Below, one piece after another: positions 1 through 64,000 of a stretch of 64,000 nucleotides of DNA. A program made the position numbers and the translations under genes. Each line of letters opens with the position of its first letter. Positions within the stretch are counted from its first letter, which is position 1. Source of the stretch: Deltaproteobacteria bacterium (lineage in GTDB: Bacteria; Myxococcota_A; UBA796; GCA-2862545); NCBI GenBank assembly GCA_006226595.1, contig SBGP01000042.1:1-64000 (forward strand), written 5' to 3'. Under the pieces are notes generated by a model that was not told the origin of the DNA, made no database searches, and was given only the letters and a program-made list of their open reading frames with translations.

Positions 1-1758
1 GCCGACACCGACGCGGATGCCGACACCGACGCGGATGCCGACACCGACGCGGATGCCGACACCGACGCGGATGCCGACACCGACGCGGACGCGGACACCG
101 ACGCGGATGCCGACACCGACGCGGATGCGGACACCGACACCGACGCGGACGCGGACACCGACGCGGATGCCGACACGGACGCGGACGCGGACACCGACGC
201 AGATGCCGACACGGACGCGGATGCCGACACCGACGCGGATGCGGACACCGACGCGGATGCGGACACCGACGCGGATGCGGACACCGACGCGGATGCGGAC
301 ACCGACGCGGATGCCGACACCGACGCGGATGCGGATACCGACACTGACACCGATCCCGTCGCCGACTGTGGCTTCGACCCGGTCGCTGGCTGGGACCTGA
401 CGCTCTCACCCACGGACGACTGGGCGCAGCAGGTGGACCTCGCTGGCTACACCACCAGCCCGTGCGCGACCGATGCGTTCGAGTGGCTGGTGTTCGACGT
501 CACCGGAGACGGCGCCGTCGACCTCGTGGTACTCGACGACTGCGATGACATGGGGGTGGGGACCACCTCGTGGACGGTCTACCCGAACACGGGCACGCGC
601 TTCGCCGAGACGCCCATCGACTTCGCGCTACCGCTCGCACCCACGGACGACTGGGCGCAGCAGTCCGACCTCGCCGGCTACACGACCACGCCGTGCACCA
701 CCGATGCCTTCGAGTGGCGCTTGCTCGACCTGATCGGTGACGCGGCTCCTGACCTCGTGGTCATGGACGACTGCGACGATATGGGCGTCGGCACGACCTC
801 GTGGACGGTGTACGAGAACCTCGGGAACGCGTTCACCACGACGCCGACGACCTTCACGCTGCCGATCGCGCCGACGGACGACTGGGCGCAGCAGGTCGAC
901 CTCGCTGGCTACACGACCACGCCGTGCGCGACCGATGCGCTCGAGTGGCTCGTGTTCGACCTCACCGGGGATGGCGAGCAGGACCTCGTGATCCTCGACG
1001 ACTGCGACGACATGGGCGTCGGCACGACCTCGTGGAAGGTGTACCCGCACGCGGGGACGGGCTTCGCGAACACGCCCATCGACTACGCCCTGCCGCTCGC
1101 GCCCACCGACGACTGGGCGCAGCAGTCCGACCTCGCCGGCTACACGACGACGCCGTGCACGACCGATGCGTTCGAGTGGGTGCTGCTCGACCTCGTGGGC
1201 AGCGCGGCCCCGGATCTGGTGATCCTCGACAACTGCGACGACCGCGGCGTCGGCAGCACGCACTATCTGGTGTACGAAAACACGGGCTCCGCGTTCGCGA
1301 CGACGGCGACGACCTTCTCCCTGCCCATCGAGCCCACCGACGACTGGGCGCAGCAGTCCGACCTCACGGGCTACACGACCAGCCCGTGCGCGACGGACGC
1401 GCTCGAGTGGCGGCTCGTCGACTTCACCGGCGATGGCAAGGTCGACCTGGTCGTGTTCGACAACTGCGACGACTGGGGCGTCGGCAGCACGCACTACCTG
1501 GTGTACGAGAACGACGGCAGTGGCTTTGCCGACGTGCCGCTGATCGTGGGGCTGCCGCTCGCGCCGACCGACGACTGGGCCCAGCAGGTCGATCTCAACG
1601 GCTACACGACCACGCCGTGCTCGACCGATGCCTTCGAGTGGATGTGGCTCGACCTCGACGGCGAGGGCACGCTGGACCTGGTGCTCGTCGACGACTGCGA
1701 CGACGGCGGCGTCGGGACCACCCACTGGTCCTGGTACGCCGGGACCTGCGGCCTCTGA
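1..1758 (+). CDS. Surface repeat protein with Asp-rich stalk (5' end outside window)
   Basis: The frame is open from base 1, so the N-terminus is missing; 585 residues are visible. Residues 1-118 alternate Asp with Ala or Thr and are encoded by an 18-base tandem unit (GACACCGACGCGGATGCC and variants). From residue 137 there are six copies of a 77-residue unit (231 bases; starts at bases 409, 640, 871, 1102, 1333 and 1564), the last cut short by the stop. Each begins PTDDWAQQ and carries a TPC...DDC/DNC cysteine pair. Units 1, 3, 5 and 6 keep an Asp-rich TGDG/DGEG loop resembling the calcium loops of FG-GAP/VCBS repeats; units 2 and 4 have GDAA/GSAA instead. Units 1 and 3 resemble each other, as do 2 and 4. 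I infer a secreted or surface-anchored protein with the Asp-rich part as a spacer. The function is unknown. Confidence 0.85.
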
Positions 1759-1766
1759 GACACGAA

Positions 1767-1796
1767 GGCCCCCCATCCCCGCGAGGATGGAGGGCC
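1767..1796. terminator. Hairpin between convergent genes
   Basis: GGCCCCCCATCC (1767-1778) pairs with GGATGGAGGGCC (1785-1796) with one mismatch across a 6-base loop. There is no T-tract. It lies just after the stop of the repeat protein and 18 bases beyond the stop of the convergent protease gene, so it could end transcription from both sides. Confidence 0.6.
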
Positions 1797-1813
1797 CGTC
1801 GGCTTCGCCTCGC

Positions 1814-3291
<1,478 letters not shown>

Positions 3292-3295
<4 letters not shown>

Positions 3296-3843
3296 CGGGC
3301 ACCTTCCAGGTCCTTGAGCAGGCGGCGCATGTCGTCGAGGAGCACGTCGCGGTCATCGACCACGTCGAGCTGCTTGAGCGAACCCTCGGGACCGCGCAGG
3401 AAGAAGCCGGAGGTCAGGTCGCGGTGCAGGGTGGCGCCGTCGACGCTGGGCTCGACGGTGTACTTGCTCTGCTCCATCGCGGTCAGGTACCAGTGACCCT
3501 CGCGCTTGGTGAGGAACAGCACCACCTCTTCGCCGGGCTTGATGCGCGCATCGCCGGGGATGTAGAGCGTCTCGCCCTGATGCTCGCCACCCATCTGCTC
3601 GAGGGTGAGGGTCATCGGCGCATCTCCGAGGAGGACCTCGGCGACGACGATCTTGGAGTGGGTCATCGGTCGGTGCCACTCGGGGTGCAGCACGACCTTT
3701 TGCTCGGCCACGGTGCCGCGAACCACGGTGGTCGCATTCTCGGCGTGCTCGTAGTCCGAGAGCAACACCTGGCTCGTGGCGTGAGCCGGGGTGGAAACGA
3801 CACTGCCCAGCGCGAGAAGCGCGGTCAGGATTAGGACTCGCAT
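3292..3843 (-). CDS. Secreted protein coupled to the matrixin protease
   Basis: A protein of 183 residues. I chose the ATG at 3843 because a GGAGGG ribosome binding site lies just upstream and the protein then opens with a typical signal peptide (MRVLIL...TPAHA). An in-frame ATG 21 bases earlier has neither feature. The mature part (TSQVLLSDYEHAENATTVVRGTV...) is soluble, mixed alpha/beta and without Cys. The stop overlaps the start of the matrixin gene by 4 bases, making a two-gene operon. I do not recognise the family; the coupling suggests it helps, inhibits or is processed with the protease, but no inhibitor motif is visible. Confidence 0.8.
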
Positions 3844-3991
3844 GGGTGCCCTCCAGCGGTCCACATAGGTACATCCTTCGGGGGGTCATCCGCCGGTCAA
3901 GATGCCGCGAAACGCAACGTTTTACGTCTTCTGGAAGACAGGGCTACTTCACACCGCTGTAAAGCATGCGTTTATGGCACGTCCGTTCGCG

Positions 3992-4600
3992 TCAAGCGTC
4001 GCTGGCATGCCCGATCGCGAGGCGGAACGAGCGCGGTCCCTGCGTGCCGATCACCTCGAGCGAGTCCAGGGTCAGGCCGCCGTTGGCGACGGTGTCGCGG
4101 AAGTCCTCTTCGTAGGTCACCTGGCCGAAGTCGATCGTGGTGAGCTTCTTGAGCAGCGGCTTCGCCTTCTCCATGAACGGGGAGGGGCGGTCCTGGAAGG
4201 TCTGGGTGAAAAACACCCGTCCGTCCGGCGTGAGCAGCGACAGCACGTGCTGCAGGGCCGCGGCGGGGTCGGGGAGCAGCATGAACGAGGCCGAGAAGTA
4301 GGCTGCGTCGTAGGGGCCGCCCTGGTGGTCGTAGATCGACTCGAGCAGCACGTTGACCCGGTCGTCGAGACCCTGCTTCGCCACGCGCTTGGTCGCCTTC
4401 TTCACGTAGGCGGCGTCGATGTCCACGCCCGTGACCCGGATGTCCTTGCCGGTGACCGTCTCGGCGTTCTTGCACAGCGCCCCACCGGTGCCGATGCCGA
4501 TGTCGAGCAGGTGGCTGCCGGGCTCGAGATGATCGAGCACGTGCTTGTACCAGCCGGCGGTGAGCGGGATGAGGGCGGTGTCGTAGATCGCGGCGCGCAT
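3992..4600 (-). CDS. Class I SAM-dependent methyltransferase
   Basis: A protein of 202 residues starting MRAAIYDTAL at 4600. The frame extends upstream to 4813, but that extension is Arg/Pro-rich and looks non-coding. Motif I, DIGIGTGG (residues 33-40), binds S-adenosylmethionine; VTGVDID follows as the acidic end of beta-2, and the Rossmann fold continues to an SFMLLPDP region. The family is broad (ubiquinone/phospholipid/small-molecule methyltransferases), so the substrate cannot be predicted. The gene stands alone: its neighbours on the same strand are 260 bases away. Confidence 0.82.
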   Translation of the reverse strand: MRAAIYDTALIPLTAGWYKHVLDHLEPGSHLLDIGIGTGGALCKNAETVTGKDIRVTGVDIDAAYVKKATKRVAKQGLDDRVNVLLESIYDHQGGPYDAAYFSASFMLLPDPAAALQHVLSLLTPDGRVFFTQTFQDRPSPFMEKAKPLLKKLTTIDFGQVTYEEDFRDTVANGGLTLDSLEVIGTQGPRSFRLAIGHASDA

Positions 4601-4861
4601 GGTCTCGCGTGTAGCAGAATTGGGGGCTCGATGCATCAAGTCCGACGCACGAGTGTGGGGGATGCGAGCGCATGCCGGGCTGCAGCGGCGTGATGGCCAT
4701 GAGCCATGTCGTGGCAGGCCCCGCGAGTCGCCGTGCCGGTGCCGGCGAATGCGCGCGGCAGCGGGTCGTCGCGACGGAGCCCGCGGAGGTCCCGACGGCG
4801 ACGGCCTGAGCACGAGAGCCCGAGCGTGTGGCCCGGGCTCCGAGAATGACGACGGAAGGCC
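4601..4861. other. Intergenic, no feature seen
   Basis: 261 GC-rich bases between two minus-strand genes. I see no credible gene, repeat or strong hairpin; it presumably holds the promoter of the methyltransferase gene and the 3' end of the lipoprotein transcript. Confidence 0.4.
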
Positions 4862-5230
4862 TCAGCCCTCGGTGAACGCCGCCATGTAGAAGTAGTAGCT
4901 GTTGCCGTTGTCGGCCTCGAACTCGCCGCCGTACCAGCAACCCTCGGTCACCGTGAGGTCGCCGGAGCCGACCTTGCCCTTCTCGGGAAGGCGACCGAGC
5001 ACGTCGGGGCCGAAGTAGGCATCGTCCGGGTGGATGGCGACCAGCGTCAGCTTCGCACCGGGGCTGAAGTCCTTGCCGCTCGCAGCACCCGGGGGGCACG
5101 CCGCGGAGGCCGCGCCGCCCACGCTCGGAGGCGGGACGTAGAGGGAGGCGGTGTCCATGTCCATGCCACCGCAGGCGAGACCGAAGCCGAGGGTCATCCC
5201 GAACACCGCGGCGATCTGAAGCTTCTTCAC
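4862..5230 (-). CDS. Small lipoprotein
   Basis: A protein of 122 residues from a GTG start at 5230. GGAGG lies 4 bases upstream, and the resulting N-terminus (VKKLQIAAVFGMTLGFGLACGG) is a lipoprotein signal with the LAC-G lipobox. A longer in-frame ATG at 5302 would bury that signal. The mature protein has a Val/Pro-rich linker, then a small domain ending GGEFEADNGNSYYFYMAAFTEG. I do not recognise a family. It is probably anchored to a membrane by its lipidated Cys. Confidence 0.78.
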   Translation of the reverse strand: MKKLQIAAVFGMTLGFGLACGGMDMDTASLYVPPPSVGGAASAACPPGAASGKDFSPGAKLTLVAIHPDDAYFGPDVLGRLPEKGKVGSGDLTVTEGCWYGGEFEADNGNSYYFYMAAFTEG

Positions 5231-5252
5231 GTGACCTCCAAGGTCGCTCGGA

Positions 5253-5258
5253 ACCCTA
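5253..5258 (-). promoter_or_regulatory. -10-like hexamer TAGGGT
   Basis: On the minus strand TAGGGT lies 22 bases before the GTG start of the small lipoprotein gene. It is a variant of the TAG(G/A)NT hexamer seen before many genes here. No -35 box is obvious. Confidence 0.35.
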
Positions 5259-5305
5259 GCAGAGAGAGCACGGACGGACCAGCGGTCAGCGCCACTCAGC
5301 ACAAA

Positions 5306-5354
5306 GCCCGAATCGGCGGGCCCCCGCCTGTCGCGAGGAAGTGCCGATTCGGGC
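5306..5354. terminator. Long perfect hairpin after the PPC-repeat lipoprotein gene
   Basis: GCCCGAATCGGC (5306-5317) and GCCGATTCGGGC (5343-5354) are perfect inverted copies enclosing a second small hairpin (GGCGGGCCCCCGCC). It sits about 40 bases past the stop of the minus-strand gene at 5395, where a terminator is expected. No T-tract is present. Confidence 0.65.
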
Positions 5355-5394
5355 CTGCACCGCGGTCATGCCGCGAAGGCTGCGCAGCGGGGCG

Positions 5395-7932
5395 CTACTG
5401 GACGGTGCCGCCGATGAGCACGATGTCGTCGATCCACACCTTGTCGAGTCCGTCGCTGTAGGAGCTGTCCTTCTCGTAGGAGAAGCGGATCGTGTGGTCG
5501 CCGTCCGGGACGGGCACGGTCACCTGGGTCCAGGTGGTGTCGTCGAAGGGACCGTAGGTGTTCGAGTCGACGTATACCCAGAGCTCGTCCCAGCCCCCCT
5601 CCGTGTCGGCGAGGTACCAGAAGGACAGCTGCGACGCGCCGTCGGAGCGCACAGCGATCTCCCACCAGGTCTCCTGGCTGTCGGAGATGTCTGGGGACGC
5701 CAGGGAGCTGCCGCCGCCGTAGGACACGGTGTTGTCCACGGTCCACGGCGAGTTGTCGCCGCCGTAGGTGCCGTAGCCCGGCGCGCCGAACTCGAAGCCC
5801 TCGGTCCAGCTGTCGGCGAGCGGCAGGAGCTCGTAGGAGAACTCGAACGCGCCACCGGCCCCGATGGAGTCGAGGTTCACGTAGCGGGTGAGGGGCGCGG
5901 TGCCCGTGTTGATGACGAGGATGCTCTCCACGCCGCCGACACCGGTGTCGTTGGCGCTGTCGAGGCAGGTGCCGGAGCGGCAGTCGTCGACGAGCAGGAG
6001 CACGGCGTCGCCGTCGGGCTGGGTGTAGGTGAGTCGGGCCGCGTGGTCGGCGGGGACCTCGATCGGCGCGTAGGTGTCGTCGCCGTCGGCCGAGATGCCG
6101 CAGTCCAGGCCATCGTTGATGTCGCCGGCGCGGTCGAGGGTGCCCGCGTACAGGCCCTCGCTCAGCGGCGTGCCCTGCCACACGCTGGCGCAGTCGTTGG
6201 TGCCGATGGGCTGAAGGCTCTCGAAGAGCACCTCGAGCTCGAAGGCGCCACCGGTGCCCGCGCTGTCGACGATCAGCGAGTAGGTCTGCTGGCTGCCCGT
6301 CGTGTTCGTGAACGTCAGGGTCTCACGCCCGCTGCCCGCATCCGCGCCCTCCACGCAGGAGTTCGTCTGGTTGCAGTTGGTGAGCATGTACAGCGCGCCG
6401 TTGTCGCCGAGCATGTCGAGGTCGACGGTCACGCGCTCGAGGTCGGCGAGGGTCACGGAGAGCACGCCGTCGGGGCCGGCCAGGGCGGTACCGGTGCAGC
6501 CGTTGGTGCCCGGGTCGTAGTCGTCCGAGAGGCCCACGGTGGTGCCCGCGTAGCGGCCCGCGGCCAGGGCCGGGGCGCCGTTGCAGGTGTCGGAGAGGTT
6601 CGCGGGGAGGACGGTCTCGATCTCGAGGTCGAGGAAGAACGCGCCCACGCTCACCGCGGAGTCGAGGACGACGTACACGGTCTCGGCGCTGCCGCTGGTG
6701 TTGTGGTAGGCGGTGACCTCGACCAGGCCGTCGCCCGGGGTGTCCGAGCCGTCGACGCAAGTGTTCGCGTCGCCACAGTCGGTGACGATGTACAGGCTGG
6801 TGTCGTGGTCCGCCATGACGCCGCGGGCGCGCAGACGCTCGTTGTTCTGCAGCTCGACGGGGATGATGCCGTCGGCGGCTGCGGCGGGCCAGCCCGTGCA
6901 GCCACCGGCACCCGGGTTCAGCGTGTTGCTGTTGCCGTCGAGGGTTCCGAAGTAGGAGCCGGCGGCCACGGGCGTGGTCGCGGCGCCGCAGGTGTCGGCG
7001 AGGGTGAGCTCGGTTCGGGAGCCCACGTTGAACAGCGGCACGGTCACGCGACGCTCGCTACGCACGAGCACGTCGATCGGGTTGCCGTTGGCGACGACCT
7101 CCTGGGACTCCCAGCGCTGGAAGTACAGGACCACTTCGCTGGCGGAAGCGGGGATGCCCTCGCCGGCGAGGTCGAGCGCAAAGGCGCCGTCGTCCGCGAG
7201 CTGCCAGAAGCGGAGGTGGGTGCCGGCCTCGACGACCACGCCGAAGCTGCCGTTGCCCGGGGTCCACTCGAGGTTGAGGGTGCCGGTGGACGGGATCGGG
7301 TCGATCGTCTCGGAGTCGTCCGGAGCGATGATCTCGACCAGGTCGGGCAGGGTGAGCACGTTGGCGTTGTCGAAGTTGCCCCAGCTTCCGTCGATGAAGC
7401 TGAGTCCTGCGGCCGCACCGCCGGTCCACGCCGCGGCGTTGCCGTAGTAGAAGCGGCCCTCGGCGATGGGACGGGTGGTCAGCTCGACGTCGGCGAACAC
7501 CATCGGGTCGCCAGGGAACTGGGTCGTGTACGCCGACGGGTCGAAGGCCGCGGCGGGGTCGAGGTCGACGTAGGTGTCGTCCGCGGTCGGCCAGGTGTCG
7601 AAGCACAGGGCGCCCGGCGAGATCCAGCACTCCGCCGCGTTGGGCACGGTGACCGCCGTGTCGGTGAACACGCCGTACACGCCGTAGTTGGCGGTGCGTC
7701 CCGCGTCGGCCTGCAGGCCCGCGAACACGAGGTTGCCGAAGCCCGGCGTCACGTCGGTGTCGGTATCGGTATCCGTGTCCGTGTCGGTGTCCGTGTCGGT
7801 ATCGGTGTCCGTGTCGGTATCGGTGTCCGTGTCGGTATCGGTCTCGCCAGAGTCGATGCCGAAGTTGTCGTCGTCATAGATGATCGGGTCCTGGCACGCT
7901 GTGAGCAGCGCGAGGACGGGAAGAATGCGCAT
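5395..7932 (-). CDS. Large lipoprotein with Asp-Thr stalk, PPC-like repeats and C-terminal jelly-roll domain
   Basis: A protein of 845 residues starting at ATG 7932, where a GGGGA ribosome site precedes MRILPVLALLTAC, a lipoprotein signal with Cys13 as the lipidation site; 61 further in-frame upstream codons look non-coding. After a short head comes an Asp-Thr stalk (about residues 31-64), encoded by (GTATCGGTGTCC)-like repeats read on the other strand. An unrecognised region of about 270 residues follows. Then come repeated domains with the pattern 'C..ap.l..G.Y.GT......N.GCTG', resembling pre-peptidase C-terminal beta-sandwiches. A final domain (PGYGTYGG...WYLADTEGGWDELWVYVDS) resembles MAM/concanavalin-like folds. 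I infer a surface-exposed adhesion or binding protein; no catalytic motif is visible. Confidence 0.85.
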   Translation of the reverse strand: MRILPVLALLTACQDPIIYDDDNFGIDSGETDTDTDTDTDTDTDTDTDTDTDTDTDTDTDVTPGFGNLVFAGLQADAGRTANYGVYGVFTDTAVTVPNAAECWISPGALCFDTWPTADDTYVDLDPAAAFDPSAYTTQFPGDPMVFADVELTTRPIAEGRFYYGNAAAWTGGAAAGLSFIDGSWGNFDNANVLTLPDLVEIIAPDDSETIDPIPSTGTLNLEWTPGNGSFGVVVEAGTHLRFWQLADDGAFALDLAGEGIPASASEVVLYFQRWESQEVVANGNPIDVLVRSERRVTVPLFNVGSRTELTLADTCGAATTPVAAGSYFGTLDGNSNTLNPGAGGCTGWPAAAADGIIPVELQNNERLRARGVMADHDTSLYIVTDCGDANTCVDGSDTPGDGLVEVTAYHNTSGSAETVYVVLDSAVSVGAFFLDLEIETVLPANLSDTCNGAPALAAGRYAGTTVGLSDDYDPGTNGCTGTALAGPDGVLSVTLADLERVTVDLDMLGDNGALYMLTNCNQTNSCVEGADAGSGRETLTFTNTTGSQQTYSLIVDSAGTGGAFELEVLFESLQPIGTNDCASVWQGTPLSEGLYAGTLDRAGDINDGLDCGISADGDDTYAPIEVPADHAARLTYTQPDGDAVLLLVDDCRSGTCLDSANDTGVGGVESILVINTGTAPLTRYVNLDSIGAGGAFEFSYELLPLADSWTEGFEFGAPGYGTYGGDNSPWTVDNTVSYGGGSSLASPDISDSQETWWEIAVRSDGASQLSFWYLADTEGGWDELWVYVDSNTYGPFDDTTWTQVTVPVPDGDHTIRFSYEKDSSYSDGLDKVWIDDIVLIGGTVQ

Positions 7933-8107
7933 GTTGGTCCCCAGACTCCGATTCCTGCTGCATCGAGGGGAGATCTGGGATTTCCCTGTCTGCGCAATCG
8001 TCGGAAAAGCGTAAAGCGTCGGCCCTAGATAGTCCGGTTCGGCGGGAAGTGCGTGACGGACTAGAAACTCCGCCGCCGAGCCCGTCACATTCGAGAACGG
8101 AGTCCCC
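7933..8107. promoter_or_regulatory. Divergent promoter region
   Basis: 175 bases separate the divergent starts of the large lipoprotein and the thioesterase. The stretch is less GC-rich than its surroundings around 7975-8040 and contains TAGATAGT (8027-8034), a possible -10 element. No operator palindrome was seen. Confidence 0.35.
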
Positions 8108-8518
8108 GTGGCCACAGCCTCTCCGCACGTCCACCTCGTCCAGATCTACTACGAGGATACGGACTTTTCGGGCGTCGTCTACCACGCCAACTACCTGAAG
8201 TACTTCGAGCGCGCGCGCGAGCACCTGATCGGCGTCGACGAGCTTGTCCGGCTGTTCCGCGAGGACGGCATCGGCTTCGTCGTGTACAAGGCCGAGCTCA
8301 CCTTCCGCGAGGGAGCCGTGCACGGCGACACCCTCGAGATCCGCACCCGCGTCAGCGTGGGCAGCGAGTACCGGGCGGTGTTCCACCAGGAGGTCTGGCG
8401 TCAAGGGGGCAAGAGCGCGCTGGTCGTCGGCTCGGTCGACCTCGTGTGCGTCGATCCGGCCAACAAGCTGGTGCCGCTGCCGCAGCGCGTGATCGAGGGC
8501 ATCCGCGCCTTCGCGTAG
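8108..8518 (+). CDS. ybgC: YbgC-like acyl-CoA thioesterase (hotdog fold)
   Basis: A protein of 136 residues with a GTG start. The N-terminal signature YYEDTDFSGVVYHANYLKYF (residues 14-33) is the active-site region of 4-hydroxybenzoyl-CoA thioesterase/YbgC proteins, with the catalytic Asp in the EDTD segment and the following GVVYH loop. The length matches the family (about 130-140). YbgC enzymes hydrolyse acyl-CoA and in many proteobacteria sit with the tol-pal genes; no tol-pal gene is adjacent here, so the link to the cell envelope is not supported by context. Confidence 0.9.
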   Translation: MATASPHVHLVQIYYEDTDFSGVVYHANYLKYFERAREHLIGVDELVRLFREDGIGFVVYKAELTFREGAVHGDTLEIRTRVSVGSEYRAVFHQEVWRQGGKSALVVGSVDLVCVDPANKLVPLPQRVIEGIRAFA

Positions 8519-8542
8519 GGCGCGTTTCCGGCGATCCAACGA

Positions 8543-8574
8543 AAGAGGCCGAGCCCCAGGGGACTCGGCCTCTT
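8543..8574. terminator. Bidirectional terminator hairpin
   Basis: AAGAGGCCGAG (8543-8553) is perfectly complementary to CTCGGCCTCTT (8564-8574), and the 10-base interior (CCCCAGGGGA) can extend the stem. It lies midway between the convergent thioesterase and rpsR genes. The A- and T-ending stem gives a short T-run on both strands. Confidence 0.75.
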
Positions 8575-8589
8575 CGTGTCAGGCGGCGA

Positions 8590-8796
8590 TCAGTCGCGCT
8601 TGACGTAGGGGAGCAGGGCGATGTGGCGGGCGCGCTTGATGGCGCGGCTCACCTGGCGCTGCTGCTTGGCGGTGAGGCCAGTGGCCCGGCGGGGCAGGAT
8701 CTTGCCGCGCTCGGTGAGGAAGCGCTGGAGCTTCCGCACGTCCTTGTAATCGACGATCTCGTTCTGACCGAGCGGAGAAGGCTTACGACGTCCCAT
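8590..8796 (-). CDS. rpsR: 30S ribosomal protein S18, zinc-ligand-free form
   Basis: A protein of 68 residues. The ATG at 8796 follows an AGGGAG ribosome site. The core [19 protein letters not shown] and the C-terminal [13 protein letters not shown] are diagnostic of S18. S18 proteins of the zinc-ribbon class carry CPFC near the N-terminus and C..H after RRxTG; here those positions read SPLG and T..Q, so all four ligands are gone (a C-minus form). The gene stands alone rather than between rpsF and rplI, the usual arrangement. In other bacteria C-minus paralogues are often induced by zinc starvation through Zur; no Zur box was identified here. Confidence 0.93.
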
Positions 8797-8956
8797 GAAC
8801 TTGTCTCCCTTTCGCTGTGGGCTGGTCCGTCCCACCATGGGACGTGACCGGAGCCGAGTGACGGCTCCTCGCGCTCCTGCAGGGGTGCGGAGCGAGCGGA
8901 CCCGCGCTGGTAACGCAGCGTCTCTTCGCTGTCACGAAGACTTGCCGGCAACCTGC

Positions 8957-8962
8957 TAGGTT
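8957..8962 (+). promoter_or_regulatory. -10-like hexamer TAGGTT
   Basis: TAGGTT lies 18 bases before the proposed CTG start of the Dabb-domain gene and ahead of its GGAGG ribosome site. No clear -35 element. Confidence 0.35.
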
Positions 8963-8980
8963 CTCGGGCCTGGAGGCCTT

Positions 8981-9268
8981 CTGGTACACCATCTCGTGCT
9001 CTTCGACCTGCGTGATCCACAGACGATCGAGGCGACCGCGGAACGACTGCGCGCCATGGACGGCAAGATCCCGACCCTGAAGGGGATCGAGGTCGGCATC
9101 GACGAGCGTCCCTCACCGCGCAGCGCGCACATCGCCCTGCTCACGCACTTCGACGACTGGGCCGGGCTCGACGCCTACGCCGTGCATCCCGTGCACCAGG
9201 AGGTGCTCGCGTACATGGGGACGGTCGTCGAGCGCGCGAAGAAGGTGGACTGGGAGGACTCTGCGTGA
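8981..9268 (+). CDS. Dabb-domain (stress-responsive alpha-beta barrel) protein
   Basis: A protein of 95 residues. Family members typically start M-I-x-H-I-V-L-F. Here that block reads L-V-H-H-L-V-L-F from a CTG codon at 8981, which sits 4 bases after a GGAGG at 8972-8976. The first conventional start (GTG 8996) would remove the first strand and lies 19 bases from that ribosome site. I therefore favour a CTG start. The rest (TLKGIEVGID...AHIALLTHFDDWAGLDAYAVHPVHQEV) fits the dimeric Dabb fold. Function in the family is varied and often unknown. The stop overlaps the start of the permease gene (GTGA). Confidence 0.8.
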   Translation: MVHHLVLFDLRDPQTIEATAERLRAMDGKIPTLKGIEVGIDERPSPRSAHIALLTHFDDWAGLDAYAVHPVHQEVLAYMGTVVERAKKVDWEDSA

Positions 9269-10533
9269 GCGAGCTGTCGCGCCAGGTCGGCATCGCCGGC
9301 GCCGTGCTCATGGGCCTGGGGTCGATCGTCGGCACCGGCGTGTTCGTGTCGCTGGGCCTCGGCGCCGAGCTCGCGGGCTCGGCCCTGCCTCTGGCCCTGC
9401 TCGGCGCGGCCTTCCTCGCGCTATGCAATGGCCTGTCCTCGGCACAGCTCGCGGCCGCGTATCCGGTGAGCGGCGGCACCTATGAGTATGCACACCGCAC
9501 CGTGTCGCCGGCGGCCGGGTTCACCGCGGGGTGGATGTACCTCACGGCGAAGAGCGCGTCGGCGGCGACCGCGGCCCTCGGACTCGCGGGCTACCTGCTC
9601 GACCTGCTCGGCGTGGACGGCATCTCCGCGACGCCCGTCGCGTTCGGGGCGGTGATCGCGGTCACCGCACTGGTGTGGTGGGGCATCCGCCGCACGAACC
9701 AGGTGAACGCGGTGGTCGTGAGCATCACCCTGCTCGGACTCGCGAGCCTGGCGCTGTTCGGCGTGCCGCATGCCCTCGGTGCCGGTCGGGCCCAGCTGCT
9801 CGGCGACGTGCCGACTGCGAGCGAGCTGCCCGACGTACTCCACGCCGTGGCCCTCATGTTCGTGGCCTACACCGGCTACGGGCGCATCGCGACCCTCGGG
9901 GAGGAGGTGGTGGACCCCAAGCGCACCATTCCGCGGTCGATCCTCGCGGCCCTCGCCGTGGTGCTCGTGCTGTACGCAGCAGTCGCGGTCTCGGCGCTCG
10001 GCGCCCTCGGCGCGGAAGGCTTCGCGCGTGCGACCCGTGCGGGCTCGCCGCTTCAGGACGTGGCGCGCAGCCTCGGGCAGCCTGGCGTTGCGTCGTTCGT
10101 GGGACTCGCCGCGGTGACCGCCATGCTCGGCGTGCTCCTCAACCTCGTGCTCGGCCTGTCCCGTGTGTTGCTCGCCATGGGCCGCCGCAGCGAGATGCCC
10201 GCCGTGTTCGCCAGGATCGAGGGCGGCACTCCCGGTCCCGCGGTGATCGCGATGGGCGGGTTCATCGCGCTGCTCGTGCTCCTCGGCGACGTGCGCACGA
10301 CCTGGTCGTTCTCGGCGCTGACCGTGCTCGTGTACTACGCGCTGTGCAACCTCTCGGCGCTGCGCCTCGACCCGGCCCACCGCCTGTATCCGCGGGTGTT
10401 CAGCTGGCTCGGCCTCGCGGGCTGTGCCTCGCTCACCGTGTGGATCGAGCCCGTGTACTGGGTCGCCGGCGGTGGCTTGCTCGCGCTCGGCTTCGCGTTC
10501 CGGGCCGTGTCCCTACGCACCCAGCTCGGGTAG
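9265..10533 (+). CDS. APC-superfamily amino acid permease
   Basis: A protein of 422 residues with a GTG start inside the stop region of the upstream gene. The N-terminus GIAGAVLMGLGSIVGTGVFVSLG is the first helix of APC transporters, with the GxGxxxGTG substrate-binding break. About a dozen hydrophobic segments follow, including EEVVDPKRTIPRSI (the conserved loop after helix 6) and LSRVLLAMGRRSEMP. It probably imports an amino acid or related amine across the inner membrane, by proton symport or exchange. Its 3' end overlaps the convergent DUF952 gene by 21 bases. The substrate cannot be deduced. Confidence 0.88.
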   Translation: MSELSRQVGIAGAVLMGLGSIVGTGVFVSLGLGAELAGSALPLALLGAAFLALCNGLSSAQLAAAYPVSGGTYEYAHRTVSPAAGFTAGWMYLTAKSASAATAALGLAGYLLDLLGVDGISATPVAFGAVIAVTALVWWGIRRTNQVNAVVVSITLLGLASLALFGVPHALGAGRAQLLGDVPTASELPDVLHAVALMFVAYTGYGRIATLGEEVVDPKRTIPRSILAALAVVLVLYAAVAVSALGALGAEGFARATRAGSPLQDVARSLGQPGVASFVGLAAVTAMLGVLLNLVLGLSRVLLAMGRRSEMPAVFARIEGGTPGPAVIAMGGFIALLVLLGDVRTTWSFSALTVLVYYALCNLSALRLDPAHRLYPRVFSWLGLAGCASLTVWIEPVYWVAGGGLLALGFAFRAVSLRTQLG

Positions 10534-10854
10534 CGACCACGGCGTGCCCTCGGCGCGGGTGACCTCGCGCTCCCAGCTCACGTGTGCCGCGTGGAGGGGC
10601 GCGTAGAAGTGCGGAAACAGGGCACCTCCGCGAGAGGGCTCCCACTTCAGCGCGTCGCCGAGGGCTTCGCCGTCGACGGCGAGCAGCCACATGCGGTCCA
10701 CGTGCGCGAAGTGGCGCCGGGCGGTCTCTTCGAGCTGCTCGGCGGTGGAGAAGTGCACGAAGCCGTCGGCCAGGTCCACCGGGGCTCCGAGCGTGTGGCC
10801 GTCGGCATGCAGGGCGTCGCGCTCGGCGGGAAGCAGGATCTTGTACACGGTCAT
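10513..10854 (-). CDS. DUF952 family protein
   Basis: A protein of 113 residues. The pattern VYKILLPAE, DLADGFVHFSTAEQLEETARRHF, LKWEPSRGGALFPHFY matches the DUF952 family, small soluble proteins of unknown function in many bacteria; the length is normal. It converges on and overlaps the permease gene by 21 bases, so the two transcripts must be antisense to each other at their ends. Confidence 0.85.
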   Translation of the reverse strand: MTVYKILLPAERDALHADGHTLGAPVDLADGFVHFSTAEQLEETARRHFAHVDRMWLLAVDGEALGDALKWEPSRGGALFPHFYAPLHAAHVSWEREVTRAEGTPWSLPELGA

Positions 10855-10898
10855 GGGTGCGCTCGCGTCAGGCGGACCGTGTATGCGACACGCAAGAA

Positions 10899-10949
10899 CC
10901 CCGCATCCGGCGCGGCGTCAATCTGGGGGTGCCGCGCCAGACACGGGGT
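10899..10949. terminator. Nested hairpin downstream of the BsuPI-domain gene
   Basis: The outer arms ACCCCG (10899-10904) and CGGGGT (10944-10949) enclose perfect inner arms GGCGCGGC (10909-10916) and GCCGCGCC (10931-10938). A further stem TCCGGGGG/CCCCCGGA lies at 10976-11013. These are the only notable structures in the 175-base gap and could end the minus-strand transcript from 11030. Confidence 0.45.
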
Positions 10950-11029
10950 CCGGCAAAGTGCGTAGTGGCCGTGCATCCGGGGGCAGGGCACGTCAACAGA
11001 CCCGTCCCCCGGACACAAGACCAAGCAAA

Positions 11030-12061
11030 CTACTGGGCGGGGGCCACGTTCAGGTCCACCGCCAGCTTGCCGCTGTTCGGGGCCTTGAGGTAGCCGACGG
11101 CCTGGAAGTCGCCGGTGATCTGCGAGCCGTCGACGCCGAGGTCGAGGGTGCCGTAGAACACCTCGGTCTGGCCGGCCTCGAGGGTCAGGGTCTCGACCGC
11201 CTGGGTGAAGAACTTGTCGTCGCTCCACGAGAGGATGTGCGCACCCTCGCCGTCGAACAGATCGATCTCGAACTTCTGGCCGTTGCCGAAGGTCAGGGTC
11301 TTGGTGGCGCCGCTCACGTTGGTCACGGTGAACGCCACGCCGACCTCGACGAGGGGCTGCGGGCAGGGCCAGGTGATGCACTGCACGCCGTGGGGCTGGG
11401 TCAGCGCATCGCTGGTGAGGACCATCGAGGTCTCGAGACCGTCGAGGGTGCGGGTCTCGTGCGGGCCGGCGGCGACGACGGTGCCGTTGGTACGCGCGTA
11501 GAGCAGGTGCGCCTTGCGGCCGTCCTTGGTGTAGTCGACGGGGCCGATGCCCTCGGCGAAGCGCACCTGGCCGAGGCCGGCCGCGCCGCAGCGCACGGTG
11601 GGGTCGGTGATGCGGTCGAAGGCGTAGGCCTTCACGTTGGTGAACACGCCAGCCGGGGTGGTGGCGGTGTCGCCGTTGCGGGCAGACACGTTGTAGGTGT
11701 CGCAGGCGCCCGCGTTGGCGGTCCAGCTGTCACCGGTGGCCGCGTCGAAGTCGAACACGTGCTGCCAGCCGTTGTTGTACAGCCACATCTCGCTCTGGTT
11801 GGTGCGGTCGTACATGTCCCAGCCGTCCGCGAACAGGCCGTCGACGTAGTTCACGTACCAGCCGTTGCCGAGGTAGGCCTCGTCGCTGGAGGAGATGACC
11901 TCGACCTGGGTGTCGACGAGGTAGCCCTGGTTGTCACTGGCGTAGACCCAGGTGTTGCCCTCCTCGAGGGGGAACCAGCCGTAGGCGGTGACGGGAGCGG
12001 CTTCAGCGGTGTTGGCGAACGCGGCGCAGACGAGTGCGGCCGCGCAAAGGGTGCGCGTCAT
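11030..12061 (-). CDS. Secreted protein with C-terminal BsuPI-like domain
   Basis: A protein of 343 residues from ATG 12061, giving the signal peptide MTRTLCAAALVCAAFANTAEA. The central region (YGWFPLEEGNTWVYAS...) is of a type seen in many secreted proteins of this phylum and has four Cys. The C-terminal part (FTVTNVSGATKTLTF GNGQKFEIDLFD ...ILSWSDDKFFTQAVETLTLEAGQ) matches the BsuPI fold, first described as an intracellular proteinase inhibitor of Bacillus and common as an extracellular beta-sandwich. Whether it inhibits a protease here is unknown. Confidence 0.82.
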   Translation of the reverse strand: MTRTLCAAALVCAAFANTAEAAPVTAYGWFPLEEGNTWVYASDNQGYLVDTQVEVISSSDEAYLGNGWYVNYVDGLFADGWDMYDRTNQSEMWLYNNGWQHVFDFDAATGDSWTANAGACDTYNVSARNGDTATTPAGVFTNVKAYAFDRITDPTVRCGAAGLGQVRFAEGIGPVDYTKDGRKAHLLYARTNGTVVAAGPHETRTLDGLETSMVLTSDALTQPHGVQCITWPCPQPLVEVGVAFTVTNVSGATKTLTFGNGQKFEIDLFDGEGAHILSWSDDKFFTQAVETLTLEAGQTEVFYGTLDLGVDGSQITGDFQAVGYLKAPNSGKLAVDLNVAPAQ

Positions 12062-12315
12062 GGGAATTCTCGCTTCATGGGTAGTGGCGGTGCGCGCGAT
12101 CACAGCGTCGGCACCAGCCGAGAGGCGGCCCTGACAACTCGTTGGCTCAGGGGTGTCAATCGTGCCGATTCGTCACGTGGGCGGTTGCCCGCGTCAGCCC
12201 TCGATTCTCGCGAAAAAGAATTTTTTGCGTCGCGGAAGTGGCGGTTGGCGCAAGGGTTTTCGTGACGGGTGTTCTGCATGGGGAACCCTTCGCCGAAGTG
12301 TGGGTCCCACCGGTC
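12062..12315. other. Divergent intergenic region
   Basis: 254 bases between divergent genes, with an AT-rich patch (GAAAAAGAATTTTTTGCG, 12210-12227) that may be a promoter. No operator, repeat or RNA gene was seen. Confidence 0.35.
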
Positions 12316-12741
12316 ATGCTCGTACTACTCGCCAGCCTCGCGGACGCCGCCCCGCCGGCCTTCTGCGCGGACCCGCCCCCGGAGATCCCCGTGCGGCAGG
12401 GGCCGTTCGCTCCGGACCCGCGCGCGACGCGGGTGGCGCTGGATGCCGCGGCCGAGGCCTCGTGGACGAGCCTGTGCGGCTGCCTCCCGGAGCGCGTGTC
12501 GCACTGGCCCCGTCAGGTGCGGTTCTCGCTCCTCATCGCTCCAGAGGACGGTCGGGGCACGGTGAGTGCGGCATTGCCGTTTCCGCTCGACAAGCACGAC
12601 GAAGCCCTGGTCGCGTGCCTCGGGACGCCGACGTTCACGTTCCCCGCCTACGCCTACAAGAGCGACATGATCGTCGACGGCGAGGCGGCGCCGGCGCGCT
12701 TCGCGATGTCGTGGCTGATGTTGCTCACCCTGGACGAGTAG
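12316..12741 (+). CDS. Small secreted Cys-containing protein
   Basis: A protein of 141 residues if it starts at ATG 12316 (MLVLLASLADAAPPAFCADPPPE), which gives a short signal peptide. The frame runs back to 12142, but that part is not protein-like. Four Cys occur in the mature part (FC, LCGC, AC), suggesting disulfides. The pattern 'W...R..........G......P........CL' recalls small TonB-like or AgmX-type domains of Myxococcota, but I cannot assign it. Its stop lies 3 bases from that of the convergent gene. Confidence 0.65.
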   Translation: MLVLLASLADAAPPAFCADPPPEIPVRQGPFAPDPRATRVALDAAAEASWTSLCGCLPERVSHWPRQVRFSLLIAPEDGRGTVSAALPFPLDKHDEALVACLGTPTFTFPAYAYKSDMIVDGEAAPARFAMSWLMLLTLDE

Positions 12742-12744
12742 CGA

Positions 12745-13332
12745 TCAGCTCTCGAGCAGGTCGACGCCGAGTGCGGTGGCCAGGCGCTTTGCGCGGACCG
12801 AGAGATCGGCCTCGGCCTCGTCCATGAACAGTCGCAGGCCCTCGTCGGTCATCAGGTACACGCCCGCGCAGCTTCGGCCGTCCTCGAGGGTGCGGCGGGT
12901 GAGGATCACCTGGCTCACCTGGGACACCGGGACTTCCTCGACCGTCTCTTCGCCGTCGCGGAAGGTACGGGCGAGCACGATCACGCCGCGGCTGGCCGAG
13001 ACCGTGTTGTCGGCGCGGTACAGGCCGTGGCAAGCCCGCTCGAGGTCCGGCTCGACCACGGTCACCGGCTGCTGAGCCTGGCCCTCGGCGGTGCGGACCA
13101 CGAACTGGTACTCGCCCAGGGGCGTGGCGCGGGGGATCTGCGCGGTGAGCTCGCCGGGGCCGTGGGTGAACAGCGGCAGTGCGATCTCGGTCTCGCCTTC
13201 GGTGAGGAAGGCGCGGGGGTCTTCGCCGAAGCGGGCGCCACTGGCGACCAGGCGCTCGCCGGGAGCGACGGTCGCGGGCTCGATGGGTGCGAGGTCCGGG
13301 GGGGTGGCGCAGGCCAGGAGGAGCAGGAACAT
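12745..13332 (-). CDS. Lipoprotein with IPT/TIG-like domain
   Basis: A protein of 195 residues starting MFLLLLACATPPDL at 13332: a very short lipoprotein signal with the LLAC lipobox at Cys8. Residues 15-95 (IEPATVAPGERLVASGARFGEDPRAFL...LTAQIPRATPLGEYQFVVRTAEG) read as an IPT/TIG immunoglobulin-like domain. The C-terminal half is helical, with one Cys pair (ERACHGLY, RSCAGVY). The frame continues upstream to 13848 but only with Arg-rich, non-coding-looking sequence. Function unknown; probably membrane-anchored and periplasmic. Confidence 0.78.
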   Translation of the reverse strand: MFLLLLACATPPDLAPIEPATVAPGERLVASGARFGEDPRAFLTEGETEIALPLFTHGPGELTAQIPRATPLGEYQFVVRTAEGQAQQPVTVVEPDLERACHGLYRADNTVSASRGVIVLARTFRDGEETVEEVPVSQVSQVILTRRTLEDGRSCAGVYLMTDEGLRLFMDEAEADLSVRAKRLATALGVDLLES

Positions 13333-13424
13333 CGCAGCGGTGTAACTCCCCCGGCGTGCGCGACCCAGCCCGGCGGGGAGGTAGCCGCGCGCCACCCCAT
13401 GGTTAGGGGGAGGACTCGCCCGGA

Positions 13425-15059
13425 GTGCCCGTGTCCCTCGAACTTCGCCCCCATCCCGACTTCGCCGGCCGCCAGCGTCCGGTGGTCCTCGCCATCCTCG
13501 ACGGCGTCGGCTTTGGCCAGGGAGGTCCGGACGATGCGTGGGCCACCGCGCGCACGCCGACCCTCGACCGGCTGCTCGCGACCTGCCCGCACACGGCACT
13601 GCGCGCGCACGGCACCGCGGTGGGTCTGCCGAGCGACGAGGACATGGGCAACAGCGAGGTCGGCCACAACGCGCTCGGCGCGGGCCGCGTGTTCGATCAG
13701 GGCGCCAAGCTCGTCGAGCAGGCCATCGGTTCGGGGCAGGCCTTCCAGACCGAGGTGTGGAAGCAGCTTTGCTCGGGGCGCACCCTGCACCTGCTCGGCC
13801 TCGTCTCCGACGGCAACGTGCACAGCCACATCGACCACCTGCTCGCACTCGTTGCCCAGGCCGCCGCCGACGGCGTGTCGCGACTGCGGGTGCACGTGCT
13901 CACCGACGGCCGCGACGTCGAGCGCCAGAGTGCGCTGACCTGGGTGCGCCCGCTCGAGGAGCGTCTCGCCAACCACCGCAAGGATGGTCGTGACTACCGG
14001 GTGGCCTCCGGTGGCGGTCGCATGCACATCACGATGGACCGCTACGAGGCCGAGTGGGCGATGGTCGAGCGCGGCTGGAGCGCGCACGTGCGGGGCGAGG
14101 GGCGCCAGTTCGCCAGCGCGGTCGAGGCCATCGAGACCTTCTACGCCGAGGGCAAGACCGACGATCAGTGGCTCCCCGCCTTCGTCGTCGCCGAGGACGG
14201 CCAGCCCGTCGGGCGTATCGAGGACGGCGATGCCGTGTTCTTCTTCAACTTCCGCGGGGACCGGGCCATCGAGATCAGCCGGGCCTTCGAGGACGAGGAG
14301 TTCGACGCGTTCGACCGCGGTCCTCGGCTCGACGTGTACTACGCCGGCATGATGCAGTACGACGGCGACCTCATGCTGCCGTCGAACTTCCTGGTCGCGC
14401 CGCCGGCCATCGACCGCACCCTCGGCGAGTACCTCGTCGCCAATGGACGCCAGAGCTTCGCGTGCTCCGAGACCCAGAAGTACGGGCACGTGACCTACTT
14501 CTTCAACGGCAATCAGAGCGGGCTCATCGACGCGAAGCGCGAGGAGTACGTCGAGGTGCCGAGCTTCGCGGTGCCCTTCGACCAGAAGCCGTGGATGAGC
14601 GCCGCCGAGATCACCGAGAAGGCCGTCGACGCGCTGGGGCGCGGTCGCTTCGACCACCTGCGGCTGAACTACGCCAACGGCGACATGGTCGGGCACACCG
14701 GCGACCTGGAGGCCGCACGCATCGCGATGGAAGTCGTCGATCGTGAAGTCCAAATTCTCGAAGCTGCGGTGAGGAAGGCGGGCGGTGTCCTGCTGATCAC
14801 CGCCGACCACGGCAACTGCGACGAGATGTGGATGCGCGACAAGAAGGGCGGCATCAAGCGCGACGCGAGTGGCAAGCCGATGCCGAAGACCTCGCACACG
14901 CTGTCGTCCGTGCCGTTCATCGTCTGCGACGCGGCCGACCGCCTCACGGTGCGCAGCTTCGACGGCGCCGGCATCGCCAGCGTCGGCACGTCCGTCCTCG
15001 AGCTCTGCGGGCTGAAGGCGCCAGACGACTACGTTCGCGGGCTGGTCGCCCCGCGGTGA
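13425..15059 (+). CDS. gpmI: 2,3-bisphosphoglycerate-independent phosphoglycerate mutase
   Basis: A protein of 544 residues with a GTG start. It interconverts 3- and 2-phosphoglycerate in glycolysis and gluconeogenesis using two metal ions. The metal-binding Asp is in LAILDGVGFG (Asp26). The phospho-acceptor Ser77 is in GNSEVGHNALGAGR. The late metal motif TADHGNCDEM and the GDMVGHTG block are present. The length is slightly above the usual 510-550 range but normal. It is one of two glycolytic genes within 4 kb (see the GAPDH gene), but they are on opposite strands and not an operon. Confidence 0.96.
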   Translation: MPVSLELRPHPDFAGRQRPVVLAILDGVGFGQGGPDDAWATARTPTLDRLLATCPHTALRAHGTAVGLPSDEDMGNSEVGHNALGAGRVFDQGAKLVEQAIGSGQAFQTEVWKQLCSGRTLHLLGLVSDGNVHSHIDHLLALVAQAAADGVSRLRVHVLTDGRDVERQSALTWVRPLEERLANHRKDGRDYRVASGGGRMHITMDRYEAEWAMVERGWSAHVRGEGRQFASAVEAIETFYAEGKTDDQWLPAFVVAEDGQPVGRIEDGDAVFFFNFRGDRAIEISRAFEDEEFDAFDRGPRLDVYYAGMMQYDGDLMLPSNFLVAPPAIDRTLGEYLVANGRQSFACSETQKYGHVTYFFNGNQSGLIDAKREEYVEVPSFAVPFDQKPWMSAAEITEKAVDALGRGRFDHLRLNYANGDMVGHTGDLEAARIAMEVVDREVQILEAAVRKAGGVLLITADHGNCDEMWMRDKKGGIKRDASGKPMPKTSHTLSSVPFIVCDAADRLTVRSFDGAGIASVGTSVLELCGLKAPDDYVRGLVAPR

Positions 15060-15075
15060 CAGGTTCCGCAACCAG

Positions 15076-15105
15076 ACGCGGCGGAGCCCCCCAGCCCCGC
15101 CGCGT
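15076..15105. terminator. Terminator hairpin after gpmI
   Basis: ACGCGGCGG (15076-15084) pairs perfectly with CCGCCGCGT (15097-15105) across a 12-base C-rich loop. It sits 17 bases after the gpmI stop and 9 bases beyond the end of a small minus-strand reading frame, the same convergent arrangement as the hairpins at 1767 and 8543. Confidence 0.65.
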
Positions 15106-15114
15106 CCCCCCGGG

Positions 15115-15303
15115 TCAGAAACGCGGGATGCGGAATTCCGAAGTGATCATCTCGTCCACCAGCGGCCTCGGTCGACGGCCGGGCTCCTGCTCCGCTTGCT
15201 GCTTCGCGGGGCGGGCCTCGTGGTCACCCGGGTGCTGCGGTGGGTGACGCTCGTCGCGTTGTGAGTCGCGGGTGGACAAGAGATTGCTCCGGTTTCCTTT
15301 CAT
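15115..15303 (-). CDS. Possible small basic protein
   Basis: A 62-residue frame (MKGNRSNLLSTRDSQRDERH ... PLVDEMITSEFRIPRF). It is GC-rich at third positions, starts right after an unusually AT-rich stretch (15290-15365) that could be its promoter, and ends 9 bases before a convergent-type hairpin. The N-terminal two-thirds are rich in Arg, Gln, His and Pro and probably disordered. No ribosome site is evident. No family recognised; it could be a chance frame. Confidence 0.4.
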   Translation of the reverse strand: MKGNRSNLLSTRDSQRDERHPPQHPGDHEARPAKQQAEQEPGRRPRPLVDEMITSEFRIPRF

Positions 15304-15508
15304 TATTTTAAGTTTGTGCTCTCGGGCGTGCAAGCATACCGGGCAAAAAAGTGGGTTCGTCCGCACGAACGAGCCAAATATGCGGATCCGCAAGCTGTCA
15401 GTCCGATGACGCTCCACACGATTTGCGCGACAGATGTATCGCAACTTCGTCCCAGGGCATGGCCGGCGTTGCATGCTGGGGCTGAACCGGGGCGATGCTC
15501 GGAGTTCG
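15304..15508. promoter_or_regulatory. AT-rich intergenic stretch
   Basis: A stretch around 15296-15370 is much richer in A and T than the rest of the window (CATTATTTTAAGTTTGTG at 15301-15318; CAAAAAAGTGG about 15344). It lies upstream of the small minus-strand frame and of the broken lipoprotein gene, and could hold divergent promoters. No RNA gene recognised. Confidence 0.35.
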
Positions 15509-15842
15509 ATGACCGGCATGCTCGTGTGCCTGCCTCTGCTCGTGGGCTGTGGAGGCGCCACCATCCGACACCGCGAGGCCGTCAGCCTCGACACGGTTCA
15601 GGGGCCGGACGGCGTGATCGCCGGCGCCTCGACGTCGTCGCGACCGGCCCGGTTACGCGCGTTCGACCCCGAGCGCTCACCTGCAGCAAGGGCTTCGTCA
15701 CGGACGGCGGCAGCCTGGTGCGCTCCCCCTGATCGCCATCCACGGCGCGGCCACCCTCGAGGCCTTCGCGCCGGACGAGTGGGCTGGCGACGAGGACACC
15801 CTCGAGTCCAGCCTCACCGTGACCGCGGTCTCCGCGAACTAG
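15509..15842 (+). pseudogene. Frameshifted lipoprotein gene
   Basis: ATG 15509 follows GGAG by 4 bases and opens a lipoprotein signal (MTGMLVCLPLLVGCGGATIRH) continuing as EAVSLDTVQGPDGVIAGA in frame 2. After about 15630 that frame becomes Arg/Ala/Pro-rich. The protein-like sequence then moves to frame 1 (LDVVATGPVTRVRPRALTCS, KGFVTDGGSLV), and after about 15720 to frame 3 (LIAIHGAATLEAFAPDEWAG, then DEDTLESSLTVTAVSAN and a TAG stop at 15840-15842). Two single-base shifts would restore one protein of about 110 residues. This is either a decayed gene or two sequencing errors. No family recognised. Confidence 0.6.
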
Positions 15843-15866
15843 CGGCACCCCTCGGGCGCGCCGGGA

Positions 15867-17330
<1,464 letters not shown>

Positions 17331-17414
17331 GGTGCCTCCACGAGGGCGCGCACCTATTGCGGGCCCTGGCCGTGTGCAGGCGTCAATGCGGTGACGAGCG
17401 CGCCACCGCTCGGA

Positions 17415-19016
17415 TCAGGGCGCCGAGCAGCAGAAGGAGCCGTAGCTGCTGGACTTCGCGTGCCAGTCCGCCTCGTTCGACGTGTCGTTGCCCGCCTGGG
17501 CATAGGCGCGGCCGTTGCCGCCGGTGTAGGCGTTCACGTCGTTCGAGTCGCTCTCGGCGGCCCAGATCCAGTTTCCGGGCGTGGTGTCGTCCGTGACGCT
17601 GGTGCACTGCGATCCCGCGGGCTGACGCGTATCGCAGGCCTGCAGCGCCTGGAGCGGACACAGCATCATGCCCTTGGCCCAGCACGCGCTGTTCGCGCTC
17701 TCCCAGGTCATGTTCGCCTGCTCCGTGTTTTCGATGCACCAGGCACCGACGCGGCTGGTGCCGCTCGGACAGGACCGACTCACCGAGCCGCTCACCACGA
17801 GGTTGCCGGTGACACTCGCGCCATTGGCCACGGTGAGGTCGCCGCCGAGCGCGGTGCGTCCGCCGTTGGCCTGCATCGTGAGGGTCGCGGCGGCATTGTT
17901 CGAGGCGCGGGCCATGATCTCGTTGTTGTCGAGCCCGAGGTTCACACCGCCGCTGGTGCCGAGGATCAGCGTGCCCGAGAAGCTGCCGTCGGCGACGTCG
18001 TTGGTCGATGCGACGTTGAGCGTGCCGGTGGCCGTACCGTTGTTCCGGTGCACGTAGTTGTTGTCGAGCAATGCGGTGAGCTCGGCCTCGGTGTCGTAGG
18101 CGACGCCCCGGGCCCAGGCCTCGACCTCGGCCTGCGTGCGCATGTCGTCGCCATCCGCGAGTCCGGTCGGCACGTTCGCGAGCGAGCCCCACTCGACGGT
18201 GGTGCCCGTGGACAGGGTGAGCCCGTCGAGGGCGCCGACCACCTCGCTGCCGCTGTCGAGGCAGACGCCGAGCGCCCAGGTCTGCACCTGCGTCTGGGTG
18301 AGCACGTCGTCGCCGTCGGCCAGGCCGCTGGGCACGTTCGCGAGCGAGGCCCAGTCCACCGTCGTCGTCGTCGCGAGGGCGAGGCCGTCGAGCGCGGTGA
18401 CGACCTCGGCGCCGCTGTCGAGGCACACGTCCGTGGCCCAGCCCTCGATCGTCGCCTGGTCCGCGGCGAACTCGTTGCCCGTGAGCGCAAGTCCGGACCC
18501 GGCGGTGTAGACGTAGTGCGCATCGAGCACCGCCGTGAGCTCCGCCTCCGTGTCGTAGGCCACGTCGCGGGCGCTCTGCTGCAGGTCGCTGGTCGCGGGG
18601 ATCTCCGCGCGCAGGTCGCCGAGGGTCATGCCTCCCAGGCTGTTGGCGTCCCCGGCATGGTCCGACCACGCGGCGTAGGGCACGTGGTCGAGCGGGACCA
18701 TGGGCATGGGCGCGTCTCCGGCGACCTGGATCTGCAGGTGGGCGCCGGGGAAGTTCTTGAAGGTGGTGAGGTCGAGCGGAATGCTCCCCGCCCCGAGCTC
18801 AGTGGCAAAGGCGCCGGCGACCACGTCCAGGGTCACCGTGTCGGACCACAGCGAGGTCGTGCCGTTGGGGCCGTCGAACAGCGTGAACGTGACGTCCACG
18901 GCGCCGTCGACGGCGATGCCCGAGGCGTCGGTGAGCACGCCCTGCACGGGGATGTAGCCGGGTGCGGCGAGGGCGACGGGACTGGCGAACAGGGCGAGCG
19001 CGAGGAGAAAGCGCAT
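17415..19016 (-). CDS. Secreted fibre-like protein with Cys-rich C-terminal head
   Basis: A protein of 533 residues starting at ATG 19016, where GGAGG precedes MRFLLALALFASPVALA (signal peptide). Residues 20-110 (PGYIPVQGVLTDASGIAVDG...VTFTLFDG) form a beta-sandwich common at the N-terminus of such surface proteins. The middle has two or three related segments (ATDVCLDSGAEVVTALDGL, ALGVCLDSGSEVVGALDGL, SLANVPSGLADGDD). Then comes a short-repeat stretch (TLNVASTN...LTMQANGGRTALGGDLTVANGASVTGNL) typical of phage-tail-like triple-stranded fibres. The last 130 residues have many Cys (SCPSGT, WCIEN, CWAKGMMLC, FCCSAP). I infer an extracellular trimeric fibre; ligand unknown. Confidence 0.78.
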   Translation of the reverse strand: MRFLLALALFASPVALAAPGYIPVQGVLTDASGIAVDGAVDVTFTLFDGPNGTTSLWSDTVTLDVVAGAFATELGAGSIPLDLTTFKNFPGAHLQIQVAGDAPMPMVPLDHVPYAAWSDHAGDANSLGGMTLGDLRAEIPATSDLQQSARDVAYDTEAELTAVLDAHYVYTAGSGLALTGNEFAADQATIEGWATDVCLDSGAEVVTALDGLALATTTTVDWASLANVPSGLADGDDVLTQTQVQTWALGVCLDSGSEVVGALDGLTLSTGTTVEWGSLANVPTGLADGDDMRTQAEVEAWARGVAYDTEAELTALLDNNYVHRNNGTATGTLNVASTNDVADGSFSGTLILGTSGGVNLGLDNNEIMARASNNAAATLTMQANGGRTALGGDLTVANGASVTGNLVVSGSVSRSCPSGTSRVGAWCIENTEQANMTWESANSACWAKGMMLCPLQALQACDTRQPAGSQCTSVTDDTTPGNWIWAAESDSNDVNAYTGGNGRAYAQAGNDTSNEADWHAKSSSYGSFCCSAP

Positions 19017-19094
19017 GGGAACCTCCGAGGCCCCCTCACCGTAGTGATGGCACCCCGGCACCGGATCTCACCAAACCTCCCCGGCGGCCGCTGG

Positions 19095-19352
19095 CTACTC
19101 CCAGTCGCCGCGCTCCTTGCGCTCGGCGACGAAGGCCTCCCATGCGGCGACCAGGCCCTCCTTGAAGGCGCCGACCCGGTCCTTGGGCAGCTGGATCTGA
19201 ACCAGCCACTCGTCGGGCTTCTCGATCACGCCGATGCGCCGGCACAGTGGGTGCGCCACGCGAACCACCGCGTCGTACCAGTCGGGCAGCAGGGCCGCCT
19301 CGATCGACAGGGGCACGATGATCAGGTCTTCGTCCTTGGGGAGCTCGTCCAT
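19095..19352 (-). CDS. Small hypothetical protein coupled to the thioredoxin gene
   Basis: A soluble protein of 85 residues (MDELPKDEDLIIVPLSIEAA...). The ATG at 19352 overlaps the stop of the TlpA-like gene as TGATG; a GTG one codon earlier is an alternative. A single Cys and a helical C-terminus (VAAWEAFVAERKERGDWE) are visible. No family recognised. It is the last gene of a three-gene minus-strand run. Confidence 0.7.
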   Translation of the reverse strand: MDELPKDEDLIIVPLSIEAALLPDWYDAVVRVAHPLCRRIGVIEKPDEWLVQIQLPKDRVGAFKEGLVAAWEAFVAERKERGDWE

Positions 19353-19870
19353 CACCAGATCCTACCCGTGGACCACGCGATCATGGGGCGCATCATCATG
19401 CCGGTGTGCACCCAGCGCACGCTGCCGTCCGGGTTGACGACCACCGTCGTCGGGAACGCGCTGACCTCGTAGGCGGCGAGGGTCTCGCGATCGCCGAGGA
19501 GCACGGGGTAGGTGATGCCGATGTCCTTGGCGGTCGCGCGCACCTTGGCGGGCGGGCCGTCGGCGACGACGCCGAGCACGGGCACGTCGGGGTGGGCCTC
19601 GGCGAAGGCCGAGAAGCTCGGCGCCTCCATGCGACAGGGGCCGCACCACGTCGCCCAGAAGTTCACGACCACGGTCTGGCCGCGGTAGTCCGCGAGGTTG
19701 ACCGGCTCGCCGTGCAGGTCGAGCAGCGTGAAGTCCGGCGCGTGGTCGAGGCTGGGCGCCCGAAGCCAGCTCATGCCGAGGATCAGCACCACGCCGACGA
19801 TCAGGGTGAGCGCGATCTCTTTGGCCCAGGCGAGGGCGCGGTGGCGGGGCGAGGGCTGTTCTTCGGACAT
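19352..19870 (-). CDS. TlpA/ResA-like membrane-anchored thioredoxin
   Basis: A protein of 172 residues. One N-terminal membrane segment (residues 18-35) anchors a periplasmic thioredoxin domain with the active site WCGPC (75-79), preceded by VVVNFWAT and followed by VSAFPTTVVVNPDGS (cis-Pro region). Proteins of this family reduce periplasmic disulfides, for example apocytochrome c thiols before haem attachment. A role in maturing the c-type cytochromes encoded at 32.7-35.0 kb is possible but not shown by context. Confidence 0.9.
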   Translation of the reverse strand: MSEEQPSPRHRALAWAKEIALTLIVGVVLILGMSWLRAPSLDHAPDFTLLDLHGEPVNLADYRGQTVVVNFWATWCGPCRMEAPSFSAFAEAHPDVPVLGVVADGPPAKVRATAKDIGITYPVLLGDRETLAAYEVSAFPTTVVVNPDGSVRWVHTGMMMRPMIAWSTGRIW

Positions 19871-19918
19871 GTCCCTCGCTAACCGCGGCGGGGGCCCACA
19901 GCTACGCGGCCTCGACCG

Positions 19919-20518
19919 CTACTCCTCGACGAGCTCGCCCTCGGCCTCGATCACCATCACGCCGACGCTGGGCTCGCCGATCATCACGCCGTCGCCGAGC
20001 GCCTGCTGGAGCATCGCACCCATCTCGGCGGGGTCGATGTCGCCGATGGTCTGGATCTGCACGCCGGGCATGGGCTGACCGTCGGGTCCGATCATCACGC
20101 AGTCTTCGCCCTCGCAGTCGAGGGTGCCGCCACCGAGTGCATCCTCGAGGGCGGTGGCGATCCGGGCCGCGATCTCGGGGGGAAGCTCGCCGTCGACGCT
20201 TCCCTCGAAGGTCATGCCGCTGCCGAGGTCCATGCGATGCAGGGTCGGACGCTCGGGCACGAGCAGGTTCTCGGCGGTGCCGGGCTCGTCGAGCCCGTCG
20301 TGTTCGGCCAGGCGGTCCTCGAGCTCGCGAACGCGCTCCCGCAGCCGGGCGGCATCGTCCGCCGACACCACCGCACCGTCGCCGTGCGTGGACGGGGCGT
20401 TGGCGCTCGCCACGGGGACCTCGACGAACTCAGTGGTGGGCCGCGCGAGCATCAGGCCGCCGGCCAGTCCGAGAGCGAAGAGCAGCGCCGCACCCGCGGC
20501 GAGGAGAGCAGGACGCAT
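19919..20518 (-). CDS. Membrane-anchored protein of unknown function
   Basis: A protein of 199 residues. GGAGG precedes the ATG at 20518. An N-terminal membrane segment (LLAAGAALLFALGLAGGLML) is followed by a short coiled coil (ARLRERVRELEDRLAEHD), an acidic domain with one Cys pair (LDCEGEDCVMIG) and a very acidic C-terminus. It precedes the TlpA-like gene by 48 bases and is probably co-transcribed with it. The Cys pair may be a disulfide. No family recognised. Confidence 0.72.
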   Translation of the reverse strand: MRPALLAAGAALLFALGLAGGLMLARPTTEFVEVPVASANAPSTHGDGAVVSADDAARLRERVRELEDRLAEHDGLDEPGTAENLLVPERPTLHRMDLGSGMTFEGSVDGELPPEIAARIATALEDALGGGTLDCEGEDCVMIGPDGQPMPGVQIQTIGDIDPAEMGAMLQQALGDGVMIGEPSVGVMVIEAEGELVEE

Positions 20519-20617
20519 CGAACCTCCGCGGGTTGGCTATCGCATGGGTACGCGTCGATCAACGAAAGTTTTCGTAGGTCTGCCGACCCTTCCACGTACC
20601 GCATCCCGAACGCACGA

Positions 20618-20648
20618 AGGCCCCAGGGACGCGGCGTCTCCGGGGCCT
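20618..20648 (-). terminator. Terminator hairpin after the sugar symporter gene
   Basis: AGGCCCC (20618-20624) and GGGGCCT (20642-20648) are perfect arms; the interior adds GACGC/GCGTC pairs. It lies 17 bases past the stop of the minus-strand symporter gene. Confidence 0.65.
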
Positions 20649-20664
20649 CTGCCTGCGCGATCGG

Positions 20665-21975
20665 TCAGTGGTCGAGCTTCGCGACCAGCGCCTTGTGCGC
20701 CTCGCGGGTGAGCGGCGGGAGCATGACGGCGCTGACAGCGGCGACGACCAGCACGGCGGCGGGAATCGGGCCGATCATGATGCGCACGGCGTTCACCGCC
20801 TGCTGGGACTGGACCTCGGCGCCCTCGACGTAGCCGGAGATCTCGAGGCCCATGCCCAGCGCCCAGCCGGCGACGGCGGTCGCCATCTTCTCGAGGAAGG
20901 TCATCATCCCGTAGAAGGCGCCGGCCCGGTCCACACCGTTCTCGACGCGGTCGACCTCGACCACGTCCGGGAGCATGCTCCACGGCAGCACGTGGGCGGC
21001 GGCGACACCGGGGCCGGTGAACGCGGACATCGCCAGCGCCAGGTACACGGCGTCGGTGGGGACCGCGGACAGCGCGAGCATCACCAGGGCCCACGAGCCG
21101 ATCATCATCGCGTAGGCCGTGTGCTTCTCGACCTTGCCCGACAGCCACACCACCATCGGGATGAACACCAGCGCGGAGATCTGGATGGCGGCGAGCAGGG
21201 CGTCGACCATGTGCTTCGCGTGCAGGTGGTGCTCGACGTAGAACGGCACCAGCGCCCCGAGCACGGCGATGGTGCTCCACGCGGCGAGGAACAGGAACGC
21301 GGTGCGGCGGAAGGGCTGCACGCTCATCACGCTCCACATCGGCGGGCTGTCCTCGGGCTCCTCGGGCGGGATGTCCCGTCCCTTCGTGGTGCGGAGCATG
21401 ATCAGCAGGCCGGGGATCATGAGGACGCCAAGCACGGCACCCGCGTAGCCCCAGTTGCCGGTGGCGTCGCGGATGGTCGGCATGAGGATGGCCGCGGTCA
21501 GGCCGCCCGCCATGCTCCACCCCATGCGTGCCGCATTGAGCTTGGTGCGCTCGTCGTAGTCCTGGGTGAGCACCGGGGTGAGCGCGCCGTAGGGCACGAC
21601 GACCGAGGTGTAGCCGGTGTTGTACGCGACGAGCAGCATCGCGTAGCCGGCGGCCGCCGCCCAGCCCTCGAGGGGAAGGCCCCACCAGATGCCGGCAAAC
21701 AACAGGATGAACGGCACGCTGCCGCCCGCAATCCACGGACGGCGCGCACCCATGGACGTGTTCGTGCGATCGGAGAGACGGCCGATGAGCGGGTCGCTCA
21801 CCGCGTCCCACAGCTTTCCGACGAGGAACACCGTACCCGCGGTCGCCGGCGACAGGTGCGCGGCGTCGACAAGGTACTTGAGCAGGAAGAACATCACCGA
21901 CGTGTTGGCGATCGCCAGCGAGTACGCGGCCACGCCATAGCCGTGGCGGACGGATGCAGTCAGGGTCTGGGCCAT
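20665..21975 (-). CDS. GPH-family sugar:cation symporter (MelB-like)
   Basis: A protein of 436 residues. The ATG at 21975 follows GGAGG; an upstream in-frame extension to 22257 looks non-coding. About twelve hydrophobic helices are present. The signature KLWDAVSDPLIGRLSDRT (with the cation/sugar Asp pair) followed by GARRPWI is characteristic of the glycoside-pentoside-hexuronide family of the major facilitator superfamily. Members import glycosides with sodium or protons, though relatives also move other solutes. No sugar-metabolism gene is adjacent, so the substrate is open. Confidence 0.87.
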   Translation of the reverse strand: MAQTLTASVRHGYGVAAYSLAIANTSVMFFLLKYLVDAAHLSPATAGTVFLVGKLWDAVSDPLIGRLSDRTNTSMGARRPWIAGGSVPFILLFAGIWWGLPLEGWAAAAGYAMLLVAYNTGYTSVVVPYGALTPVLTQDYDERTKLNAARMGWSMAGGLTAAILMPTIRDATGNWGYAGAVLGVLMIPGLLIMLRTTKGRDIPPEEPEDSPPMWSVMSVQPFRRTAFLFLAAWSTIAVLGALVPFYVEHHLHAKHMVDALLAAIQISALVFIPMVVWLSGKVEKHTAYAMMIGSWALVMLALSAVPTDAVYLALAMSAFTGPGVAAAHVLPWSMLPDVVEVDRVENGVDRAGAFYGMMTFLEKMATAVAGWALGMGLEISGYVEGAEVQSQQAVNAVRIMIGPIPAAVLVVAAVSAVMLPPLTREAHKALVAKLDH

Positions 21976-22283
21976 GGTGGGCACCTCCGTCCACGAGTGC
22001 TGCACAGCGTATGCCAGCGGGACGGGCACACGAAGAGAGGCCGCCGAGATGCGGTATTCATGCGGGTCTGCGGCCTGGGAAGGGGAGGCGTTGGGCGGTG
22101 CCCGCCCATGGGTGTGACGCCGATCGTGGACAGGCCACGGAAGCGCTGTCGTCGATCCTTGTCTCGGGCGCTTCGCTGACGCGCGACAAATTTTGCGTGG
22201 ATCCCGATGCAACCCCCTTTTGTAGACTTGGCCCGCGTTCTGGCACGGGGCTCGCAAGGTCTCTGGGCAACAGGAGGTACCAC
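21976..22283. promoter_or_regulatory. Divergent promoter region
   Basis: 308 bases between divergent genes. It contains TAGACT at 22223-22228 (55 bases before the next start) and, closer in, TGGCACGGGGCTCGCA (22241-22256), which differs from the sigma54 consensus TGGCAC-N5-TTGCA at one base and would place a start about 22268. An AGGAGGT ribosome site for the plus-strand gene is at 22272-22278. Nothing else seen. Confidence 0.35.
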
Positions 22284-22853
22284 ATGGTCGTCTTTTCGCT
22301 GCTCACCGCACTTGCCGCCCCCCCGAGCTCGTCCCTGACTGGGGAGGATGGCACCCTCGACTGGACGGTTTCGCCCACCGAAGCGGGCATCACCGTCGAC
22401 GGAAAGTCCCCGAAGTGGACGGTGCACCACGAGGCGCGCGCCGACTTCACGCCGGTCCGCACCGAGCGCCTCGACATCGAGGGCAACAAGGTCGTCATCG
22501 AGTACAACGCGAGCGGCGCGGTGCTCACCGTGAACAACGAGACGACCCGCTTCTCGCAGGCGAACCTGTGGGACGGCGACACCCTCGACGTGCGCCTCGG
22601 CCACCTCGTGTCCACCGGCAAGCCGGTGCAGAAGTTCAAGGCGCTCGACTCCGGGTCCGGCAAGGTCTACGGCTTCGACAGCCAGGACCTCGGCGAGGAG
22701 CAGTGCGGTGCCGCGGCCTGCCGTCACGTGCTCGTCCAGCTCACCGGCATCTACCGCTGGGTCGGGCCGAGCTTCCACTACTGGTACGCCGCCGATGGCG
22801 AGCTCGTGCGCTTCGAGGGTCCCGCCGGGAACTTCGCGAAGAAGGGGAACTGA
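22284..22853 (+). CDS. Secreted protein of unknown function
   Basis: A protein of 189 residues with a very strong ribosome site (AGGAGGT, 5 bases before ATG). A short signal peptide (MVVFSLLTALAAPPSSS) is followed by a beta-rich domain with one Cys pair (EEQCGAAACRHV). Only 2 bases separate it from the next gene, so the two form an operon. It lacks a lipobox and is probably periplasmic or secreted. Confidence 0.78.
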   Translation: MVVFSLLTALAAPPSSSLTGEDGTLDWTVSPTEAGITVDGKSPKWTVHHEARADFTPVRTERLDIEGNKVVIEYNASGAVLTVNNETTRFSQANLWDGDTLDVRLGHLVSTGKPVQKFKALDSGSGKVYGFDSQDLGEEQCGAAACRHVLVQLTGIYRWVGPSFHYWYAADGELVRFEGPAGNFAKKGN

Positions 22854-22855
22854 TC

Positions 22856-23725
22856 ATGAACGCCCTCGCTCTGCTGCTCTGCTCCTTCGCCTTCGCGCAG
22901 GATGTCTCGTCCACCGAGGAGATCGCGCCCGCCGATCCCACCGACGGCACCCACCTGTGGGCCCGTCAGGCGGTCGCCGTCGCCGGCTGGCCCGCTGGCG
23001 CCATCAGCGACACACGCGTCCAGGTCCGCGCGCCGATGTACCGCTCCGACAGTATCGTGTTCCAGGACACCTACATGGGTGCCGGGGCGCGAATCGCGGC
23101 CACTCCTGCCTTCTCCGAGGTCGGACCCCGCCTGTCCATCGCGCCGATCGACGTGTTCGACATGGACCTGCAGGCCTCGTACATCCGCTACTACGGCGGC
23201 ACCGGCATCGGCCTGCTCCCCATGACCGCCACCGAGGGCAAGCTCGAGTCCGAGCGCGCCGACATCGCGTCGGTGAAGGGCGATGCGATTCGCCTCTCGG
23301 CCATCCCGACCTTCAAGATCAAGGTCGGTCCGATCATCGCCTTCGACTCGTGGACGATCAGCTACACCCAGATCGCGCCCGAGAAGGAGCACACCAAGGA
23401 CCTGGTGTACGAGCCGTTCAACGACCTCGTCACCCAGTGGACGGACATCACCCTCGAGCAGCAGGGTGCGGTGATCTACGAGGTCATCCCCGACGAGGGC
23501 GGCGTGTTCTTCTGGGCGGGCGCCACGGCGCGCGACCGCCTCGCTGTCGGCTCGAAGGACCGCAGCACCACCGCGGGCCTCGTGCTGCGTGCGCGCCCGG
23601 CGAAGGGCAAGGGCGTGCCCACCCTCACCGGACAGGCGCTGATGTACCTCAACGATGCCGACCGCGTCGGCCACGTGCCCAGCCTGGCCCTGCTCGCGGA
23701 CTGGCAGCTGCGCAAGAGCCTGTGA
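22856..23725 (+). CDS. Predicted outer-membrane beta-barrel-like protein
   Basis: A protein of 289 residues from ATG 22856, with AAGGGGA upstream. A signal peptide (MNALALLLCSFAFAQD) is followed by alternating amphipathic strands (VQVRAPMYRSDSIVFQDTYMGAGARIAATPAF, LQASYIRYYGG, TFKIKVGPIIAFDSWTISYTQ) ending in LALLADWQLRKSL. It is likely an outer-membrane protein, although the usual terminal aromatic residue is absent. It partners the preceding secreted protein. Function unknown. Confidence 0.72.
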   Translation: MNALALLLCSFAFAQDVSSTEEIAPADPTDGTHLWARQAVAVAGWPAGAISDTRVQVRAPMYRSDSIVFQDTYMGAGARIAATPAFSEVGPRLSIAPIDVFDMDLQASYIRYYGGTGIGLLPMTATEGKLESERADIASVKGDAIRLSAIPTFKIKVGPIIAFDSWTISYTQIAPEKEHTKDLVYEPFNDLVTQWTDITLEQQGAVIYEVIPDEGGVFFWAGATARDRLAVGSKDRSTTAGLVLRARPAKGKGVPTLTGQALMYLNDADRVGHVPSLALLADWQLRKSL

Positions 23726-23732
23726 GGCTGGC

Positions 23733-24104
23733 TCAGCCCTGAAGTGAGCCCTCGACCAGGCTGGTGAGGGCCGCGAGGACCGCCAGGCCACCGAGGGGCA
23801 GGGTGACGGCGTTCCACGCGAGCAGCGCCGCGGTGAGGCGGCGGTCCGGGAACACGGCCGCGGCGATGGCGCTCAGCGGCAGTGCTGGCACGAAGGTGCA
23901 GAACGCCTGACCGCACAGCAGTCCGAGGAGATGCCCGAAGGCCTGCGGGCTGTTCGGCTCGGGCAGCTGACTCACGCGCCCCACGTCGAGCAGGAGCAGC
24001 GGGAGGAACAGCGCGACGAGCTGCCCGCCGAACCACAGCCACAGCCACGTCGGCGGACCCGACGGAGAGGGTTCCTCGTCGGGTGCGGCGAAGGCATCGG
24101 TCAC
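23733..24104 (-). CDS. Small integral membrane protein
   Basis: A protein of 123 residues. The GTG at 24104 overlaps the stop of the kinase gene (GTGA), which fixes the start. Three or four hydrophobic segments (LWLWFGGQLVALFLPLLLLDV, LLGLLCGQAFCTFVPALPLSAIAAAVF, LTAALLAWNAVTLPLGGLAVLAAL) make it an inner-membrane protein. It ends the six-gene minus-strand run; its role with the kinase is unknown. Confidence 0.72.
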   Translation of the reverse strand: MTDAFAAPDEEPSPSGPPTWLWLWFGGQLVALFLPLLLLDVGRVSQLPEPNSPQAFGHLLGLLCGQAFCTFVPALPLSAIAAAVFPDRRLTAALLAWNAVTLPLGGLAVLAALTSLVEGSLQG

Positions 24105-26353
24105 CGCTGCGGCTCGGCCACGGTGCGGAACGCGACGAAGCTGTAGCGAAAGTCGGACTGGATGCCGCTTCGGCACGCGCAGCGACAGTCTTCGGCGTCA
24201 TCGCCCCAGGTGCCGCCGCGGATGACGATCTGGCCCTCGTCGTACAGCGAGGAGGTCCACTCGCGCATGCCGCCGGCCATGTCGACGACGCCGTACACGC
24301 TCTCGTCGACCGGGTAGTCGTCCACCCGCCACGGGCGCGGGGCGCCGGGCCGCGACCGGCGCATGTGTGCGTAGGTCGGGTCGAAGCCGGGTCCCCACGG
24401 GTACGAGCGACCGTCGACGCCGCGAGCGGCCTTCTCCCACTCCTCTTCGGTGGGCAGGCGCACCACGCGACCCTCGACCTCGGAGCGCCACGCGCAGTAC
24501 GCGAGGATGTCGCCCATGTGCAGCGAGAACGCGGGCCACATCGGGTCCCAGCCGGGCGGGAGCTTCCACTCGCCGGAGGCATCGCGGGCCCAGTAGGTCG
24601 CACCACCGCCGAAGAACCCGGCCTCTCCGGGGGCGTGGTCCGCGGCGAGCTCGGGGTTGGCGTTGAGGAACGCGAGGTACTCCAGGCTCGTGACCATGGT
24701 CCGCTTCACGAACAGGTCCGGGACATGGGGCTCGCAGGGCTCGAGGGGCTGGCGGGCCTTGGGGTCGCCGCCCATGCGGAAGCTGCCGCCAGGCACGTGG
24801 ACGTAGCCCTCGCCGATCTCGGCATCGCTGTACAGGCGCACGTCGCCGCTGTGCTGGGAGCCTCGGTCGATGAGCACGGGCCAGTGGGTGGTCCGGCGGC
24901 CGGGGGCGTCGATGCGCACGCGGTAGCTGCCCGGCGCGAGCTCGTGGTTGAGCGGGAAGGGCAGGGACTCGGCGACGACCTGGGGCACCAGCCGACGGTC
25001 CCTCTCCACGTAGCGCTCGATGGTCGCCACGGCGCCGTCCGCGTCGGCGCGCAGCGTGAGACGACCCGGGGCGTCGAGTCGGCGGGTGTAGGGCCCGTTG
25101 CGGTCCCAGAAGCGCACGCGCTCGGCACTGACCGTGGCGAGGATCGGCTCGTGCTGCTCCTCGGCAATCCGCATGCGCTCCCACCAGAGCTCGGCGAGCA
25201 ACGGGGGGGCATCGCTGTCGTCGATCAGCGTCGATGCGAGGGTCGCCGTCTCGGTGGCCTCGATCCACGCGGACTCTTCCTCGATCTCGAGGGCGGTGGC
25301 GCGGTCCTCGGCGGACCAGCCCGGCCGCTTCTGGGTGATAGGCGCGTGGCCCGGCACCTTGGAGATCAGCACGCTCGCCGCGCGGCGCTCGGCCTCCCGG
25401 CGACGGGAGAGCTCGCGCAGGCGCATGAGTCCATCTCGGGACTCGTTGAGCAGGCGGGCGGACTCGGCGGCGCGGCGGGCGCGGTCGGCGCGGCCGGTGA
25501 GGATGCGCATCAGCTCCTCGCCGTACGCGGTGGCGCTCGGACGTCCCGGCTCGAGGCCTAGCACCACCCACTCGTCGATGGCGGGGTCGACGGCGACGTG
25601 GCGCGAGGGACGCTCCGGCGTGGCCTCCCGCCAGCGGCGGATGTAGGCGCCGAGCGGCTCGTGGCTGTGGCGTGGCCGCAGGCGACGCAGGGTGAGCAAC
25701 TCCCAGGCTACGGCGGCGAGCGCGTACACGTCGGCCTCGGGCTTGGCCCGATCGCCGCGGAGGAGCTCGGGGGCCGCGTAGCCCGGGTGGCCAGAGAGCC
25801 CCTCGGTGTCCGGGACGCCGCTCCAGTCGAGCACGTAGGGCGCCCCATCCTCGCTGACCCCGATGTTCGCGGGGTGGATGTCGCCGTGGACGACGTTCTT
25901 GGCGTGGGCCGAGGCCACCGCGCCGCACAGTCCGTACACGAGGGCCAGCCGCTTCTCGTGCGACCAGGCCTCGTCGGGGGCCTGGGTCCATCGCGACCAC
26001 AGCTTCTCGAGGGTCTGCTCGGGCGCGAGTCGGTACTCGACGCACAGCAGGCCATCGCGAGCCACCACGCGGTGCACGGGCAGCACGGCCGGGTGTGTCA
26101 GCCGCGAGGTGAGCTGCGCTTCCTGGAGCAGCGAGGCGCGTGCCGCGGCGCTGTCGTGGGCGACCTTGACCGCCACTACGCGGTCGAGCACCGGATCCCG
26201 CGCGCGGAACACCGTGCCCACCGCGCCTCGGCCGATCTCGCCGATCAGCTCGAGCCCAAGGTCCTTGGGCAGGTGGGGAGCGTCGATGCTGGGACCGGTG
26301 GCGCGGCCCGAGCCCGGCACCAGCTCGTCGAGCAGGTCCTCGAAGCCGCTCAT
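24101..26353 (-). CDS. Hanks-type kinase fused to a formylglycine-generating-enzyme-like domain
   Basis: A protein of 750 residues, starting at ATG 26353 inside the stop of the sigma54 activator gene (4-base overlap). Kinase domain: glycine loop GRGAVG (41-46), Lys63 in AVKV, catalytic loop HGDIHPANI (156-164) with Asp158 and Asn163 kept, but the metal-binding DFG is DWSG (176-179) with Asp kept. A middle region of about 300 residues with a coiled-coil-like stretch follows. The C-terminal 230 residues are an FGE/SUMF1-type domain (GGSFRMGG...[14 protein letters not shown]...[12 protein letters not shown]...RGGTWGD...FRTV), as in Pkn1-like kinases. I infer a cytoplasmic signalling protein acting with the adjacent activator. 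Confidence 0.9.
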
Positions 26354-27900
26354 GCCTCGTCCCACCGGGCCATCAGCCGGTGCAACCACTGCCGCGACAC
26401 GCCGAGCTGCTCGGCGGCTCGCGTGCGGTTGCCCTCGTTCTGCTCGAGGGCGGCCTCGATCATGCGCTTCTGGAAGCGCTCGGTCTCGCCCTGCAGGTCG
26501 TGGGTCGGCACGGCGCCTTCGGGCACCTGCTCGCGGCTCTCGGGCCCGAGGTGATCCGGGAGGATGTGGGGGCTGCGCGTCGACACGGCACGGGCGATGG
26601 CGGTGCGGAGCGCGTTGTTGAGCTCGCGGACGTTGCCCGGCCAGGCGCGGGTCGCGAGCACGCGCACGGCGCGGTCGGAGAGGCCGACCTTCACGCTTCC
26701 GCCGAGCTCGTTGAGGTTGCGCTCGAGCAGGTGCAGCGCGAGGTCGGGGATGTCGTCACGGCGGTCGCGAAGGGAGGGGACGCGCAGCACGCAGGCCGAC
26801 AGGCGGTAGTACAGGTCGTCGCGGAACTCGCTGCGCCCGGCGTCGGTGTCGAGGTCCCGGTTGGTCGCGGCGACCACGCGGCCCTCGAAGCGCAGTGTGC
26901 GGACGCTGCCGACGCGCTGGTAGGTGCCCTCCTGGAGCAGGCGCAGCAGCTTGACCTGGAGTGCGTGCGGCAGCTCGCCGACTTCGTCGAGGAACAGGGT
27001 GCCGCCGCGCACGCGCTCGATCATGCCCTCCTTGGGACGATCGGCGCCGGTGAATGCGCCCTTCTCGTGGCCGAACAGCGTGGACTCGGCGAGCTCGGAG
27101 GGGATCGCGCCGCAGTTCACGGCGACGAAGGGCAGGCTGTTGCGCGGGGAGAGGTCGTGCAGCGCGCGGGCGGCGCTCTCCTTGCCGGTGCCGGACTCGC
27201 CGAGCACGAGCGCGGGCCAGGGCATCGGTCCGAAGGCGCGCAGCTGATCGAAGAGCTCACCCATCGGCGGAGACGTGCCGACGATGCCGGGTACGCCCTG
27301 AACGGGTCGGCGGCGGCGCGGACGCTCCGGGTCGCCGAGCACCTGAGCGGCGAGCCGGGCGAGGGCGGTGATCCGAAGGCGGTGGGCGGTGGTGAACCGA
27401 CCAGGCTCCGAGGGGTCGGCGATGTACAGCGCGCCTCGGCTTCCCACGGGCACGCAGCCGACGGAGCGCAGCGCATAGGCCTGCACGCTCTCGGCAGCGA
27501 CGAAGCGCGCGTCGTTCTGCGCGTCGTCGGACCACGCGGGGCGGCCACTGTCGGCGACCTGGCCGAGCAGCGTGTTCGAGATCGCCGCTGGATCTGGCGT
27601 CTCCGCGGCATCACCGGCGAGCGCGCGGAAGCTGACGCCCTGCTTTGGGTTGCCCCGCCACAGCAGCGCCCACGCGAGCGGGGCCCCGGTCTCTTCCTTG
27701 GCGACGCGGACGAGTGCGCGCAGGGTCGCCGTCGGGTCCCCGGCCTCGAGCAGCGCAGGCAGGTGTCCCTGGGCCCAGGCGAGCGCCTCGCTGGCCGTGG
27801 CGAGCCGGGTGAAGTCCGCGGAGAGGCGCTGAAACAGGCCAGGGTCGAGGCTCTCGACCTCGACCAGGGCTTCGGGCAGGGCAGGCATGGTCACGTCCAT
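26350..27900 (-). CDS. Sigma54-dependent transcriptional activator (GAF-AAA+-Fis)
   Basis: A protein of 516 residues from ATG 27900 (an ATG four codons later is also possible). An N-terminal GAF-like sensor (about 60-195) is followed by the AAA+ domain: Walker A GESGTGKE (234-241), the sigma54-contacting GAFTGA loop (281-286, intact), Walker B TLFLDE (301-306) and the arginine-finger region. A Fis-type helix-turn-helix ends the protein ([20 protein letters not shown]). It opens promoters held by sigma54 RNA polymerase. It is coupled to the kinase-FGE gene by a 4-base overlap. There is no receiver or FHA domain, so regulation is presumably through the GAF ligand or the kinase. Confidence 0.93.
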
Positions 27901-27943
27901 CGCCGCTTTGGCACAGGGGGGGCGGCGCGTGACCGGGAGGCTG

Positions 27944-28873
27944 TCACCGATCGATGACGCGGTCAAGAGCCTCCAGCTCCTCGGGCCGTAGAAAGGCCAG
28001 GTAGAAGCACAGGGTGACGGTGGTGAACGTGCCGAGGTTCGTGAACACGCCCAGGGTGCCGTGCACGACGAGGCCGATGCCGAGGAACAACCACCGCCAG
28101 TCCCACCGGGTGAGCCGGGTCCCGAGGTCCCCGAGAAGCCCGCGACGACCGGCATAGAACACGAGCAACAGCGCGAACAGTCGCTCCCACCACAGGGCGA
28201 CGACCGTACCGATGGCGAGGGGCCACCAGGCGTAGCCGATCCACGACATCTCGCCGAAGCGGGCCCACGTCTGGAGCTGCAGGGAGCGGAACACCGCCTC
28301 GTAGGGAGCGTGCCAGCCGGCGCCGGCCTTCGCGAGACCCGTCGCCGTGTACATCACGATGACCTGGGCGATGGCCAGGCGGCGTGGCAGCGCCCAGATC
28401 TTCGTGTCACTCGTCCACGAGCCCGTGCGCAGGCGGCTGTCCGCCGAGAGCGTCGCGGTGCAGGGCCCCAGGCATAGTAGGAACAGGGCATTGGTGAGCA
28501 GCCGGTCGTAGCCGCCGCCGATGTCCTCGGGGATGGCGTGCCATGCGAGCACGACCTGGAGCAGCACGATCTGGGTGATGCGTCCGCCGAGGCCGACCGT
28601 CGACATCACGCCGAGGCCGAGCATCGCGTAGCACAGGGCCCAGGTGGTGGTGGTGGTGTGACCGATCAGGGACAGGAGCAGCGACGGGAAGCGGGTGGCC
28701 GGCGCGAGCCCACCCTCCGCGATCGGGATGTACAGCGGATCCACGACTCCTGCGATCAGCAGCGACAGGGCGTCGAGCGTGACCACCACGCCGATGGCGA
28801 TGCGGAACAGGGCCAGCGTGCTCGCGCCCTCCTCTTCGGTCCACAGCCGGATCCAGGCGTCCCAGAGCTTCAT
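27944..28873 (-). CDS. HTTM-domain multi-pass membrane protein
   Basis: A protein of 309 residues; the ATG at 28873 overlaps the upstream stop (ATGA). Six or more membrane helices ([67 protein letters not shown]) match the HTTM domain, which is related to vitamin K-dependent gamma-carboxylase. Bacterial HTTM proteins are poorly understood. The small upstream gene is probably its obligate partner. It is in line with gmd, so a link to surface glycan or protein modification is possible but inferred. Confidence 0.82.
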
Positions 28874-29388
28874 CGGTGCCGCCCCCGGCGCCGCACGAGC
28901 TCGTCGAAAGCGAGCACCTCGCCCTCGCGGATCTCCTCGGCGGTGAGGAGCTTCGCGCGCATGCGCCGAACCCGGGCGCCCTTCGCCTCGGGGTGGGTCC
29001 GCAGCACCTCGGCCACCAGCCAGTCGCCCGTCGTCGCGAACAGACGCTGGTGGCGGTCGAGCGAGGTCATCAGGAAGGTCTCGCGCCAGCGGTAGTGGTC
29101 GAAGGTCCGCCGCCGCCAGTCCGCGTGGGGAGAGCGCTCGATGTAGATCGGGCGCCACCTGCCGTCCTCGAGCACCTCGATCTGCGTGCGGCCCGTCGCG
29201 TGGCCCACCGCGGAGAACATGGCCCAGCCCTGCTTGGGACCGAGGTAGCTGCCGTAGCTGCGACGCAGGCTCGCCGTCTGGTGCACCGCATCGAGCCACA
29301 GCCCGCCGCCGACCTCGTAGCGGCCGAAGCTGCCGAGGCAGATGGTGAGCAGGTGCAGAGCGACGAACACGCCGACGAGGTGGCGCAT
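28870..29388 (-). CDS. Partner protein of the HTTM membrane protein
   Basis: A protein of 172 residues. The ATG at 29388 shares a base with the gmd stop (TGATG). One N-terminal membrane segment (HLVGVFVALHLLTICLGSFG) is followed by a soluble domain (SYGSYLGPKQGWAMFSAVGHATGR...EVLEDGRWRPIYIERSPHADWRR). The pattern of a WxMF motif after a first helix is typical of short proteins next to HTTM genes. It is likely an inner-membrane protein with a periplasmic domain. Confidence 0.75.
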   Translation of the reverse strand: MRHLVGVFVALHLLTICLGSFGRYEVGGGLWLDAVHQTASLRRSYGSYLGPKQGWAMFSAVGHATGRTQIEVLEDGRWRPIYIERSPHADWRRRTFDHYRWRETFLMTSLDRHQRLFATTGDWLVAEVLRTHPEAKGARVRRMRAKLLTAEEIREGEVLAFDELVRRRGRHR

Positions 29389-30359
29389 CAGTCGCTCAGT
29401 TCCGCCAGATCGGCATCGAACATCTGATCGAGCACGTCGCGCCAGTCGTAGCTTGCCGTCCACCCGAGGACCTCGCGGGCACGCGCGGGGTTTGCCTTGA
29501 GGAAGGGGACCTCGGAGGGTCGAAGGAAGCGCGGGTCGGTCTTGTAGGCGGCCTCGAAGGACACGCCGGCACGCTCGCACACGTGGCGGAACATCTGCTC
29601 GATGGTCGCGCCGGTGCCGGTGCCGACCACGTAGTCGCCGGGCTCGTCCTGCTGGAGCATGCGCCAGGCGGCGTCCATGTAGTCGGCGGCCTGGCCCTCG
29701 TCGCGGAAGGCCGAGAGGTCGCCCATGCGCACGCAGTCGGCCTTTCCGGCGGCGATGGCCGCCAGTCCTCGCGTGATCTTGCGCGTGGCGAAGTCCACGC
29801 CACGTCGCGGCGAGCTGTGGTTGAAGAGGATGCCGTTCGATGCGTGCAGGCCCCACGCCTCGCGCGCGTTCACGGTGGCCCAGTACCCGGTGAGCTTGGC
29901 GACGCCGTAGGGCGAGCGCGGGTGGAAGGGCGACGCCTCGGTGTGGCCGGTCTCGGGGCAGGGCGAGGTGCCGAAGAGCTCGCTCGTCGATGCCTGGTAG
30001 AAGCGGGTCGACGGCGAGAAGTGGCGAATGGCCTCGAGGGCGATGGACACCGCCACGCCGTTGGTGCGCAACGTGACGAGGGGCTCGGCGAAGCTCTGTC
30101 CGACGTGGGAGTGGGCCGCGAGGTTGTAGTACTCGTGGGGCTTCTCGTCGTGGAGCACCCGGGAGATCAGCGTGGCATCGGTGATGTCGCCGTACACGAC
30201 CCGAAAGTTCTCGCGACCGACGAGCAGCGGGAGGTTCTCTTCGCTGTGGCTGCCACGGCGTCGCGTGAGGCCCACGACCCGGTAGCCCTTCGCGAGCAGG
30301 GCCTCGGCCAGGTACGAGCCATCCTGTCCGGCCACGCCGGTGATCACTGCCGTGAGCAA
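29388..30359 (-). CDS. gmd: GDP-mannose 4,6-dehydratase
   Basis: A protein of 323 residues with a TTG start 4 bases after GGGAGG. It converts GDP-mannose to GDP-4-keto-6-deoxymannose, the precursor of fucose, rhamnose and perosamine in surface polysaccharides. The NADP site GVAGQDGSYLAE is at residues 8-19; STSELFG supplies the catalytic Ser/Thr-Glu, and PRSPYGVAKLTGYW the Tyr-x3-Lys. The family's usual GNLDAxRDWGHAxDYVEAMW is changed to GDLSAFRDEGQAADYMDAAW, slightly divergent but compatible. It leads the minus-strand run. Confidence 0.92.
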   Translation of the reverse strand: MLTAVITGVAGQDGSYLAEALLAKGYRVVGLTRRRGSHSEENLPLLVGRENFRVVYGDITDATLISRVLHDEKPHEYYNLAAHSHVGQSFAEPLVTLRTNGVAVSIALEAIRHFSPSTRFYQASTSELFGTSPCPETGHTEASPFHPRSPYGVAKLTGYWATVNAREAWGLHASNGILFNHSSPRRGVDFATRKITRGLAAIAAGKADCVRMGDLSAFRDEGQAADYMDAAWRMLQQDEPGDYVVGTGTGATIEQMFRHVCERAGVSFEAAYKTDPRFLRPSEVPFLKANPARAREVLGWTASYDWRDVLDQMFDADLAELSD

Positions 30360-30388
30360 GCATCCTCCCGTCGGGCCGCAGTATCACG

Positions 30389-30394
30389 TAGGAT
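30389..30394 (+). promoter_or_regulatory. -10-like hexamer TAGGAT
   Basis: GTAGGAT ends 25 bases before the ATG of the small membrane protein gene; a GGAGGAG ribosome site lies between. Confidence 0.4.
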
Positions 30395-30419
30395 GGCGGC
30401 CTTGGAGGAGCGCAGGCCC

Positions 30420-30866
30420 ATGGACCGCGACGATGACCCGTTCGAGCCGCCCGAGAGCGATGCTGCGCCGGTGGGCGGGTCCGCCTCGGAGGCGCCGATC
30501 CACAAGTTCGCGGCCTATGCGTTCCTGGTGTGCGGCACGCTGATCACCGCGTGGGGCCTGTTCTCGATCATCGGCACCCTCACCGGCGCGCTGATGGGCG
30601 TGGTCGGCATCGCCGCCCAGGAAGAGGAGATGCTCATCGCCATCCCCGTGTTCCTGATGTACGGCGTGTGGATGGTGATCTGCCTGCTCGCGGGTCCGCT
30701 GCAGCTGGTCACCGGCATCCGCATGATTCAGGGCAAGCCGGTCGAGCGACTGCGGTGGGCCGCCGCCATTGGCGGGCTGGCGGCGACGATCACCGTGTAC
30801 TGCGCGGTGCCCGGCATGATCGCGTTCGGGCTCGGCCTGGCGAGCGCGCTGACCAAGGACGACTGA
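30420..30866 (+). CDS. Small membrane protein
   Basis: A protein of 148 residues (MDRDDDPFEPPESD...). An acidic, disordered N-terminus is followed by three hydrophobic helices (FAAYAFLVCGTLITAWGLFSII, IPVFLMYGVWMVICLLAGPLQLV, AAAIGGLAATITVYCAVPGMIAFGLGL). ATG 30393 in the same frame overlaps the hexamer and is less likely. The gene stands alone between gmd (divergent) and the glycosyltransferase. Family unknown. Confidence 0.72.
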   Translation: MDRDDDPFEPPESDAAPVGGSASEAPIHKFAAYAFLVCGTLITAWGLFSIIGTLTGALMGVVGIAAQEEEMLIAIPVFLMYGVWMVICLLAGPLQLVTGIRMIQGKPVERLRWAAAIGGLAATITVYCAVPGMIAFGLGLASALTKDD

Positions 30867-30904
30867 TCGCCGCCCCAGGGCGTGCTCGCGCGGGTCACGT
30901 GGCG

Positions 30905-30910
30905 TAGACT
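30905..30910 (+). promoter_or_regulatory. -10-like hexamer TAGACT
   Basis: GTAGACT ends only 7 bases before the ATG of the glycosyltransferase gene, with no ribosome site between. Transcription would begin at or next to the start codon, implying a leaderless mRNA. Confidence 0.4.
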
Positions 30911-30917
30911 GCCGGCG

Positions 30918-31910
30918 ATGCCCCACGGCCCCACCGTCGACCTCTCCATCGTCGTCCCCATGTACAACGAGGCCGAGGTCATCGACCTGTTCTTCGCGCG
31001 CATGCACGAAGTGCTCGATCCGCTCGACCTCTCGTGGGAAATCGTCGCGGTGAACGATGGCAGTAGTGACCAGACCCTGGTCATGCTTCGCGAGAGAGTG
31101 GCGAGCGAGCCGGGTCTGGTGGTGGTCGACCTGTCGCGCAACTTCGGGAAGGAGCGGGCTCTGACCGCGGGCCTCGACCATGCGTCGGGACGTGCCGTGG
31201 TGCCCATCGACGCAGACCTGCAGGACCCGCCGGAGCTCATCCCCCGGTTCATCGAGAAGTGGCGTGAGGGCTATCACGTCGTCTATGGCGTTCGTGAGGA
31301 CCGCCGCGACGACAGCCTGCTCAAGCGGCTCACCGCGGGTTGGTTCTATCGGGTGTTCAACGGCGTGACCGAGGTCCCCATTCCCAACCATACGGGCGAT
31401 TTCCGCCTGATGGACCGCCGGGTGCTCGACGCGCTGGCCCTGTTGCCCGAGCGAAATCGGTTCATGAAGGGGCTGTTCGCGTGGGTCGGCTTCCGTTCGG
31501 TGGGCGTGCCCTTCGAGCGCCCCCAGCGCGCCGCTGGCATCACCAAGTTTAGCGGCTGGCGTCTGTGGAACTTCGCCATCGACGGCATCACGGGCTTCTC
31601 CACGGTCCCGCTCCGCATCTGGAGCTACGTGGGAGTCCTGGTCAGTCTGGTGGCCTTCTCGTACGCGACGTTCATTGTCCTGCGCACACTGGTTCTGGGT
31701 GTCGACGTGCCTGGCTATGCGTCGCTGCTCACCATCATGCTGTTCCTGGGCGGGGTTCAGCTGATCTCCCTCGGGGTGATCGGCGAGTACCTCGGCCGCA
31801 TCTACCAGGAGGTCAAGGGTCGGCCGACCTACCTGGTTCACGAGGTGGTCCGCGGGACGGAACCCGCGGCGCCGCCTGCTGTCGACCACGAGCGACCCCC
31901 CACGGAGTGA
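30918..31910 (+). CDS. GtrB/DPM-like polyprenyl-phosphate glycosyltransferase
   Basis: A family 2 glycosyltransferase of 330 residues. The N-terminus LSIVVPMYNEAEVI, VNDGSSDQT and the metal-binding DADLQDPPELIP (the DxD equivalent) are typical. Two C-terminal membrane helices (IWSYVGVLVSLVAFSYATFIVL, LTIMLFLGGVQLISLGVIGEYLGRIYQEVKGRP) place it in the GtrB/ArnC-like group that moves a sugar from a nucleotide donor to undecaprenyl phosphate at the inner membrane for later surface decoration. Together with gmd next door it suggests envelope glycan synthesis. It appears to be expressed from a very short leader. Confidence 0.92.
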   Translation: MPHGPTVDLSIVVPMYNEAEVIDLFFARMHEVLDPLDLSWEIVAVNDGSSDQTLVMLRERVASEPGLVVVDLSRNFGKERALTAGLDHASGRAVVPIDADLQDPPELIPRFIEKWREGYHVVYGVREDRRDDSLLKRLTAGWFYRVFNGVTEVPIPNHTGDFRLMDRRVLDALALLPERNRFMKGLFAWVGFRSVGVPFERPQRAAGITKFSGWRLWNFAIDGITGFSTVPLRIWSYVGVLVSLVAFSYATFIVLRTLVLGVDVPGYASLLTIMLFLGGVQLISLGVIGEYLGRIYQEVKGRPTYLVHEVVRGTEPAAPPAVDHERPPTE

Positions 31911-31916
31911 AGCCCG

Positions 31917-32732
31917 ATGCGTAGCGTCCCCTCGATCCTTCTGCTGTCCCTCGTCGCCTGTGGTGGCGGTGATGCCGAGTCCCCCGGCGCGAGCACCGCG
32001 CCCAAGGCCGAGCCCGCGGGTGCCGAGGTGGCAGCGGGCCGCCTGTGCGCCCTGTTCGAGCGGGTCGGTGAGTCGTGCGAGTGGTCGGGCAACAGCGCGG
32101 TGGTCGGCGAGCACACGCTCCTCGTCAGCAGCGAGGTCACCCAGGAGGTCAAGGCGGGCAGTGCGCTGTCGATGGCCTTGACCTACACGGTCACCGTCGA
32201 TGGCAAGACCCAGCCGGGCCTCATCGGCCGCGGCTCCGGCGGCGGCGCATCGCGCAGCGAGGCCCTCGACAAGGCCGCCGACGACTGGGCCCGCGTGTTC
32301 GGCGTGTCCGTGGTCGATGCGGTGCGCCACACGGGCCAGCTCGCCGCGCTCCAGTCGCTGCAGGACGACCAGGCCCCGCCGCCGGCCTTCGTGCACGGCG
32401 ACTGGGTCGTGTACCCCGGGTACACCGACCTGCGCGGGAAGCGCACCGAAGCCAAGATGATCGACATCCAGGCGGTGCTCGCCATCCTCGACCCGACCAT
32501 CAGCGCGTTCGGCGAGGGCGTGCACGGCATCACCATCCAGTTCACCCGCGCGGGCAGCGCCTACAGCGAGCGCGCGTGCATGCTCGACGGCAAGGAGTCC
32601 GCCGAGGTGTGCACCCTCGCCGAGACCTACGGCTGGCCCGAGGGCAGCTACCTGCTCGAGCAGCACCTCACCTTCGTCGGCGGCGAGCTGCCGGAAGGCG
32701 TGAAGGCGCGCACGACGGGTGACGACGAGTAG
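31917..32732 (+). CDS. Lipoprotein of unknown function
   Basis: A protein of 271 residues; the lipobox LVAC at residues 12-15 is followed by GGG and a Pro/Ala-rich tether. The mature domain has a Gly-rich segment (GRGSGGGASRSEALDKAADDWARVFGVSVVDAV) and two further Cys (RACMLDG, EVCTLAE). It lies 6 bases after the glycosyltransferase stop, so it is probably co-transcribed. No family recognised. Its stop is 3 bases from the convergent cytochrome operon. Confidence 0.75.
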   Translation: MRSVPSILLLSLVACGGGDAESPGASTAPKAEPAGAEVAAGRLCALFERVGESCEWSGNSAVVGEHTLLVSSEVTQEVKAGSALSMALTYTVTVDGKTQPGLIGRGSGGGASRSEALDKAADDWARVFGVSVVDAVRHTGQLAALQSLQDDQAPPPAFVHGDWVVYPGYTDLRGKRTEAKMIDIQAVLAILDPTISAFGEGVHGITIQFTRAGSAYSERACMLDGKESAEVCTLAETYGWPEGSYLLEQHLTFVGGELPEGVKARTTGDDE

Positions 32733-32735
32733 TCG

Positions 32736-34154
32736 TCAGAACCACACGTGGTTCATGACCAGCACGTCGTTGCTGGTCACGCCGTTGCTGCTCGCGACCC
32801 GGAACCAGCCGTCGGTGGTCAGCCCGGGAATGACCGACACGCCGAGGCCCAGTCCGTGCTTGACCGAGAGCCCCGAGCGCTCGGCCACGTCGGTGCGGTA
32901 GCGCACGATCCAGCCGTTCACCGGCATCCACGCGACCTCGGAGAGCGCGGCGATGCTGGTCTGCTTGCCGTTGGCGTCGGTGTGCTGGCCCACGTCGAGC
33001 TCGCCGGTCCACGTGACCGCCACGGGCTGCCAGATGGTCGCCGGGTTCAGGGCCCAGCCCACGCCTGCGGCGACGAGGTCTCCGCGAGCGGCGCCTTCCG
33101 GGCGCTGACGCATCTGGGCGTGGCCGTACAGGGACCACCACAAGTCGCGGTAGCCGGCCTGAGCGGACATTCCCCAGCCCTCGTCCGCGTCGGCGGCGGC
33201 GCCAGTGACCATGCTCGTGTCGTTCGCGAACACCGAGACCGTCGCGAAGGGGTAGTTCGGCGCGGTGCCGAGCTCGACGCCGAGCACCGTGTCCTGGCCC
33301 TTGGAGGTGTCGAGCTCGTACAGGTCGCGCACGTACGCGGTGTGGTCGTCGATGTAGGTGCCGAAGCTCGGCATGAAGATGCCGGCCTTGGCCCACGAGA
33401 AGTACGGCAGCTCGTGGAGGAGCACGAAGGCCCTCCGCGGGAAGATCGGCAGCGGGTCCAGGCCGCCGGTGGCGCGACCGCGACCGGCCACGGTGGCGAC
33501 GACGCTCACGTGGTGGGTCGGGTGGATGCTCGTGTGCAGCTCCATCTGCATCGGGAACAGCGTGCCGGTGCCCGTGTAGTAGGCACCGCGGAAGTCGCCG
33601 CCGAAGGAGAACACCGGGTCGGCGTTGAGGTCGGCGTAGCGGCCGTCCCAGAACTGCATCTCGGTGACCTTGCGCAGCTTGCCGTGGGCTGTCCAGCGGC
33701 CGGTCTGGCCCGCGCCCACACCTGCGTCGACCTCTGCGCGATCGGAGGGCACGAAGCGGCCCTCTTCGTTGCGCTCGGGCTGATCGAACCACTGCTGCAC
33801 GTTGTAGAGCAGGTCGTTGCCGAGCAGCTCGCGGTCGTTGTCGGAGTAGCTGCGCGCCTGGGTGTGGATCATCGACAGGGTCGACTGGCCGTAGTAGCGC
33901 CCGGACACGTTGCGCATGCCGCCGCCGGTGGGATCCACGTGGCAGCTCGCGCACGACAGGGTGCACTTGCGCTTCGACAGCTCGGGGTTCTCCCAGCCGT
34001 CGGAGTCTTCCCAGGTCGGTGAGATGTGGCAGTTGGCGCAGGTCCTGCCCGAGCGCTGCGCGTAGAGCGGCAGGGCGGTGGCGGGATCGGCGTACGAGAG
34101 CCAGGTGATGCCGGCGCCGAGCAGTCCGACGCTGGCGAGCACGGTGCGCTTCAC
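32736..34154 (-). CDS. Outer-membrane porin with N-terminal dihaem c-type cytochrome domain (Cyc2-like architecture)
   Basis: A protein of 472 residues; the GTG at 34154 overlaps the stop of the upstream cytochrome gene (GTGA). After a signal sequence the mature start LPLYAQRSGRTCANCH resembles the conserved haem region at the N-terminus of Cyc2-type iron oxidases. Two CxxCH sites are seen (residues 39-43 and 68-72); Cyc2 has one. The remaining 390 residues alternate like a transmembrane beta-barrel (HGKLRKVTEMQFWDGRYADL, SFGGDFRGAYYTGTGTLF, HTSIHPTHHVSVVATVAG) and end in NHVWF, a C-terminal Phe typical of outer-membrane proteins. I infer electron transfer across the outer membrane; donor or acceptor unknown. 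Confidence 0.8.
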   Translation of the reverse strand: MKRTVLASVGLLGAGITWLSYADPATALPLYAQRSGRTCANCHISPTWEDSDGWENPELSKRKCTLSCASCHVDPTGGGMRNVSGRYYGQSTLSMIHTQARSYSDNDRELLGNDLLYNVQQWFDQPERNEEGRFVPSDRAEVDAGVGAGQTGRWTAHGKLRKVTEMQFWDGRYADLNADPVFSFGGDFRGAYYTGTGTLFPMQMELHTSIHPTHHVSVVATVAGRGRATGGLDPLPIFPRRAFVLLHELPYFSWAKAGIFMPSFGTYIDDHTAYVRDLYELDTSKGQDTVLGVELGTAPNYPFATVSVFANDTSMVTGAAADADEGWGMSAQAGYRDLWWSLYGHAQMRQRPEGAARGDLVAAGVGWALNPATIWQPVAVTWTGELDVGQHTDANGKQTSIAALSEVAWMPVNGWIVRYRTDVAERSGLSVKHGLGLGVSVIPGLTTDGWFRVASSNGVTSNDVLVMNHVWF

Positions 34155-34600
34155 GGCATGCCTCCCTCGATCCACTTCGCGTACGCGACCTGCTCCTCGA
34201 CGGTGAGCTTGAGGCTGGTGCCGGGAGGCATCGACAGGGCCTTCCACTCCGGCTTGCCGGTGATCGGGTGGTCGCCGCCGCAGGTGGCGTCGAAGGAGGT
34301 GGAGTACAGCACGTCGGCGTAGGCCTCGATCACGGTGGGAGAGAGCGCGGTGCACGCCGAGCGGATGGCGGTCGCGCGGGCGATGTCCGGGTCGATGGTC
34401 AGGTCGCCGTCGCGGTTGGGCTGCCGCACGTAGCCGAGGCCCGCGTTGCTCGGGGAGGGGTCGACGTGACAACGCAGGCAGTGCGTCTGGAGGATGGGCT
34501 CGATGTCCTCGGCGAAGGTCGGCGTGGTGCCGCTGTCCGCCGGAAGCTCGGGAGCGCAGGCAGCGAGGAGCAGGAGCAGGAGCAGGCTGGAGGTACGCAT
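34151..34600 (-). CDS. Monohaem c-type cytochrome lipoprotein
   Basis: A protein of 149 residues; ATG 34600 shares a base with the upstream stop (TGATG). The lipobox LAAC is at residues 12-15. The cytochrome domain reads FAEDIEPILQTHCLRCHVDP, with CLRCH at 41-45, and a later LSMPPGTSLKLTVEEQVAYAKWIEGGMP whose Met is the probable sixth haem ligand. This is the small cytochrome type that often precedes PSCyt-like domains. It would be a periplasmic, membrane-tethered electron shuttle working with the porin-cytochrome encoded next. Confidence 0.85.
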   Translation of the reverse strand: MRTSSLLLLLLLAACAPELPADSGTTPTFAEDIEPILQTHCLRCHVDPSPSNAGLGYVRQPNRDGDLTIDPDIARATAIRSACTALSPTVIEAYADVLYSTSFDATCGGDHPITGKPEWKALSMPPGTSLKLTVEEQVAYAKWIEGGMP

Positions 34601-34971
34601 CAGTTGCTCCATTCGTTGTCGTGGCAGGTCCAGCAGCTGGGGCCCTCGCCGCCGTGGAGCGATCCGGTCGTGCCCGCGGCCAGCGCCGTGCCGGGCAGAC
34701 GGCTGCCGTGGCAGCCTGCGGTGTCGCAGGAGTAGTTGGCCGGTCCGAACTCGGCGCCGACCGTGTCCCGCACGACGTTGCACGGCTCGTAGCGCGCGCC
34801 GCCGCCGACGACATAGCGACACATGAACGGCTGGTCCTGGCCCTGCGCGTGGAACGCGGAGATGCCGAAGTCCTCTTGCTGGTAGTTCGGGTGGCTCCGC
34901 TGAACCGCCGAAACATCAAAGGGGCTGCTGACACACCCGACCAGGGTCAGCGCCGCCAGAATGGCTCGCAT
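34600..34971 (-). CDS. Haem-binding lipoprotein with CxxCH and CX4CH sites
   Basis: A protein of 123 residues from ATG 34971; the lipobox LVGC ends at Cys13. Two haem-type motifs are visible: CDTAGCH at 82-88 (CX4CH, an uncommon spacing) and CWTCH at 113-117 (canonical). Two more Cys (51, 64) lie between. First gene of the three-gene cytochrome operon. The CX4CH site may bind haem c, as in some multihaem cytochromes, or may not be used. I infer a redox lipoprotein of the same conduit. Confidence 0.75.
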   Translation of the reverse strand: MRAILAALTLVGCVSSPFDVSAVQRSHPNYQQEDFGISAFHAQGQDQPFMCRYVVGGGARYEPCNVVRDTVGAEFGPANYSCDTAGCHGSRLPGTALAAGTTGSLHGGEGPSCWTCHDNEWSN

Positions 34972-35216
34972 CGGTCTCCTCCCGCCGCAGTGTGCCAAGG
35001 CGAAGGGCCTTTCCGCTACCTCCGCGCGTCCCCGACCCTGTGAAATCGGTGACCCGGCGGGCCCGCCTCGCTCTCAGAACGCGTTGGTCGCGGAGTATCG
35101 CGGGGCGAGCGCCCGCCCTGTGTGCGCGAGCTGCCGGACGTTTGCACGCGACGTGTCGGGGCTCGGTAGCGCTCCCGGCGAGCAGCGGTGTCCAACGAAG
35201 CACGAAAGGAGACCTC
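34972..35216. promoter_or_regulatory. Divergent promoter region
   Basis: 245 bases between the divergent starts of the cytochrome operon and the DUF4097-like lipoprotein. No palindromic operator, repeat or hairpin stands out; only the strong AAAGGAG ribosome site of the plus-strand gene (35205-35211) is recognisable. Confidence 0.35.
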
Positions 35217-35972
35217 ATGCGCTTGCTCGCTCTTCCGCTTCTCGCCCTCGTGGCCTGTGACTTCGATCAGACCGTGGAGTTCGACACCGTCGTGCTCGAC
35301 GGCAGCTACGACAGCGTTCGCATCGACCTCGACGCCGGCGATGTCCGGGTGGCGGTGGCCGATGTCGACCAGATCCAGATCGAGCGCACGCTCCGCTACC
35401 GTCAGACCCGGCCCGAGCCCGTGGCCGAGGTCGCGAGCGGGGAGCTGTTCCTGGGCGTGCGGTGCACGGGCTGCTCCGTCGACCACGTGGTGCTCATCCC
35501 GGAGTCGGCGCCGATCGCGGCGCTCACCGGCGCGGGGGACATGGAGTTCCGCCGTCTCTCCCACACGCTGTCCGCGGCGACCGCGGCGGGTCGCATCGGT
35601 CTGCTCGATCACGGGGCGACCGCCGATCTACACAGCTCGGCGGGTGACCTCGAGGTCGATGGACTCGACGGCAGCTTGTTTGCGCGCGCGGATGCCGGTC
35701 GCATCGACGTGGTCGGTGCGCGTGCCGCCGAGGTGGAGGTGTCGTCGGGCGCGGGAGACCTGAGTCTCGTGCTCGAAGGCTTTCCACAGTTCGTGTCGGC
35801 CTTCGCGTCCGCCGGTGCGGTGGAGCTGGAGCTGCCCGGGGGTGCCTACGCCCTTGAGGCCACCGCAGACGCGGGCGACGTGCAGGTGCGTGGGCTGACG
35901 CAGGACGCGAGCGCCGCGCGACGCATCGAGGTGCGCAGCGCGGCGGGCGATGTGACGGTGATCGGGCGCTAG
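35217..35972 (+). CDS. DUF4097-like adhesin-fold lipoprotein
   Basis: A protein of 251 residues; AAAGGAG lies 5 bases before ATG. The lipobox is LVAC (residues 11-14). The mature part repeats short strands of the type 'aGdvxVxg' (DLDAGDVRVAVADVDQIQIE, SSAGDLEVDGLDGSLFARADAGRIDVVGARAAEVEVSSGAGDLSLVL, RSAAGDVTVIGR), the right-handed beta-helix/beta-solenoid signature of DUF4097/GIN-type proteins. Likely periplasmic or surface-anchored; function unknown. Confidence 0.85.
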   Translation: MRLLALPLLALVACDFDQTVEFDTVVLDGSYDSVRIDLDAGDVRVAVADVDQIQIERTLRYRQTRPEPVAEVASGELFLGVRCTGCSVDHVVLIPESAPIAALTGAGDMEFRRLSHTLSAATAAGRIGLLDHGATADLHSSAGDLEVDGLDGSLFARADAGRIDVVGARAAEVEVSSGAGDLSLVLEGFPQFVSAFASAGAVELELPGGAYALEATADAGDVQVRGLTQDASAARRIEVRSAAGDVTVIGR

Positions 35973-35986
35973 CCGCCCACTGCTCG

Positions 35987-36991
35987 CTAGAGGGCGAGGG
36001 CGGTGGACCACACGATCAGCGTGTCGCGGACGACGTCCGGGCGATCGAAGGGCTCGACGACGAGGTCGAGCTCCTCACCCAGGCGGTTCTGCTCGTGGGT
36101 GACCATCACCTCGAAGTCGCGACGACCGGGGTCGGTGAGCACGTCGAGGGTGGCCTGGCGGTTGAGGTCGGCCAGGGTGAAGGCCGTGTCGAGCAGGCGA
36201 GGGTCGTCGACCTCGTTGGTCAGCGCGTTCGTCAGCGTCGCCCGGGTGTCCGAGTGCCAGTGGTCGACGGCGCGAGACAGTGCCGCGCTGTCCTCGGCGG
36301 CGGCGAGCTCGGCCCGCAGCGCTTCGAGGTCGTCCATCAGGCCCTGACCCGCGGTCTGCTCGTCGACCAGGGTGGCGAGCACCTGGGTCGCGGAGCCGGC
36401 CTCCACGTACAGGGTCCAGGCCTGTAGCGGCATCGGCTGGTTGTCCGTGCGCAGCGAGGCGCCGGTCAGGCCGTCCAGGCGGGCCAGATCGACGAGGGTA
36501 TCGTCCGCGCCACGCGCCTTGCTCGAGTGCTTGAATGCGCGCTTGTAGTCCTGGGCCATGCTCGGGAGGGCCGGCATCGGCTGGTCGATCGGACCGACCC
36601 AGCGGCGGACGAAGGCCAGGCTGTCGGCGGTGGGCTCACCCATGCCGAACCACAGTCCGGCCTCGAGGGTGGTCTCGTCGTCGATGCGCAGGGCGTCCCG
36701 CTGAGTCCGGGTAGCCGGCGGCATCACCGCCATGCCCTCGAGCTCCTCGCCGTGCATGTACTCGGCGACGAGCCAGCCGTCGTAGTTCGCGACCATGGCC
36801 GAGAAGCCGCCATCGGGCCACGGCGTGGCCACGCTCAGGCGCTCCGTCTCGCCGGAGGTCGGGTTCAGCTCGGAGATCACGACGCGGCGGTCCGCGGTCC
36901 ACGCCCCGTCATCGGGCACGGTGCCCTCGACGACAGTGGTCAGATCGCTCTGGCAGGCGAGCAGGAACAGAAGGGGGGTGAGGCGGTACAT
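35987..36991 (-). CDS. Lipoprotein of unknown function
   Basis: A protein of 334 residues. I chose ATG 36991 (MYRLTPLLFLLACQSD), which follows GGAG and gives a clean lipobox LLAC; an ATG five codons upstream is possible. The N-terminal half is beta-rich (VEGTVPDDGAWTADRRVVISELNPTSGE); the C-terminal half is helical, with repeated acidic stretches. No Cys apart from the lipidated one. No family recognised. Confidence 0.75.
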   Translation of the reverse strand: MYRLTPLLFLLACQSDLTTVVEGTVPDDGAWTADRRVVISELNPTSGETERLSVATPWPDGGFSAMVANYDGWLVAEYMHGEELEGMAVMPPATRTQRDALRIDDETTLEAGLWFGMGEPTADSLAFVRRWVGPIDQPMPALPSMAQDYKRAFKHSSKARGADDTLVDLARLDGLTGASLRTDNQPMPLQAWTLYVEAGSATQVLATLVDEQTAGQGLMDDLEALRAELAAAEDSAALSRAVDHWHSDTRATLTNALTNEVDDPRLLDTAFTLADLNRQATLDVLTDPGRRDFEVMVTHEQNRLGEELDLVVEPFDRPDVVRDTLIVWSTALAL

Positions 36992-37037
36992 CAAGACTCC
37001 AAGCAAAGGAAAACAAGGGAAACACAGGGGGCCGGGG

Positions 37038-37583
37038 CTACTTGGCCTCGGCGATGGCCTCCTGGGGCGGCATGGGGCGAATGCCGTGACCGCGCAGACT
37101 CAGCGCCTGGTCGGCGGAGTCGAGGTGCGCCTCGAGCAGGAACAGGTCGTGCTCGACGTTGCGGAGCAGCTCGGTGAGCATGTCCTCGGTCACCGGCTCG
37201 TCGAGGCGAGCGCTGCGGGACAGCTCCTCGCGGACCATGCTGGCGAAGGAGCCGTAGCTGTCGGCGAGCGCGGGCAGGTGAGACTGTGCGTCCTCGGGCT
37301 GGTACGCCGGGATGCTCTGCATGCGAGAGACCTCGGCAATCCGGCCTTCTGCGCCGCCGCCCAGTGCAGTGATGCGCTCGGCAATCCGGTCGATGGCGGC
37401 GTCGAGGTTGGTGAACAGCTGCTCGAACAGTTCGTGGCGAGGGGCGAACAGACGACCGCGCACGTTCCAGTGCGCGTGCTGGGCCTGGAGGCGCAGAGCG
37501 ATCATGTCCGACAGCACGTGGTTCAGGCTGCGGACGAGGGTCTGTCGCGTGGGTTCGGCGATCACGATGCGGGTGGATCTCAT
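37038..37583 (-). CDS. dps: Dps-family DNA-protecting ferritin
   Basis: A protein of 181 residues; AGGAGA precedes ATG 37583. It oxidises ferrous iron with hydrogen peroxide and stores it in a dodecameric shell. The ferroxidase signature is complete: AQHAHWNVRG (His), HELFEQLF, and DAAIDRIAERITALGG (the Asp-x3-Glu pair of the inter-subunit site). The N-terminal tail is short and has several Arg. The C-terminal tail (GHGIRPMPPQEAIAEAK) is longer than in E. coli Dps. Usually induced by peroxide or starvation. Confidence 0.93.
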   Translation of the reverse strand: MRSTRIVIAEPTRQTLVRSLNHVLSDMIALRLQAQHAHWNVRGRLFAPRHELFEQLFTNLDAAIDRIAERITALGGGAEGRIAEVSRMQSIPAYQPEDAQSHLPALADSYGSFASMVREELSRSARLDEPVTEDMLTELLRNVEHDLFLLEAHLDSADQALSLRGHGIRPMPPQEAIAEAK

Positions 37584-37610
37584 GACTCTCCTGGGAGGGG
37601 GTTCATGAGC

Positions 37611-37622
37611 ACACTTATGTGT
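37611..37622. promoter_or_regulatory. Palindrome ACACTTATGTGT upstream of dps
   Basis: Arms ACAC and GTGT around TTAT, 27 bases before the dps ATG, in a 90-base stretch that is AT-rich for this genome. It could be an operator or part of the promoter; it does not match OxyR or PerR boxes that I know. Confidence 0.35.
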
Positions 37623-37689
37623 TTGATGCCGATTTCGCAACAATCGAACGATTACGGTGAATTACCGATCGATCGTGGAACGGGGGCGC

Positions 37690-38436
37690 TCAGGCGGTGG
37701 GGTGAGGCACCGCGAGCTCCCCCGCCCACCACGCGCGCAAGCTCGCGGAAGGCGTCTCCGGGAGGGTCCGGGCGTAGGCGAACAGGCGCCCCGGACTGCC
37801 GAATCGATCGATGCCCCAGTCGAACAACGCCTCGCAGCCCTCGGGAGCGGGCACGGTGGCCACGCGCCAGTGCAGCTCGGGGTCGGCTTCCCAGCGGTCG
37901 AGCGCGTCGAGCAGCGCCTGGTGGTAGTCCTCCCGCTCGATCAGCGCGTCGATGGCCGCCTGCCGGGGGTGGCTTCCCGCGACCAGTTGCTCCAGCTGTC
38001 GCCGGAGCTCGGCCACGCCGTCGTCGAACATGCACAGGAGCGCGACGTCGTAGCCTGCACTCGCGTGCACGATCTGTACGAGATGGCTGATCACCATGTC
38101 TCGCGAGATGCCGAGGCCGATGGGGTCGATCATGGCGCTCGGCTCGTCGAGGAAGCGCAGGACCTGGGTCCACCAGTGGTCGCGACCATAGGCCTCGTAG
38201 AACTCGATGTTGCTCGGCAGGATGTAGCCGTGGAGCATGTGATGGGCGGCGAGCCACATCTGCCAGTCCGTGGGCCGCTCTCCGGCGAGTCCGCGCGCTT
38301 GCAGCCGGGCGTACCGTGCATCCCGCTCGCGACGGTCGAGGAACATCGTGTGCAGGCTGCGCACGGTGTCGACGACCTTGCGGCGGACGGCGGCGGGGCC
38401 ACCGAGGGCGAGGCGAAGTTCGTGGAGAGCGGACAT
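37690..38436 (-). CDS. Uncharacterised protein paired with a GntR regulator
   Basis: A soluble protein of 248 residues from ATG 38436 with AAGGAG 6 bases upstream. It is rich in Trp and His (TDWQMWLAAHHMLHGYILPSN, YGRDHWWTQVLRFLDEPSAMIDPIGLGISRDMVISHLVQIVHAS). The His-rich helices (HH, H..H) could bind metal, and the overall pattern is all-helical. It lies 10 bases after the regulator gene and is probably co-transcribed with it. No family recognised; a metal-dependent enzyme or sensor is only a guess. Confidence 0.72.
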   Translation of the reverse strand: MSALHELRLALGGPAAVRRKVVDTVRSLHTMFLDRRERDARYARLQARGLAGERPTDWQMWLAAHHMLHGYILPSNIEFYEAYGRDHWWTQVLRFLDEPSAMIDPIGLGISRDMVISHLVQIVHASAGYDVALLCMFDDGVAELRRQLEQLVAGSHPRQAAIDALIEREDYHQALLDALDRWEADPELHWRVATVPAPEGCEALFDWGIDRFGSPGRLFAYARTLPETPSASLRAWWAGELAVPHPTA

Positions 38437-38446
38437 CCAGGCTCCT

Positions 38447-39172
38447 TCAGCCCTCGTGGAGGGCGGCGAGGGCCGCGAACATGGCGCGGGTGCCGAGAGA
38501 CACGAGCACCTCGCACTGTTCGCGAGCGGTAGACGGGTCGCGGCGCTGCACGGCCGCGGCAATGGACTGGTACAGGCGGGCCGCGCGGAGCTCCTCGGCG
38601 ATGACCTCGCGCATGGGCTCGCGACCTTCGGTGTAGGTGTGGCGCAGCGTGTTGTACGCGAGCCGGTAGCCGAGGTTGTCCGAGGCGAGCACGAGCAGGG
38701 TCCACCACTCGAGCGTGGCGACGAGCAGCGACTCGAGTTCGGCCTTGGGATCGAGACTCGCGGCGATGCGAACGAGCGCGTCGGCCTGTGCATCCTGGCG
38801 GTGTCGCGCCGCGAGTCGGGCGACGTCGGGGGCGATGGCCGCGCGCATCTCGACGGCCGAACGCACGACGGCGTGGTTCAGGCGACCGTCGGGGTCGACG
38901 AACAGGTCCGCGAGCACTTCGATGCCGGCGTGATCGCGCCAGTCGAGTACGCGCTTGGTGCCGCCGTGCGGGATGTGGATGAGTCCCCCCGACGCCAGGC
39001 GGTTCAGCGCTTCGCGCACCGTGGACCGGCTCACGCCCAGCGCCTCGGTCAGTTCCTTCTCCGTGGGCACGGCATCACCGGGCGCCCAGTGCCCGTGCAG
39101 GATGCGAGCGCGCATGGCCTCGAAGGCCTGGTCGACGACCGAGCGGCGCGGGATGTGGTTGGGATCGGGCAT
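38447..39172 (-). CDS. FCD-type GntR transcriptional regulator (FadR subfamily)
   Basis: A protein of 241 residues. The N-terminal winged helix (SVVDQAFEAMRARILHGHWAPGDAVPTEKELTEALGVSRSTVREALNRLASGGLI) is the GntR DNA-binding domain. The C-terminal all-helical FCD domain (VRSAVEMRAAIAPDVARLAA...) usually binds an organic acid, often with a metal held by Asp/His. Three palindromes of the kind bound by this subfamily lie just upstream (39187-39264), so it very likely controls its own operon and perhaps the divergent kinase gene. Confidence 0.92.
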   Translation of the reverse strand: MPDPNHIPRRSVVDQAFEAMRARILHGHWAPGDAVPTEKELTEALGVSRSTVREALNRLASGGLIHIPHGGTKRVLDWRDHAGIEVLADLFVDPDGRLNHAVVRSAVEMRAAIAPDVARLAARHRQDAQADALVRIAASLDPKAELESLLVATLEWWTLLVLASDNLGYRLAYNTLRHTYTEGREPMREVIAEELRAARLYQSIAAAVQRRDPSTAREQCEVLVSLGTRAMFAALAALHEG

Positions 39173-39186
39173 GGGCTCCTCGGAGG

Positions 39187-39199
39187 ATTGTCAGACAAT
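39187..39199. promoter_or_regulatory. GntR/FCD operator 1, ATTGTCAGACAAT
   Basis: A 13-base palindrome 14 bases before the regulator start codon; TTGTC-N-GACAA fits the FadR/FCD operator type. Confidence 0.75.
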
Positions 39200-39209
39200 C
39201 CATGGTCCG

Positions 39210-39222
39210 ATTGTCGGACAAT
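39210..39222. promoter_or_regulatory. GntR/FCD operator 2, ATTGTCGGACAAT
   Basis: Second copy, centre to centre 23 bases from operator 1, with only the central base different. Confidence 0.75.
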
Positions 39223-39251
39223 TAGCAGCATGGTGCGACGGCGTCCACCAG

Positions 39252-39264
39252 ATTGTCAGACAAT
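39252..39264. promoter_or_regulatory. GntR/FCD operator 3, ATTGTCAGACAAT
   Basis: Third copy, identical to operator 1, 42 bases from operator 2 and 113 bases before the divergent histidine kinase start. Loop formation or control of both directions is possible. Confidence 0.75.
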
Positions 39265-39348
39265 CTAGATCGTGCCCATCGTTCGGGTCCATCGGATGTG
39301 TTGCCGGTTCCTTCCGGGAATTTCGATCCAGAGTGGAGCACTCCGTCG

Positions 39349-39354
39349 TAGGAT
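39349..39354 (+). promoter_or_regulatory. -10-like hexamer TAGGAT
   Basis: GTAGGAT ends 22 bases before the proposed TTG start of the histidine kinase and overlaps an in-frame ATG (39353), which argues against that ATG being the start. Confidence 0.4.
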
Positions 39355-39376
39355 GGCGGGAGCGAGAGGGAGTCTG

Positions 39377-41104
39377 TTGTCCGAGTCGCCGTTGGTCCCG
39401 GAGAGCCCCGTGGGGATGCCGGGAATGGATGACCGCGCCGAGCACGCCCACCGGGAGGTGGCGGTGATCGGCGCGCTGGCCATCGCTGCCTGTCTCATCC
39501 AGTTTCTCGTCCTCGACGTTGCCTTTCTCGTGCCCTCCACCGCGGTCGCGCTCGTCCTCTGTTCGCTGAGTGCGCATCCGCGTCTGTTTCGGCGCTACCC
39601 CGACCTGAGTGCGCTTGCGTTCATCGGCTCGGGTGTGGTGATGCTCGGCGCGGTGACGCTGTGGGTGGGGCCCCTGAACAGCGTCTTCGGTCTCAGCGGG
39701 CTGCTGGTCGCCTCGTCGGCCCTCATGTTCTGCACCGGGGTCGCGCGGCAGTTCGGCATCGCCTCCACCCTGGTGATCTACGCGGCCAAGATGTACTCGG
39801 AGTTCGGGCTGGGACTGGTTCCCGAGCGCGTGCCGGCGGACGCACTCGCTCCGTTGAGTCTGGGGTTCTTCACCGCCTACGCGGGCTACCAGCTCTTCGG
39901 ACTCGCGTACATGTCGGGAGAGGTCCGGGCCTCGCTCGAGCGCGAGCGGCGTGCCGCACAGACCGCGGTTGCCGCGAACGAGGCGAAGTCGACCTTCCTC
40001 GCGAACATGTCCCACGAGATCCGCACGCCCCTGAACGGCGTGTTCGGCAGTCTGCAGGTCATCGACCGCGTCGCCGAGGACCCCGAGCAGGTCCGGCGGT
40101 ACACCAGCCTGGCGATGAGCAGCTACCGATCGGTGCTCGACATCGTCAACGACATCCTCGACATGGCCAAGATCACCGAGGGCAAGATGACCCTGGTGCC
40201 CGAGCCCACGGACCTCGGGTTCTTGGTGTCCGAGATCGTCGAGGAGTACCGGCCCCTTGCCGAGGCCAAGCGGCTCGAGCTCGATGTGCAGTGCTCGGCC
40301 AGCTCGGGTGGCGTGTACCGCTCGGTCGATCCGACCCGGGTGGGCCAGGTACTGCGAAACCTGCTGTCGAACGCGATCAAGTTCACCGAGAGCGGCGGCG
40401 TCACCGTGCACCTCGACGGCCATCCCGCTCACGACCTGGTCAGCATCGGCATCATCGACACGGGGGTCGGCATTCCTCCGGAGATGCTCGACCTGGTGTT
40501 CCGGCCGTTCGACCAGGTCGAGCCATCCCGGCGTGGGTCGCGAACGGGAACCGGACTTGGCCTGTCCATCTGTCGTGCGCTCGTCGGCATGATGGGCGGC
40601 AAGATCGAGGTCGAGTCCAGAATCGGGGTCGGTACGACCTTCACCTTCACGCTCGATGCACCGGCGTCTGGGCCGCTGCGCGGGGCTGCGAAGCGCGAGA
40701 CCTCCGCGCGCACCCTCGGGACGGCGCGGGTGCTCGTCGTCGAAGATGCGCCGGTGAGCGCGGTGGTGCTCGAGGCCATGCTCAAGCACGGGGGCCACGA
40801 GGTCCGCCTCGCCGAGAACGGCAAGCAGGCGGTGGCGATTGCACTGTCCGAGCCCGTCGACATCGTGCTCATGGACATCCACATGCCGGTGATGGACGGT
40901 CTGCAGGCGCTGAGTGCGCTCCAGGAAGCGGGCTTTGACCGTCCCATGGTCGCGTGCACGGCCAACGTGCTGCCCGAAGACGTTGCCAGCTACTACGAGG
41001 CTGGCTTCGTCGAGGTGCTGGGCAAGCCGTACCTCCAGGAGCAGATCTCCGACGTCATGCGTCGACAGTTGTCCGAGTCCTCGTCGCGTGCACCGCGAAC
41101 GTGA
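39377..41104 (+). CDS. Membrane hybrid histidine kinase with receiver domain
   Basis: A protein of 575 residues if it starts at TTG 39377, which follows GAGGGAG by 4 bases; ATG 39353 and ATG 39416 are alternatives. About six membrane helices form the sensor (residues 25-180). Then follow the phosphorylation helix NMSHEIRTPLNGV, the ATPase motifs RNLLSNAIKFTES (N box), DTGVGIPPEM (G1) and GTGLGLSICRALV (G2), and a receiver domain (VLVVEDAPVSAVVL, phospho-acceptor Asp in VLMDIHMPVMDG, Lys in LGKPY). No HPt or output domain; it likely passes phosphate to an unlinked partner. A second, truncated receiver fragment follows in another frame. Confidence 0.92.
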   Translation: MSESPLVPESPVGMPGMDDRAEHAHREVAVIGALAIAACLIQFLVLDVAFLVPSTAVALVLCSLSAHPRLFRRYPDLSALAFIGSGVVMLGAVTLWVGPLNSVFGLSGLLVASSALMFCTGVARQFGIASTLVIYAAKMYSEFGLGLVPERVPADALAPLSLGFFTAYAGYQLFGLAYMSGEVRASLERERRAAQTAVAANEAKSTFLANMSHEIRTPLNGVFGSLQVIDRVAEDPEQVRRYTSLAMSSYRSVLDIVNDILDMAKITEGKMTLVPEPTDLGFLVSEIVEEYRPLAEAKRLELDVQCSASSGGVYRSVDPTRVGQVLRNLLSNAIKFTESGGVTVHLDGHPAHDLVSIGIIDTGVGIPPEMLDLVFRPFDQVEPSRRGSRTGTGLGLSICRALVGMMGGKIEVESRIGVGTTFTFTLDAPASGPLRGAAKRETSARTLGTARVLVVEDAPVSAVVLEAMLKHGGHEVRLAENGKQAVAIALSEPVDIVLMDIHMPVMDGLQALSALQEAGFDRPMVACTANVLPEDVASYYEAGFVEVLGKPYLQEQISDVMRRQLSESSSRAPRT

Positions 41105-41283
41105 TGCGCCAGGCCATCGTCAACTGCGCGGGCCAGGGCTTCGACGAGGTGCTCGGCAGGCCCTGCGACAAGGAGGCGTCGCCCGAGATGATCGCCCTCC
41201 ACCTCGATGATGGGGTGGTCCCGGTGCGCACGACGGCGGGGATGCCGACCCACGTCCTGCTGTTCGAGCGCGACGTCGGCTGA
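41083..41283 (+). pseudogene. Decayed duplicate of the receiver-domain C-terminal half
   Basis: In the frame one base off the kinase frame, bases 41083-41283 encode VACTANVMRQAIVNCAGQGF and DEVLGRPCDKEASPEMIALH. These align with the kinase receiver's VACTANVLPEDVASYYEAGF and VEVLGKPYLQEQISDVMRRQ. The two DNA copies begin 134 bases apart (40949 and 41083) and share GTCGCGTGCAC and GAGGTGCT blocks. The copy lacks the first half of a receiver domain. Its own tail (VVPVRTTAGMPTHVLLFERDVG) ends at a TGA. It is probably a remnant of a tandem receiver. Confidence 0.7.
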
Positions 41284-41304
41284 CGACGGAGGCCCGCGAA
41301 CAGG

Positions 41305-41310
41305 TAGGAT
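41305..41310 (+). promoter_or_regulatory. -10-like hexamer TAGGAT
   Basis: GTAGGAT ends 6 bases before the ATG of the next gene, with no ribosome site; this fits a leaderless start. Confidence 0.4.
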
Positions 41311-41316
41311 GCCGCG

Positions 41317-43335
41317 ATGTCGCGGCGCGCCGATACCCTCCTGCTCACTGCCATGGTCCTCCTCGGCAGCTGTCTGTCCTTCGGGATGGAGCCCATGGTC
41401 GGCCGCCTGGTCGTGCCGTTCTACGGCGGAGCGGTCCACGTGTGGGTCACCTGCCTCATGGCCTTCCAGGGGCTGCTGCTGCTCGGCTACGCCTACGCTC
41501 ACCTGGTCGCGCCGCGCATCGGGGGCTGGCACCTGCTCGTGCTGCTCGTGCCGCTGCTCCAGTGGCCGCTCGGCTTCTCGTCGCCCTACGCGCCCGACGC
41601 GCCGATCGGCGCGCTGCTCGCGGCGTTGATGCGCACGATCTCGCTGCCGTTCGCGGTGCTCACCACGACTTCGGTCGTTGCCCAGCTGTGGTGGTCGCGG
41701 TCGCGCTTGTCCGAGCAGGGCGAGCCCTTCTGGCTGTACGCGGCGTCCAACGTCGGCTCCCTGGCCGCGCTGCTCGCGTACCCGCTGATCGTCGAGCCGC
41801 TGGTCGGGCTCTCGGCGCAGACCCAGGGCTGGAGTGCCCTGTACCTGGTGTACGCCGTGCTCGCGGCAGCGGCGTGGTTCCGCCTGCGTCCGGTCATGGG
41901 CGAGGCGCCCGCGCTCGCTGGCTCGCGTGAGGACCCGGTGCTCGCGTGGCTGCTGCTCACCGCGGCGCCCTCCGCGCTGTTGCTCGGCACCACCAACCAC
42001 ATCGCCCACGAGGTCGGCAGCTTCCCGCTGGTGTGGGTCCTGCCGATGGCGCTGTACCTGGGCAGCTTCATCCCCGCGTTCGCGGGCGAGGCCGGGTGGC
42101 TGGCGCGCGCCTCGCGCGGGTGGATGCTGTGGCTGGCGGCGCAGATCGTGCTCTTTGCCGCGTTCAAGGGCAATGTGGTGTGGGTCGTGCTCGTCCTCTC
42201 GTTCGTGCCGTTCACGATGCTGTGCATCGCGAGCCACCGCATGCTCTACGAGCTTCGGCCGCCGACCGAGCGGCTCACGACCTTCTACCTGTGGATGTCG
42301 GTGGGTGGCTTCCTCGGCGGCACCGCGGTGACCTTGGGGGCGCCGGCCCTGCTCGACGCGCTCTACGAGCCGTACCTGGCGGTCGCTGCCGTGGGGATCG
42401 GGCTGGCGGTCGGCGCGAAGAAGGCGGCGCCCGAGTGGACGCCTTGGGGGGAGGACGCAGGCCAGGGACGTCGCTTCGCCGGCTACCTCACCCTGCTCCT
42501 GCTCGTCGCGATGGGCGATCGCGCCGGCTTCTTCCACGGGGACGTGCTCGCCCGCCACCGCAGCTTCTACGGCGTGTACCGCATCGAGGACGCCTCCCCG
42601 TCGGAGGGCCTGCCACCGCACCGCCGGCTGGTCCACGGCGGCACCGTGCACGGCATCGAGGGCGTGGATGGCCGCGCGGGGGCCTACTACCATCCGGGGA
42701 GCCCCCTCGACGACGTCGTGCAGGCCCGCCCCGAGGGCCCAGCGAACATCGGGGTCATCGGCCTCGGCACCGGCGCGATGGCCGGCATGATCGACGCGGA
42801 CGACCACCTCGTGTTCTACGAGATCCACGGCGAGATGGCGCCTCTGGTTCGCGAGTGGTTCGGCTTTCTCGACGGCTCGCCGGGCAGCGTGGACGTGGTG
42901 GTCGGCGATGCCCGGCTGATGCTCCAGGAAGAGCAGGGCGAGGACTACGACGTGCTCGTGGTCGATGCCTTCGCGGGCGACGGCATTCCCGTGCACCTCG
43001 TGACCCGCGAGGCGTGGGCCATCTACCTGGACCGCGTCGCCGATGACGGGCTGCTCGCCATGCACATCTCGAACCGCTTCTACGACCTGCGGCCCGTGCT
43101 CGCGAAGCTCGGGGCCGAGAGTGGGCTCGTGGGGCGCTTCCAGCAGACTCCCGCCGAGCGCGCGTCGTTGCCGACGGACTTTCCGAGCCAGGTGGTGGTC
43201 TTCGCGCGCGACGAAGCGCGGCTCGCGGCCTTCGATGCCGCGGGCTGGCGCCGCATCGAGGAGGGGCAGGACCTCTCTGGCGTGGTGTGGACCGACGACT
43301 ACTCGGGCCTGCTCGGGGCCCTGCGCCTGAACTAG
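41317..43335 (+). CDS. Membrane protein fused to a spermidine-synthase-like domain
   Basis: A protein of 672 residues. The N-terminal 430 residues have about twelve hydrophobic helices (LLTAMVLLGSCLSFGMEPMVGRLVVPF...WVTCLMAFQGLLLLGYAYAHL...). The C-terminal 240 residues resemble spermidine synthase/class I methyltransferase folds (NIGVIGLGTGAMAG, VFYEIHGEM, VDVVVGDARLML, DYDVLVVDAF), with the Asp of VDAF at the polyamine-binding position. This 'fused MFS/spermidine synthase' architecture is widespread and mostly uncharacterised. The catalytic Asp pair is only partly recognisable, so polyamine synthesis is not assured. Confidence 0.87.
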   Translation: MSRRADTLLLTAMVLLGSCLSFGMEPMVGRLVVPFYGGAVHVWVTCLMAFQGLLLLGYAYAHLVAPRIGGWHLLVLLVPLLQWPLGFSSPYAPDAPIGALLAALMRTISLPFAVLTTTSVVAQLWWSRSRLSEQGEPFWLYAASNVGSLAALLAYPLIVEPLVGLSAQTQGWSALYLVYAVLAAAAWFRLRPVMGEAPALAGSREDPVLAWLLLTAAPSALLLGTTNHIAHEVGSFPLVWVLPMALYLGSFIPAFAGEAGWLARASRGWMLWLAAQIVLFAAFKGNVVWVVLVLSFVPFTMLCIASHRMLYELRPPTERLTTFYLWMSVGGFLGGTAVTLGAPALLDALYEPYLAVAAVGIGLAVGAKKAAPEWTPWGEDAGQGRRFAGYLTLLLLVAMGDRAGFFHGDVLARHRSFYGVYRIEDASPSEGLPPHRRLVHGGTVHGIEGVDGRAGAYYHPGSPLDDVVQARPEGPANIGVIGLGTGAMAGMIDADDHLVFYEIHGEMAPLVREWFGFLDGSPGSVDVVVGDARLMLQEEQGEDYDVLVVDAFAGDGIPVHLVTREAWAIYLDRVADDGLLAMHISNRFYDLRPVLAKLGAESGLVGRFQQTPAERASLPTDFPSQVVVFARDEARLAAFDAAGWRRIEEGQDLSGVVWTDDYSGLLGALRLN

Positions 43336-43425
43336 CAGGATGCTGAACAACGCTCCCGTCGCGTTCTGGACCCGTTTCACGCCTTCGCCCGTCGTCTCGT
43401 CGGTCACGTGCTTCAGCGCAGCCGG

Positions 43426-44463
43426 CTAGCCGAGCGCGCCCGAGAACCACACCGCGGCGAGCGCGAGCAGCCCGAGCCCGACGACCCCGAGCCCGACGAC
43501 GGCGAAGACCCCGACCATCGCCGCACCTCCGCCTCCGGAACGCTTCGCTGGGGCCGCGGCGGTCGCAGCGGGAGCCTGGGCCGCTGGCGCGTGCTTCGGA
43601 GCCGGGGCGCCGAGGGCGTGGCCGACGCCTTGCTCGAGCACGGGCACGACTTCCCAGCCGCTGTTCGGGCGCTGTTCCGGTACCTTCGCGAGCAGGTGCA
43701 GCACCAGCTCGTCGAGCCACTTCGGGACCTTGCGGTTGAGCTTGGACGGCCGGCGCGGGGTCTCGGCGACGTGCATCTCGAGCAGGTCGCCGCGTCGCTT
43801 GGTGGCGAACACGGGCTCGCCGGTGAGCATCTCGAACAGCAGCACGCCGAGGGCGTACAGGTCGCCGCGGGGATCGACGCGGCTGTCGGTGATGTACTCG
43901 GGCGGCATGTAGGTCGGGCTGCCGACGCGCATCCCGGCGACGGTGACCTGCTCGTCCGAGCCCGGGTCCTGGAGCTTGGACAGGCCGAAGTCGCGGATCT
44001 TCACCAGGTCCCAGCCACCCTGGCCCTCGGCGAGCAGGATGCTCTGCGAGGACAGGTTTCGGTGGGTGATCTGTTGGGCACCGGCGGCCCCGAGGGCGCT
44101 GGCGATCTGCGCGGCGACGTGCGCGGCGCGGGCCACGGTGAAGGGCCCCTCCGCGTCGAGGACCTCGCGGATCGAGCGCCCGACGACGTGCTCGAGGACC
44201 AGGTAGTGGAAGATGCGGTCGTCCTCGAAGTCGAGCATCTGCACCGTGTTCGGGTGCTCGAGCGAGGCGGTGGCGAGCATCTCGCGGCCGAAGCGGGCGA
44301 GCACCTCCTGGTTGTCGGCGAGGTGCGGGTGCAGCACCTTGAGGTCCACCTTCACGCCGTCGCCGAGGCGCGTCGCTTCGTAGACCTTGCCGAGCTGTTC
44401 CTCCTTGATGAAGGTGTCGATGCGGTACTTGTTCGAGAGGACCGTGCCGACGACGCCGTCCAT
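43426..44463 (-). CDS. Hanks-type protein kinase homologue with HRN motif (probable pseudokinase)
   Basis: A protein of 345 residues; GGAGG precedes ATG 44463. The kinase fold is complete, but the glycine loop is degenerate (FIKEEQLGKVYEA). The ATP-binding Lys is kept (VDLKVL) and the metal-binding DFG is kept (IRDFGLS). The catalytic HRD is THRNLSSQSI, so Asp is replaced by Asn, and the usual Lys and Asn of the loop are Ser. MPPEY and DPRGDLYALGVLLFEMLTG follow as in active kinases. A Pro/Ala linker and one C-terminal membrane helix end the protein. I infer a membrane-attached pseudokinase or scaffold. Confidence 0.87.
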   Translation of the reverse strand: MDGVVGTVLSNKYRIDTFIKEEQLGKVYEATRLGDGVKVDLKVLHPHLADNQEVLARFGREMLATASLEHPNTVQMLDFEDDRIFHYLVLEHVVGRSIREVLDAEGPFTVARAAHVAAQIASALGAAGAQQITHRNLSSQSILLAEGQGGWDLVKIRDFGLSKLQDPGSDEQVTVAGMRVGSPTYMPPEYITDSRVDPRGDLYALGVLLFEMLTGEPVFATKRRGDLLEMHVAETPRRPSKLNRKVPKWLDELVLHLLAKVPEQRPNSGWEVVPVLEQGVGHALGAPAPKHAPAAQAPAATAAAPAKRSGGGGAAMVGVFAVVGLGVVGLGLLALAAVWFSGALG

Positions 44464-44480
44464 GTCGCCTCCATGCCCGG

Positions 44481-44486
44481 ATCCTA
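44481..44486 (-). promoter_or_regulatory. -10-like hexamer TAGGAT
   Basis: On the minus strand GTAGGAT ends 17 bases before the start codon of the HRN kinase gene; GGAGG lies between. Confidence 0.4.
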
Positions 44487-44515
44487 CTGCGAAGATGGAT
44501 GTCGACGGGCTGTCG

Positions 44516-45940
44516 TCAAGGCTTGACCAGGATCAATGCCCATAGTCTGTCGAGGATGGGGGCTGCGCCAGGCTCGGTGATCGGCACCCACCACAGTCCT
44601 TCCACCGGTTCGGGAAACGCGAGCGTGGCGGGGGCGTAGGCCCGCGCCTGCAGGTGCTGACCGCGGGCGTGGGCGCGGGCTCGCAGGGCCTCGAAGCTGG
44701 GGCGCGAGAGCCAGGTGGCGGTGCGGTCCACCTCGAGGAGCTCGGCCAGCGGCACGAGCTCGGTGTCGAGCCCGTGCTGGCGGGCGATGGCGGCGACCTG
44801 ACCGAAGTGGATCGACACCTCGGGGTGGTCGAGGTGCGTCGTCTCCTCGGGCAGCTCGTCCACGTCGCCGAACTCGGACACGAAGGCCGCGCCGCCCGGT
44901 CGGAGGACGCGCGCGATCTCGGCGACCATCGCGAAGGCGCCGGTGTTGTACAGGCCCTGGCCGCGGTCTCCGTCGATGGCGAAGCCCTCGGGGGTCGGAG
45001 CGGCGCGCAGATCCGCGATCATCTCGTTGGAGAGCACGACGTCGACGCTGTCGTCGGGCAGGGGCATCGCGGTGGCCGAGCCGAGCAGCGAGTGGGTGTG
45101 CGGGCAGCGCGCGCTCTGGGTGGCGAGCAGCTCGGGGGACAGGTCGAGGCGGGTGTAGCGACGCGCCCGGTCCGAGAGCGCCGCGCACACGGCGCCGGTT
45201 CCGGGTCCCACCTCGAGCACATCCCCGTCGAGGGCGAAGCCGCGGGCGACGAGGGCCTCGCCGAGGGCGGTGCCGTAGGCGCGGTCGCGAAGGGCCGGGT
45301 GGGGAAGCTCGAAGGCGTGGGCGAAGGTGGTCTCGCGGTCGTCGAAGTGGGTCGCTCCGTCCGAGACCTGCTCGGCGTGGTAGCGCCCGAGGTCGGTGGC
45401 GCCCTCTTCGTAGTGGTGGTCCTCGCGGTCGTGGGCCGGGCGCTCGGGGGCGAGCAGGTGGGCGAGGGCGGGCTCGTCGCGACGGGTGGGTCGCTCGCGG
45501 AGCTGCAGCGCCTGGACGCGCACGTCCATCCACGGACGCATGCGCTCGCGGACCTCGGGCTCGGCGAGCGCGAGGGCGGCGGCGATCTGAGCGACGGTGT
45601 GTTGCCCGTCGCAGGCCTCCCAGATCCGCGCGGACAGCGGGTCGAGTCGCATCGTCGCGAAGGGGAAGCCGCCGGGACCGCGGTGGAGCGGCCGGGCGTG
45701 CCACAGCTCCGAGCTCTCGGGGAACCACAGCGCCCATCGCGAGCGGGCCGGGTAGGGCAGCTCGGGGGAACCGGTGAAGCCGAGGGTCGCAAGGCGACGC
45801 GCGAGCGCCGGTGGTGGATTCGCGAGTGGGGTGTCCTCCGCGATCCACAGGTGACGGCCGGTGTCCGGCTGCCACAGGGCCAGGCGGTCACCGAGGTGCA
45901 GGCGCTGGCCGATCAGGGGAGGGGGGGCGTCGTCGAACAT
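44516..45940 (-). CDS. PqqD-like domain fused to a SAM-dependent methyltransferase
   Basis: A protein of 474 residues from ATG 45940 (another in-frame ATG at 46006 would add 22 residues). Residues 90-145 (RLDPLSARIWEACDGQHTVAQIAAALALAEPEVRERMRP) read like PqqD-type peptide-binding/winged-helix domains. The methyltransferase domain has motif I VLEVGPGTG, then RLDLSPELL, and LPDDSVDVVLSNEMIADLRA. The C-terminal 100 residues (TWLSRPSFEALRARAHARGQ...) may bind the substrate. PqqD-like domains often hold leader peptides of ribosomally made, modified peptides, but no precursor peptide gene is seen nearby. Function unresolved. Confidence 0.82.
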   Translation of the reverse strand: MFDDAPPPLIGQRLHLGDRLALWQPDTGRHLWIAEDTPLANPPPALARRLATLGFTGSPELPYPARSRWALWFPESSELWHARPLHRGPGGFPFATMRLDPLSARIWEACDGQHTVAQIAAALALAEPEVRERMRPWMDVRVQALQLRERPTRRDEPALAHLLAPERPAHDREDHHYEEGATDLGRYHAEQVSDGATHFDDRETTFAHAFELPHPALRDRAYGTALGEALVARGFALDGDVLEVGPGTGAVCAALSDRARRYTRLDLSPELLATQSARCPHTHSLLGSATAMPLPDDSVDVVLSNEMIADLRAAPTPEGFAIDGDRGQGLYNTGAFAMVAEIARVLRPGGAAFVSEFGDVDELPEETTHLDHPEVSIHFGQVAAIARQHGLDTELVPLAELLEVDRTATWLSRPSFEALRARAHARGQHLQARAYAPATLAFPEPVEGLWWVPITEPGAAPILDRLWALILVKP

Positions 45941-46027
45941 GCCCGAGGGTACCGCTCGCGAAGGGACGATGACCGCGAGTTTGCGTGTCGTGTAAGGACT
46001 GGACATCGCGCCCGCGGCCCGATCGCG

Positions 46028-46033
46028 TAGGAT
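46028..46033 (+). promoter_or_regulatory. -10-like hexamer TAGGAT
   Basis: GTAGGAT ends 15 bases before the chosen GTG start at 46049. Confidence 0.4.
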
Positions 46034-46048
46034 GCGGTGGGAGACAAC

Positions 46049-46873
46049 GTGCCACGCCTTCTCTTCACCTCGCTGCTCACAGCTCTGCTCCTCGCGCCGG
46101 CTCTCGCCAGCGACGGCGCGCCCACCGCGCTCGCCGAGAGCGCCGAGATCGACTGCTACTCCGACGAGGCCGAGGAGGTCTGCGAGGCGGCCCTGACCCA
46201 GGCCTCGTACTGGACCGACGCCGAGCTCAAGACGTACTCGGGCAAGGAGTACGACGAGATCCGGCTCAAGCCCACCGAAGACGGCTTCGTGCCGATGATC
46301 GCCGGTGAGGGCGGCATGGACTTCGACCACGACATCGTCGCCGAGGTCGTGTTCCGCAACCAGGACAAGCTCCCGTCCAAGATGAGCGGCGCGAAGTCCG
46401 TCGAGTACCTGGGCTCCGGCTTCGACGACAAGATCGGCGCCGAGTACACCGACGCCTACTTCATGCTCGACCTGACGCTGTTCTACGCCACGTTCAAGCA
46501 GCGCATGTACAAGCGCAAGGACGGCGACACCACGGTGTTGTGGTTCGAGCAGCTCACTCCCGAGATGGCGGGCCCGGACAAGTGGGCGGCCTACGAGAAG
46601 CGCCAGCAGGAGATCGAAGAGGGCCTGTCCCTGCGCTGGGCCTTCGGCAGCGTGCTGCGACTCGCCGACATCTACGGCATGTTCGTCGTCACCAAGGGTA
46701 GCCAGCAGACCACGCGCATCACCTTCGTGAGCAAGATGGAGTTCGGCGACGACGCCGGGTTCATCGCCCAGGCCGGCAGTCAGATGCGCGGCGTGCTCCG
46801 TGCGGGTCTCAAGAGCGGGTTCGTGGCCTGCGTCGAGATCGCCAAGGAGAACCAGGAGAAGGCTAAGAAGTAG
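46049..46873 (+). CDS. Secreted protein of unknown function
   Basis: A protein of 274 residues from GTG 46049, which is 5 bases after GGGAG; GTG 46037 is less well placed. A signal peptide (MPRLLFTSLLTALLLAPALAS) precedes a domain with one Cys pair (DCYSDEAEEVC) and a long alpha/beta region (GSGFDDKIGAEYTDAYFMLDLTLFYATFKQRMYKR...VTKGSQQTTRITFVSKMEFG). The size and shape recall START/SRPBCC lipid-binding folds, but I am not certain. Its 3' end overlaps the convergent gene by 11 bases. Confidence 0.72.
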   Translation: MPRLLFTSLLTALLLAPALASDGAPTALAESAEIDCYSDEAEEVCEAALTQASYWTDAELKTYSGKEYDEIRLKPTEDGFVPMIAGEGGMDFDHDIVAEVVFRNQDKLPSKMSGAKSVEYLGSGFDDKIGAEYTDAYFMLDLTLFYATFKQRMYKRKDGDTTVLWFEQLTPEMAGPDKWAAYEKRQQEIEEGLSLRWAFGSVLRLADIYGMFVVTKGSQQTTRITFVSKMEFGDDAGFIAQAGSQMRGVLRAGLKSGFVACVEIAKENQEKAKK

Positions 46874-47228
46874 CCAGGCGGATGCGGATCGGTCCGCGGG
46901 CGGTCGAGGCGTCGACCGGGCGGCCCTTCTGCGTGATCTCCACCTCTCCGGCGGCCACCAGTCGACGGGCAGCGCTGCGAGCGCGCGCCATCAGCGGACG
47001 CCAGTCTTCGGCCACCGCGCGGGCGGCCTCGGAGGGACAGATGGACTTGCCGGCGCCTCGGGCGGCGAGCAGGTCGGTGATCGCCTGCTCCAGGGCGCGG
47101 TCGATGGGTCCGGGCTTGTGCTTGCGGCAGCCGGCACTGCAGTAGCGCACCTCGTCCCAGGTCTCGGCCCAGGCCTTGCGCCAGGTCATGCGACGGCCGC
47201 AGCTCGCGCAGAACTTCTCGTCGTTCAC
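46863..47228 (-). CDS. DUF2256-DUF3253 fusion protein
   Basis: A protein of 121 residues. The N-terminus KFCASCGRRMTWRKAWAETWDEVRYCSAGCRKH is a zinc-ribbon of the DUF2256 type (four Cys). The rest (DLLAARGAGKSICPSEAARAVAEDWRPLM...ITQKGRPVDASTARGPIRIRL) is DUF3253, a small winged-helix-like domain. The fusion is common in bacteria; function unknown, nucleic acid binding plausible. It overlaps the TetR gene upstream by 4 bases and the convergent gene by 11. Confidence 0.88.
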   Translation of the reverse strand: MNDEKFCASCGRRMTWRKAWAETWDEVRYCSAGCRKHKPGPIDRALEQAITDLLAARGAGKSICPSEAARAVAEDWRPLMARARSAARRLVAAGEVEITQKGRPVDASTARGPIRIRLATS

Positions 47229-47869
47229 TTGCGGATGGCCTTGCGGAACACGGCGACGAGGTCGTTCGCGAGGTCGTCCGTCGAGTGGATCAGCGGGTCG
47301 CCCTGCTGCTCGGTCATCGAGCGCATGGTGAGGATGCCGAGGGCGCTCATGTGCGAGAGGAAGGCGAGTCGCCGAGGATGGACGTCGTCGGGCAGCTCGC
47401 CGCGCTCGCGGTCGGCGACCAGCCGCTTCTCGACGCTGCCGTAGACCATGTCGTTGAGCGGTCGCACCTGCTCGATCAGCTCGTTCGGGATCGGCGTCGC
47501 CTTGGGGTCGGTGGGGATGGCGTACACGAGACGGAAGTCCGGCAGCCGGCCCTCGTAGTGGGCGAGGGTCGTGCGGATCTGCGCCTCGACAGCGTCTGCG
47601 CCGTTGTCGGTCTCGGAGACCGCCGCTTCGATGGCCGCGCCTTCGGCGAGCAGCAGGTGGAGCATCAGCTCGAAGAGCAGCGCGTCCTTCCCCTTGAAGT
47701 AGTAGTACAGCGCCGCCTTGGTGAGACCCAGCTCGTTGGCCACGGATTCGAGCGTGAGCCCCGAAGCGCCGTCACGAAGAAGGACTGTCCGGGTTGCAGC
47801 AAGGATTTCGCCTTTGACCCGCGCCCGCTTCTGCTCCCTGCGACTCGGTATTTTTTTACCCTCGTTCAA
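47225..47869 (-). CDS. TetR-family transcriptional regulator
   Basis: A protein of 214 residues from a TTG start at 47869, with GAGAAG upstream. The N-terminal helix-turn-helix (VKGEILAATRTVLLRDGASGLTLESVANELGLTKAALYYYFKGKDALLFELM) is typical; the C-terminal ligand domain is not assignable. It is divergent from the GST-like gene, with 59 AT-rich bases between, so it probably controls the GST/MBL cluster and itself. A near-direct repeat (CGTTCAAATTTT at 47863 and CGTTTAAATTTC at 47882, 19 bases apart) covers its start and could be the operator. Confidence 0.88.
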   Translation of the reverse strand: MNEGKKIPSRREQKRARVKGEILAATRTVLLRDGASGLTLESVANELGLTKAALYYYFKGKDALLFELMLHLLLAEGAAIEAAVSETDNGADAVEAQIRTTLAHYEGRLPDFRLVYAIPTDPKATPIPNELIEQVRPLNDMVYGSVEKRLVADRERGELPDDVHPRRLAFLSHMSALGILTMRSMTEQQGDPLIHSTDDLANDLVAVFRKAIRK

Positions 47870-47928
47870 ATTTTCTTCTCACGTTTAAATTTCTGTGCTA
47901 GAACTAATGTGTCAGCAGGGAGGCCACC

Positions 47929-48687
47929 ATGGGTGGAGCCAGTGAAGTCGTCAAGTTGTATGTCGTGGGCACCGGGTGGGGCGTTCCCTTCTCGACCTCG
48001 GCGCCGTTTCCCCTCAAGCTCGAGGCGTGGATGCGCTTCGCGGGCATTCCTTTCGAGGTGGTGGTCGAGAACAACCCGGGCAAGGGTCCCAAGAAGAAGA
48101 CCCCCTGGATCGAGGACGACCAGGTCCGCATGGGCGACTCCGAGCTCATCATCCAGTACCTGGGGCAGCGTCACGGCGTGGACCTCGAGGCCGGGCTGTC
48201 GGCCGAGCAGCTCGCGCTGAGCGTGGCCATTCGCCGTATGTTCGAGGAGCACTACCACCAGGCCTTCGAGCACCAGCTGTTCTTCGGTCGGGGCGGTCCC
48301 GAGCGCCTCGCGGCCTTCGGCGCCCTGTTGCCCTTTCCCCTGAACATCATCGTGCCCCCGATGTTCAGCTCGGCACTCAAGAAGCAGCTCTACGCGCGGG
48401 GTCTTGGCCACCACGAAGAGGCCGAGATCATCGCGATGGGCAAGGCGGACATCGATGCGGCGTCGGCGCTGCTCGGCGACAAGCCGTTCTTCCTCGGTGA
48501 CCGCCCGACGCTGGTCGACGCCACCGCGTTCGGCTTCCTCGGTGTCTCGGCCTACGTCGAGGGCGACAACCCGCTGTTCAACCACGCGGCGAGCAAGCCG
48601 AACCTCATGAACTACTGCGAGCGCATTCGCGCCGAGTACTTCGGCCACGACGTGGCCTTGCCCCTGGCCCAGGCCAAGAGCGCTTGA
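47929..48687 (+). CDS. Glutathione S-transferase-like (metaxin/FAX-type) protein
   Basis: A protein of 252 residues. Residues 8-90 form a thioredoxin-like N-terminal domain of the failed-axon-connections/Tom37 type (VKLYVVGTGWGVPFSTSAPFPLKLEAWMRFAGIPFEVV...GKGPKKKTPWIEDDQVRMGDSELIIQYL), with ES/DS before the second domain as in GSTs. The helical C-terminal domain has PFFLGDRPTLVDATAFGFLG, the conserved N-capping box of GSTs. Such bacterial proteins often accompany degradation of xenobiotics. First gene of a plus-strand cluster opposite a TetR gene. Confidence 0.85.
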   Translation: MGGASEVVKLYVVGTGWGVPFSTSAPFPLKLEAWMRFAGIPFEVVVENNPGKGPKKKTPWIEDDQVRMGDSELIIQYLGQRHGVDLEAGLSAEQLALSVAIRRMFEEHYHQAFEHQLFFGRGGPERLAAFGALLPFPLNIIVPPMFSSALKKQLYARGLGHHEEAEIIAMGKADIDAASALLGDKPFFLGDRPTLVDATAFGFLGVSAYVEGDNPLFNHAASKPNLMNYCERIRAEYFGHDVALPLAQAKSA

Positions 48688-48812
48688 TGCGTTGATTGTC
48701 GGTCTCGGTGCTCGAGACCCTGCCGGCGAGTGTGTCGCCGCCATCCATCCCGTCGCGGATTCCGCGAACCCACGGACGCAGCCGGCCTGCGCCCGCGAAG
48801 GAGAACTACGCC

Positions 48813-49550
48813 ATGATGACCAAGACCGACCTCATCGCCCCCGGCATCTACCGCCTGAGCACCTGCGTGCCGGATCTCGGTCCGGGCGGGTTCACCTTCA
48901 ACCAGTTCGTCATCGAGGCCGACCAGCCGCTGCTGTACCACACCGGCCCGCGGGCGATGTACCCGCTGGTCTCGCATGCGGTGGACCGGCTGGTGGGGCT
49001 CGCGAACCTGCGGTGGGTGGCGTTCTCGCACGTCGAGTCCGACGAGTGCGGCGCGATGAACGAGTTCCTCGCGGCGGCCCCCCACGCCCAGGTTCCTCAC
49101 GGGCAGCCCGGAGTCATGGTGTCGCTCAACGATCTCTGCGACCGCCCGCCCGTGGCCCTCGAGAACGGCCAGGTGCTCGACCTCGGCGGCAAGCGCGTGC
49201 GGCACATCGACACGCCGCACGTGCCCCACAACTGGGAGTCGCGGGTGCTGTTCGAGGAGACCACTCGCACGCTGTTCTGCGGGGACCTGTTCACGCACTT
49301 CGGGGACGGGCCCGCGCTGACGAGCGAGGACCTCGTGCCCGCGGCGATGATGGCCGAGGATGCCTTCCACTCGACCGGTGCTTCGCCGGCGGTGGGCGCG
49401 ACCCTGCGCATGCTCGCCCAGCTCGAGCCCAAGGTGCTTGCGATCATGCACGGCTCCAGCTTCGAGGGCGACTGCGCCGCCCTGCTTCGCCGCCTCGCGG
49501 ACGCCTATGACGCGCGTATCGAGGCCCCGCGGCCGCAGGCGGCCCTGTGA
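48813..49550 (+). CDS. MBL-fold protein of the ODP (flavodiiron-like) type
   Basis: A protein of 245 residues from ATG 48813, with AAGGAG 9 bases upstream. The metal motif HVESDECG replaces the classic HxHxDH and matches the HxExD pattern of the diiron ODP branch of metallo-beta-lactamase folds (oxygen or NO reductase domains). Later ligands are His in RHIDTPHVPHNW, Asp in LFCGDLF and His in IMHGSS. There is no flavodoxin domain, so it would need a separate electron donor. It overlaps the next gene by 4 bases (GTGA). Confidence 0.86.
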   Translation: MMTKTDLIAPGIYRLSTCVPDLGPGGFTFNQFVIEADQPLLYHTGPRAMYPLVSHAVDRLVGLANLRWVAFSHVESDECGAMNEFLAAAPHAQVPHGQPGVMVSLNDLCDRPPVALENGQVLDLGGKRVRHIDTPHVPHNWESRVLFEETTRTLFCGDLFTHFGDGPALTSEDLVPAAMMAEDAFHSTGASPAVGATLRMLAQLEPKVLAIMHGSSFEGDCAALLRRLADAYDARIEAPRPQAAL

Positions 49551-50140
49551 GCTTCGTCCTGTATCGCGACGTGGGCTGCCCCTTTGCCCACCGCGTGGCC
49601 GCGCTGTTCGCGCACCTCGGCGTCACGTACGAGGAGCGCAGCGCGCTGGTCGGCGACAAGCCGGCGGGGCTGGAGGCGGTGTCGCCGGCGGGACGCATTC
49701 CTGCGCTGTCCCACGGTGAGCTCGCCCTGTACGACTCGCTGGTGATGGGCGAGTACGTCGCCGCGCTCCACGGGTTCGCGCTGTGGGCGGACGACCCGGG
49801 CGAGCGCGCGGTGGAGCAGCTCCTGTCGCGTCGCTACGACGAGTCCCTGGTCGGCGGCACGATGGCCGCGTTCTGCGGGCAGGCCCCGGATAGCTCGGTC
49901 TCCGACATGCTCGACGAGCTGGAGTGGCTCGCGGTGAAGACCACGCGGCACATGGGCTGGCTGGCGATTCAGCTCGGCAGCTTCCAGATGCTGCTGCGGG
50001 AGCATCGACCGGAGGTCGCGGAGGCGTTGCTCGCACGACCCGCCCTGGCGGCGTGGGCGGCCTTCGGCGAGTCCCAGGACTGTGTGCGGGAGGCGTGGCA
50101 GGAGGTCGCGTTCGCGCCCAAGTTCGGCGTGATCGGCTAG
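49547..50140 (+). CDS. Glutathione S-transferase (omega-like)
   Basis: A protein of 197 residues with a GTG start overlapping the MBL gene. The N-terminal thioredoxin fold has CPFAHRVAALFAHLGVTYE (catalytic Cys of the omega/stringent-starvation type), the cis-Pro in GRIPALSHGE and LYDSLVMGEYV for glutathione binding. The all-helical C-terminal domain follows. It probably reduces or conjugates electrophiles. Third gene of the TetR-linked cluster. It converges with, and overlaps by 4 bases, the DUF4132 gene. Confidence 0.87.
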   Translation: MSFVLYRDVGCPFAHRVAALFAHLGVTYEERSALVGDKPAGLEAVSPAGRIPALSHGELALYDSLVMGEYVAALHGFALWADDPGERAVEQLLSRRYDESLVGGTMAAFCGQAPDSSVSDMLDELEWLAVKTTRHMGWLAIQLGSFQMLLREHRPEVAEALLARPALAAWAAFGESQDCVREAWQEVAFAPKFGVIG

Positions 50141-52788
50141 ACGACGCCCAGATCGCGGAGCACCTCGGCGGTGACGACGGGGTGCTCGGACCAGTCCCGG
50201 CTGGCGCGCAGCTCGCACACCGGAAGGCGAGCCTCGGCGTCGATGTGCTCGAGGTTCACCCAGCCGTCGAGCTCGAGGCGGATGCGGACCCCGCGGAGCT
50301 CGCGGGTGAGCGTCGAGAACACGGGCAGTCGACGGTCCTCGTCGGTGTGCATCTCGCGTTGCCAGCCCTTGCGGGTCAGCCCAAGCACGCGACCCGTCGA
50401 CAGGCTGTGGTCGTCGGGCAGGGCAAGCTGACGAGACGGCGCCGTGGGGAGCGTGGGGAAGCGTCGGCCCAGCTGGTCGAAGGGCTGCAGGATCTGATAA
50501 TCACCAAGTATCTCGGACCACGCTTCGCGTGAGAGTGCCGGAAGGTCCAGTGGATGGGGGAGGTCGACTTTCGGGCCCGGGGTGAACGGTTCCTCGTCGG
50601 CATCGACCAGCTCACCGGACTCGTCGACGCGGAAGGTCTGGTCGCCCGAGCGCCACACCAGGCGTCGCGCGAGGTGGGCGACGAGGCGATGGCCGACCAC
50701 GTGGTCGAGGAAGTCGCGGGTGTCCCAGGATTGGCCCTCGACCATGGCGGTCTCGAAGCGCGTCAGCTGTGCCTTGGCCAGCGTCTTCACGTCCGCCTTG
50801 AGCGCGGTCCACGTCTGCTTCGCCTGCCTGGCGAGCGCGGCGTCGTCGCTCTTTCGAGCGCTGGGAAACCTCGGCACCGGCTGGCCTTCGGCATCGAGGA
50901 GTACGGGCTGCAGGCGCTCGTCGAAGGTGACGCGGAACCGGCGCGGGCCGAAGTCGAGGTCGAGACCGCCGCGATCGTCCAGGCCGAGGTCAGGGACCAG
51001 GCGTTCTTCGAGCTCGGCGAGCGGCATGTTCGCCTGTTTGGCCAGCGCCTCGATGTGAAGCGCCGCGCGCTCGGACACGGCGCGGGTCTGACGCTGCTGG
51101 CGCAGGGCGAACAGCTGCATCATCGCCTCGGACAGGCGGATGTGGGCCAGCGCATCGACCGCGAGGGCCGCCTCGCGGGCGTGACCCGCACGCGGCCACT
51201 GCAGCAGGCGTCTGGCGAGTCGCCGCGGTGTGCTCGGGTCGGCGAGGTGGACCTGGGCACCCAGCACCCAGCGTCCTTCGCGTGGAAGTCCCGCCTCCTG
51301 CCACGCGGCGAGCAAGGCCTCGGCGAGGTCGGCGAGTCCCGTGGTCTGGGCGCGCCAGGTGCGGACGCCGGGGGGAGGGGTCTGAAGGTCACAGTGAACG
51401 AGCTGGCGGACCATGGCGCCGACCGCCTGCGGGGGCAGCGCTTCTCCCGAGGTGAGCATCGAACGGGGCAGGCGGGGGACGCGGAGCCACGGCGGTGGCA
51501 CCACGCCCTCGGGAACCGCCAGGAAGTCCGGGTGCAGGTCCTCGGTGGCCGCCTGGGCCTGGCGGTCGACCTCGCCGAGCTGGGGGTGGCGGTCCAGGAG
51601 CTCGGCGAGCACCGCCTGAGCGCGGTCGGAGCGCGCTCGCCGAAGCGCGGGCACCGCGTAGACCGGCATGGCGTGCAGGCCGGCGGCGGCGGCGTCGGGC
51701 ATGAGGTCGAGGCTTGCAACCAGGGACTCGGCGGCCTCGGGGCTACGGATGCGGGCGATGGTCTCGACGACTTCGGGGATCTCGCGGCGAGCGCGCACGG
51801 CCTCGAGCGGCGCCAGAGCGGCGGGTCCCATGCGGGCGAGCAGGGTGTCGAAGTAGGTGGGCAGCAGGTCCCAGGGCGGAAGGCGTCCACCCACCGCGGC
51901 GATGAGCGCCGCGGCGGCTCCTGGATCGGTGGTGCAGCCGAGGAGCACGAGGTGGTGGCGCTCGGGCCCGGCGGCGAGCGCCTCCGCGAGGTCCGGGTCG
52001 CAGAGTTCGGACTCGGCGGGAAACACGGTGCTGATCGCGCAGCGAAGGCCGAGGGGCGCCCCCTGGCGGAGCTGCCGCGCGGCGTCGAGGGCCTCGGCAT
52101 AGGCCTCCTCGGACGCGGCGAGCAGGTGCTTGCGGAGGGCGCGCCACGGGCTGGTGAGCGTCGGCACGATGACCGGTTCGACCGTCGTGACGTACGGGCG
52201 GCTACCGCCGCCGACCTGGAGTCGTTCGCTGTGGACGAGCGCGCGCAGGGCTAGCGCCTCGCCGCCGAGGGCAAGCCAGAGATCGAGCCAGGCCTTGTCG
52301 GGAGCGAGTGCCGCGAGGCTGCCGAGGGCGATGGGATCGGTGGGAGGTGTCTCCAGCTCGGCGACGGCATCGCGGAGCTGGGCGATGGCGCGGTCGTTGC
52401 CGGTTGCTTGGTCCAGGCGGTGGCGTTGACGATGGACGGCCTTCACGAGCTTGCGCCAGGGGCCCTCCGCATCGCGCGGCGGGGTTCGGCGGGGCCGGCG
52501 GGCGAAAGGCAGCACCCGCCGCTGAGACTGCGGGTCCCAGTGCACGTGCGGCGTCATGTCGAGCGAGGCCGTCTCGGAGGCGAGGTCGACCTCGACCCAG
52601 CCGTCTCGCTGCTTGGCCGCGACGCGGCGGGCGGCCTCCTCGCGGGCATCGCGTGGGGTCTTCATGAGCTTGCGGCTCTGCTGGGGCCGGCCATCGCCCT
52701 TTCCCCAGCGAAGCTGCAGGAAGCGGCCGTCCGCTTCGACTTCCCAGTAGCGGCGGTCCCTGCCCGTGCCTGTCTCGAAGCGTCGCAT
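50137..52788 (-). CDS. WGR and DUF4132 domain protein
   Basis: A protein of 883 residues. Residues 1-75 are a WGR domain (RYWEVEADGRFLQLRWGKGDGRPQQSRKL), a nucleic-acid-binding module also found in PARPs. The middle 500 residues are helical with HEAT-like pairs. The C-terminal 260 residues match DUF4132 (DFGPRRFRVTFDERLQPVLLDAEGQ...MVEGQSWDTRDFLDHVVGHRLVAHLARRLVW...HPLDL). Related proteins include MolR of E. coli; function is unclear, with links to DNA damage or phage response suggested in places. There is no ribosome site and a TAGTCT hexamer lies 6 bases upstream, so the mRNA may be leaderless. Confidence 0.87.
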   Translation of the reverse strand: MRRFETGTGRDRRYWEVEADGRFLQLRWGKGDGRPQQSRKLMKTPRDAREEAARRVAAKQRDGWVEVDLASETASLDMTPHVHWDPQSQRRVLPFARRPRRTPPRDAEGPWRKLVKAVHRQRHRLDQATGNDRAIAQLRDAVAELETPPTDPIALGSLAALAPDKAWLDLWLALGGEALALRALVHSERLQVGGGSRPYVTTVEPVIVPTLTSPWRALRKHLLAASEEAYAEALDAARQLRQGAPLGLRCAISTVFPAESELCDPDLAEALAAGPERHHLVLLGCTTDPGAAAALIAAVGGRLPPWDLLPTYFDTLLARMGPAALAPLEAVRARREIPEVVETIARIRSPEAAESLVASLDLMPDAAAAGLHAMPVYAVPALRRARSDRAQAVLAELLDRHPQLGEVDRQAQAATEDLHPDFLAVPEGVVPPPWLRVPRLPRSMLTSGEALPPQAVGAMVRQLVHCDLQTPPPGVRTWRAQTTGLADLAEALLAAWQEAGLPREGRWVLGAQVHLADPSTPRRLARRLLQWPRAGHAREAALAVDALAHIRLSEAMMQLFALRQQRQTRAVSERAALHIEALAKQANMPLAELEERLVPDLGLDDRGGLDLDFGPRRFRVTFDERLQPVLLDAEGQPVPRFPSARKSDDAALARQAKQTWTALKADVKTLAKAQLTRFETAMVEGQSWDTRDFLDHVVGHRLVAHLARRLVWRSGDQTFRVDESGELVDADEEPFTPGPKVDLPHPLDLPALSREAWSEILGDYQILQPFDQLGRRFPTLPTAPSRQLALPDDHSLSTGRVLGLTRKGWQREMHTDEDRRLPVFSTLTRELRGVRIRLELDGWVNLEHIDAEARLPVCELRASRDWSEHPVVTAEVLRDLGVV

Positions 52789-52794
52789 ACGACG

Positions 52795-52800
52795 AGACTA
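52795..52800 (-). promoter_or_regulatory. -10-like hexamer TAGTCT
   Basis: On the minus strand it ends 6 bases before the ATG of the DUF4132 gene, with no ribosome site between. Confidence 0.35.
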
Positions 52801-52913
52801 CCTTCCGGCGGGGCAGGGGAGGAGCATCGGGTGAACTAGCCGGTTCCAGCGTGTCGCGCATCCCGCGTTCGAGGGCGGATTTTGCGGGGATGCCGATGGA
52901 CACGCGCTCATCG

Positions 52914-53051
52914 GGGGTCAGACCCCTGAGCGGGGTCAGACCCTTGAGCGGGGTCAGACCCTTGAGCGGGGTCAAACCCTTGAGCGGGGTCAGACCCTTG
53001 AGCGGGGTCAGACCCCTGAGCGGGGTCAGGCCCTTGAGCGGGGTCAGGGCC
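52914..53051. repeat. 18-bp tandem repeat array, eight units
   Basis: Eight head-to-tail units of GGGGTCAGACCCTTGAGC with C/T variation begin at 52914, 52932, 52950, 52968, 52986, 53004, 53022 and 53040; the last stops at GGGGTCAGGGCC. Each unit carries the palindrome GGGTCAGACCC. Because 18 is a multiple of three the array stays open in several frames (SGVRPL or QGSDPA repeats), but nothing supports a real protein. GGGGTCAGA-type palindromes are known from scattered bacterial repeats associated with REP-like elements. It lies in the 395-base gap between divergent genes; the rest of that gap shows nothing. Confidence 0.9.
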
Positions 53052-53183
53052 GTCCGTCAGATCGGGACTCGCTGAGGGCTCATTCTCGTCGTGAGCATCC
53101 ACATTATCAGAAATCGTGTCACTGACACTTCGGGACAACTCGGCCGATATCCAAGGGTGGTACGCTGCTTCGGTGGAGAGTTC

Positions 53184-53744
53184 GTGATCGTCCTGATCGC
53201 CGCCGCCCTTGCCTGGTCGCCGCTCGACGTGCCCGTCTACGAGCCGCCGGACACCTGCGAGCCGGAGCGCCTGGACCTGCTTCCAGTCGAGATGCCGTTC
53301 GTGGAGCGGGTGTTTGCGGAGCTCCGCGAGTGCCCGGTGGACGACCCTTGCTGCAACGTCGGGGGCTTCGCCTGGTGGGAGCCGGCGGAGGGACCGGACG
53401 CTCGTCTACTGCGAGCGCCGGGCTGTGCGCCGGACGCCTGCGGGCACTGCGGCTTCGAGCTCGTGGCCATCGGACATCGCGAGCGCGTGTGCACCGAGGA
53501 GGGCGCCAAGGTCGTGTTCCGACCGTTCGTCACCGTGACCCGGCCCACGCACCGCGAGCCCGCGTTTCCCGAGCGGGTGGCCTGGGTGATGTTCCCGGGC
53601 ATGCCCGACTACCAGTGGGAGCCGACCCCCGAGCCCGAGCTCCCAGTGCTCGAAGTCCACGAGCTCGAGGTGCCCGACACCCGCGAGGCGGCGGAATCCG
53701 TGGCGGGGGGCGAGGGGCGCGAGGACCTGCCGCGGCCCCACTAG
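53184..53744 (+). CDS. Small secreted Cys-rich protein
   Basis: A protein of 186 residues from GTG 53184, which follows GGTGGAG by 5 bases and gives a signal sequence (VIVLIAAALAWSP). Cys occur as pairs (DTCEPER, RECPVDDPCCNVGG, PGCAPDACGHCGFE, RVCTEEG), nine in all, so a disulfide-stabilised periplasmic or secreted domain is likely. The C-terminus is Glu/Pro-rich. No family recognised. Its stop is 3 bases from the convergent gene. Confidence 0.7.
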   Translation: MIVLIAAALAWSPLDVPVYEPPDTCEPERLDLLPVEMPFVERVFAELRECPVDDPCCNVGGFAWWEPAEGPDARLLRAPGCAPDACGHCGFELVAIGHRERVCTEEGAKVVFRPFVTVTRPTHREPAFPERVAWVMFPGMPDYQWEPTPEPELPVLEVHELEVPDTREAAESVAGGEGREDLPRPH

Positions 53745-53747
53745 CGG

Positions 53748-54356
53748 CTACGCGTCTCCGAGCGACGGCCGGATCACCGGGCTGCGCATGCCCGCGACGA
53801 GGGCGACCGCGTCGTACACGGCGTGCGCCACCATCGCCGCGAACAGGCCGTGGCCGACGACCACCAGGCCGCTCATCACCAGACCGATGGCGCCGGCGTA
53901 GACGAAGTACACGCGTGAGATCGGGTGCGCGAGGCCGAAGGCGATGGCGCCGAGCACGGGTCCCATGCCGAGCCAGTGCTCGCCGGCGGCCTCGACGAAA
54001 CCGCGAAACAGCGCCTCTTCGGACAAGCCCGCGCCAAGCGAGATGAAGAGGAGGTCTCCCACCCCCAGCGGGCTCAGGACCTCGTAGACCCCGCGCAGAT
54101 CGCGCCGGAACGCCTCTCGAAGTGCTTGCAGCGGGCCGTCGCGGTGAACGAAACGCCAGATCAGGCCGATGAGCACCAGGCCACTCGCCGTGCCCACGCC
54201 GGCTCCCCACCACGAGACACCGAGGTTCTCCCACCACGGGAGTCCGGTGATCCAGCCGAGGCCCACCGCGCCGCCGAGCATGGCCACATCGAGGATCACC
54301 GTCGACAGCAACAGCGGTCCGCGCGGGATCTGCGGGAGTTCGTCGGTGGCGTCCAT
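53748..54356 (-). CDS. CPBP-family (CAAX/Abi-like) intramembrane protease
   Basis: A protein of 202 residues from ATG 54356. Five or six membrane helices carry the three metal-binding motifs of the family: SEEALFRGF (EExxxR), FGLAHP (FxxxH) and HAVYDAV (HxxxD). Members cleave after prenylated or other membrane peptides; some give bacteriocin self-immunity. The substrate here is unknown. TAGGTT lies 7 bases upstream of the start with no ribosome site. Confidence 0.9.
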   Translation of the reverse strand: MDATDELPQIPRGPLLLSTVILDVAMLGGAVGLGWITGLPWWENLGVSWWGAGVGTASGLVLIGLIWRFVHRDGPLQALREAFRRDLRGVYEVLSPLGVGDLLFISLGAGLSEEALFRGFVEAAGEHWLGMGPVLGAIAFGLAHPISRVYFVYAGAIGLVMSGLVVVGHGLFAAMVAHAVYDAVALVAGMRSPVIRPSLGDA

Positions 54357-54363
54357 GCGCGCG

Positions 54364-54369
54364 AACCTA
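54364..54369 (-). promoter_or_regulatory. -10-like hexamer TAGGTT
   Basis: On the minus strand it ends 7 bases before the ATG of the CPBP protease gene; a leaderless start is likely. Confidence 0.35.
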
Positions 54370-54427
54370 CCCCGAAGCACAGCGGACACGCTGGTCTTCT
54401 GCGGGCTATGCCTCACGTGGAGGTCCC

Positions 54428-54967
54428 ATGCTGCTCTTCGTCGCCCTCGCGTTCGCGCACCCCCCGGTCGCGGTGGAGAAGGTGGGCTCGTGCCCCAGCG
54501 GCTACTCGACCTCTGGAGATGCCTGCGTTCCCGGCTCTTCCGCGCGCTACGCGGTGGCCAAGGTCGGCTCCTGCCCGAGCGGCTACAGCACCAGCGGTGC
54601 CTACTGCCTCGCGGGGGCCGACGACACGCCCCATGCCATGGCGAAGACCGGCAGCTGCCCGAGCGGCTACAGCACGAGTGGCGCGTATTGCCTCGCCTCC
54701 CGGGCCGCCTCGGGAGGTCGGGTGCCGCCGACGGCGCTCGAGAAGGTGGGCTCGTGTCCCAGCGGGTACAGCACGAGCGGCGCGTACTGCAACCCCGGCT
54801 CGTCGGCGCGCTATGCCGTGGTCAAGGTGGGCTCGTGCCCGAGCGGGTACAGCACGAGCGGCGCCTACTGCCTGGCGTCGAGTGATGCGTCCGGACATGC
54901 GATGCCTCGGAGCGGCAGCTGTCCCAGCGGGTACAGCACGAGCGGCGCCTACTGCCTCTCTCGCTGA
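54428..54967 (+). CDS. Secreted six-repeat CPSGYSTSG protein
   Basis: A protein of 179 residues. A short signal peptide (MLLFVALAFAHPP) is followed by six repeats of 27-33 residues, each with the invariant core GSCPSGYSTSG followed by AYC or DAC, so every unit contributes exactly two Cys (12 in all). Linkers show a three-unit super-repeat: units 1 and 4 end PGSSARYAV, units 2 and 5 end in HAM. The spacing suggests one disulfide per unit. Isolated copies of this motif occur in secreted proteins elsewhere; a protein made of nothing else is unusual. Function unknown; a surface or matrix role is a guess. Confidence 0.85.
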   Translation: MLLFVALAFAHPPVAVEKVGSCPSGYSTSGDACVPGSSARYAVAKVGSCPSGYSTSGAYCLAGADDTPHAMAKTGSCPSGYSTSGAYCLASRAASGGRVPPTALEKVGSCPSGYSTSGAYCNPGSSARYAVVKVGSCPSGYSTSGAYCLASSDASGHAMPRSGSCPSGYSTSGAYCLSR

Positions 54968-54988
54968 CCGAAGCGCGGTCGCGCCGGT

Positions 54989-55003
54989 GCTTACGGTGTA
55001 AGC
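54989..55003. repeat. Palindrome GCTTACGGTGTAAGC
   Basis: Perfect 6-base arms GCTTAC and GTAAGC around GGT, in the 57-base gap between the repeat protein and the convergent hydratase gene. Fourteen bases (CTTACGGTGTAAGC) recur at 62971-62984 inside the serine hydrolase gene. Confidence 0.5.
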
Positions 55004-55024
55004 AAGGGGCGCTCCACCGGAGAA

Positions 55025-55789
55025 CTAGGTGAAGCGCAGGTCGAGCTCGCCGATGCCGCTGATGGCCACGTGCATATGGTCGCCAGCGACCACCGGCTCC
55101 AGCGGGACGAGTGAGCCGGAGAGCACGACGTCCCCCGCCTTCAGCGCGATACCCCGGGCTCCGAAGGTGTTCGCGAGCCAGGCGACGCAGATCAGCGGTG
55201 AGCCGAGTGCCGCCCGTCCGTAGCCTTCCGAGAGGCGCGCTCCGTTCTTGTGAACGACCATGTGGCAGCCCTCGAAGTCGACCTCCGCGGGATCGACGCC
55301 CTCGCCGATGGCGAACAAGCCGCTGCTCGCGTTGTCGGCCACGGTGTCCTCGATGCCGATCTTCCAGTCCGCGATGCGAGAGTCCACCACCTCGAAGCAC
55401 GCGTGTACGGACTTCGTGGCCGCCAGCACGTCTTCGGGGGTGATGCCGGGGCCCACCAGGTCCCGCGCCAGCGTGAACGCGATCTCGCCTTCCGCGCGGG
55501 GCTGGATGAGGAGCTTGCTCACCGGCATCTCGCCGTGGAACACCATGGCGTCGGTGAGGGTGCCGAAGTCGGGCTGATGCACCCCGAGCATGTCCTGGAC
55601 GGCTCGGCTGGTGACGCCGATCTTGCGACCGATGATGCGCTCGCCATCGGCCAACCGTCGCTGGAGCATGGCATCGCTGATCGCGTAGGCCATGTCGATG
55701 TCGAGACCGTCGACGCGGCCCTTGAGGGGGGCCACGACCCGCCGCTCGCGAAGGGCCCGGAACAGCTCCTCTCCGTAGCGCTCAACCAT
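55025..55789 (-). CDS. 2-keto-4-pentenoate hydratase
   Basis: A protein of 254 residues of the MhpD/XylJ/HsaE type. It adds water to 2-hydroxypenta-2,4-dienoate or a longer dienoate, giving 4-hydroxy-2-ketoacids for aldol cleavage in the lower meta-cleavage pathway. GRKIGVTS, VHACFEVVDSRI (with the Glu that binds metal), and GSLVPLEPVVAGD are diagnostic. It overlaps the hydrolase gene by 8 bases, so the two enzymes act in consecutive or nearby steps. The aldolase and dehydrogenase that would finish the pathway are not in the window. Confidence 0.92.
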   Translation of the reverse strand: MVERYGEELFRALRERRVVAPLKGRVDGLDIDMAYAISDAMLQRRLADGERIIGRKIGVTSRAVQDMLGVHQPDFGTLTDAMVFHGEMPVSKLLIQPRAEGEIAFTLARDLVGPGITPEDVLAATKSVHACFEVVDSRIADWKIGIEDTVADNASSGLFAIGEGVDPAEVDFEGCHMVVHKNGARLSEGYGRAALGSPLICVAWLANTFGARGIALKAGDVVLSGSLVPLEPVVAGDHMHVAISGIGELDLRFT

Positions 55790-56603
55790 GGTTCAGGAAG
55801 TCCGCGACGAGACGGTCGAAGACGGCTGCGCGCTCGACCATCACCCAGTGCCCGCACTTGTTGAACAGGGTGACGCGGCAGTCGGGGATGCGCGTGGCGA
55901 GCTTCTCGGCGCCGCTCGGCGGGCAGAACACGTCGTCCATGCCCCACAGCCCCAGGGTCGGACAGCCGATCTCGTGGAGACGGTCTTCCTGGTTGTCGAC
56001 CTGCATGGTGCGGAAGACGTGGATCGGCTGGGTGAGCGCGATCTCCGTGCGGCGCTCGATCACGCCCTCGGGGACTTCGCTGCTGTCGTAGACCTGCTTG
56101 GTGAACACCTTTCGCATGCCCTCGACGGTGATGCCCTCGGGACCGTAGATGCAGCGCACCATCGAGCGGATGCCCTTGCACTCCATGTAGGTCTCGCGGG
56201 TCTCGAGGCCGCCAGGCGCCATGAGCACCAGCTTGGAGACGCGCTCGGGGTGATCGAGGGCGATGCGAATGGCCTGCGCACCTCCCTGGGAGTTGCCGAC
56301 CACGGCGTAGGTCTCGTGTCCCAGGCTGGCCATCACATCGGCGGCACAGGAGGCCATGAAACCCAGGCCGTACGGCACGTCCGTCGGCTTGTCCGACAGT
56401 CCGTAGCCGATGGAGTCGACGAGGATGCTCTCGTAGCCGTGCGCCGCCAGCGCCTCGGCGTTGGCCCGAAAGTTCGACCACCCGCTCGCACCGGGCCCGC
56501 TTCCGTGGAGCCAGAGAACGGGCTGGCCCTCGCCGATCGAGTGGAAGTGCATGCGGTGGCCGTCGCGCGTATGGGCGTACTGGCCCTCGGGGAGTGCAGT
56601 CAT
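55782..56603 (-). CDS. Alpha/beta hydrolase of the meta-cleavage-product type
   Basis: A protein of 273 residues from ATG 56603, with GGAGG upstream. The oxyanion region HGSGPGASGW (33-42), the nucleophile elbow GNSQGG with Ser105, and later Asp (GMDDVFCP) and His (CGHWVMVE) are those of BphD/MhpC/HsaD carbon-carbon hydrolases, which cleave vinylogous diketones after extradiol ring opening. Coupled to the hydratase gene. A 14-base palindrome (56624-56637) lies 20 bases upstream, the same as two sites at the TetR gene, so this operon is probably repressed by that regulator. The extradiol dioxygenase is not in the window. Confidence 0.9.
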   Translation of the reverse strand: MTALPEGQYAHTRDGHRMHFHSIGEGQPVLWLHGSGPGASGWSNFRANAEALAAHGYESILVDSIGYGLSDKPTDVPYGLGFMASCAADVMASLGHETYAVVGNSQGGAQAIRIALDHPERVSKLVLMAPGGLETRETYMECKGIRSMVRCIYGPEGITVEGMRKVFTKQVYDSSEVPEGVIERRTEIALTQPIHVFRTMQVDNQEDRLHEIGCPTLGLWGMDDVFCPPSGAEKLATRIPDCRVTLFNKCGHWVMVERAAVFDRLVADFLNHG

Positions 56604-56623
56604 CAGACCTCCGGGGCGCGAAG

Positions 56624-56637
56624 TAGAACATGTTCTA
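56624..56637. promoter_or_regulatory. TetR operator TAGAACATGTTCTA
   Basis: A perfect 14-base palindrome that fits the mycobacterial KstR pattern TnnAACnnGTTnnA, 20 bases before the hydrolase start. Identical to the site at 58092. Confidence 0.8.
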
Positions 56638-56776
56638 GTTCGCGGTGCCACCGCAAGCGTGCGCGTGTGCGGTGGGCGCCCACCTGGGCGCTCATCGAGC
56701 CCACATGGGCGGTCGAGGGCGCTCGTCGGGCGGTTGCGAACGACCGGAAGTGGCTGTTTCTGCGGCGTGCCGCGTG

Positions 56777-56793
56777 TGGCACGCGGGTTGCTT
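56777..56793 (+). promoter_or_regulatory. Sigma54 promoter TGGCACGCGGGTTGCTT
   Basis: An exact match to the sigma54 consensus (-24 TGGCAC, five bases, -12 TTGCT). It would start transcription about 56803, leaving a 140-base leader for the gene at 56941. Just upstream and overlapping, GCGTGCC (56766-56772) and GGCACGC (56779-56785) form an inverted repeat. Confidence 0.65.
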
Positions 56794-56940
56794 ACGGCGT
56801 CGACGAACCGTCGTGGCGGCGCCTTGCCGTCTCGGGGCGAACGCCCCCATCCCCGTTTTCTCTCGTGCCCGAGCGCTGCCTGGCAGGCGCCTCGAGCCAG
56901 GTCACTCGCGCAGGCCGCGCGTCACCCATGGAGTCTCATC

Positions 56941-57954
56941 ATGTCCCTCTGGTCCCGCTTGTCCGTCGTCTTCGCTCTCGTCGCCCTGCCCCTCGTCGCC
57001 CCCGCTGGGGAGATCCAGGGCTACGTCGTCCTCGAAGGGGAGTCCTCCCACGAGGGAGTCGCCGTCACCCTCGACGGTGGTTTGACCACGTTCACGGACG
57101 AGTCCGGCTTCTTCCTGTTCGAGGACGTGCCGAACGGCGGGGCCTACCTGCTTCGCGCCAATGTCCGGAGCTTCGAGCCTCGCATCCTCGGACCCGTAAT
57201 CGTGGACGCCAACGGCGTCAGCAGCGACCTCTTCGAGATGCTTCCCAGGGTGACCGGCGCCGTCGAAGGGATCGTCAAGCTCGAGGGCCTCTCCGACCAC
57301 TCGGGCATGTCCGTCGCGCTTGTCGGCACTCCGTTCACCGCCGTCACGGACTCCCAGGGTTCCTTCTGGATCGACCACGTCCCATCCGGTCAGTACCGGC
57401 TGGCGATCACGCCTCCGAGTGGCTTCTTGCCGACCTCGGTGTCCGACGTCTCGGTGATCGGTGCCGAAGTCCAGACCGTGCCGGTCGTGGACATCTCGAA
57501 GGAGCCTGTCGATCTGTCGTCCGAGGTCGCCGGCCTGCAGAGCGAGGTGATCCGGCTCGACGGATTCACCAGGCTCAACGACGCACGTCTGGACAAGGTC
57601 GAGCCCGTGGTGGATGCGCATCAGGAGCGCCTCTCCGACGTGGTCGTGGAGCTCGGCGGACACGCCGGACGACTCGACGCGCTCGAGGCCACGACCGCCC
57701 AGCTCGGCGGCGACCTGCGCGCGACCCGGAAGCAGCTCCTCGGCACCACGTCGACGGCCACCGCCAACGCCGCGGACATCGCCTCGCTCGAGCGTCAGGT
57801 CACTGCGCTCACCGTGCGAATGGACGCCGCCGAGGCCGATCGCGAGGCCCTGCACGCCGAGGTCTCGGCGCTCGACGACACCCTGCAGGCCCTGATCGAG
57901 GTGCTCGCGGCCAGCGGGCCGTTCCAGCGCGCGCTCGAGGACGCGGGTCTCTAG
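56941..57954 (+). CDS. Secreted protein with carboxypeptidase-regulatory-like repeats and coiled coil
   Basis: A protein of 337 residues from ATG 56941 with GGAG upstream. A signal peptide (MSLWSRLSVVFALVALPLVAPAG) is followed by two CarboxypepD_reg-like beta-sandwiches (EIQGYVVLEGESSHEGVAVTL...FFLFEDVPNGGAYLLRANV; VEGIVKLEGLSDHSGMSVALVG...SFWIDHVPSGQYRLAI). A long coiled coil (residues about 185-330: SSEVAGLQSEVIRLDGFTRLNDARLDKVEP ... ALHAEVSALDDTLQALIEVL) completes it. I infer an elongated oligomeric envelope protein. Its likely promoter is the sigma54 site at 56777. It sits between the two arms of the catabolic locus but has no catabolic features. Confidence 0.8.
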   Translation: MSLWSRLSVVFALVALPLVAPAGEIQGYVVLEGESSHEGVAVTLDGGLTTFTDESGFFLFEDVPNGGAYLLRANVRSFEPRILGPVIVDANGVSSDLFEMLPRVTGAVEGIVKLEGLSDHSGMSVALVGTPFTAVTDSQGSFWIDHVPSGQYRLAITPPSGFLPTSVSDVSVIGAEVQTVPVVDISKEPVDLSSEVAGLQSEVIRLDGFTRLNDARLDKVEPVVDAHQERLSDVVVELGGHAGRLDALEATTAQLGGDLRATRKQLLGTTSTATANAADIASLERQVTALTVRMDAAEADREALHAEVSALDDTLQALIEVLAASGPFQRALEDAGL

Positions 57955-58072
57955 TCTCGCCGACGGGCGACACCATGACCACGGGGACAGGTGGCGACCC
58001 GCTCTGGGCTTCGCCGCCGCCCTTGACGACCTGGCAGAGAACGTGTGAAGCTAGTGTTCAAGCGGGTTGGTG

Positions 58073-58078
58073 TAGGCT
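58073..58078 (+). promoter_or_regulatory. -10-like hexamer TAGGCT
   Basis: GTAGGCT lies 13 bases before operator 58092, so a bound regulator would block transcription just after initiation. Confidence 0.4.
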
Positions 58079-58091
58079 CGCGCGCCAAAAC

Positions 58092-58105
58092 TAGAACATG
58101 TTCTA
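58092..58105. promoter_or_regulatory. TetR operator TAGAACATGTTCTA
   Basis: A perfect copy of the palindrome at 56624, placed just downstream of the -10-like TAGGCT and upstream of the TetR coding region. Confidence 0.8.
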
Positions 58106-58125
58106 TTTCTGGTTGGCGCGAAGAA

Positions 58126-58139
58126 TGAAACATGTTCTA
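58126..58139. promoter_or_regulatory. Degenerate TetR operator TGAAACATGTTCTA
   Basis: Matches the palindrome at 12 of 14 positions; 34 bases (about three helical turns) from operator 58092. Confidence 0.6.
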
Positions 58140-58148
58140 CTACGCCGC

Positions 58149-58727
58149 ATGGAAGAACTCGACGAACGTAGTGACCGCATCATCCGTGTCGCCATGGAGC
58201 TCGCAGAGCGCGATGGCTTCGAGGCGGTGCGACTCCGCGACCTGGCCGCCAAGGCGGACGTGGCCCTCGGTACGGTGTACCGGCGCTTCTCGTGTAAGGA
58301 GGACATCCTCGCCGCGGCGCTGGCCCAGCAGGTGCAGCTCCTCAAGCAGGGGATCGAGAGCCATCCCTTCGAGGGCGGCTCCCGCGAAGAGCGGCTCACG
58401 GTGTTCTTCACCAATGTCACCCGCATCCTCGCCGACCAGCCCAAGCTGACGGCGGCCATGTTGCGGACCGTGGCCAGCGGTGTGCCCGACCTCGCCGAGA
58501 GGGTGCTTCGCTATCAGGACACGATGGTCGAGATCATCGTCATCGTCATGCGCGGAGATGCCGCCAAGGGCCCCGCCGCCGACGATGAGGTGTTCCTCGC
58601 GAAGATGCTTCAGAACATCTGGTTCGCAGCACTGGTGGGCTGGACCGGCGGACTCTTCGATGCCGAAGAGGTCATTCGCCAGGTCGTGTCCGGCATGAAG
58701 GTGCTCATCAAAGGCATGGAGGACTGA
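58149..58727 (+). CDS. TetR regulator of the catabolic locus (KstR-like operators)
   Basis: A protein of 192 residues from ATG 58149; ATGs at 58125 and 58098 lie within or next to the operators and are less likely starts. The helix-turn-helix is IIRVAMELAERDGFEAVRLRDLAAKADVALGTVYRRFSCKEDILAAAL. The C-terminal domain (LTAAMLRTVASGVPDLAERVL...LAKMLQNIWFAALVGWTGGLFDAEEVIRQVVSGM) resembles acyl-CoA- or hydrocarbon-responsive TetR proteins such as KstR. It shares a base with the Rieske gene start (TGATG) and heads the rightward operon. Confidence 0.88.
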   Translation: MEELDERSDRIIRVAMELAERDGFEAVRLRDLAAKADVALGTVYRRFSCKEDILAAALAQQVQLLKQGIESHPFEGGSREERLTVFFTNVTRILADQPKLTAAMLRTVASGVPDLAERVLRYQDTMVEIIVIVMRGDAAKGPAADDEVFLAKMLQNIWFAALVGWTGGLFDAEEVIRQVVSGMKVLIKGMED

Positions 58728-59692
58728 TGGGGCGCTTCCCGTTCCCGATTCCCACTGGCTGGTTCGCCGTCGCATTCTCGTCCGAGCTCGAGCCCGGCGA
58801 CGTGAAGCCCGTCAAGTACTTCGGCAAGGACCTGGTGCTGTTCCGCACCAGCGATGGCGAGGCGCACCTGCTCGATGCGTTCTGCCCGCACCTCGGCGCG
58901 CACCTGGGCCACGGCGGCTTCCTTCGCGAGGACCGCCTCGTGTGTCCGTTCCATGCCTGGGAGTTCGACGGCAAGGGCAAGTGCAAGCACGTGCCCTACG
59001 CGAACAAGATGCCGAAGAAGGCGGACGTTCCCGGCTGGCTGATCCACGAGAAGAACGGGATGATCCTCGCGTGGCACGACCTCGCCGGTCGCGAACCCTT
59101 CTTCGAGGTGCCCGATGTGCCGGAGTTCGCCGACGAGGGCTGGACCGACATCCGCACCAAGCAGTGGACCATCAAGTCCTGCAACCAGGAGATGGCCGAG
59201 AACCAGGTCGACACCGCGCACTTCCAGTACCTGCACGGCTCCACCAAGATGCCGGAGGCTACGGTCGAGCGCCGCGGACCGCACCTGATCACCAAGTCGG
59301 GTACTGGCATGTCGACGCCCGCGGGTCCGGTCGACGGCACCCTCGAGGTCAACGCGTGGGGCTTCGGCTTCACGACCACCCGGTTCAACGGCATCGTCGA
59401 GACCCTGCTCATGAGCAGTGCGTCGCCCATCGACGAGGACCACGTCGAGCTTCGCTTCGCGTTCATGGTCCGCAAGATCGGCAAGGGCATCACTGGCGGC
59501 GTCGGCAAGGCGTTCATGGCCGAGGTCAGCCGCCAGCTCGAGCAGGACATCCCGGTGTGGGAGAACAAGATCTACATCGACCCGCCCGTGCTGTGCGATG
59601 GCGACGGTCCCATCGGCCAGTTCAGGCTGTGGGCGCGGCAGTTCTACCCGGAGGGCTGGCGCGAAGGCTCTGACGTCGCGGCTGCGAAGTAG
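58727..59692 (+). CDS. Rieske non-haem iron oxygenase, KshA/cholesterol-desaturase-like
   Basis: A protein of 321 residues. The Rieske cluster is bound by CPH (53-55) and CPFH (73-76). The catalytic iron site N-x2-D-x2-H-x4-H is at 159-170 (NQVDTAHFQYLH), and the third ligand Asp lies in EQDIPVWENK. The segments CKHVPYANKMPKKADVPGWL and WHDLAGREPFFEVPDVPE are shared with 3-ketosteroid 9alpha-hydroxylase (KshA) and the DAF-36/Neverland cholesterol 7-desaturases. I infer a steroid or sterol-like substrate. A reductase partner (KshB type) is not in the window. It follows the TetR gene directly. Confidence 0.88.
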   Translation: MGRFPFPIPTGWFAVAFSSELEPGDVKPVKYFGKDLVLFRTSDGEAHLLDAFCPHLGAHLGHGGFLREDRLVCPFHAWEFDGKGKCKHVPYANKMPKKADVPGWLIHEKNGMILAWHDLAGREPFFEVPDVPEFADEGWTDIRTKQWTIKSCNQEMAENQVDTAHFQYLHGSTKMPEATVERRGPHLITKSGTGMSTPAGPVDGTLEVNAWGFGFTTTRFNGIVETLLMSSASPIDEDHVELRFAFMVRKIGKGITGGVGKAFMAEVSRQLEQDIPVWENKIYIDPPVLCDGDGPIGQFRLWARQFYPEGWREGSDVAAAK

Positions 59693-59695
59693 CCC

Positions 59696-61198
59696 ATGGC
59701 CTACCTTCGACCCACCGAGGGCAGCGGCGGACGCCGCGCGTACAAGGTGCTCGCTCCCGCCGACGGCGCCGAGATCGGGCAGTACGACGTGGCCAACGCC
59801 GAGGACGTCGCACGGGCCATCGCGCGTGCCCGCGAGGTGCAGCCCGGGTGGGCGAACACGCCCGTGAAGCAGCGCGCCAAGCTGATGCGCAAGGCGCTCA
59901 AGGTGCTCGTGTCGCGCCGCGAGGAGTTCGTCGAGCGGCTGACCCGCGAGACGGGTCGGCCCGAGCTCGACACGCTGATGATCGAGATGTTCGCGGGCGC
60001 GGACTGCATGAACTACTACGCCCGCCGCGCGCCCAAGCTGCTCGCCGAGCATCGCGTCGGCATGCACCTGCTGCGCATGAAGAAGGCAAAGATGGTGTAC
60101 CGCCCTCTCGGGGTGGTCGCGGTCATCTCGCCGTGGAACGGGCCGTTCATCCTCTCCGCGAACCCGACGGTCCAGGCCGTGCTCGCTGGCAATGCCGTCG
60201 TGCTCAAGCCCTCCGAGGTCACGCCGGAGGCTGGACGCATCGTCGTCGAGATCTTCGAGGCCGCGGGCTTTCCCAAGGACCTCGTCCAGGTGGTGCTCGG
60301 CGACGGCGAGACTGGCGCGGCTCTCATCGAGGGCGGCGTGGACAAGGTCACGTTCACCGGCTCGGTGCGCACCGGGCGCATCATCGGCGAGATCTGCGGG
60401 CGCAACCTCGTGCCCTGCACCCTCGAGCTCGGCGGCAAGGACCCGATGCTGGTCTTCGAGGATGCCGACATCGATCGTGCCGCGGCCGGCGCGGTGTTCG
60501 GCGGGGTGATGAACACCGGACAGTTCTGCTCGGGCATCGAGCGCATCTACGTGCACGAGTCCGTCATCGACGCGTTCACCGAGAAGGTGGTCGCCAAGGT
60601 GCGCCAGCTCGAGGCGGGCCGTGACTACGGTCCGTTCATCTTCGAGAAGCAGGCCGACATCGTCGAGGGACAGGTGAAGCAGGCCGTCGAGGCCGGTGCG
60701 ACCATCCACGTGGGCGGAGAGCGAGATGGCACGACCTTCCCGCCGACCGTGCTCACCGGCATCACCCAGTCGATGAAGCTGATGCAGGAGGAGACCTTCG
60801 GGCCGATCCTTCCGATCCAGCCGTTCGCCACGGAGGACCAGGCCGTCGCTCTCGCCAATGACTGCGAGTACGGGCTGTCCGCCAGCGTGTGGACACGGGA
60901 CAAGGCACGCGGCGAGCGCGTGGCCCGCCGACTGCAGTCCGGCTCCGCGACGATCAACGAGACCTCGATGATCTACGGCGCGCTGGAGCTTCCCTTCGGC
61001 GGCCTGAAGGCCAGCGGCCTCGGCCAGGTGAACAGCGCCGACGGACTGCTCAACTACGCCCAGGCCTTCCCCATCCTCTCGGACCGCTTCGGCAACAAGG
61101 ACGAGAGCGTGTGGTTCCCGTACACCGAGGACAAGGTGGACGGCATGCGCAAGGCGCTCAAGGCGATCTGGGGTACCCCGCTGCGATGGATCGTGTAG
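59696..61198 (+). CDS. NAD(P)-dependent aldehyde dehydrogenase
   Basis: A protein of 500 residues, starting 3 bases after the Rieske gene. It oxidises an aldehyde to the acid. Conserved residues are Asn148 (SPWNGP), Lys171 (KPSE), Glu244 (LELGGKDP) and the nucleophile Cys278 (GQFCSG). The C-terminal catalytic-fold elements (EETFGPILPIQPF, LPFGGLKASGLG) are intact. In a steroid or terpenoid pathway it could oxidise a side-chain aldehyde; the substrate is inferred only from context. Its last 13 bases overlap the next gene. Confidence 0.93.
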   Translation: MAYLRPTEGSGGRRAYKVLAPADGAEIGQYDVANAEDVARAIARAREVQPGWANTPVKQRAKLMRKALKVLVSRREEFVERLTRETGRPELDTLMIEMFAGADCMNYYARRAPKLLAEHRVGMHLLRMKKAKMVYRPLGVVAVISPWNGPFILSANPTVQAVLAGNAVVLKPSEVTPEAGRIVVEIFEAAGFPKDLVQVVLGDGETGAALIEGGVDKVTFTGSVRTGRIIGEICGRNLVPCTLELGGKDPMLVFEDADIDRAAAGAVFGGVMNTGQFCSGIERIYVHESVIDAFTEKVVAKVRQLEAGRDYGPFIFEKQADIVEGQVKQAVEAGATIHVGGERDGTTFPPTVLTGITQSMKLMQEETFGPILPIQPFATEDQAVALANDCEYGLSASVWTRDKARGERVARRLQSGSATINETSMIYGALELPFGGLKASGLGQVNSADGLLNYAQAFPILSDRFGNKDESVWFPYTEDKVDGMRKALKAIWGTPLRWIV

Positions 61199-62304
61199 CC
61201 GCCAGCACGCCGGGTCGAGCTGCCGCCGGCGCCATTGGCGTCCTGGGAGCGACAGGCTTCACGGGCCGCCGCGTCGTGGAGGCGCTCGAGCGACTGGCGC
61301 AGCCGTACGTCGTGATCGGGCGACGTCCCGATGCGCTCGCGCGGGTCGCGGGTGAGCACTGCGTCGACCAGCGCATTGCCGACGTAGGCGACCCGAGCCG
61401 CCTGGTCGCGGCCTTCGCCGGGCTCGGGGCGCTGGTGAACACCGTGGGGCCCTTCGCGCTGCACGGGGAGGCTGTCGTGCGCGCGGCGGTCGAAGCGGGC
61501 GTGCACATGACCGACGTCTCCGCCGAGCTCGCGTGGCTGGCCGAGGTCGGCGCGCTCGGCAAGGCGGCCGAGCTAGCCGGGGTGTGCGTGCTGCCGGGCA
61601 ACGGCTGCGACTTCGGCTTCGCACACCTCGCAGCGTCGCTCGCCGACGATGCCGTACAGGGAGCCGAGGCCATCCACGTGCACCAGTGGATGGTCGACTT
61701 CGTGCCCACCGGTGGCACCCTCGACAGCATCCTCCGGCAGGGGCGCCATCGACCGCTACACCTCGCGGATGGGCAGGTTCGGCGACGCCGCGGACTGGGC
61801 ATACATCGTAAGCTGATGCAGGACCTCGACGGCTATGGCGTGCCGTGGACCGGGGCCGAGCCGGTGACGCTGTCGTGGGACCTTCCGCACGTGCGCGAGG
61901 TGACCTGTGACCTCGTGCTTTCGCTGCCCGAAGCACTCGGCTTCGCAGTGGGCACACGGCTGCTGGCGCGAGCACCACAGCGCGTGCTCGACCTCGCAGG
62001 ACGTCTGGCGTCTCGCGCTCCGGAGCCCGCCGAAGACGTGCGGCGGCGCTCCCGCTTCATCGCCGTGGTCGAGGCGGTGAACGGCGAGCAGATTGCGAGG
62101 GTCCGCGTCGAAGCCCCTGATATCTACGGCATCACCGGCGACCTGGCCGCCGTGACGGCAGTGCTCCTCTCCCGAGGAGAGGCACGTGTCGCCGGTGTTC
62201 ACACGGTCGGCGCCGCCCTCGACCCGCTGGCGGTGCTGCGCCCCCTCGCATCTCGCGGCGTGGAGCTTCAGCTTCCGCCGGAGCCCCTCCGGAGGAGTGC
62301 CTGA
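61186..62304 (+). CDS. Saccharopine-dehydrogenase-like NAD(P)-binding protein with a compensated frameshift
   Basis: A protein of 372 residues as read. The N-terminal GVLGATGFTGRRVVEAL is the dinucleotide site of the saccharopine dehydrogenase-like/trans-acting enoyl reductase family, followed by LVNTVGPFALHGEAVVRAAVEAGVHMTDVSAE. Between about 61741 and 61812 the frame reads Arg/His-rich (GRHRPLHLADGQVRRRRGLG), while frame 2 reads GAIDRYTSRMGRFGDAADWA, which is protein-like. Before and after that block frame 1 is normal. Two compensating single-base changes would correct it. These proteins act as oxidoreductases on lipids or acyl chains; the role here is unknown. Overlaps its neighbours on both sides. 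Confidence 0.78.
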   Translation: MDRVAASTPGRAAAGAIGVLGATGFTGRRVVEALERLAQPYVVIGRRPDALARVAGEHCVDQRIADVGDPSRLVAAFAGLGALVNTVGPFALHGEAVVRAAVEAGVHMTDVSAELAWLAEVGALGKAAELAGVCVLPGNGCDFGFAHLAASLADDAVQGAEAIHVHQWMVDFVPTGGTLDSILRQGRHRPLHLADGQVRRRRGLGIHRKLMQDLDGYGVPWTGAEPVTLSWDLPHVREVTCDLVLSLPEALGFAVGTRLLARAPQRVLDLAGRLASRAPEPAEDVRRRSRFIAVVEAVNGEQIARVRVEAPDIYGITGDLAAVTAVLLSRGEARVAGVHTVGAALDPLAVLRPLASRGVELQLPPEPLRRSA

Positions 62305-63533
62305 TGGCGTTCCTGGACCGCTACCAGAGCCTCGTCACCCGCCACGAGGCCGCCCTGTCCCTCACCCGCATCGGCGACGAGGACCCCGGACGCTTCCCGG
62401 CGGACGAGGTGTGGGCCGACTTCGTGCGCCTGTACGAGACCGGTCTGCACCCGGCCATCGCCCTGTGCGTCATGCACCGCGGACGCCTGGTGATGAATCG
62501 GACCATCGGGCACCTGCTCAACCATCCCGAGGACGACGACGTCGGGGACATCGCGACCCCGGACACCCTGTTCTCGCTGTTCTCCGCCTCCAAGATCGTC
62601 ACCGCGATGGTGGTGCACGCGCTGATCGAGGACGGTGTGTTCTCGCTCGACGAGCGCATGGTGGACACGCTGCCGGAGCTCGCCTCCCGCGGAAAGGAAG
62701 CCATCCGCCTCCGGCACCTGCTCAACCACACGGCGGGCATCCCGGACATGCCGCGCGACCTCGATGTCGAGGAGGCGATCGCGGTCGGCAAGGTCGATTT
62801 CCGCTTGCTCGAGGAGCTGCGGCCGTCCCACGCGCCCGGCACCAACGTCGCCTACCACCCGATGACCAGCTGGATCTGCATCCAGGAGATGGTCGAACGC
62901 AAGACGGGACGCGACCTGCGTGCGCACCTGCGCGAGCGCTTCCTCGATCCCATGGGGATCGATCACCTGTCTTACGGTGTAAGCGAGCCGGACATGGACC
63001 TCGTCGCGAGGCATGCGGTGACGGGCCTCCCGGTGCCGACCTTCATGGGCAAGATCTTCGAGCGCACCATCGGCGCCGACCTCGACCGAGCCATCGAGCT
63101 GTCGAACACGGCCCCTTTCCTGACGGGTCTCCTGCCGAGCGCCAACGTCATCGGCTCGCCGCTCGAGATGACTCGGTTCATGCAGATGCTCCTCGACGGC
63201 GGGCGCGTGAACGGCATGCGTCTGCTGTCGGCGGAGAGCGTGCACCGCGCCACGACCGAGGTCACGCCCGCGCAGTTCGACAGCACCTTTGGCTTCCCGA
63301 TGCGCTACGGGCTCGGCACGATGATGGGCGGCAACCGCTTCTCGCTGTTCGGCCTGGGAACGCGAGGGGCGTATGGACACCTCGGCCTCTCTGCCGTCGT
63401 CGTGTACGCCGACCCACGGCGCAAGCTCGCCGTCTCCTTCCTCAACACCGGCAAGACCATGGCCGCGCCCGGCATGGTCCAGTGGGCGTGGTGCGTGCAG
63501 CGCATCATCAACGCCGCTTCCCGGGCGCGGTGA
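62304..63533 (+). CDS. Beta-lactamase-fold serine hydrolase (class C/EstB type)
   Basis: A protein of 409 residues; GGAGGAG precedes ATG 62304, which shares a base with the upstream stop. The nucleophile is in SASK (SxxK), the second motif Tyr in AYHPM (YxN altered), and the KTG position reads HLG (GHLGLSAVVVY), as in esterase/carboxylesterase members rather than true beta-lactamases. LRHLLNHTAGIPD is the usual family block. There is no signal peptide, so it is probably cytoplasmic. Such hydrolases recur in actinobacterial steroid regulons and act on esters or lactones. Contains a second copy of the CTTACGGTGTAAGC palindrome. Confidence 0.88.
   Translation: MAFLDRYQSLVTRHEAALSLTRIGDEDPGRFPADEVWADFVRLYETGLHPAIALCVMHRGRLVMNRTIGHLLNHPEDDDVGDIATPDTLFSLFSASKIVTAMVVHALIEDGVFSLDERMVDTLPELASRGKEAIRLRHLLNHTAGIPDMPRDLDVEEAIAVGKVDFRLLEELRPSHAPGTNVAYHPMTSWICIQEMVERKTGRDLRAHLRERFLDPMGIDHLSYGVSEPDMDLVARHAVTGLPVPTFMGKIFERTIGADLDRAIELSNTAPFLTGLLPSANVIGSPLEMTRFMQMLLDGGRVNGMRLLSAESVHRATTEVTPAQFDSTFGFPMRYGLGTMMGGNRFSLFGLGTRGAYGHLGLSAVVVYADPRRKLAVSFLNTGKTMAAPGMVQWAWCVQRIINAASRAR
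62971..62984. repeat. Second copy of palindrome CTTACGGTGTAAGC
   Basis: Identical over 14 bases to 54990-55003, but inside a coding region (encoding SYGVS). Its regulatory value is uncertain. Confidence 0.4.
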
Positions 63534-63540
63534 GGGTGGC

Positions 63541-64000
63541 ATGAAGCTCGCCGACGACCCCGAGGTGTTCCGCGACGAGCTCGCGGACTGGCTCGAGGCC
63601 AACGCGCCCAGGAGCCTCTGGAACACGGTGTCGACGCCGTTTCAGGGACACTGGGGTGGGCGCAACTGCGCATTCCCGAGCCCCGATCACAAGCTGTGGT
63701 TCGAGCGTTGCGTGGCGCTCGGCTGGACCGCGCCACACTGGCCCTCCGAGTACGGCGGCGCCGACATGCCGACCTCGCACTACCGCGTGTTTCGCGAGGC
63801 CCTCTCTTCGCGCGGACTTCCGATGCCGCTCGTGGGAACCGGGCTGACGATGATCGGACCCATCCTGCTTGCCGAGGGTAATGACGCCCAGAAGGCGGAG
63901 CATCTCCCGAAGATCGCCTCGGGTGAGATTCGCTGGTGCCAGGGATACAGCGAACCTGGCGCGGGCTCCGACCTGGCGAACTTGCAGTGTAAGGCCGTGC
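63541..64000 (+). CDS. Acyl-CoA dehydrogenase (3' end outside window)
   Basis: 153 residues are visible from ATG 63541 (GAGGGTGG upstream), and the frame is open to the window edge. MKLADDPEVFRDELADWLEA is the N-terminal helix, HWPSEYGGADM the typical early block, and QGYSEPGAGSDLA the FAD/substrate signature of acyl-CoA dehydrogenases. It oxidises an acyl-CoA to the 2,3-enoyl-CoA. In steroid regulons paired or single FadE/ChsE-type enzymes shorten side chains or ring-derived acids; the N-terminal part alone cannot tell which. Last visible gene of the rightward operon, 7 bases after the serine hydrolase. Confidence 0.93.
   Translation, partial: MKLADDPEVFRDELADWLEANAPRSLWNTVSTPFQGHWGGRNCAFPSPDHKLWFERCVALGWTAPHWPSEYGGADMPTSHYRVFREALSSRGLPMPLVGTGLTMIGPILLAEGNDAQKAEHLPKIASGEIRWCQGYSEPGAGSDLANLQCKAV

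Follow-up and report, generated by a model that had tools for sequence, protein, structure and literature searches.

A predicted KstR-like regulon for the degradation of cholesterol-like steroids in an uncultured bacterium of the phylum Myxococcota

Genes and operators in the window

The window, a stretch of 64,000 nucleotides from an uncultured member of the Myxococcota, includes an hsaD-hsaE-like gene pair and an operon headed by a TetR-family gene (Table 1). Pfam and NCBIfam domains bear out the gene content assigned in an earlier note made from the sequence alone, namely a hydrolase-hydratase pair and genes for TetR, Rieske, aldehyde dehydrogenase, NAD(P)-binding, beta-lactamase-fold and acyl-CoA dehydrogenase proteins. 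The note had described KshA/Neverland-like segments in the Rieske protein. KshA is the best match of this protein in both Pfam and PDB, and it is probably a paralogue because a second, better KshA is found behind two operators on contig C104. The best NCBIfam model for the hsaD-like product is HsaD [NF045632] (180 bits, cut-off 400), followed by BphD (173 bits), and its best PDB matches are BphD entries. A second acyl-CoA dehydrogenase, which is IpdE2-like, is encoded by the next gene on C102 after the gene at 63541.

Table 1. Predicted genes and operators at the locus. Positions are those of the window, and operator offsets are from the first base of the operator.
Feature	Position	Strand	Evidence or location
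hsaE-like 2-hydroxyalkadienoate (2-oxopent-4-enoate type) hydratase	55025..55789	-	TIGR03220 351 bits (cut-off 409); FAA_hydrolase fold
hsaD-like meta-cleavage product hydrolase, alpha/beta	55782..56603	-	ATG at 56603
Operator TAGAACATGTTCTA	56624..56637	.	-34 from hsaD-like ATG
Operator TAGAACATGTTCTA	58092..58105	.	-57 from kstR-like ATG
Operator TGAAACATGTTCTA	58126..58139	.	-23 from kstR-like ATG
KstR-like TetR repressor, 192 aa	58149..58727	+	NF033703, PDB KstR 5cw8, predicted fold
KshA-family Rieske oxygenase	58727..59692	+	Pfam KshA_C 135 bits; PDB KshA 4qdc 170 bits
Aldehyde dehydrogenase	59696..61198	+	Pfam Aldedh 465 bits
NAD(P)-binding saccharopine-dehydrogenase-like protein	61186..62304	+	Pfam Sacchrp_dh_NADP 43 bits
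LipE-like beta-lactamase-fold hydrolase	62304..63533	+	NCBIfam LipE NF038269 294 bits (cut-off 750)
Acyl-CoA dehydrogenase (large-subunit type)	63541..64000	+	Continues past window end

The 14 bp palindrome TAGAACATGTTCTA was read directly from the sequence at 56624 and 58092, and the variant TGAAACATGTTCTA at 58126. These are the three sites, one of them degenerate, listed in the earlier note, and all lie where it had placed them and are far above the shuffle expectation: the pattern TNNAACNNGTTNNA occurs three times in the window, against 0.04 expected by dinucleotide shuffling and a maximum of 1 in 100 shuffles. The start of the TetR gene was set at 58149 rather than 58098, because homologues start at 58149 and the ATG at 58098 is inside an operator, and both operators of this gene are therefore upstream of its start. 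Sites of the TGAAAC type are likewise found 5′ of kstR homologues in many relatives.

The closest characterised relative of the TetR protein is predicted to be KstR of Mycobacterium tuberculosis, in sequence and in modelled fold. The NCBIfam KstR model [NF033703] gives 100 bits and the second-best model 36, the best PDB sequence match is KstR [5cw8] (70.7 bits, best non-KstR 47), and the top 17 structure matches of the predicted fold are all KstR (TM 0.79-0.90). Identity to the M. tuberculosis protein is ∼26%, and the score is far below the NCBI KstR equivalog cut-off (100 versus 280 bits), so the protein is named KstR-like and is proposed to work like KstR. In mycobacteria, a 14 bp palindrome, TAGAAC(N2)GTTCTA, is found upstream of kstR (Kendall et al. 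2007, PMC1995591), and this form is present here in the promoter of the TetR gene itself and at steroid genes.

Operators across the genome

The pattern TNNAACNNGTTNNA was found 43 times in the whole genome and 7 times in a reversed control, and the stricter TAGAACRYGTTCTA 24 times versus 0. Exact TAGAAC(RY)GTTCTA sites number 24, with 0 in the reversed control, and a whole-genome search for versions with one mismatch found 0. Together with the shuffled window, the reversed-genome control rules out that the palindromes arose by chance. The exact sites are found on 12 different contigs, of which one is 426 kb long, and represent 17 promoter regions, or 19 once sites of the TGAAAC variant are counted. 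All are shortly 5′ of start codons, at offsets of -23 to -116 from starts picked by homology. Weak sites, such as those at C16:22726, C27:19985, C41 and C55:812, did not map to steroid-gene promoters and were taken as chance occurrences. At several operators, automatic calling gave antisense ORFs (L028, L030 and L026) that were rejected, as the opposite strand carries IpdA/IpdB, IpdC and MaoC-type genes.

A genome-wide search of this kind had been proposed in the earlier note, and it places the palindrome at kshA, kstD, hsaA/hsaC-type, hsaD/E and hsaFG genes, a CYP125/142-type P450 gene, echA19, an Ltp/ChsH2-type pair, fadD3, echA20-ipdA-ipdB and an ipdC-like gene, as well as at the TetR gene itself. 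The genes at most of the 19 operator regions have a steroid role. Genes for rings C/D carry KstR-type sites in place of a separate KstR2 operator, and the KstR2-type motif is not enriched genome-wide (2 versus 10 in the reversed control), so that no separate KstR2 regulon was found by motif.

Predicted genes for steroid degradation

The KshA encoded on C104 (PDB 4qdc, 232 bits; two operators 5′) shares one operon with a KstD, and two KstD-like enzymes, KstD1 (572 bits) and KstD2, lie behind operators. HsaA, encoded on contig C1, scores 440 bits, just under its cut-off of 450, and HsaF and HsaG exceed model cut-offs. The HsaC-type extradiol dioxygenase (201-270 bits) and the HsaD- and HsaE-like proteins are all under their cut-offs and are equally near to enzymes of the biphenyl pathway. 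These results answer the suggestion that hsaC, kstD and fadE-type genes be sought beyond the window, where an HsaC-type gene, two KstD-like genes and acyl-CoA dehydrogenase pairs were found. The same suggestion included kshB, which was searched for by Pfam family and was not found; the sole PF00970 match in the genome resembles NqrF, not KshB. A genome search with PF01613 for HsaB gave 0 matches. That neither HsaB nor KshB was found frames a biochemical question, namely which reductase partners HsaA and KshA.

For the side chain, a P450 encoded on contig C44 is matched best by CYP125 and CYP142 (PDB CYP125MRCA 283 bits, CYP142 239 bits) and is a predicted CYP125/CYP142-type C26 hydroxylase for cholesterol-type side-chain degradation. 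EchA19 is behind an operator, as are ChsH2/SCP2 domains that represent the Ltp/ChsH2-type pair. A PRK07791 short-chain dehydrogenase/reductase (SDR; Hsd4A-like) and a PRK07801 thiolase, both operator targets, exceed their cut-offs. For rings C/D, FadD3 (694/657) and PRK07938 (EchA20-like) are above cut-off, IpdA scores 285 bits against IpdAB structures (second family 77), and IpdE2 was found among the operator targets by model search. IpdB and IpdC are probable identities, assigned from domain and gene position. The gene set for use of cholesterol-like steroids in this myxobacterium appears near-complete.

Distribution in Myxococcota

Among 379 Myxococcota genomes surveyed, IpdA was found in 99 (26%) and an HsaA-like match of at least 390 bits in 43 (11%). 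In view of these counts, the earlier description of such a locus as not typical of known Myxococcota has to be revised. HsaA-type genes are present in 23 of the 30 genomes with at least 3 sites and 20 of the 349 others (Fisher P 3e-19, with related genomes treated as independent), and IpdA in 26/30 versus 73/349 (Fisher P 5e-13, again treating related genomes as independent). Within the family of this organism, all five genomes with at least 3 sites have IpdA, compared with 0/16 of the remainder, and the same arrangement is repeated in relatives from the same family, order and class. A genome of the same genus (G015) contains 15 operators, and no KstR-like gene was found in it, including in a repeat search with an alignment model.

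Proposed regulon and alternatives

Two operons in the window, that of the regulator and that of the hsaD-hsaE-like pair, very probably belong to a genome-wide KstR-like regulon for aerobic 9,10-seco degradation of cholesterol-like steroids. The earlier inference of a steroid degradation locus is thus supported, and the operator distribution and gene homologies extend it well past the window. Those two features and the co-occurrence across genomes were obtained directly, and from them we infer binding, repression, inducer and substrate. A dimer of the KstR-like protein would bind TAGAAC(RY)GTTCTA sites, single or paired, just 5′ of start codons, and would repress about 19 operons plus its own gene. 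In M. tuberculosis, 3-oxo-cholestenoyl-CoA is the ligand that releases KstR, and by analogy a steroid-CoA intermediate may release the repressor here. Side-chain oxidation would then involve the CYP125/142-type P450, FadD, acyl-CoA dehydrogenase pairs, EchA19, thiolases and the Ltp/ChsH2-type pair. Rings A/B would be opened and cleaved by KshA, KstD, HsaA, the HsaC-type enzyme, HsaD, HsaE, HsaF and HsaG, and rings C/D broken down by FadD3, EchA20 and IpdA with probable IpdB, IpdC and IpdE2.

The KstR2 regulon serves rings C/D and comprises fadD3, ipdABC, ipdF, fadE30-33 and echA20. Of these, the genome has fadD3, echA20 and ipdA and, probably, ipdB and ipdC, in the order echA20-ipdA-ipdB for those three, but under the KstR-type operator. 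Because the rings C/D genes, like the rest of the pathway, lie behind KstR-type operators, one KstR-like repressor seems to cover the role divided in mycobacteria between KstR and KstR2. The system shares with the Mycobacterium KstR regulon (PMC1995591) a TetR repressor of KstR fold and an identical TAGAAC(N2)GTTCTA, which is found in the promoter of the repressor gene as well as at kshA, kstD, hsa and genes for the side chain. It differs in its host phylum, in its genes, which are dispersed on many contigs and do not form one main cluster, in its often paired operators, in that hsaB and kshB were not found, and in a kstR gene that is co-operonic with genes for a Rieske enzyme, an aldehyde dehydrogenase, a LipE-like hydrolase and an acyl-CoA dehydrogenase pair. 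Ring-cleavage chemistry is identical to that of the 9,10-seco pathway of Proteobacteria such as Comamonas, whereas the KstR-type operators and the entry into the side chain by a CYP125/142-type enzyme are more like those of Actinobacteria.

That the TetR protein is instead a general acyl-CoA or fatty-acid regulator of the KstR-like superfamily, with steroid genes only part of its targets, is unlikely. In many relatives the TetR gene and operator do adjoin thiolase, SDR and acyl-CoA dehydrogenase genes of a generic kind, and a KstR-like protein is encoded in 47 of the 307 genomes that lack an exact site, but the steroid roles at most operator regions of this genome, and site numbers that follow HsaA-type genes and IpdA across genomes, argue against it. 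It is very unlikely that the regulon serves another polycyclic or aromatic substrate (biphenyl-like, diterpenoid, hopanoid or the organism's own sterols) rather than environmental cholesterol-type steroids. BphC and BphD match the HsaC-type and HsaD-like enzymes equally well or better, HsaB and KshB were not found, and other members of the phylum synthesise sterols (PMC10202945, PMC12004948). However, the CYP125/142-type P450, the KshA and KstD operon, HsaA near its cut-off, FadD3 above its own and IpdA are jointly specific to 3-ketosteroid and rings C/D chemistry. Actinobacterial contigs placed in a myxobacterial bin would explain why the operator and gene set match actinobacterial ones, but such an artefact is barely conceivable and already largely refuted by exact sites on so many contigs, one of them long, by the repetition of the arrangement in relatives, by the low identity of the TetR protein to that of M. 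tuberculosis and by a contamination estimate of 2.7%.

Significance

In two broad surveys, Actinobacteria and Proteobacteria were the only groups in which the 9,10-seco steroid pathway was found complete (PMC4810484, PMC5790920), and in the literature searched, sterol making is reported for Myxococcota and steroid degradation is not. Here, the pathway is predicted in Myxococcota as one regulon whose operator is that of M. tuberculosis. A more speculative and rather doubtful extension is that one KstR-like repressor, acting through a single operator from side chain to rings C/D, is closer to the ancestor of the actinobacterial KstR/KstR2 split, and that degradation is common in sterol-making Myxococcota. 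If the prediction is true, Myxococcota would join the known steroid-degrading phyla and the origin of the KstR/KstR2 division would become testable, and it could be asked if the myxobacteria that make sterols and those that degrade them use one another, prey or sterols from the environment as food.

Operators in the window and across the genome

The palindrome described in the earlier note was recovered at all three of its sites in the window, where the degenerate operator pattern occurs 3 times against 0.04 expected from shuffling, and the gene content also matches the list made there. Across the whole assembly (7.23 Mb, 117 contigs, 97% complete), TAGAACRYGTTCTA has 24 exact sites versus 0 in the reversed sequence and none with one mismatch, and TNNAACNNGTTNNA has 43 versus 7. 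Genes surrounding the operators were called and their products then identified. The exact sites are distributed over 17 promoter regions, and two further regions hold TGAAAC-type sites alone. In all 19 the operators are 23 to 116 bases upstream of start codons, which were set by homology. KshA, KstD1, KstD2, HsaA and HsaC-type genes are in regions that bear an operator, supporting the proposed steroid-degradation locus with KstR-type control.

Predicted products of operator-bearing regions, and other features, by contig (the window is C102:1-64000)
Contig	Position	Feature
C1		KstD1; amidohydrolase-HsaA-HsaC-type
C21		EchA19-FadD
C26		acyltransferase
C36		SRPBCC protein; FadD3-SDR
C42		enoyl-CoA hydratase-acyl-CoA dehydrogenase-thiolase
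C44		Hsd4A-like SDR; FadA-FadB, divergent CaiB-type CoA transferase; CYP125/142-type P450-SDR, divergent P450
C44	80997	TGAAAC-type site
C50		IpdE2-like acyl-CoA dehydrogenase and others; MaoC-type pair-SDR
C50	5093	TGAAAC-type site
C89	8338-10891	three consecutive KshA_C-type Rieske genes; contig without operator-pattern sites
C99		SCP2-ChsH2-type-Ltp
C102		HsaD-HsaE; KstR operon
C102	50137-52788	883-aa protein, WGR-like N-terminal stretch (by eye)
C102	54428-54967	179-aa protein of GSCPSGYSTSGAYC-type repeats, regularly spaced cysteines
C102	56624-56637	TAGAACATGTTCTA
C102	~56942-57954	protein between hsaD-like and kstR operators; signal-peptide-like start, repeats that look carboxypeptidase-regulatory-like by eye
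C102	58092-58105	TAGAACATGTTCTA
C102	58126-58139	TGAAACATGTTCTA
C102	58149-58727 (+)	KstR-like TetR gene
C103		EchA20-IpdA-IpdB
C104		KshA-KstD2
C110		IpdC-like; HsaG-HsaF

The regulator

Alignment with relatives begins at 58149, which makes this the most probable start of the TetR protein; an upstream ATG falls within the first operator. The best NCBIfam model for the product is KstR (100 bits, next 36; cut-off 280), and no other protein of the genome matches that model strongly (99.5 bits for this one, 44.5 for the next). M. tuberculosis KstR is the top match in a PDB sequence search, and 17 KstR chains, including DNA-bound 5ua2 and 5fmp, rank first in fold comparison of the AlphaFold model (pLDDT 89). 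The recognition region reads VALGTVYRRF versus VAVGTLYRYF in KstR, and the operator is identical to the 14-bp palindrome TAGAAC(N2)GTTCTA upstream of mycobacterial kstR (Kendall et al., PMC1995591).

Enzyme assignments

Matches above NCBI cut-offs (bits/cut-off) were obtained for FadD3 (694/657), the EchA19-type model PRK07799 (390/316), PRK07791, PRK07801, PRK07938, PRK07831 and PRK07856, and for acetaldehyde dehydrogenase and 4-hydroxy-2-oxovalerate aldolase. HsaA (440/450), Ltp (403/419) and the EchA19 model (369/400) fall slightly under, and KstD1, KstD2, HsaC, HsaD, HsaE, IpdE2 and KstR far under. In PDB sequence searches, KshA of C104 and the window Rieske protein match KshA with 232 and 170 bits, the P450 best matches CYP125 and CYP142, and IpdA scores 285 bits to IpdAB structures (next family, 77). 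IpdB and IpdC are probable assignments, made from their domains and neighbouring genes.

The enzymes sought outside the window were located in part, with HsaC-type and KstD genes behind operators but KshB not found, as the sole PF00970 match in the genome is an NqrF-like protein. The HsaB family, PF01613, likewise has no match in the genome, versus 13 of 14 control genomes. Electrons may be donated to HsaA and KshA by non-orthologous reductases, or hsaB and kshB may lie in the missing 3% of the genome.

Distribution in the phylum

Of 379 genomes sampled across the phylum, 72 contain one or more exact sites and 30 contain three or more; KstR-like proteins occur in 112, HsaA-type matches of at least 390 bits in 43, and IpdA in 99. 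HsaA-type genes are found in 23 of the 30 genomes with at least three sites versus 20 of the 349 others (P 3e-19), and IpdA in 26 versus 73 (P 5e-13), relatedness being ignored in both. Within the window's family, IpdA is in 5/5 genomes with at least three sites and 0/16 others. A 97% complete genome of the same genus (G015) has 15 exact operators, and a KstR-like gene was not found in it.

Operators adjoin kstR in dozens of loci, and the gene order around TetR (Rieske, ALDH, LipE-like, two acyl-CoA dehydrogenases) is conserved in L066, L067, L068 and L070. Records with TetR relatives include 'Myxococcota bacterium' (L072) and 'uncultured proteobacterium isolate Kiruna_bin-11227' (L067). In 'Deltaproteobacteria' MAG 336R_metabinner_62 (L093, L095), KshA-HsaA-HsaC-HsaD-HsaE-HsaG-HsaF form a single run next to one KstR-like gene, and a second KstR-like gene has KstD-type genes as neighbours. 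Records titled Candidatus Dadabacteria and Candidatus Hydrogenedens (L089, L134) also contain KstR-like genes accompanied by KstR-type sites. Cultured Nannocystis species (L105, L108, L112, L116, L118, L121) have a KstR-like TetR gene with KstR-type sites and an upstream P450 gene.

A single operator type for the pathway

In actinobacteria, the genes for rings C/D form the KstR2 regulon (PMC7807495; PMC4810484), whereas here FadD3, EchA20-IpdA-IpdB and the IpdC-like genes have the KstR-type site. The KstR2-type motif is not enriched in the genome.

Bergstrand et al. 2016 (PMC4810484) and Holert et al. 2018 (PMC5790920) place the pathway in Actinobacteria and Proteobacteria only; the strings 'Myxococc' and 'Deltaproteobacteria' are absent from both texts. 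Searches of open-licence literature for steroid degradation in Myxococcota or myxobacteria returned no report of it, yielding sterol biosynthesis or unrelated papers instead. The finding is real, and the sequence evidence supports a predicted KstR-like steroid regulon in Myxococcota with a single operator type for the whole pathway.
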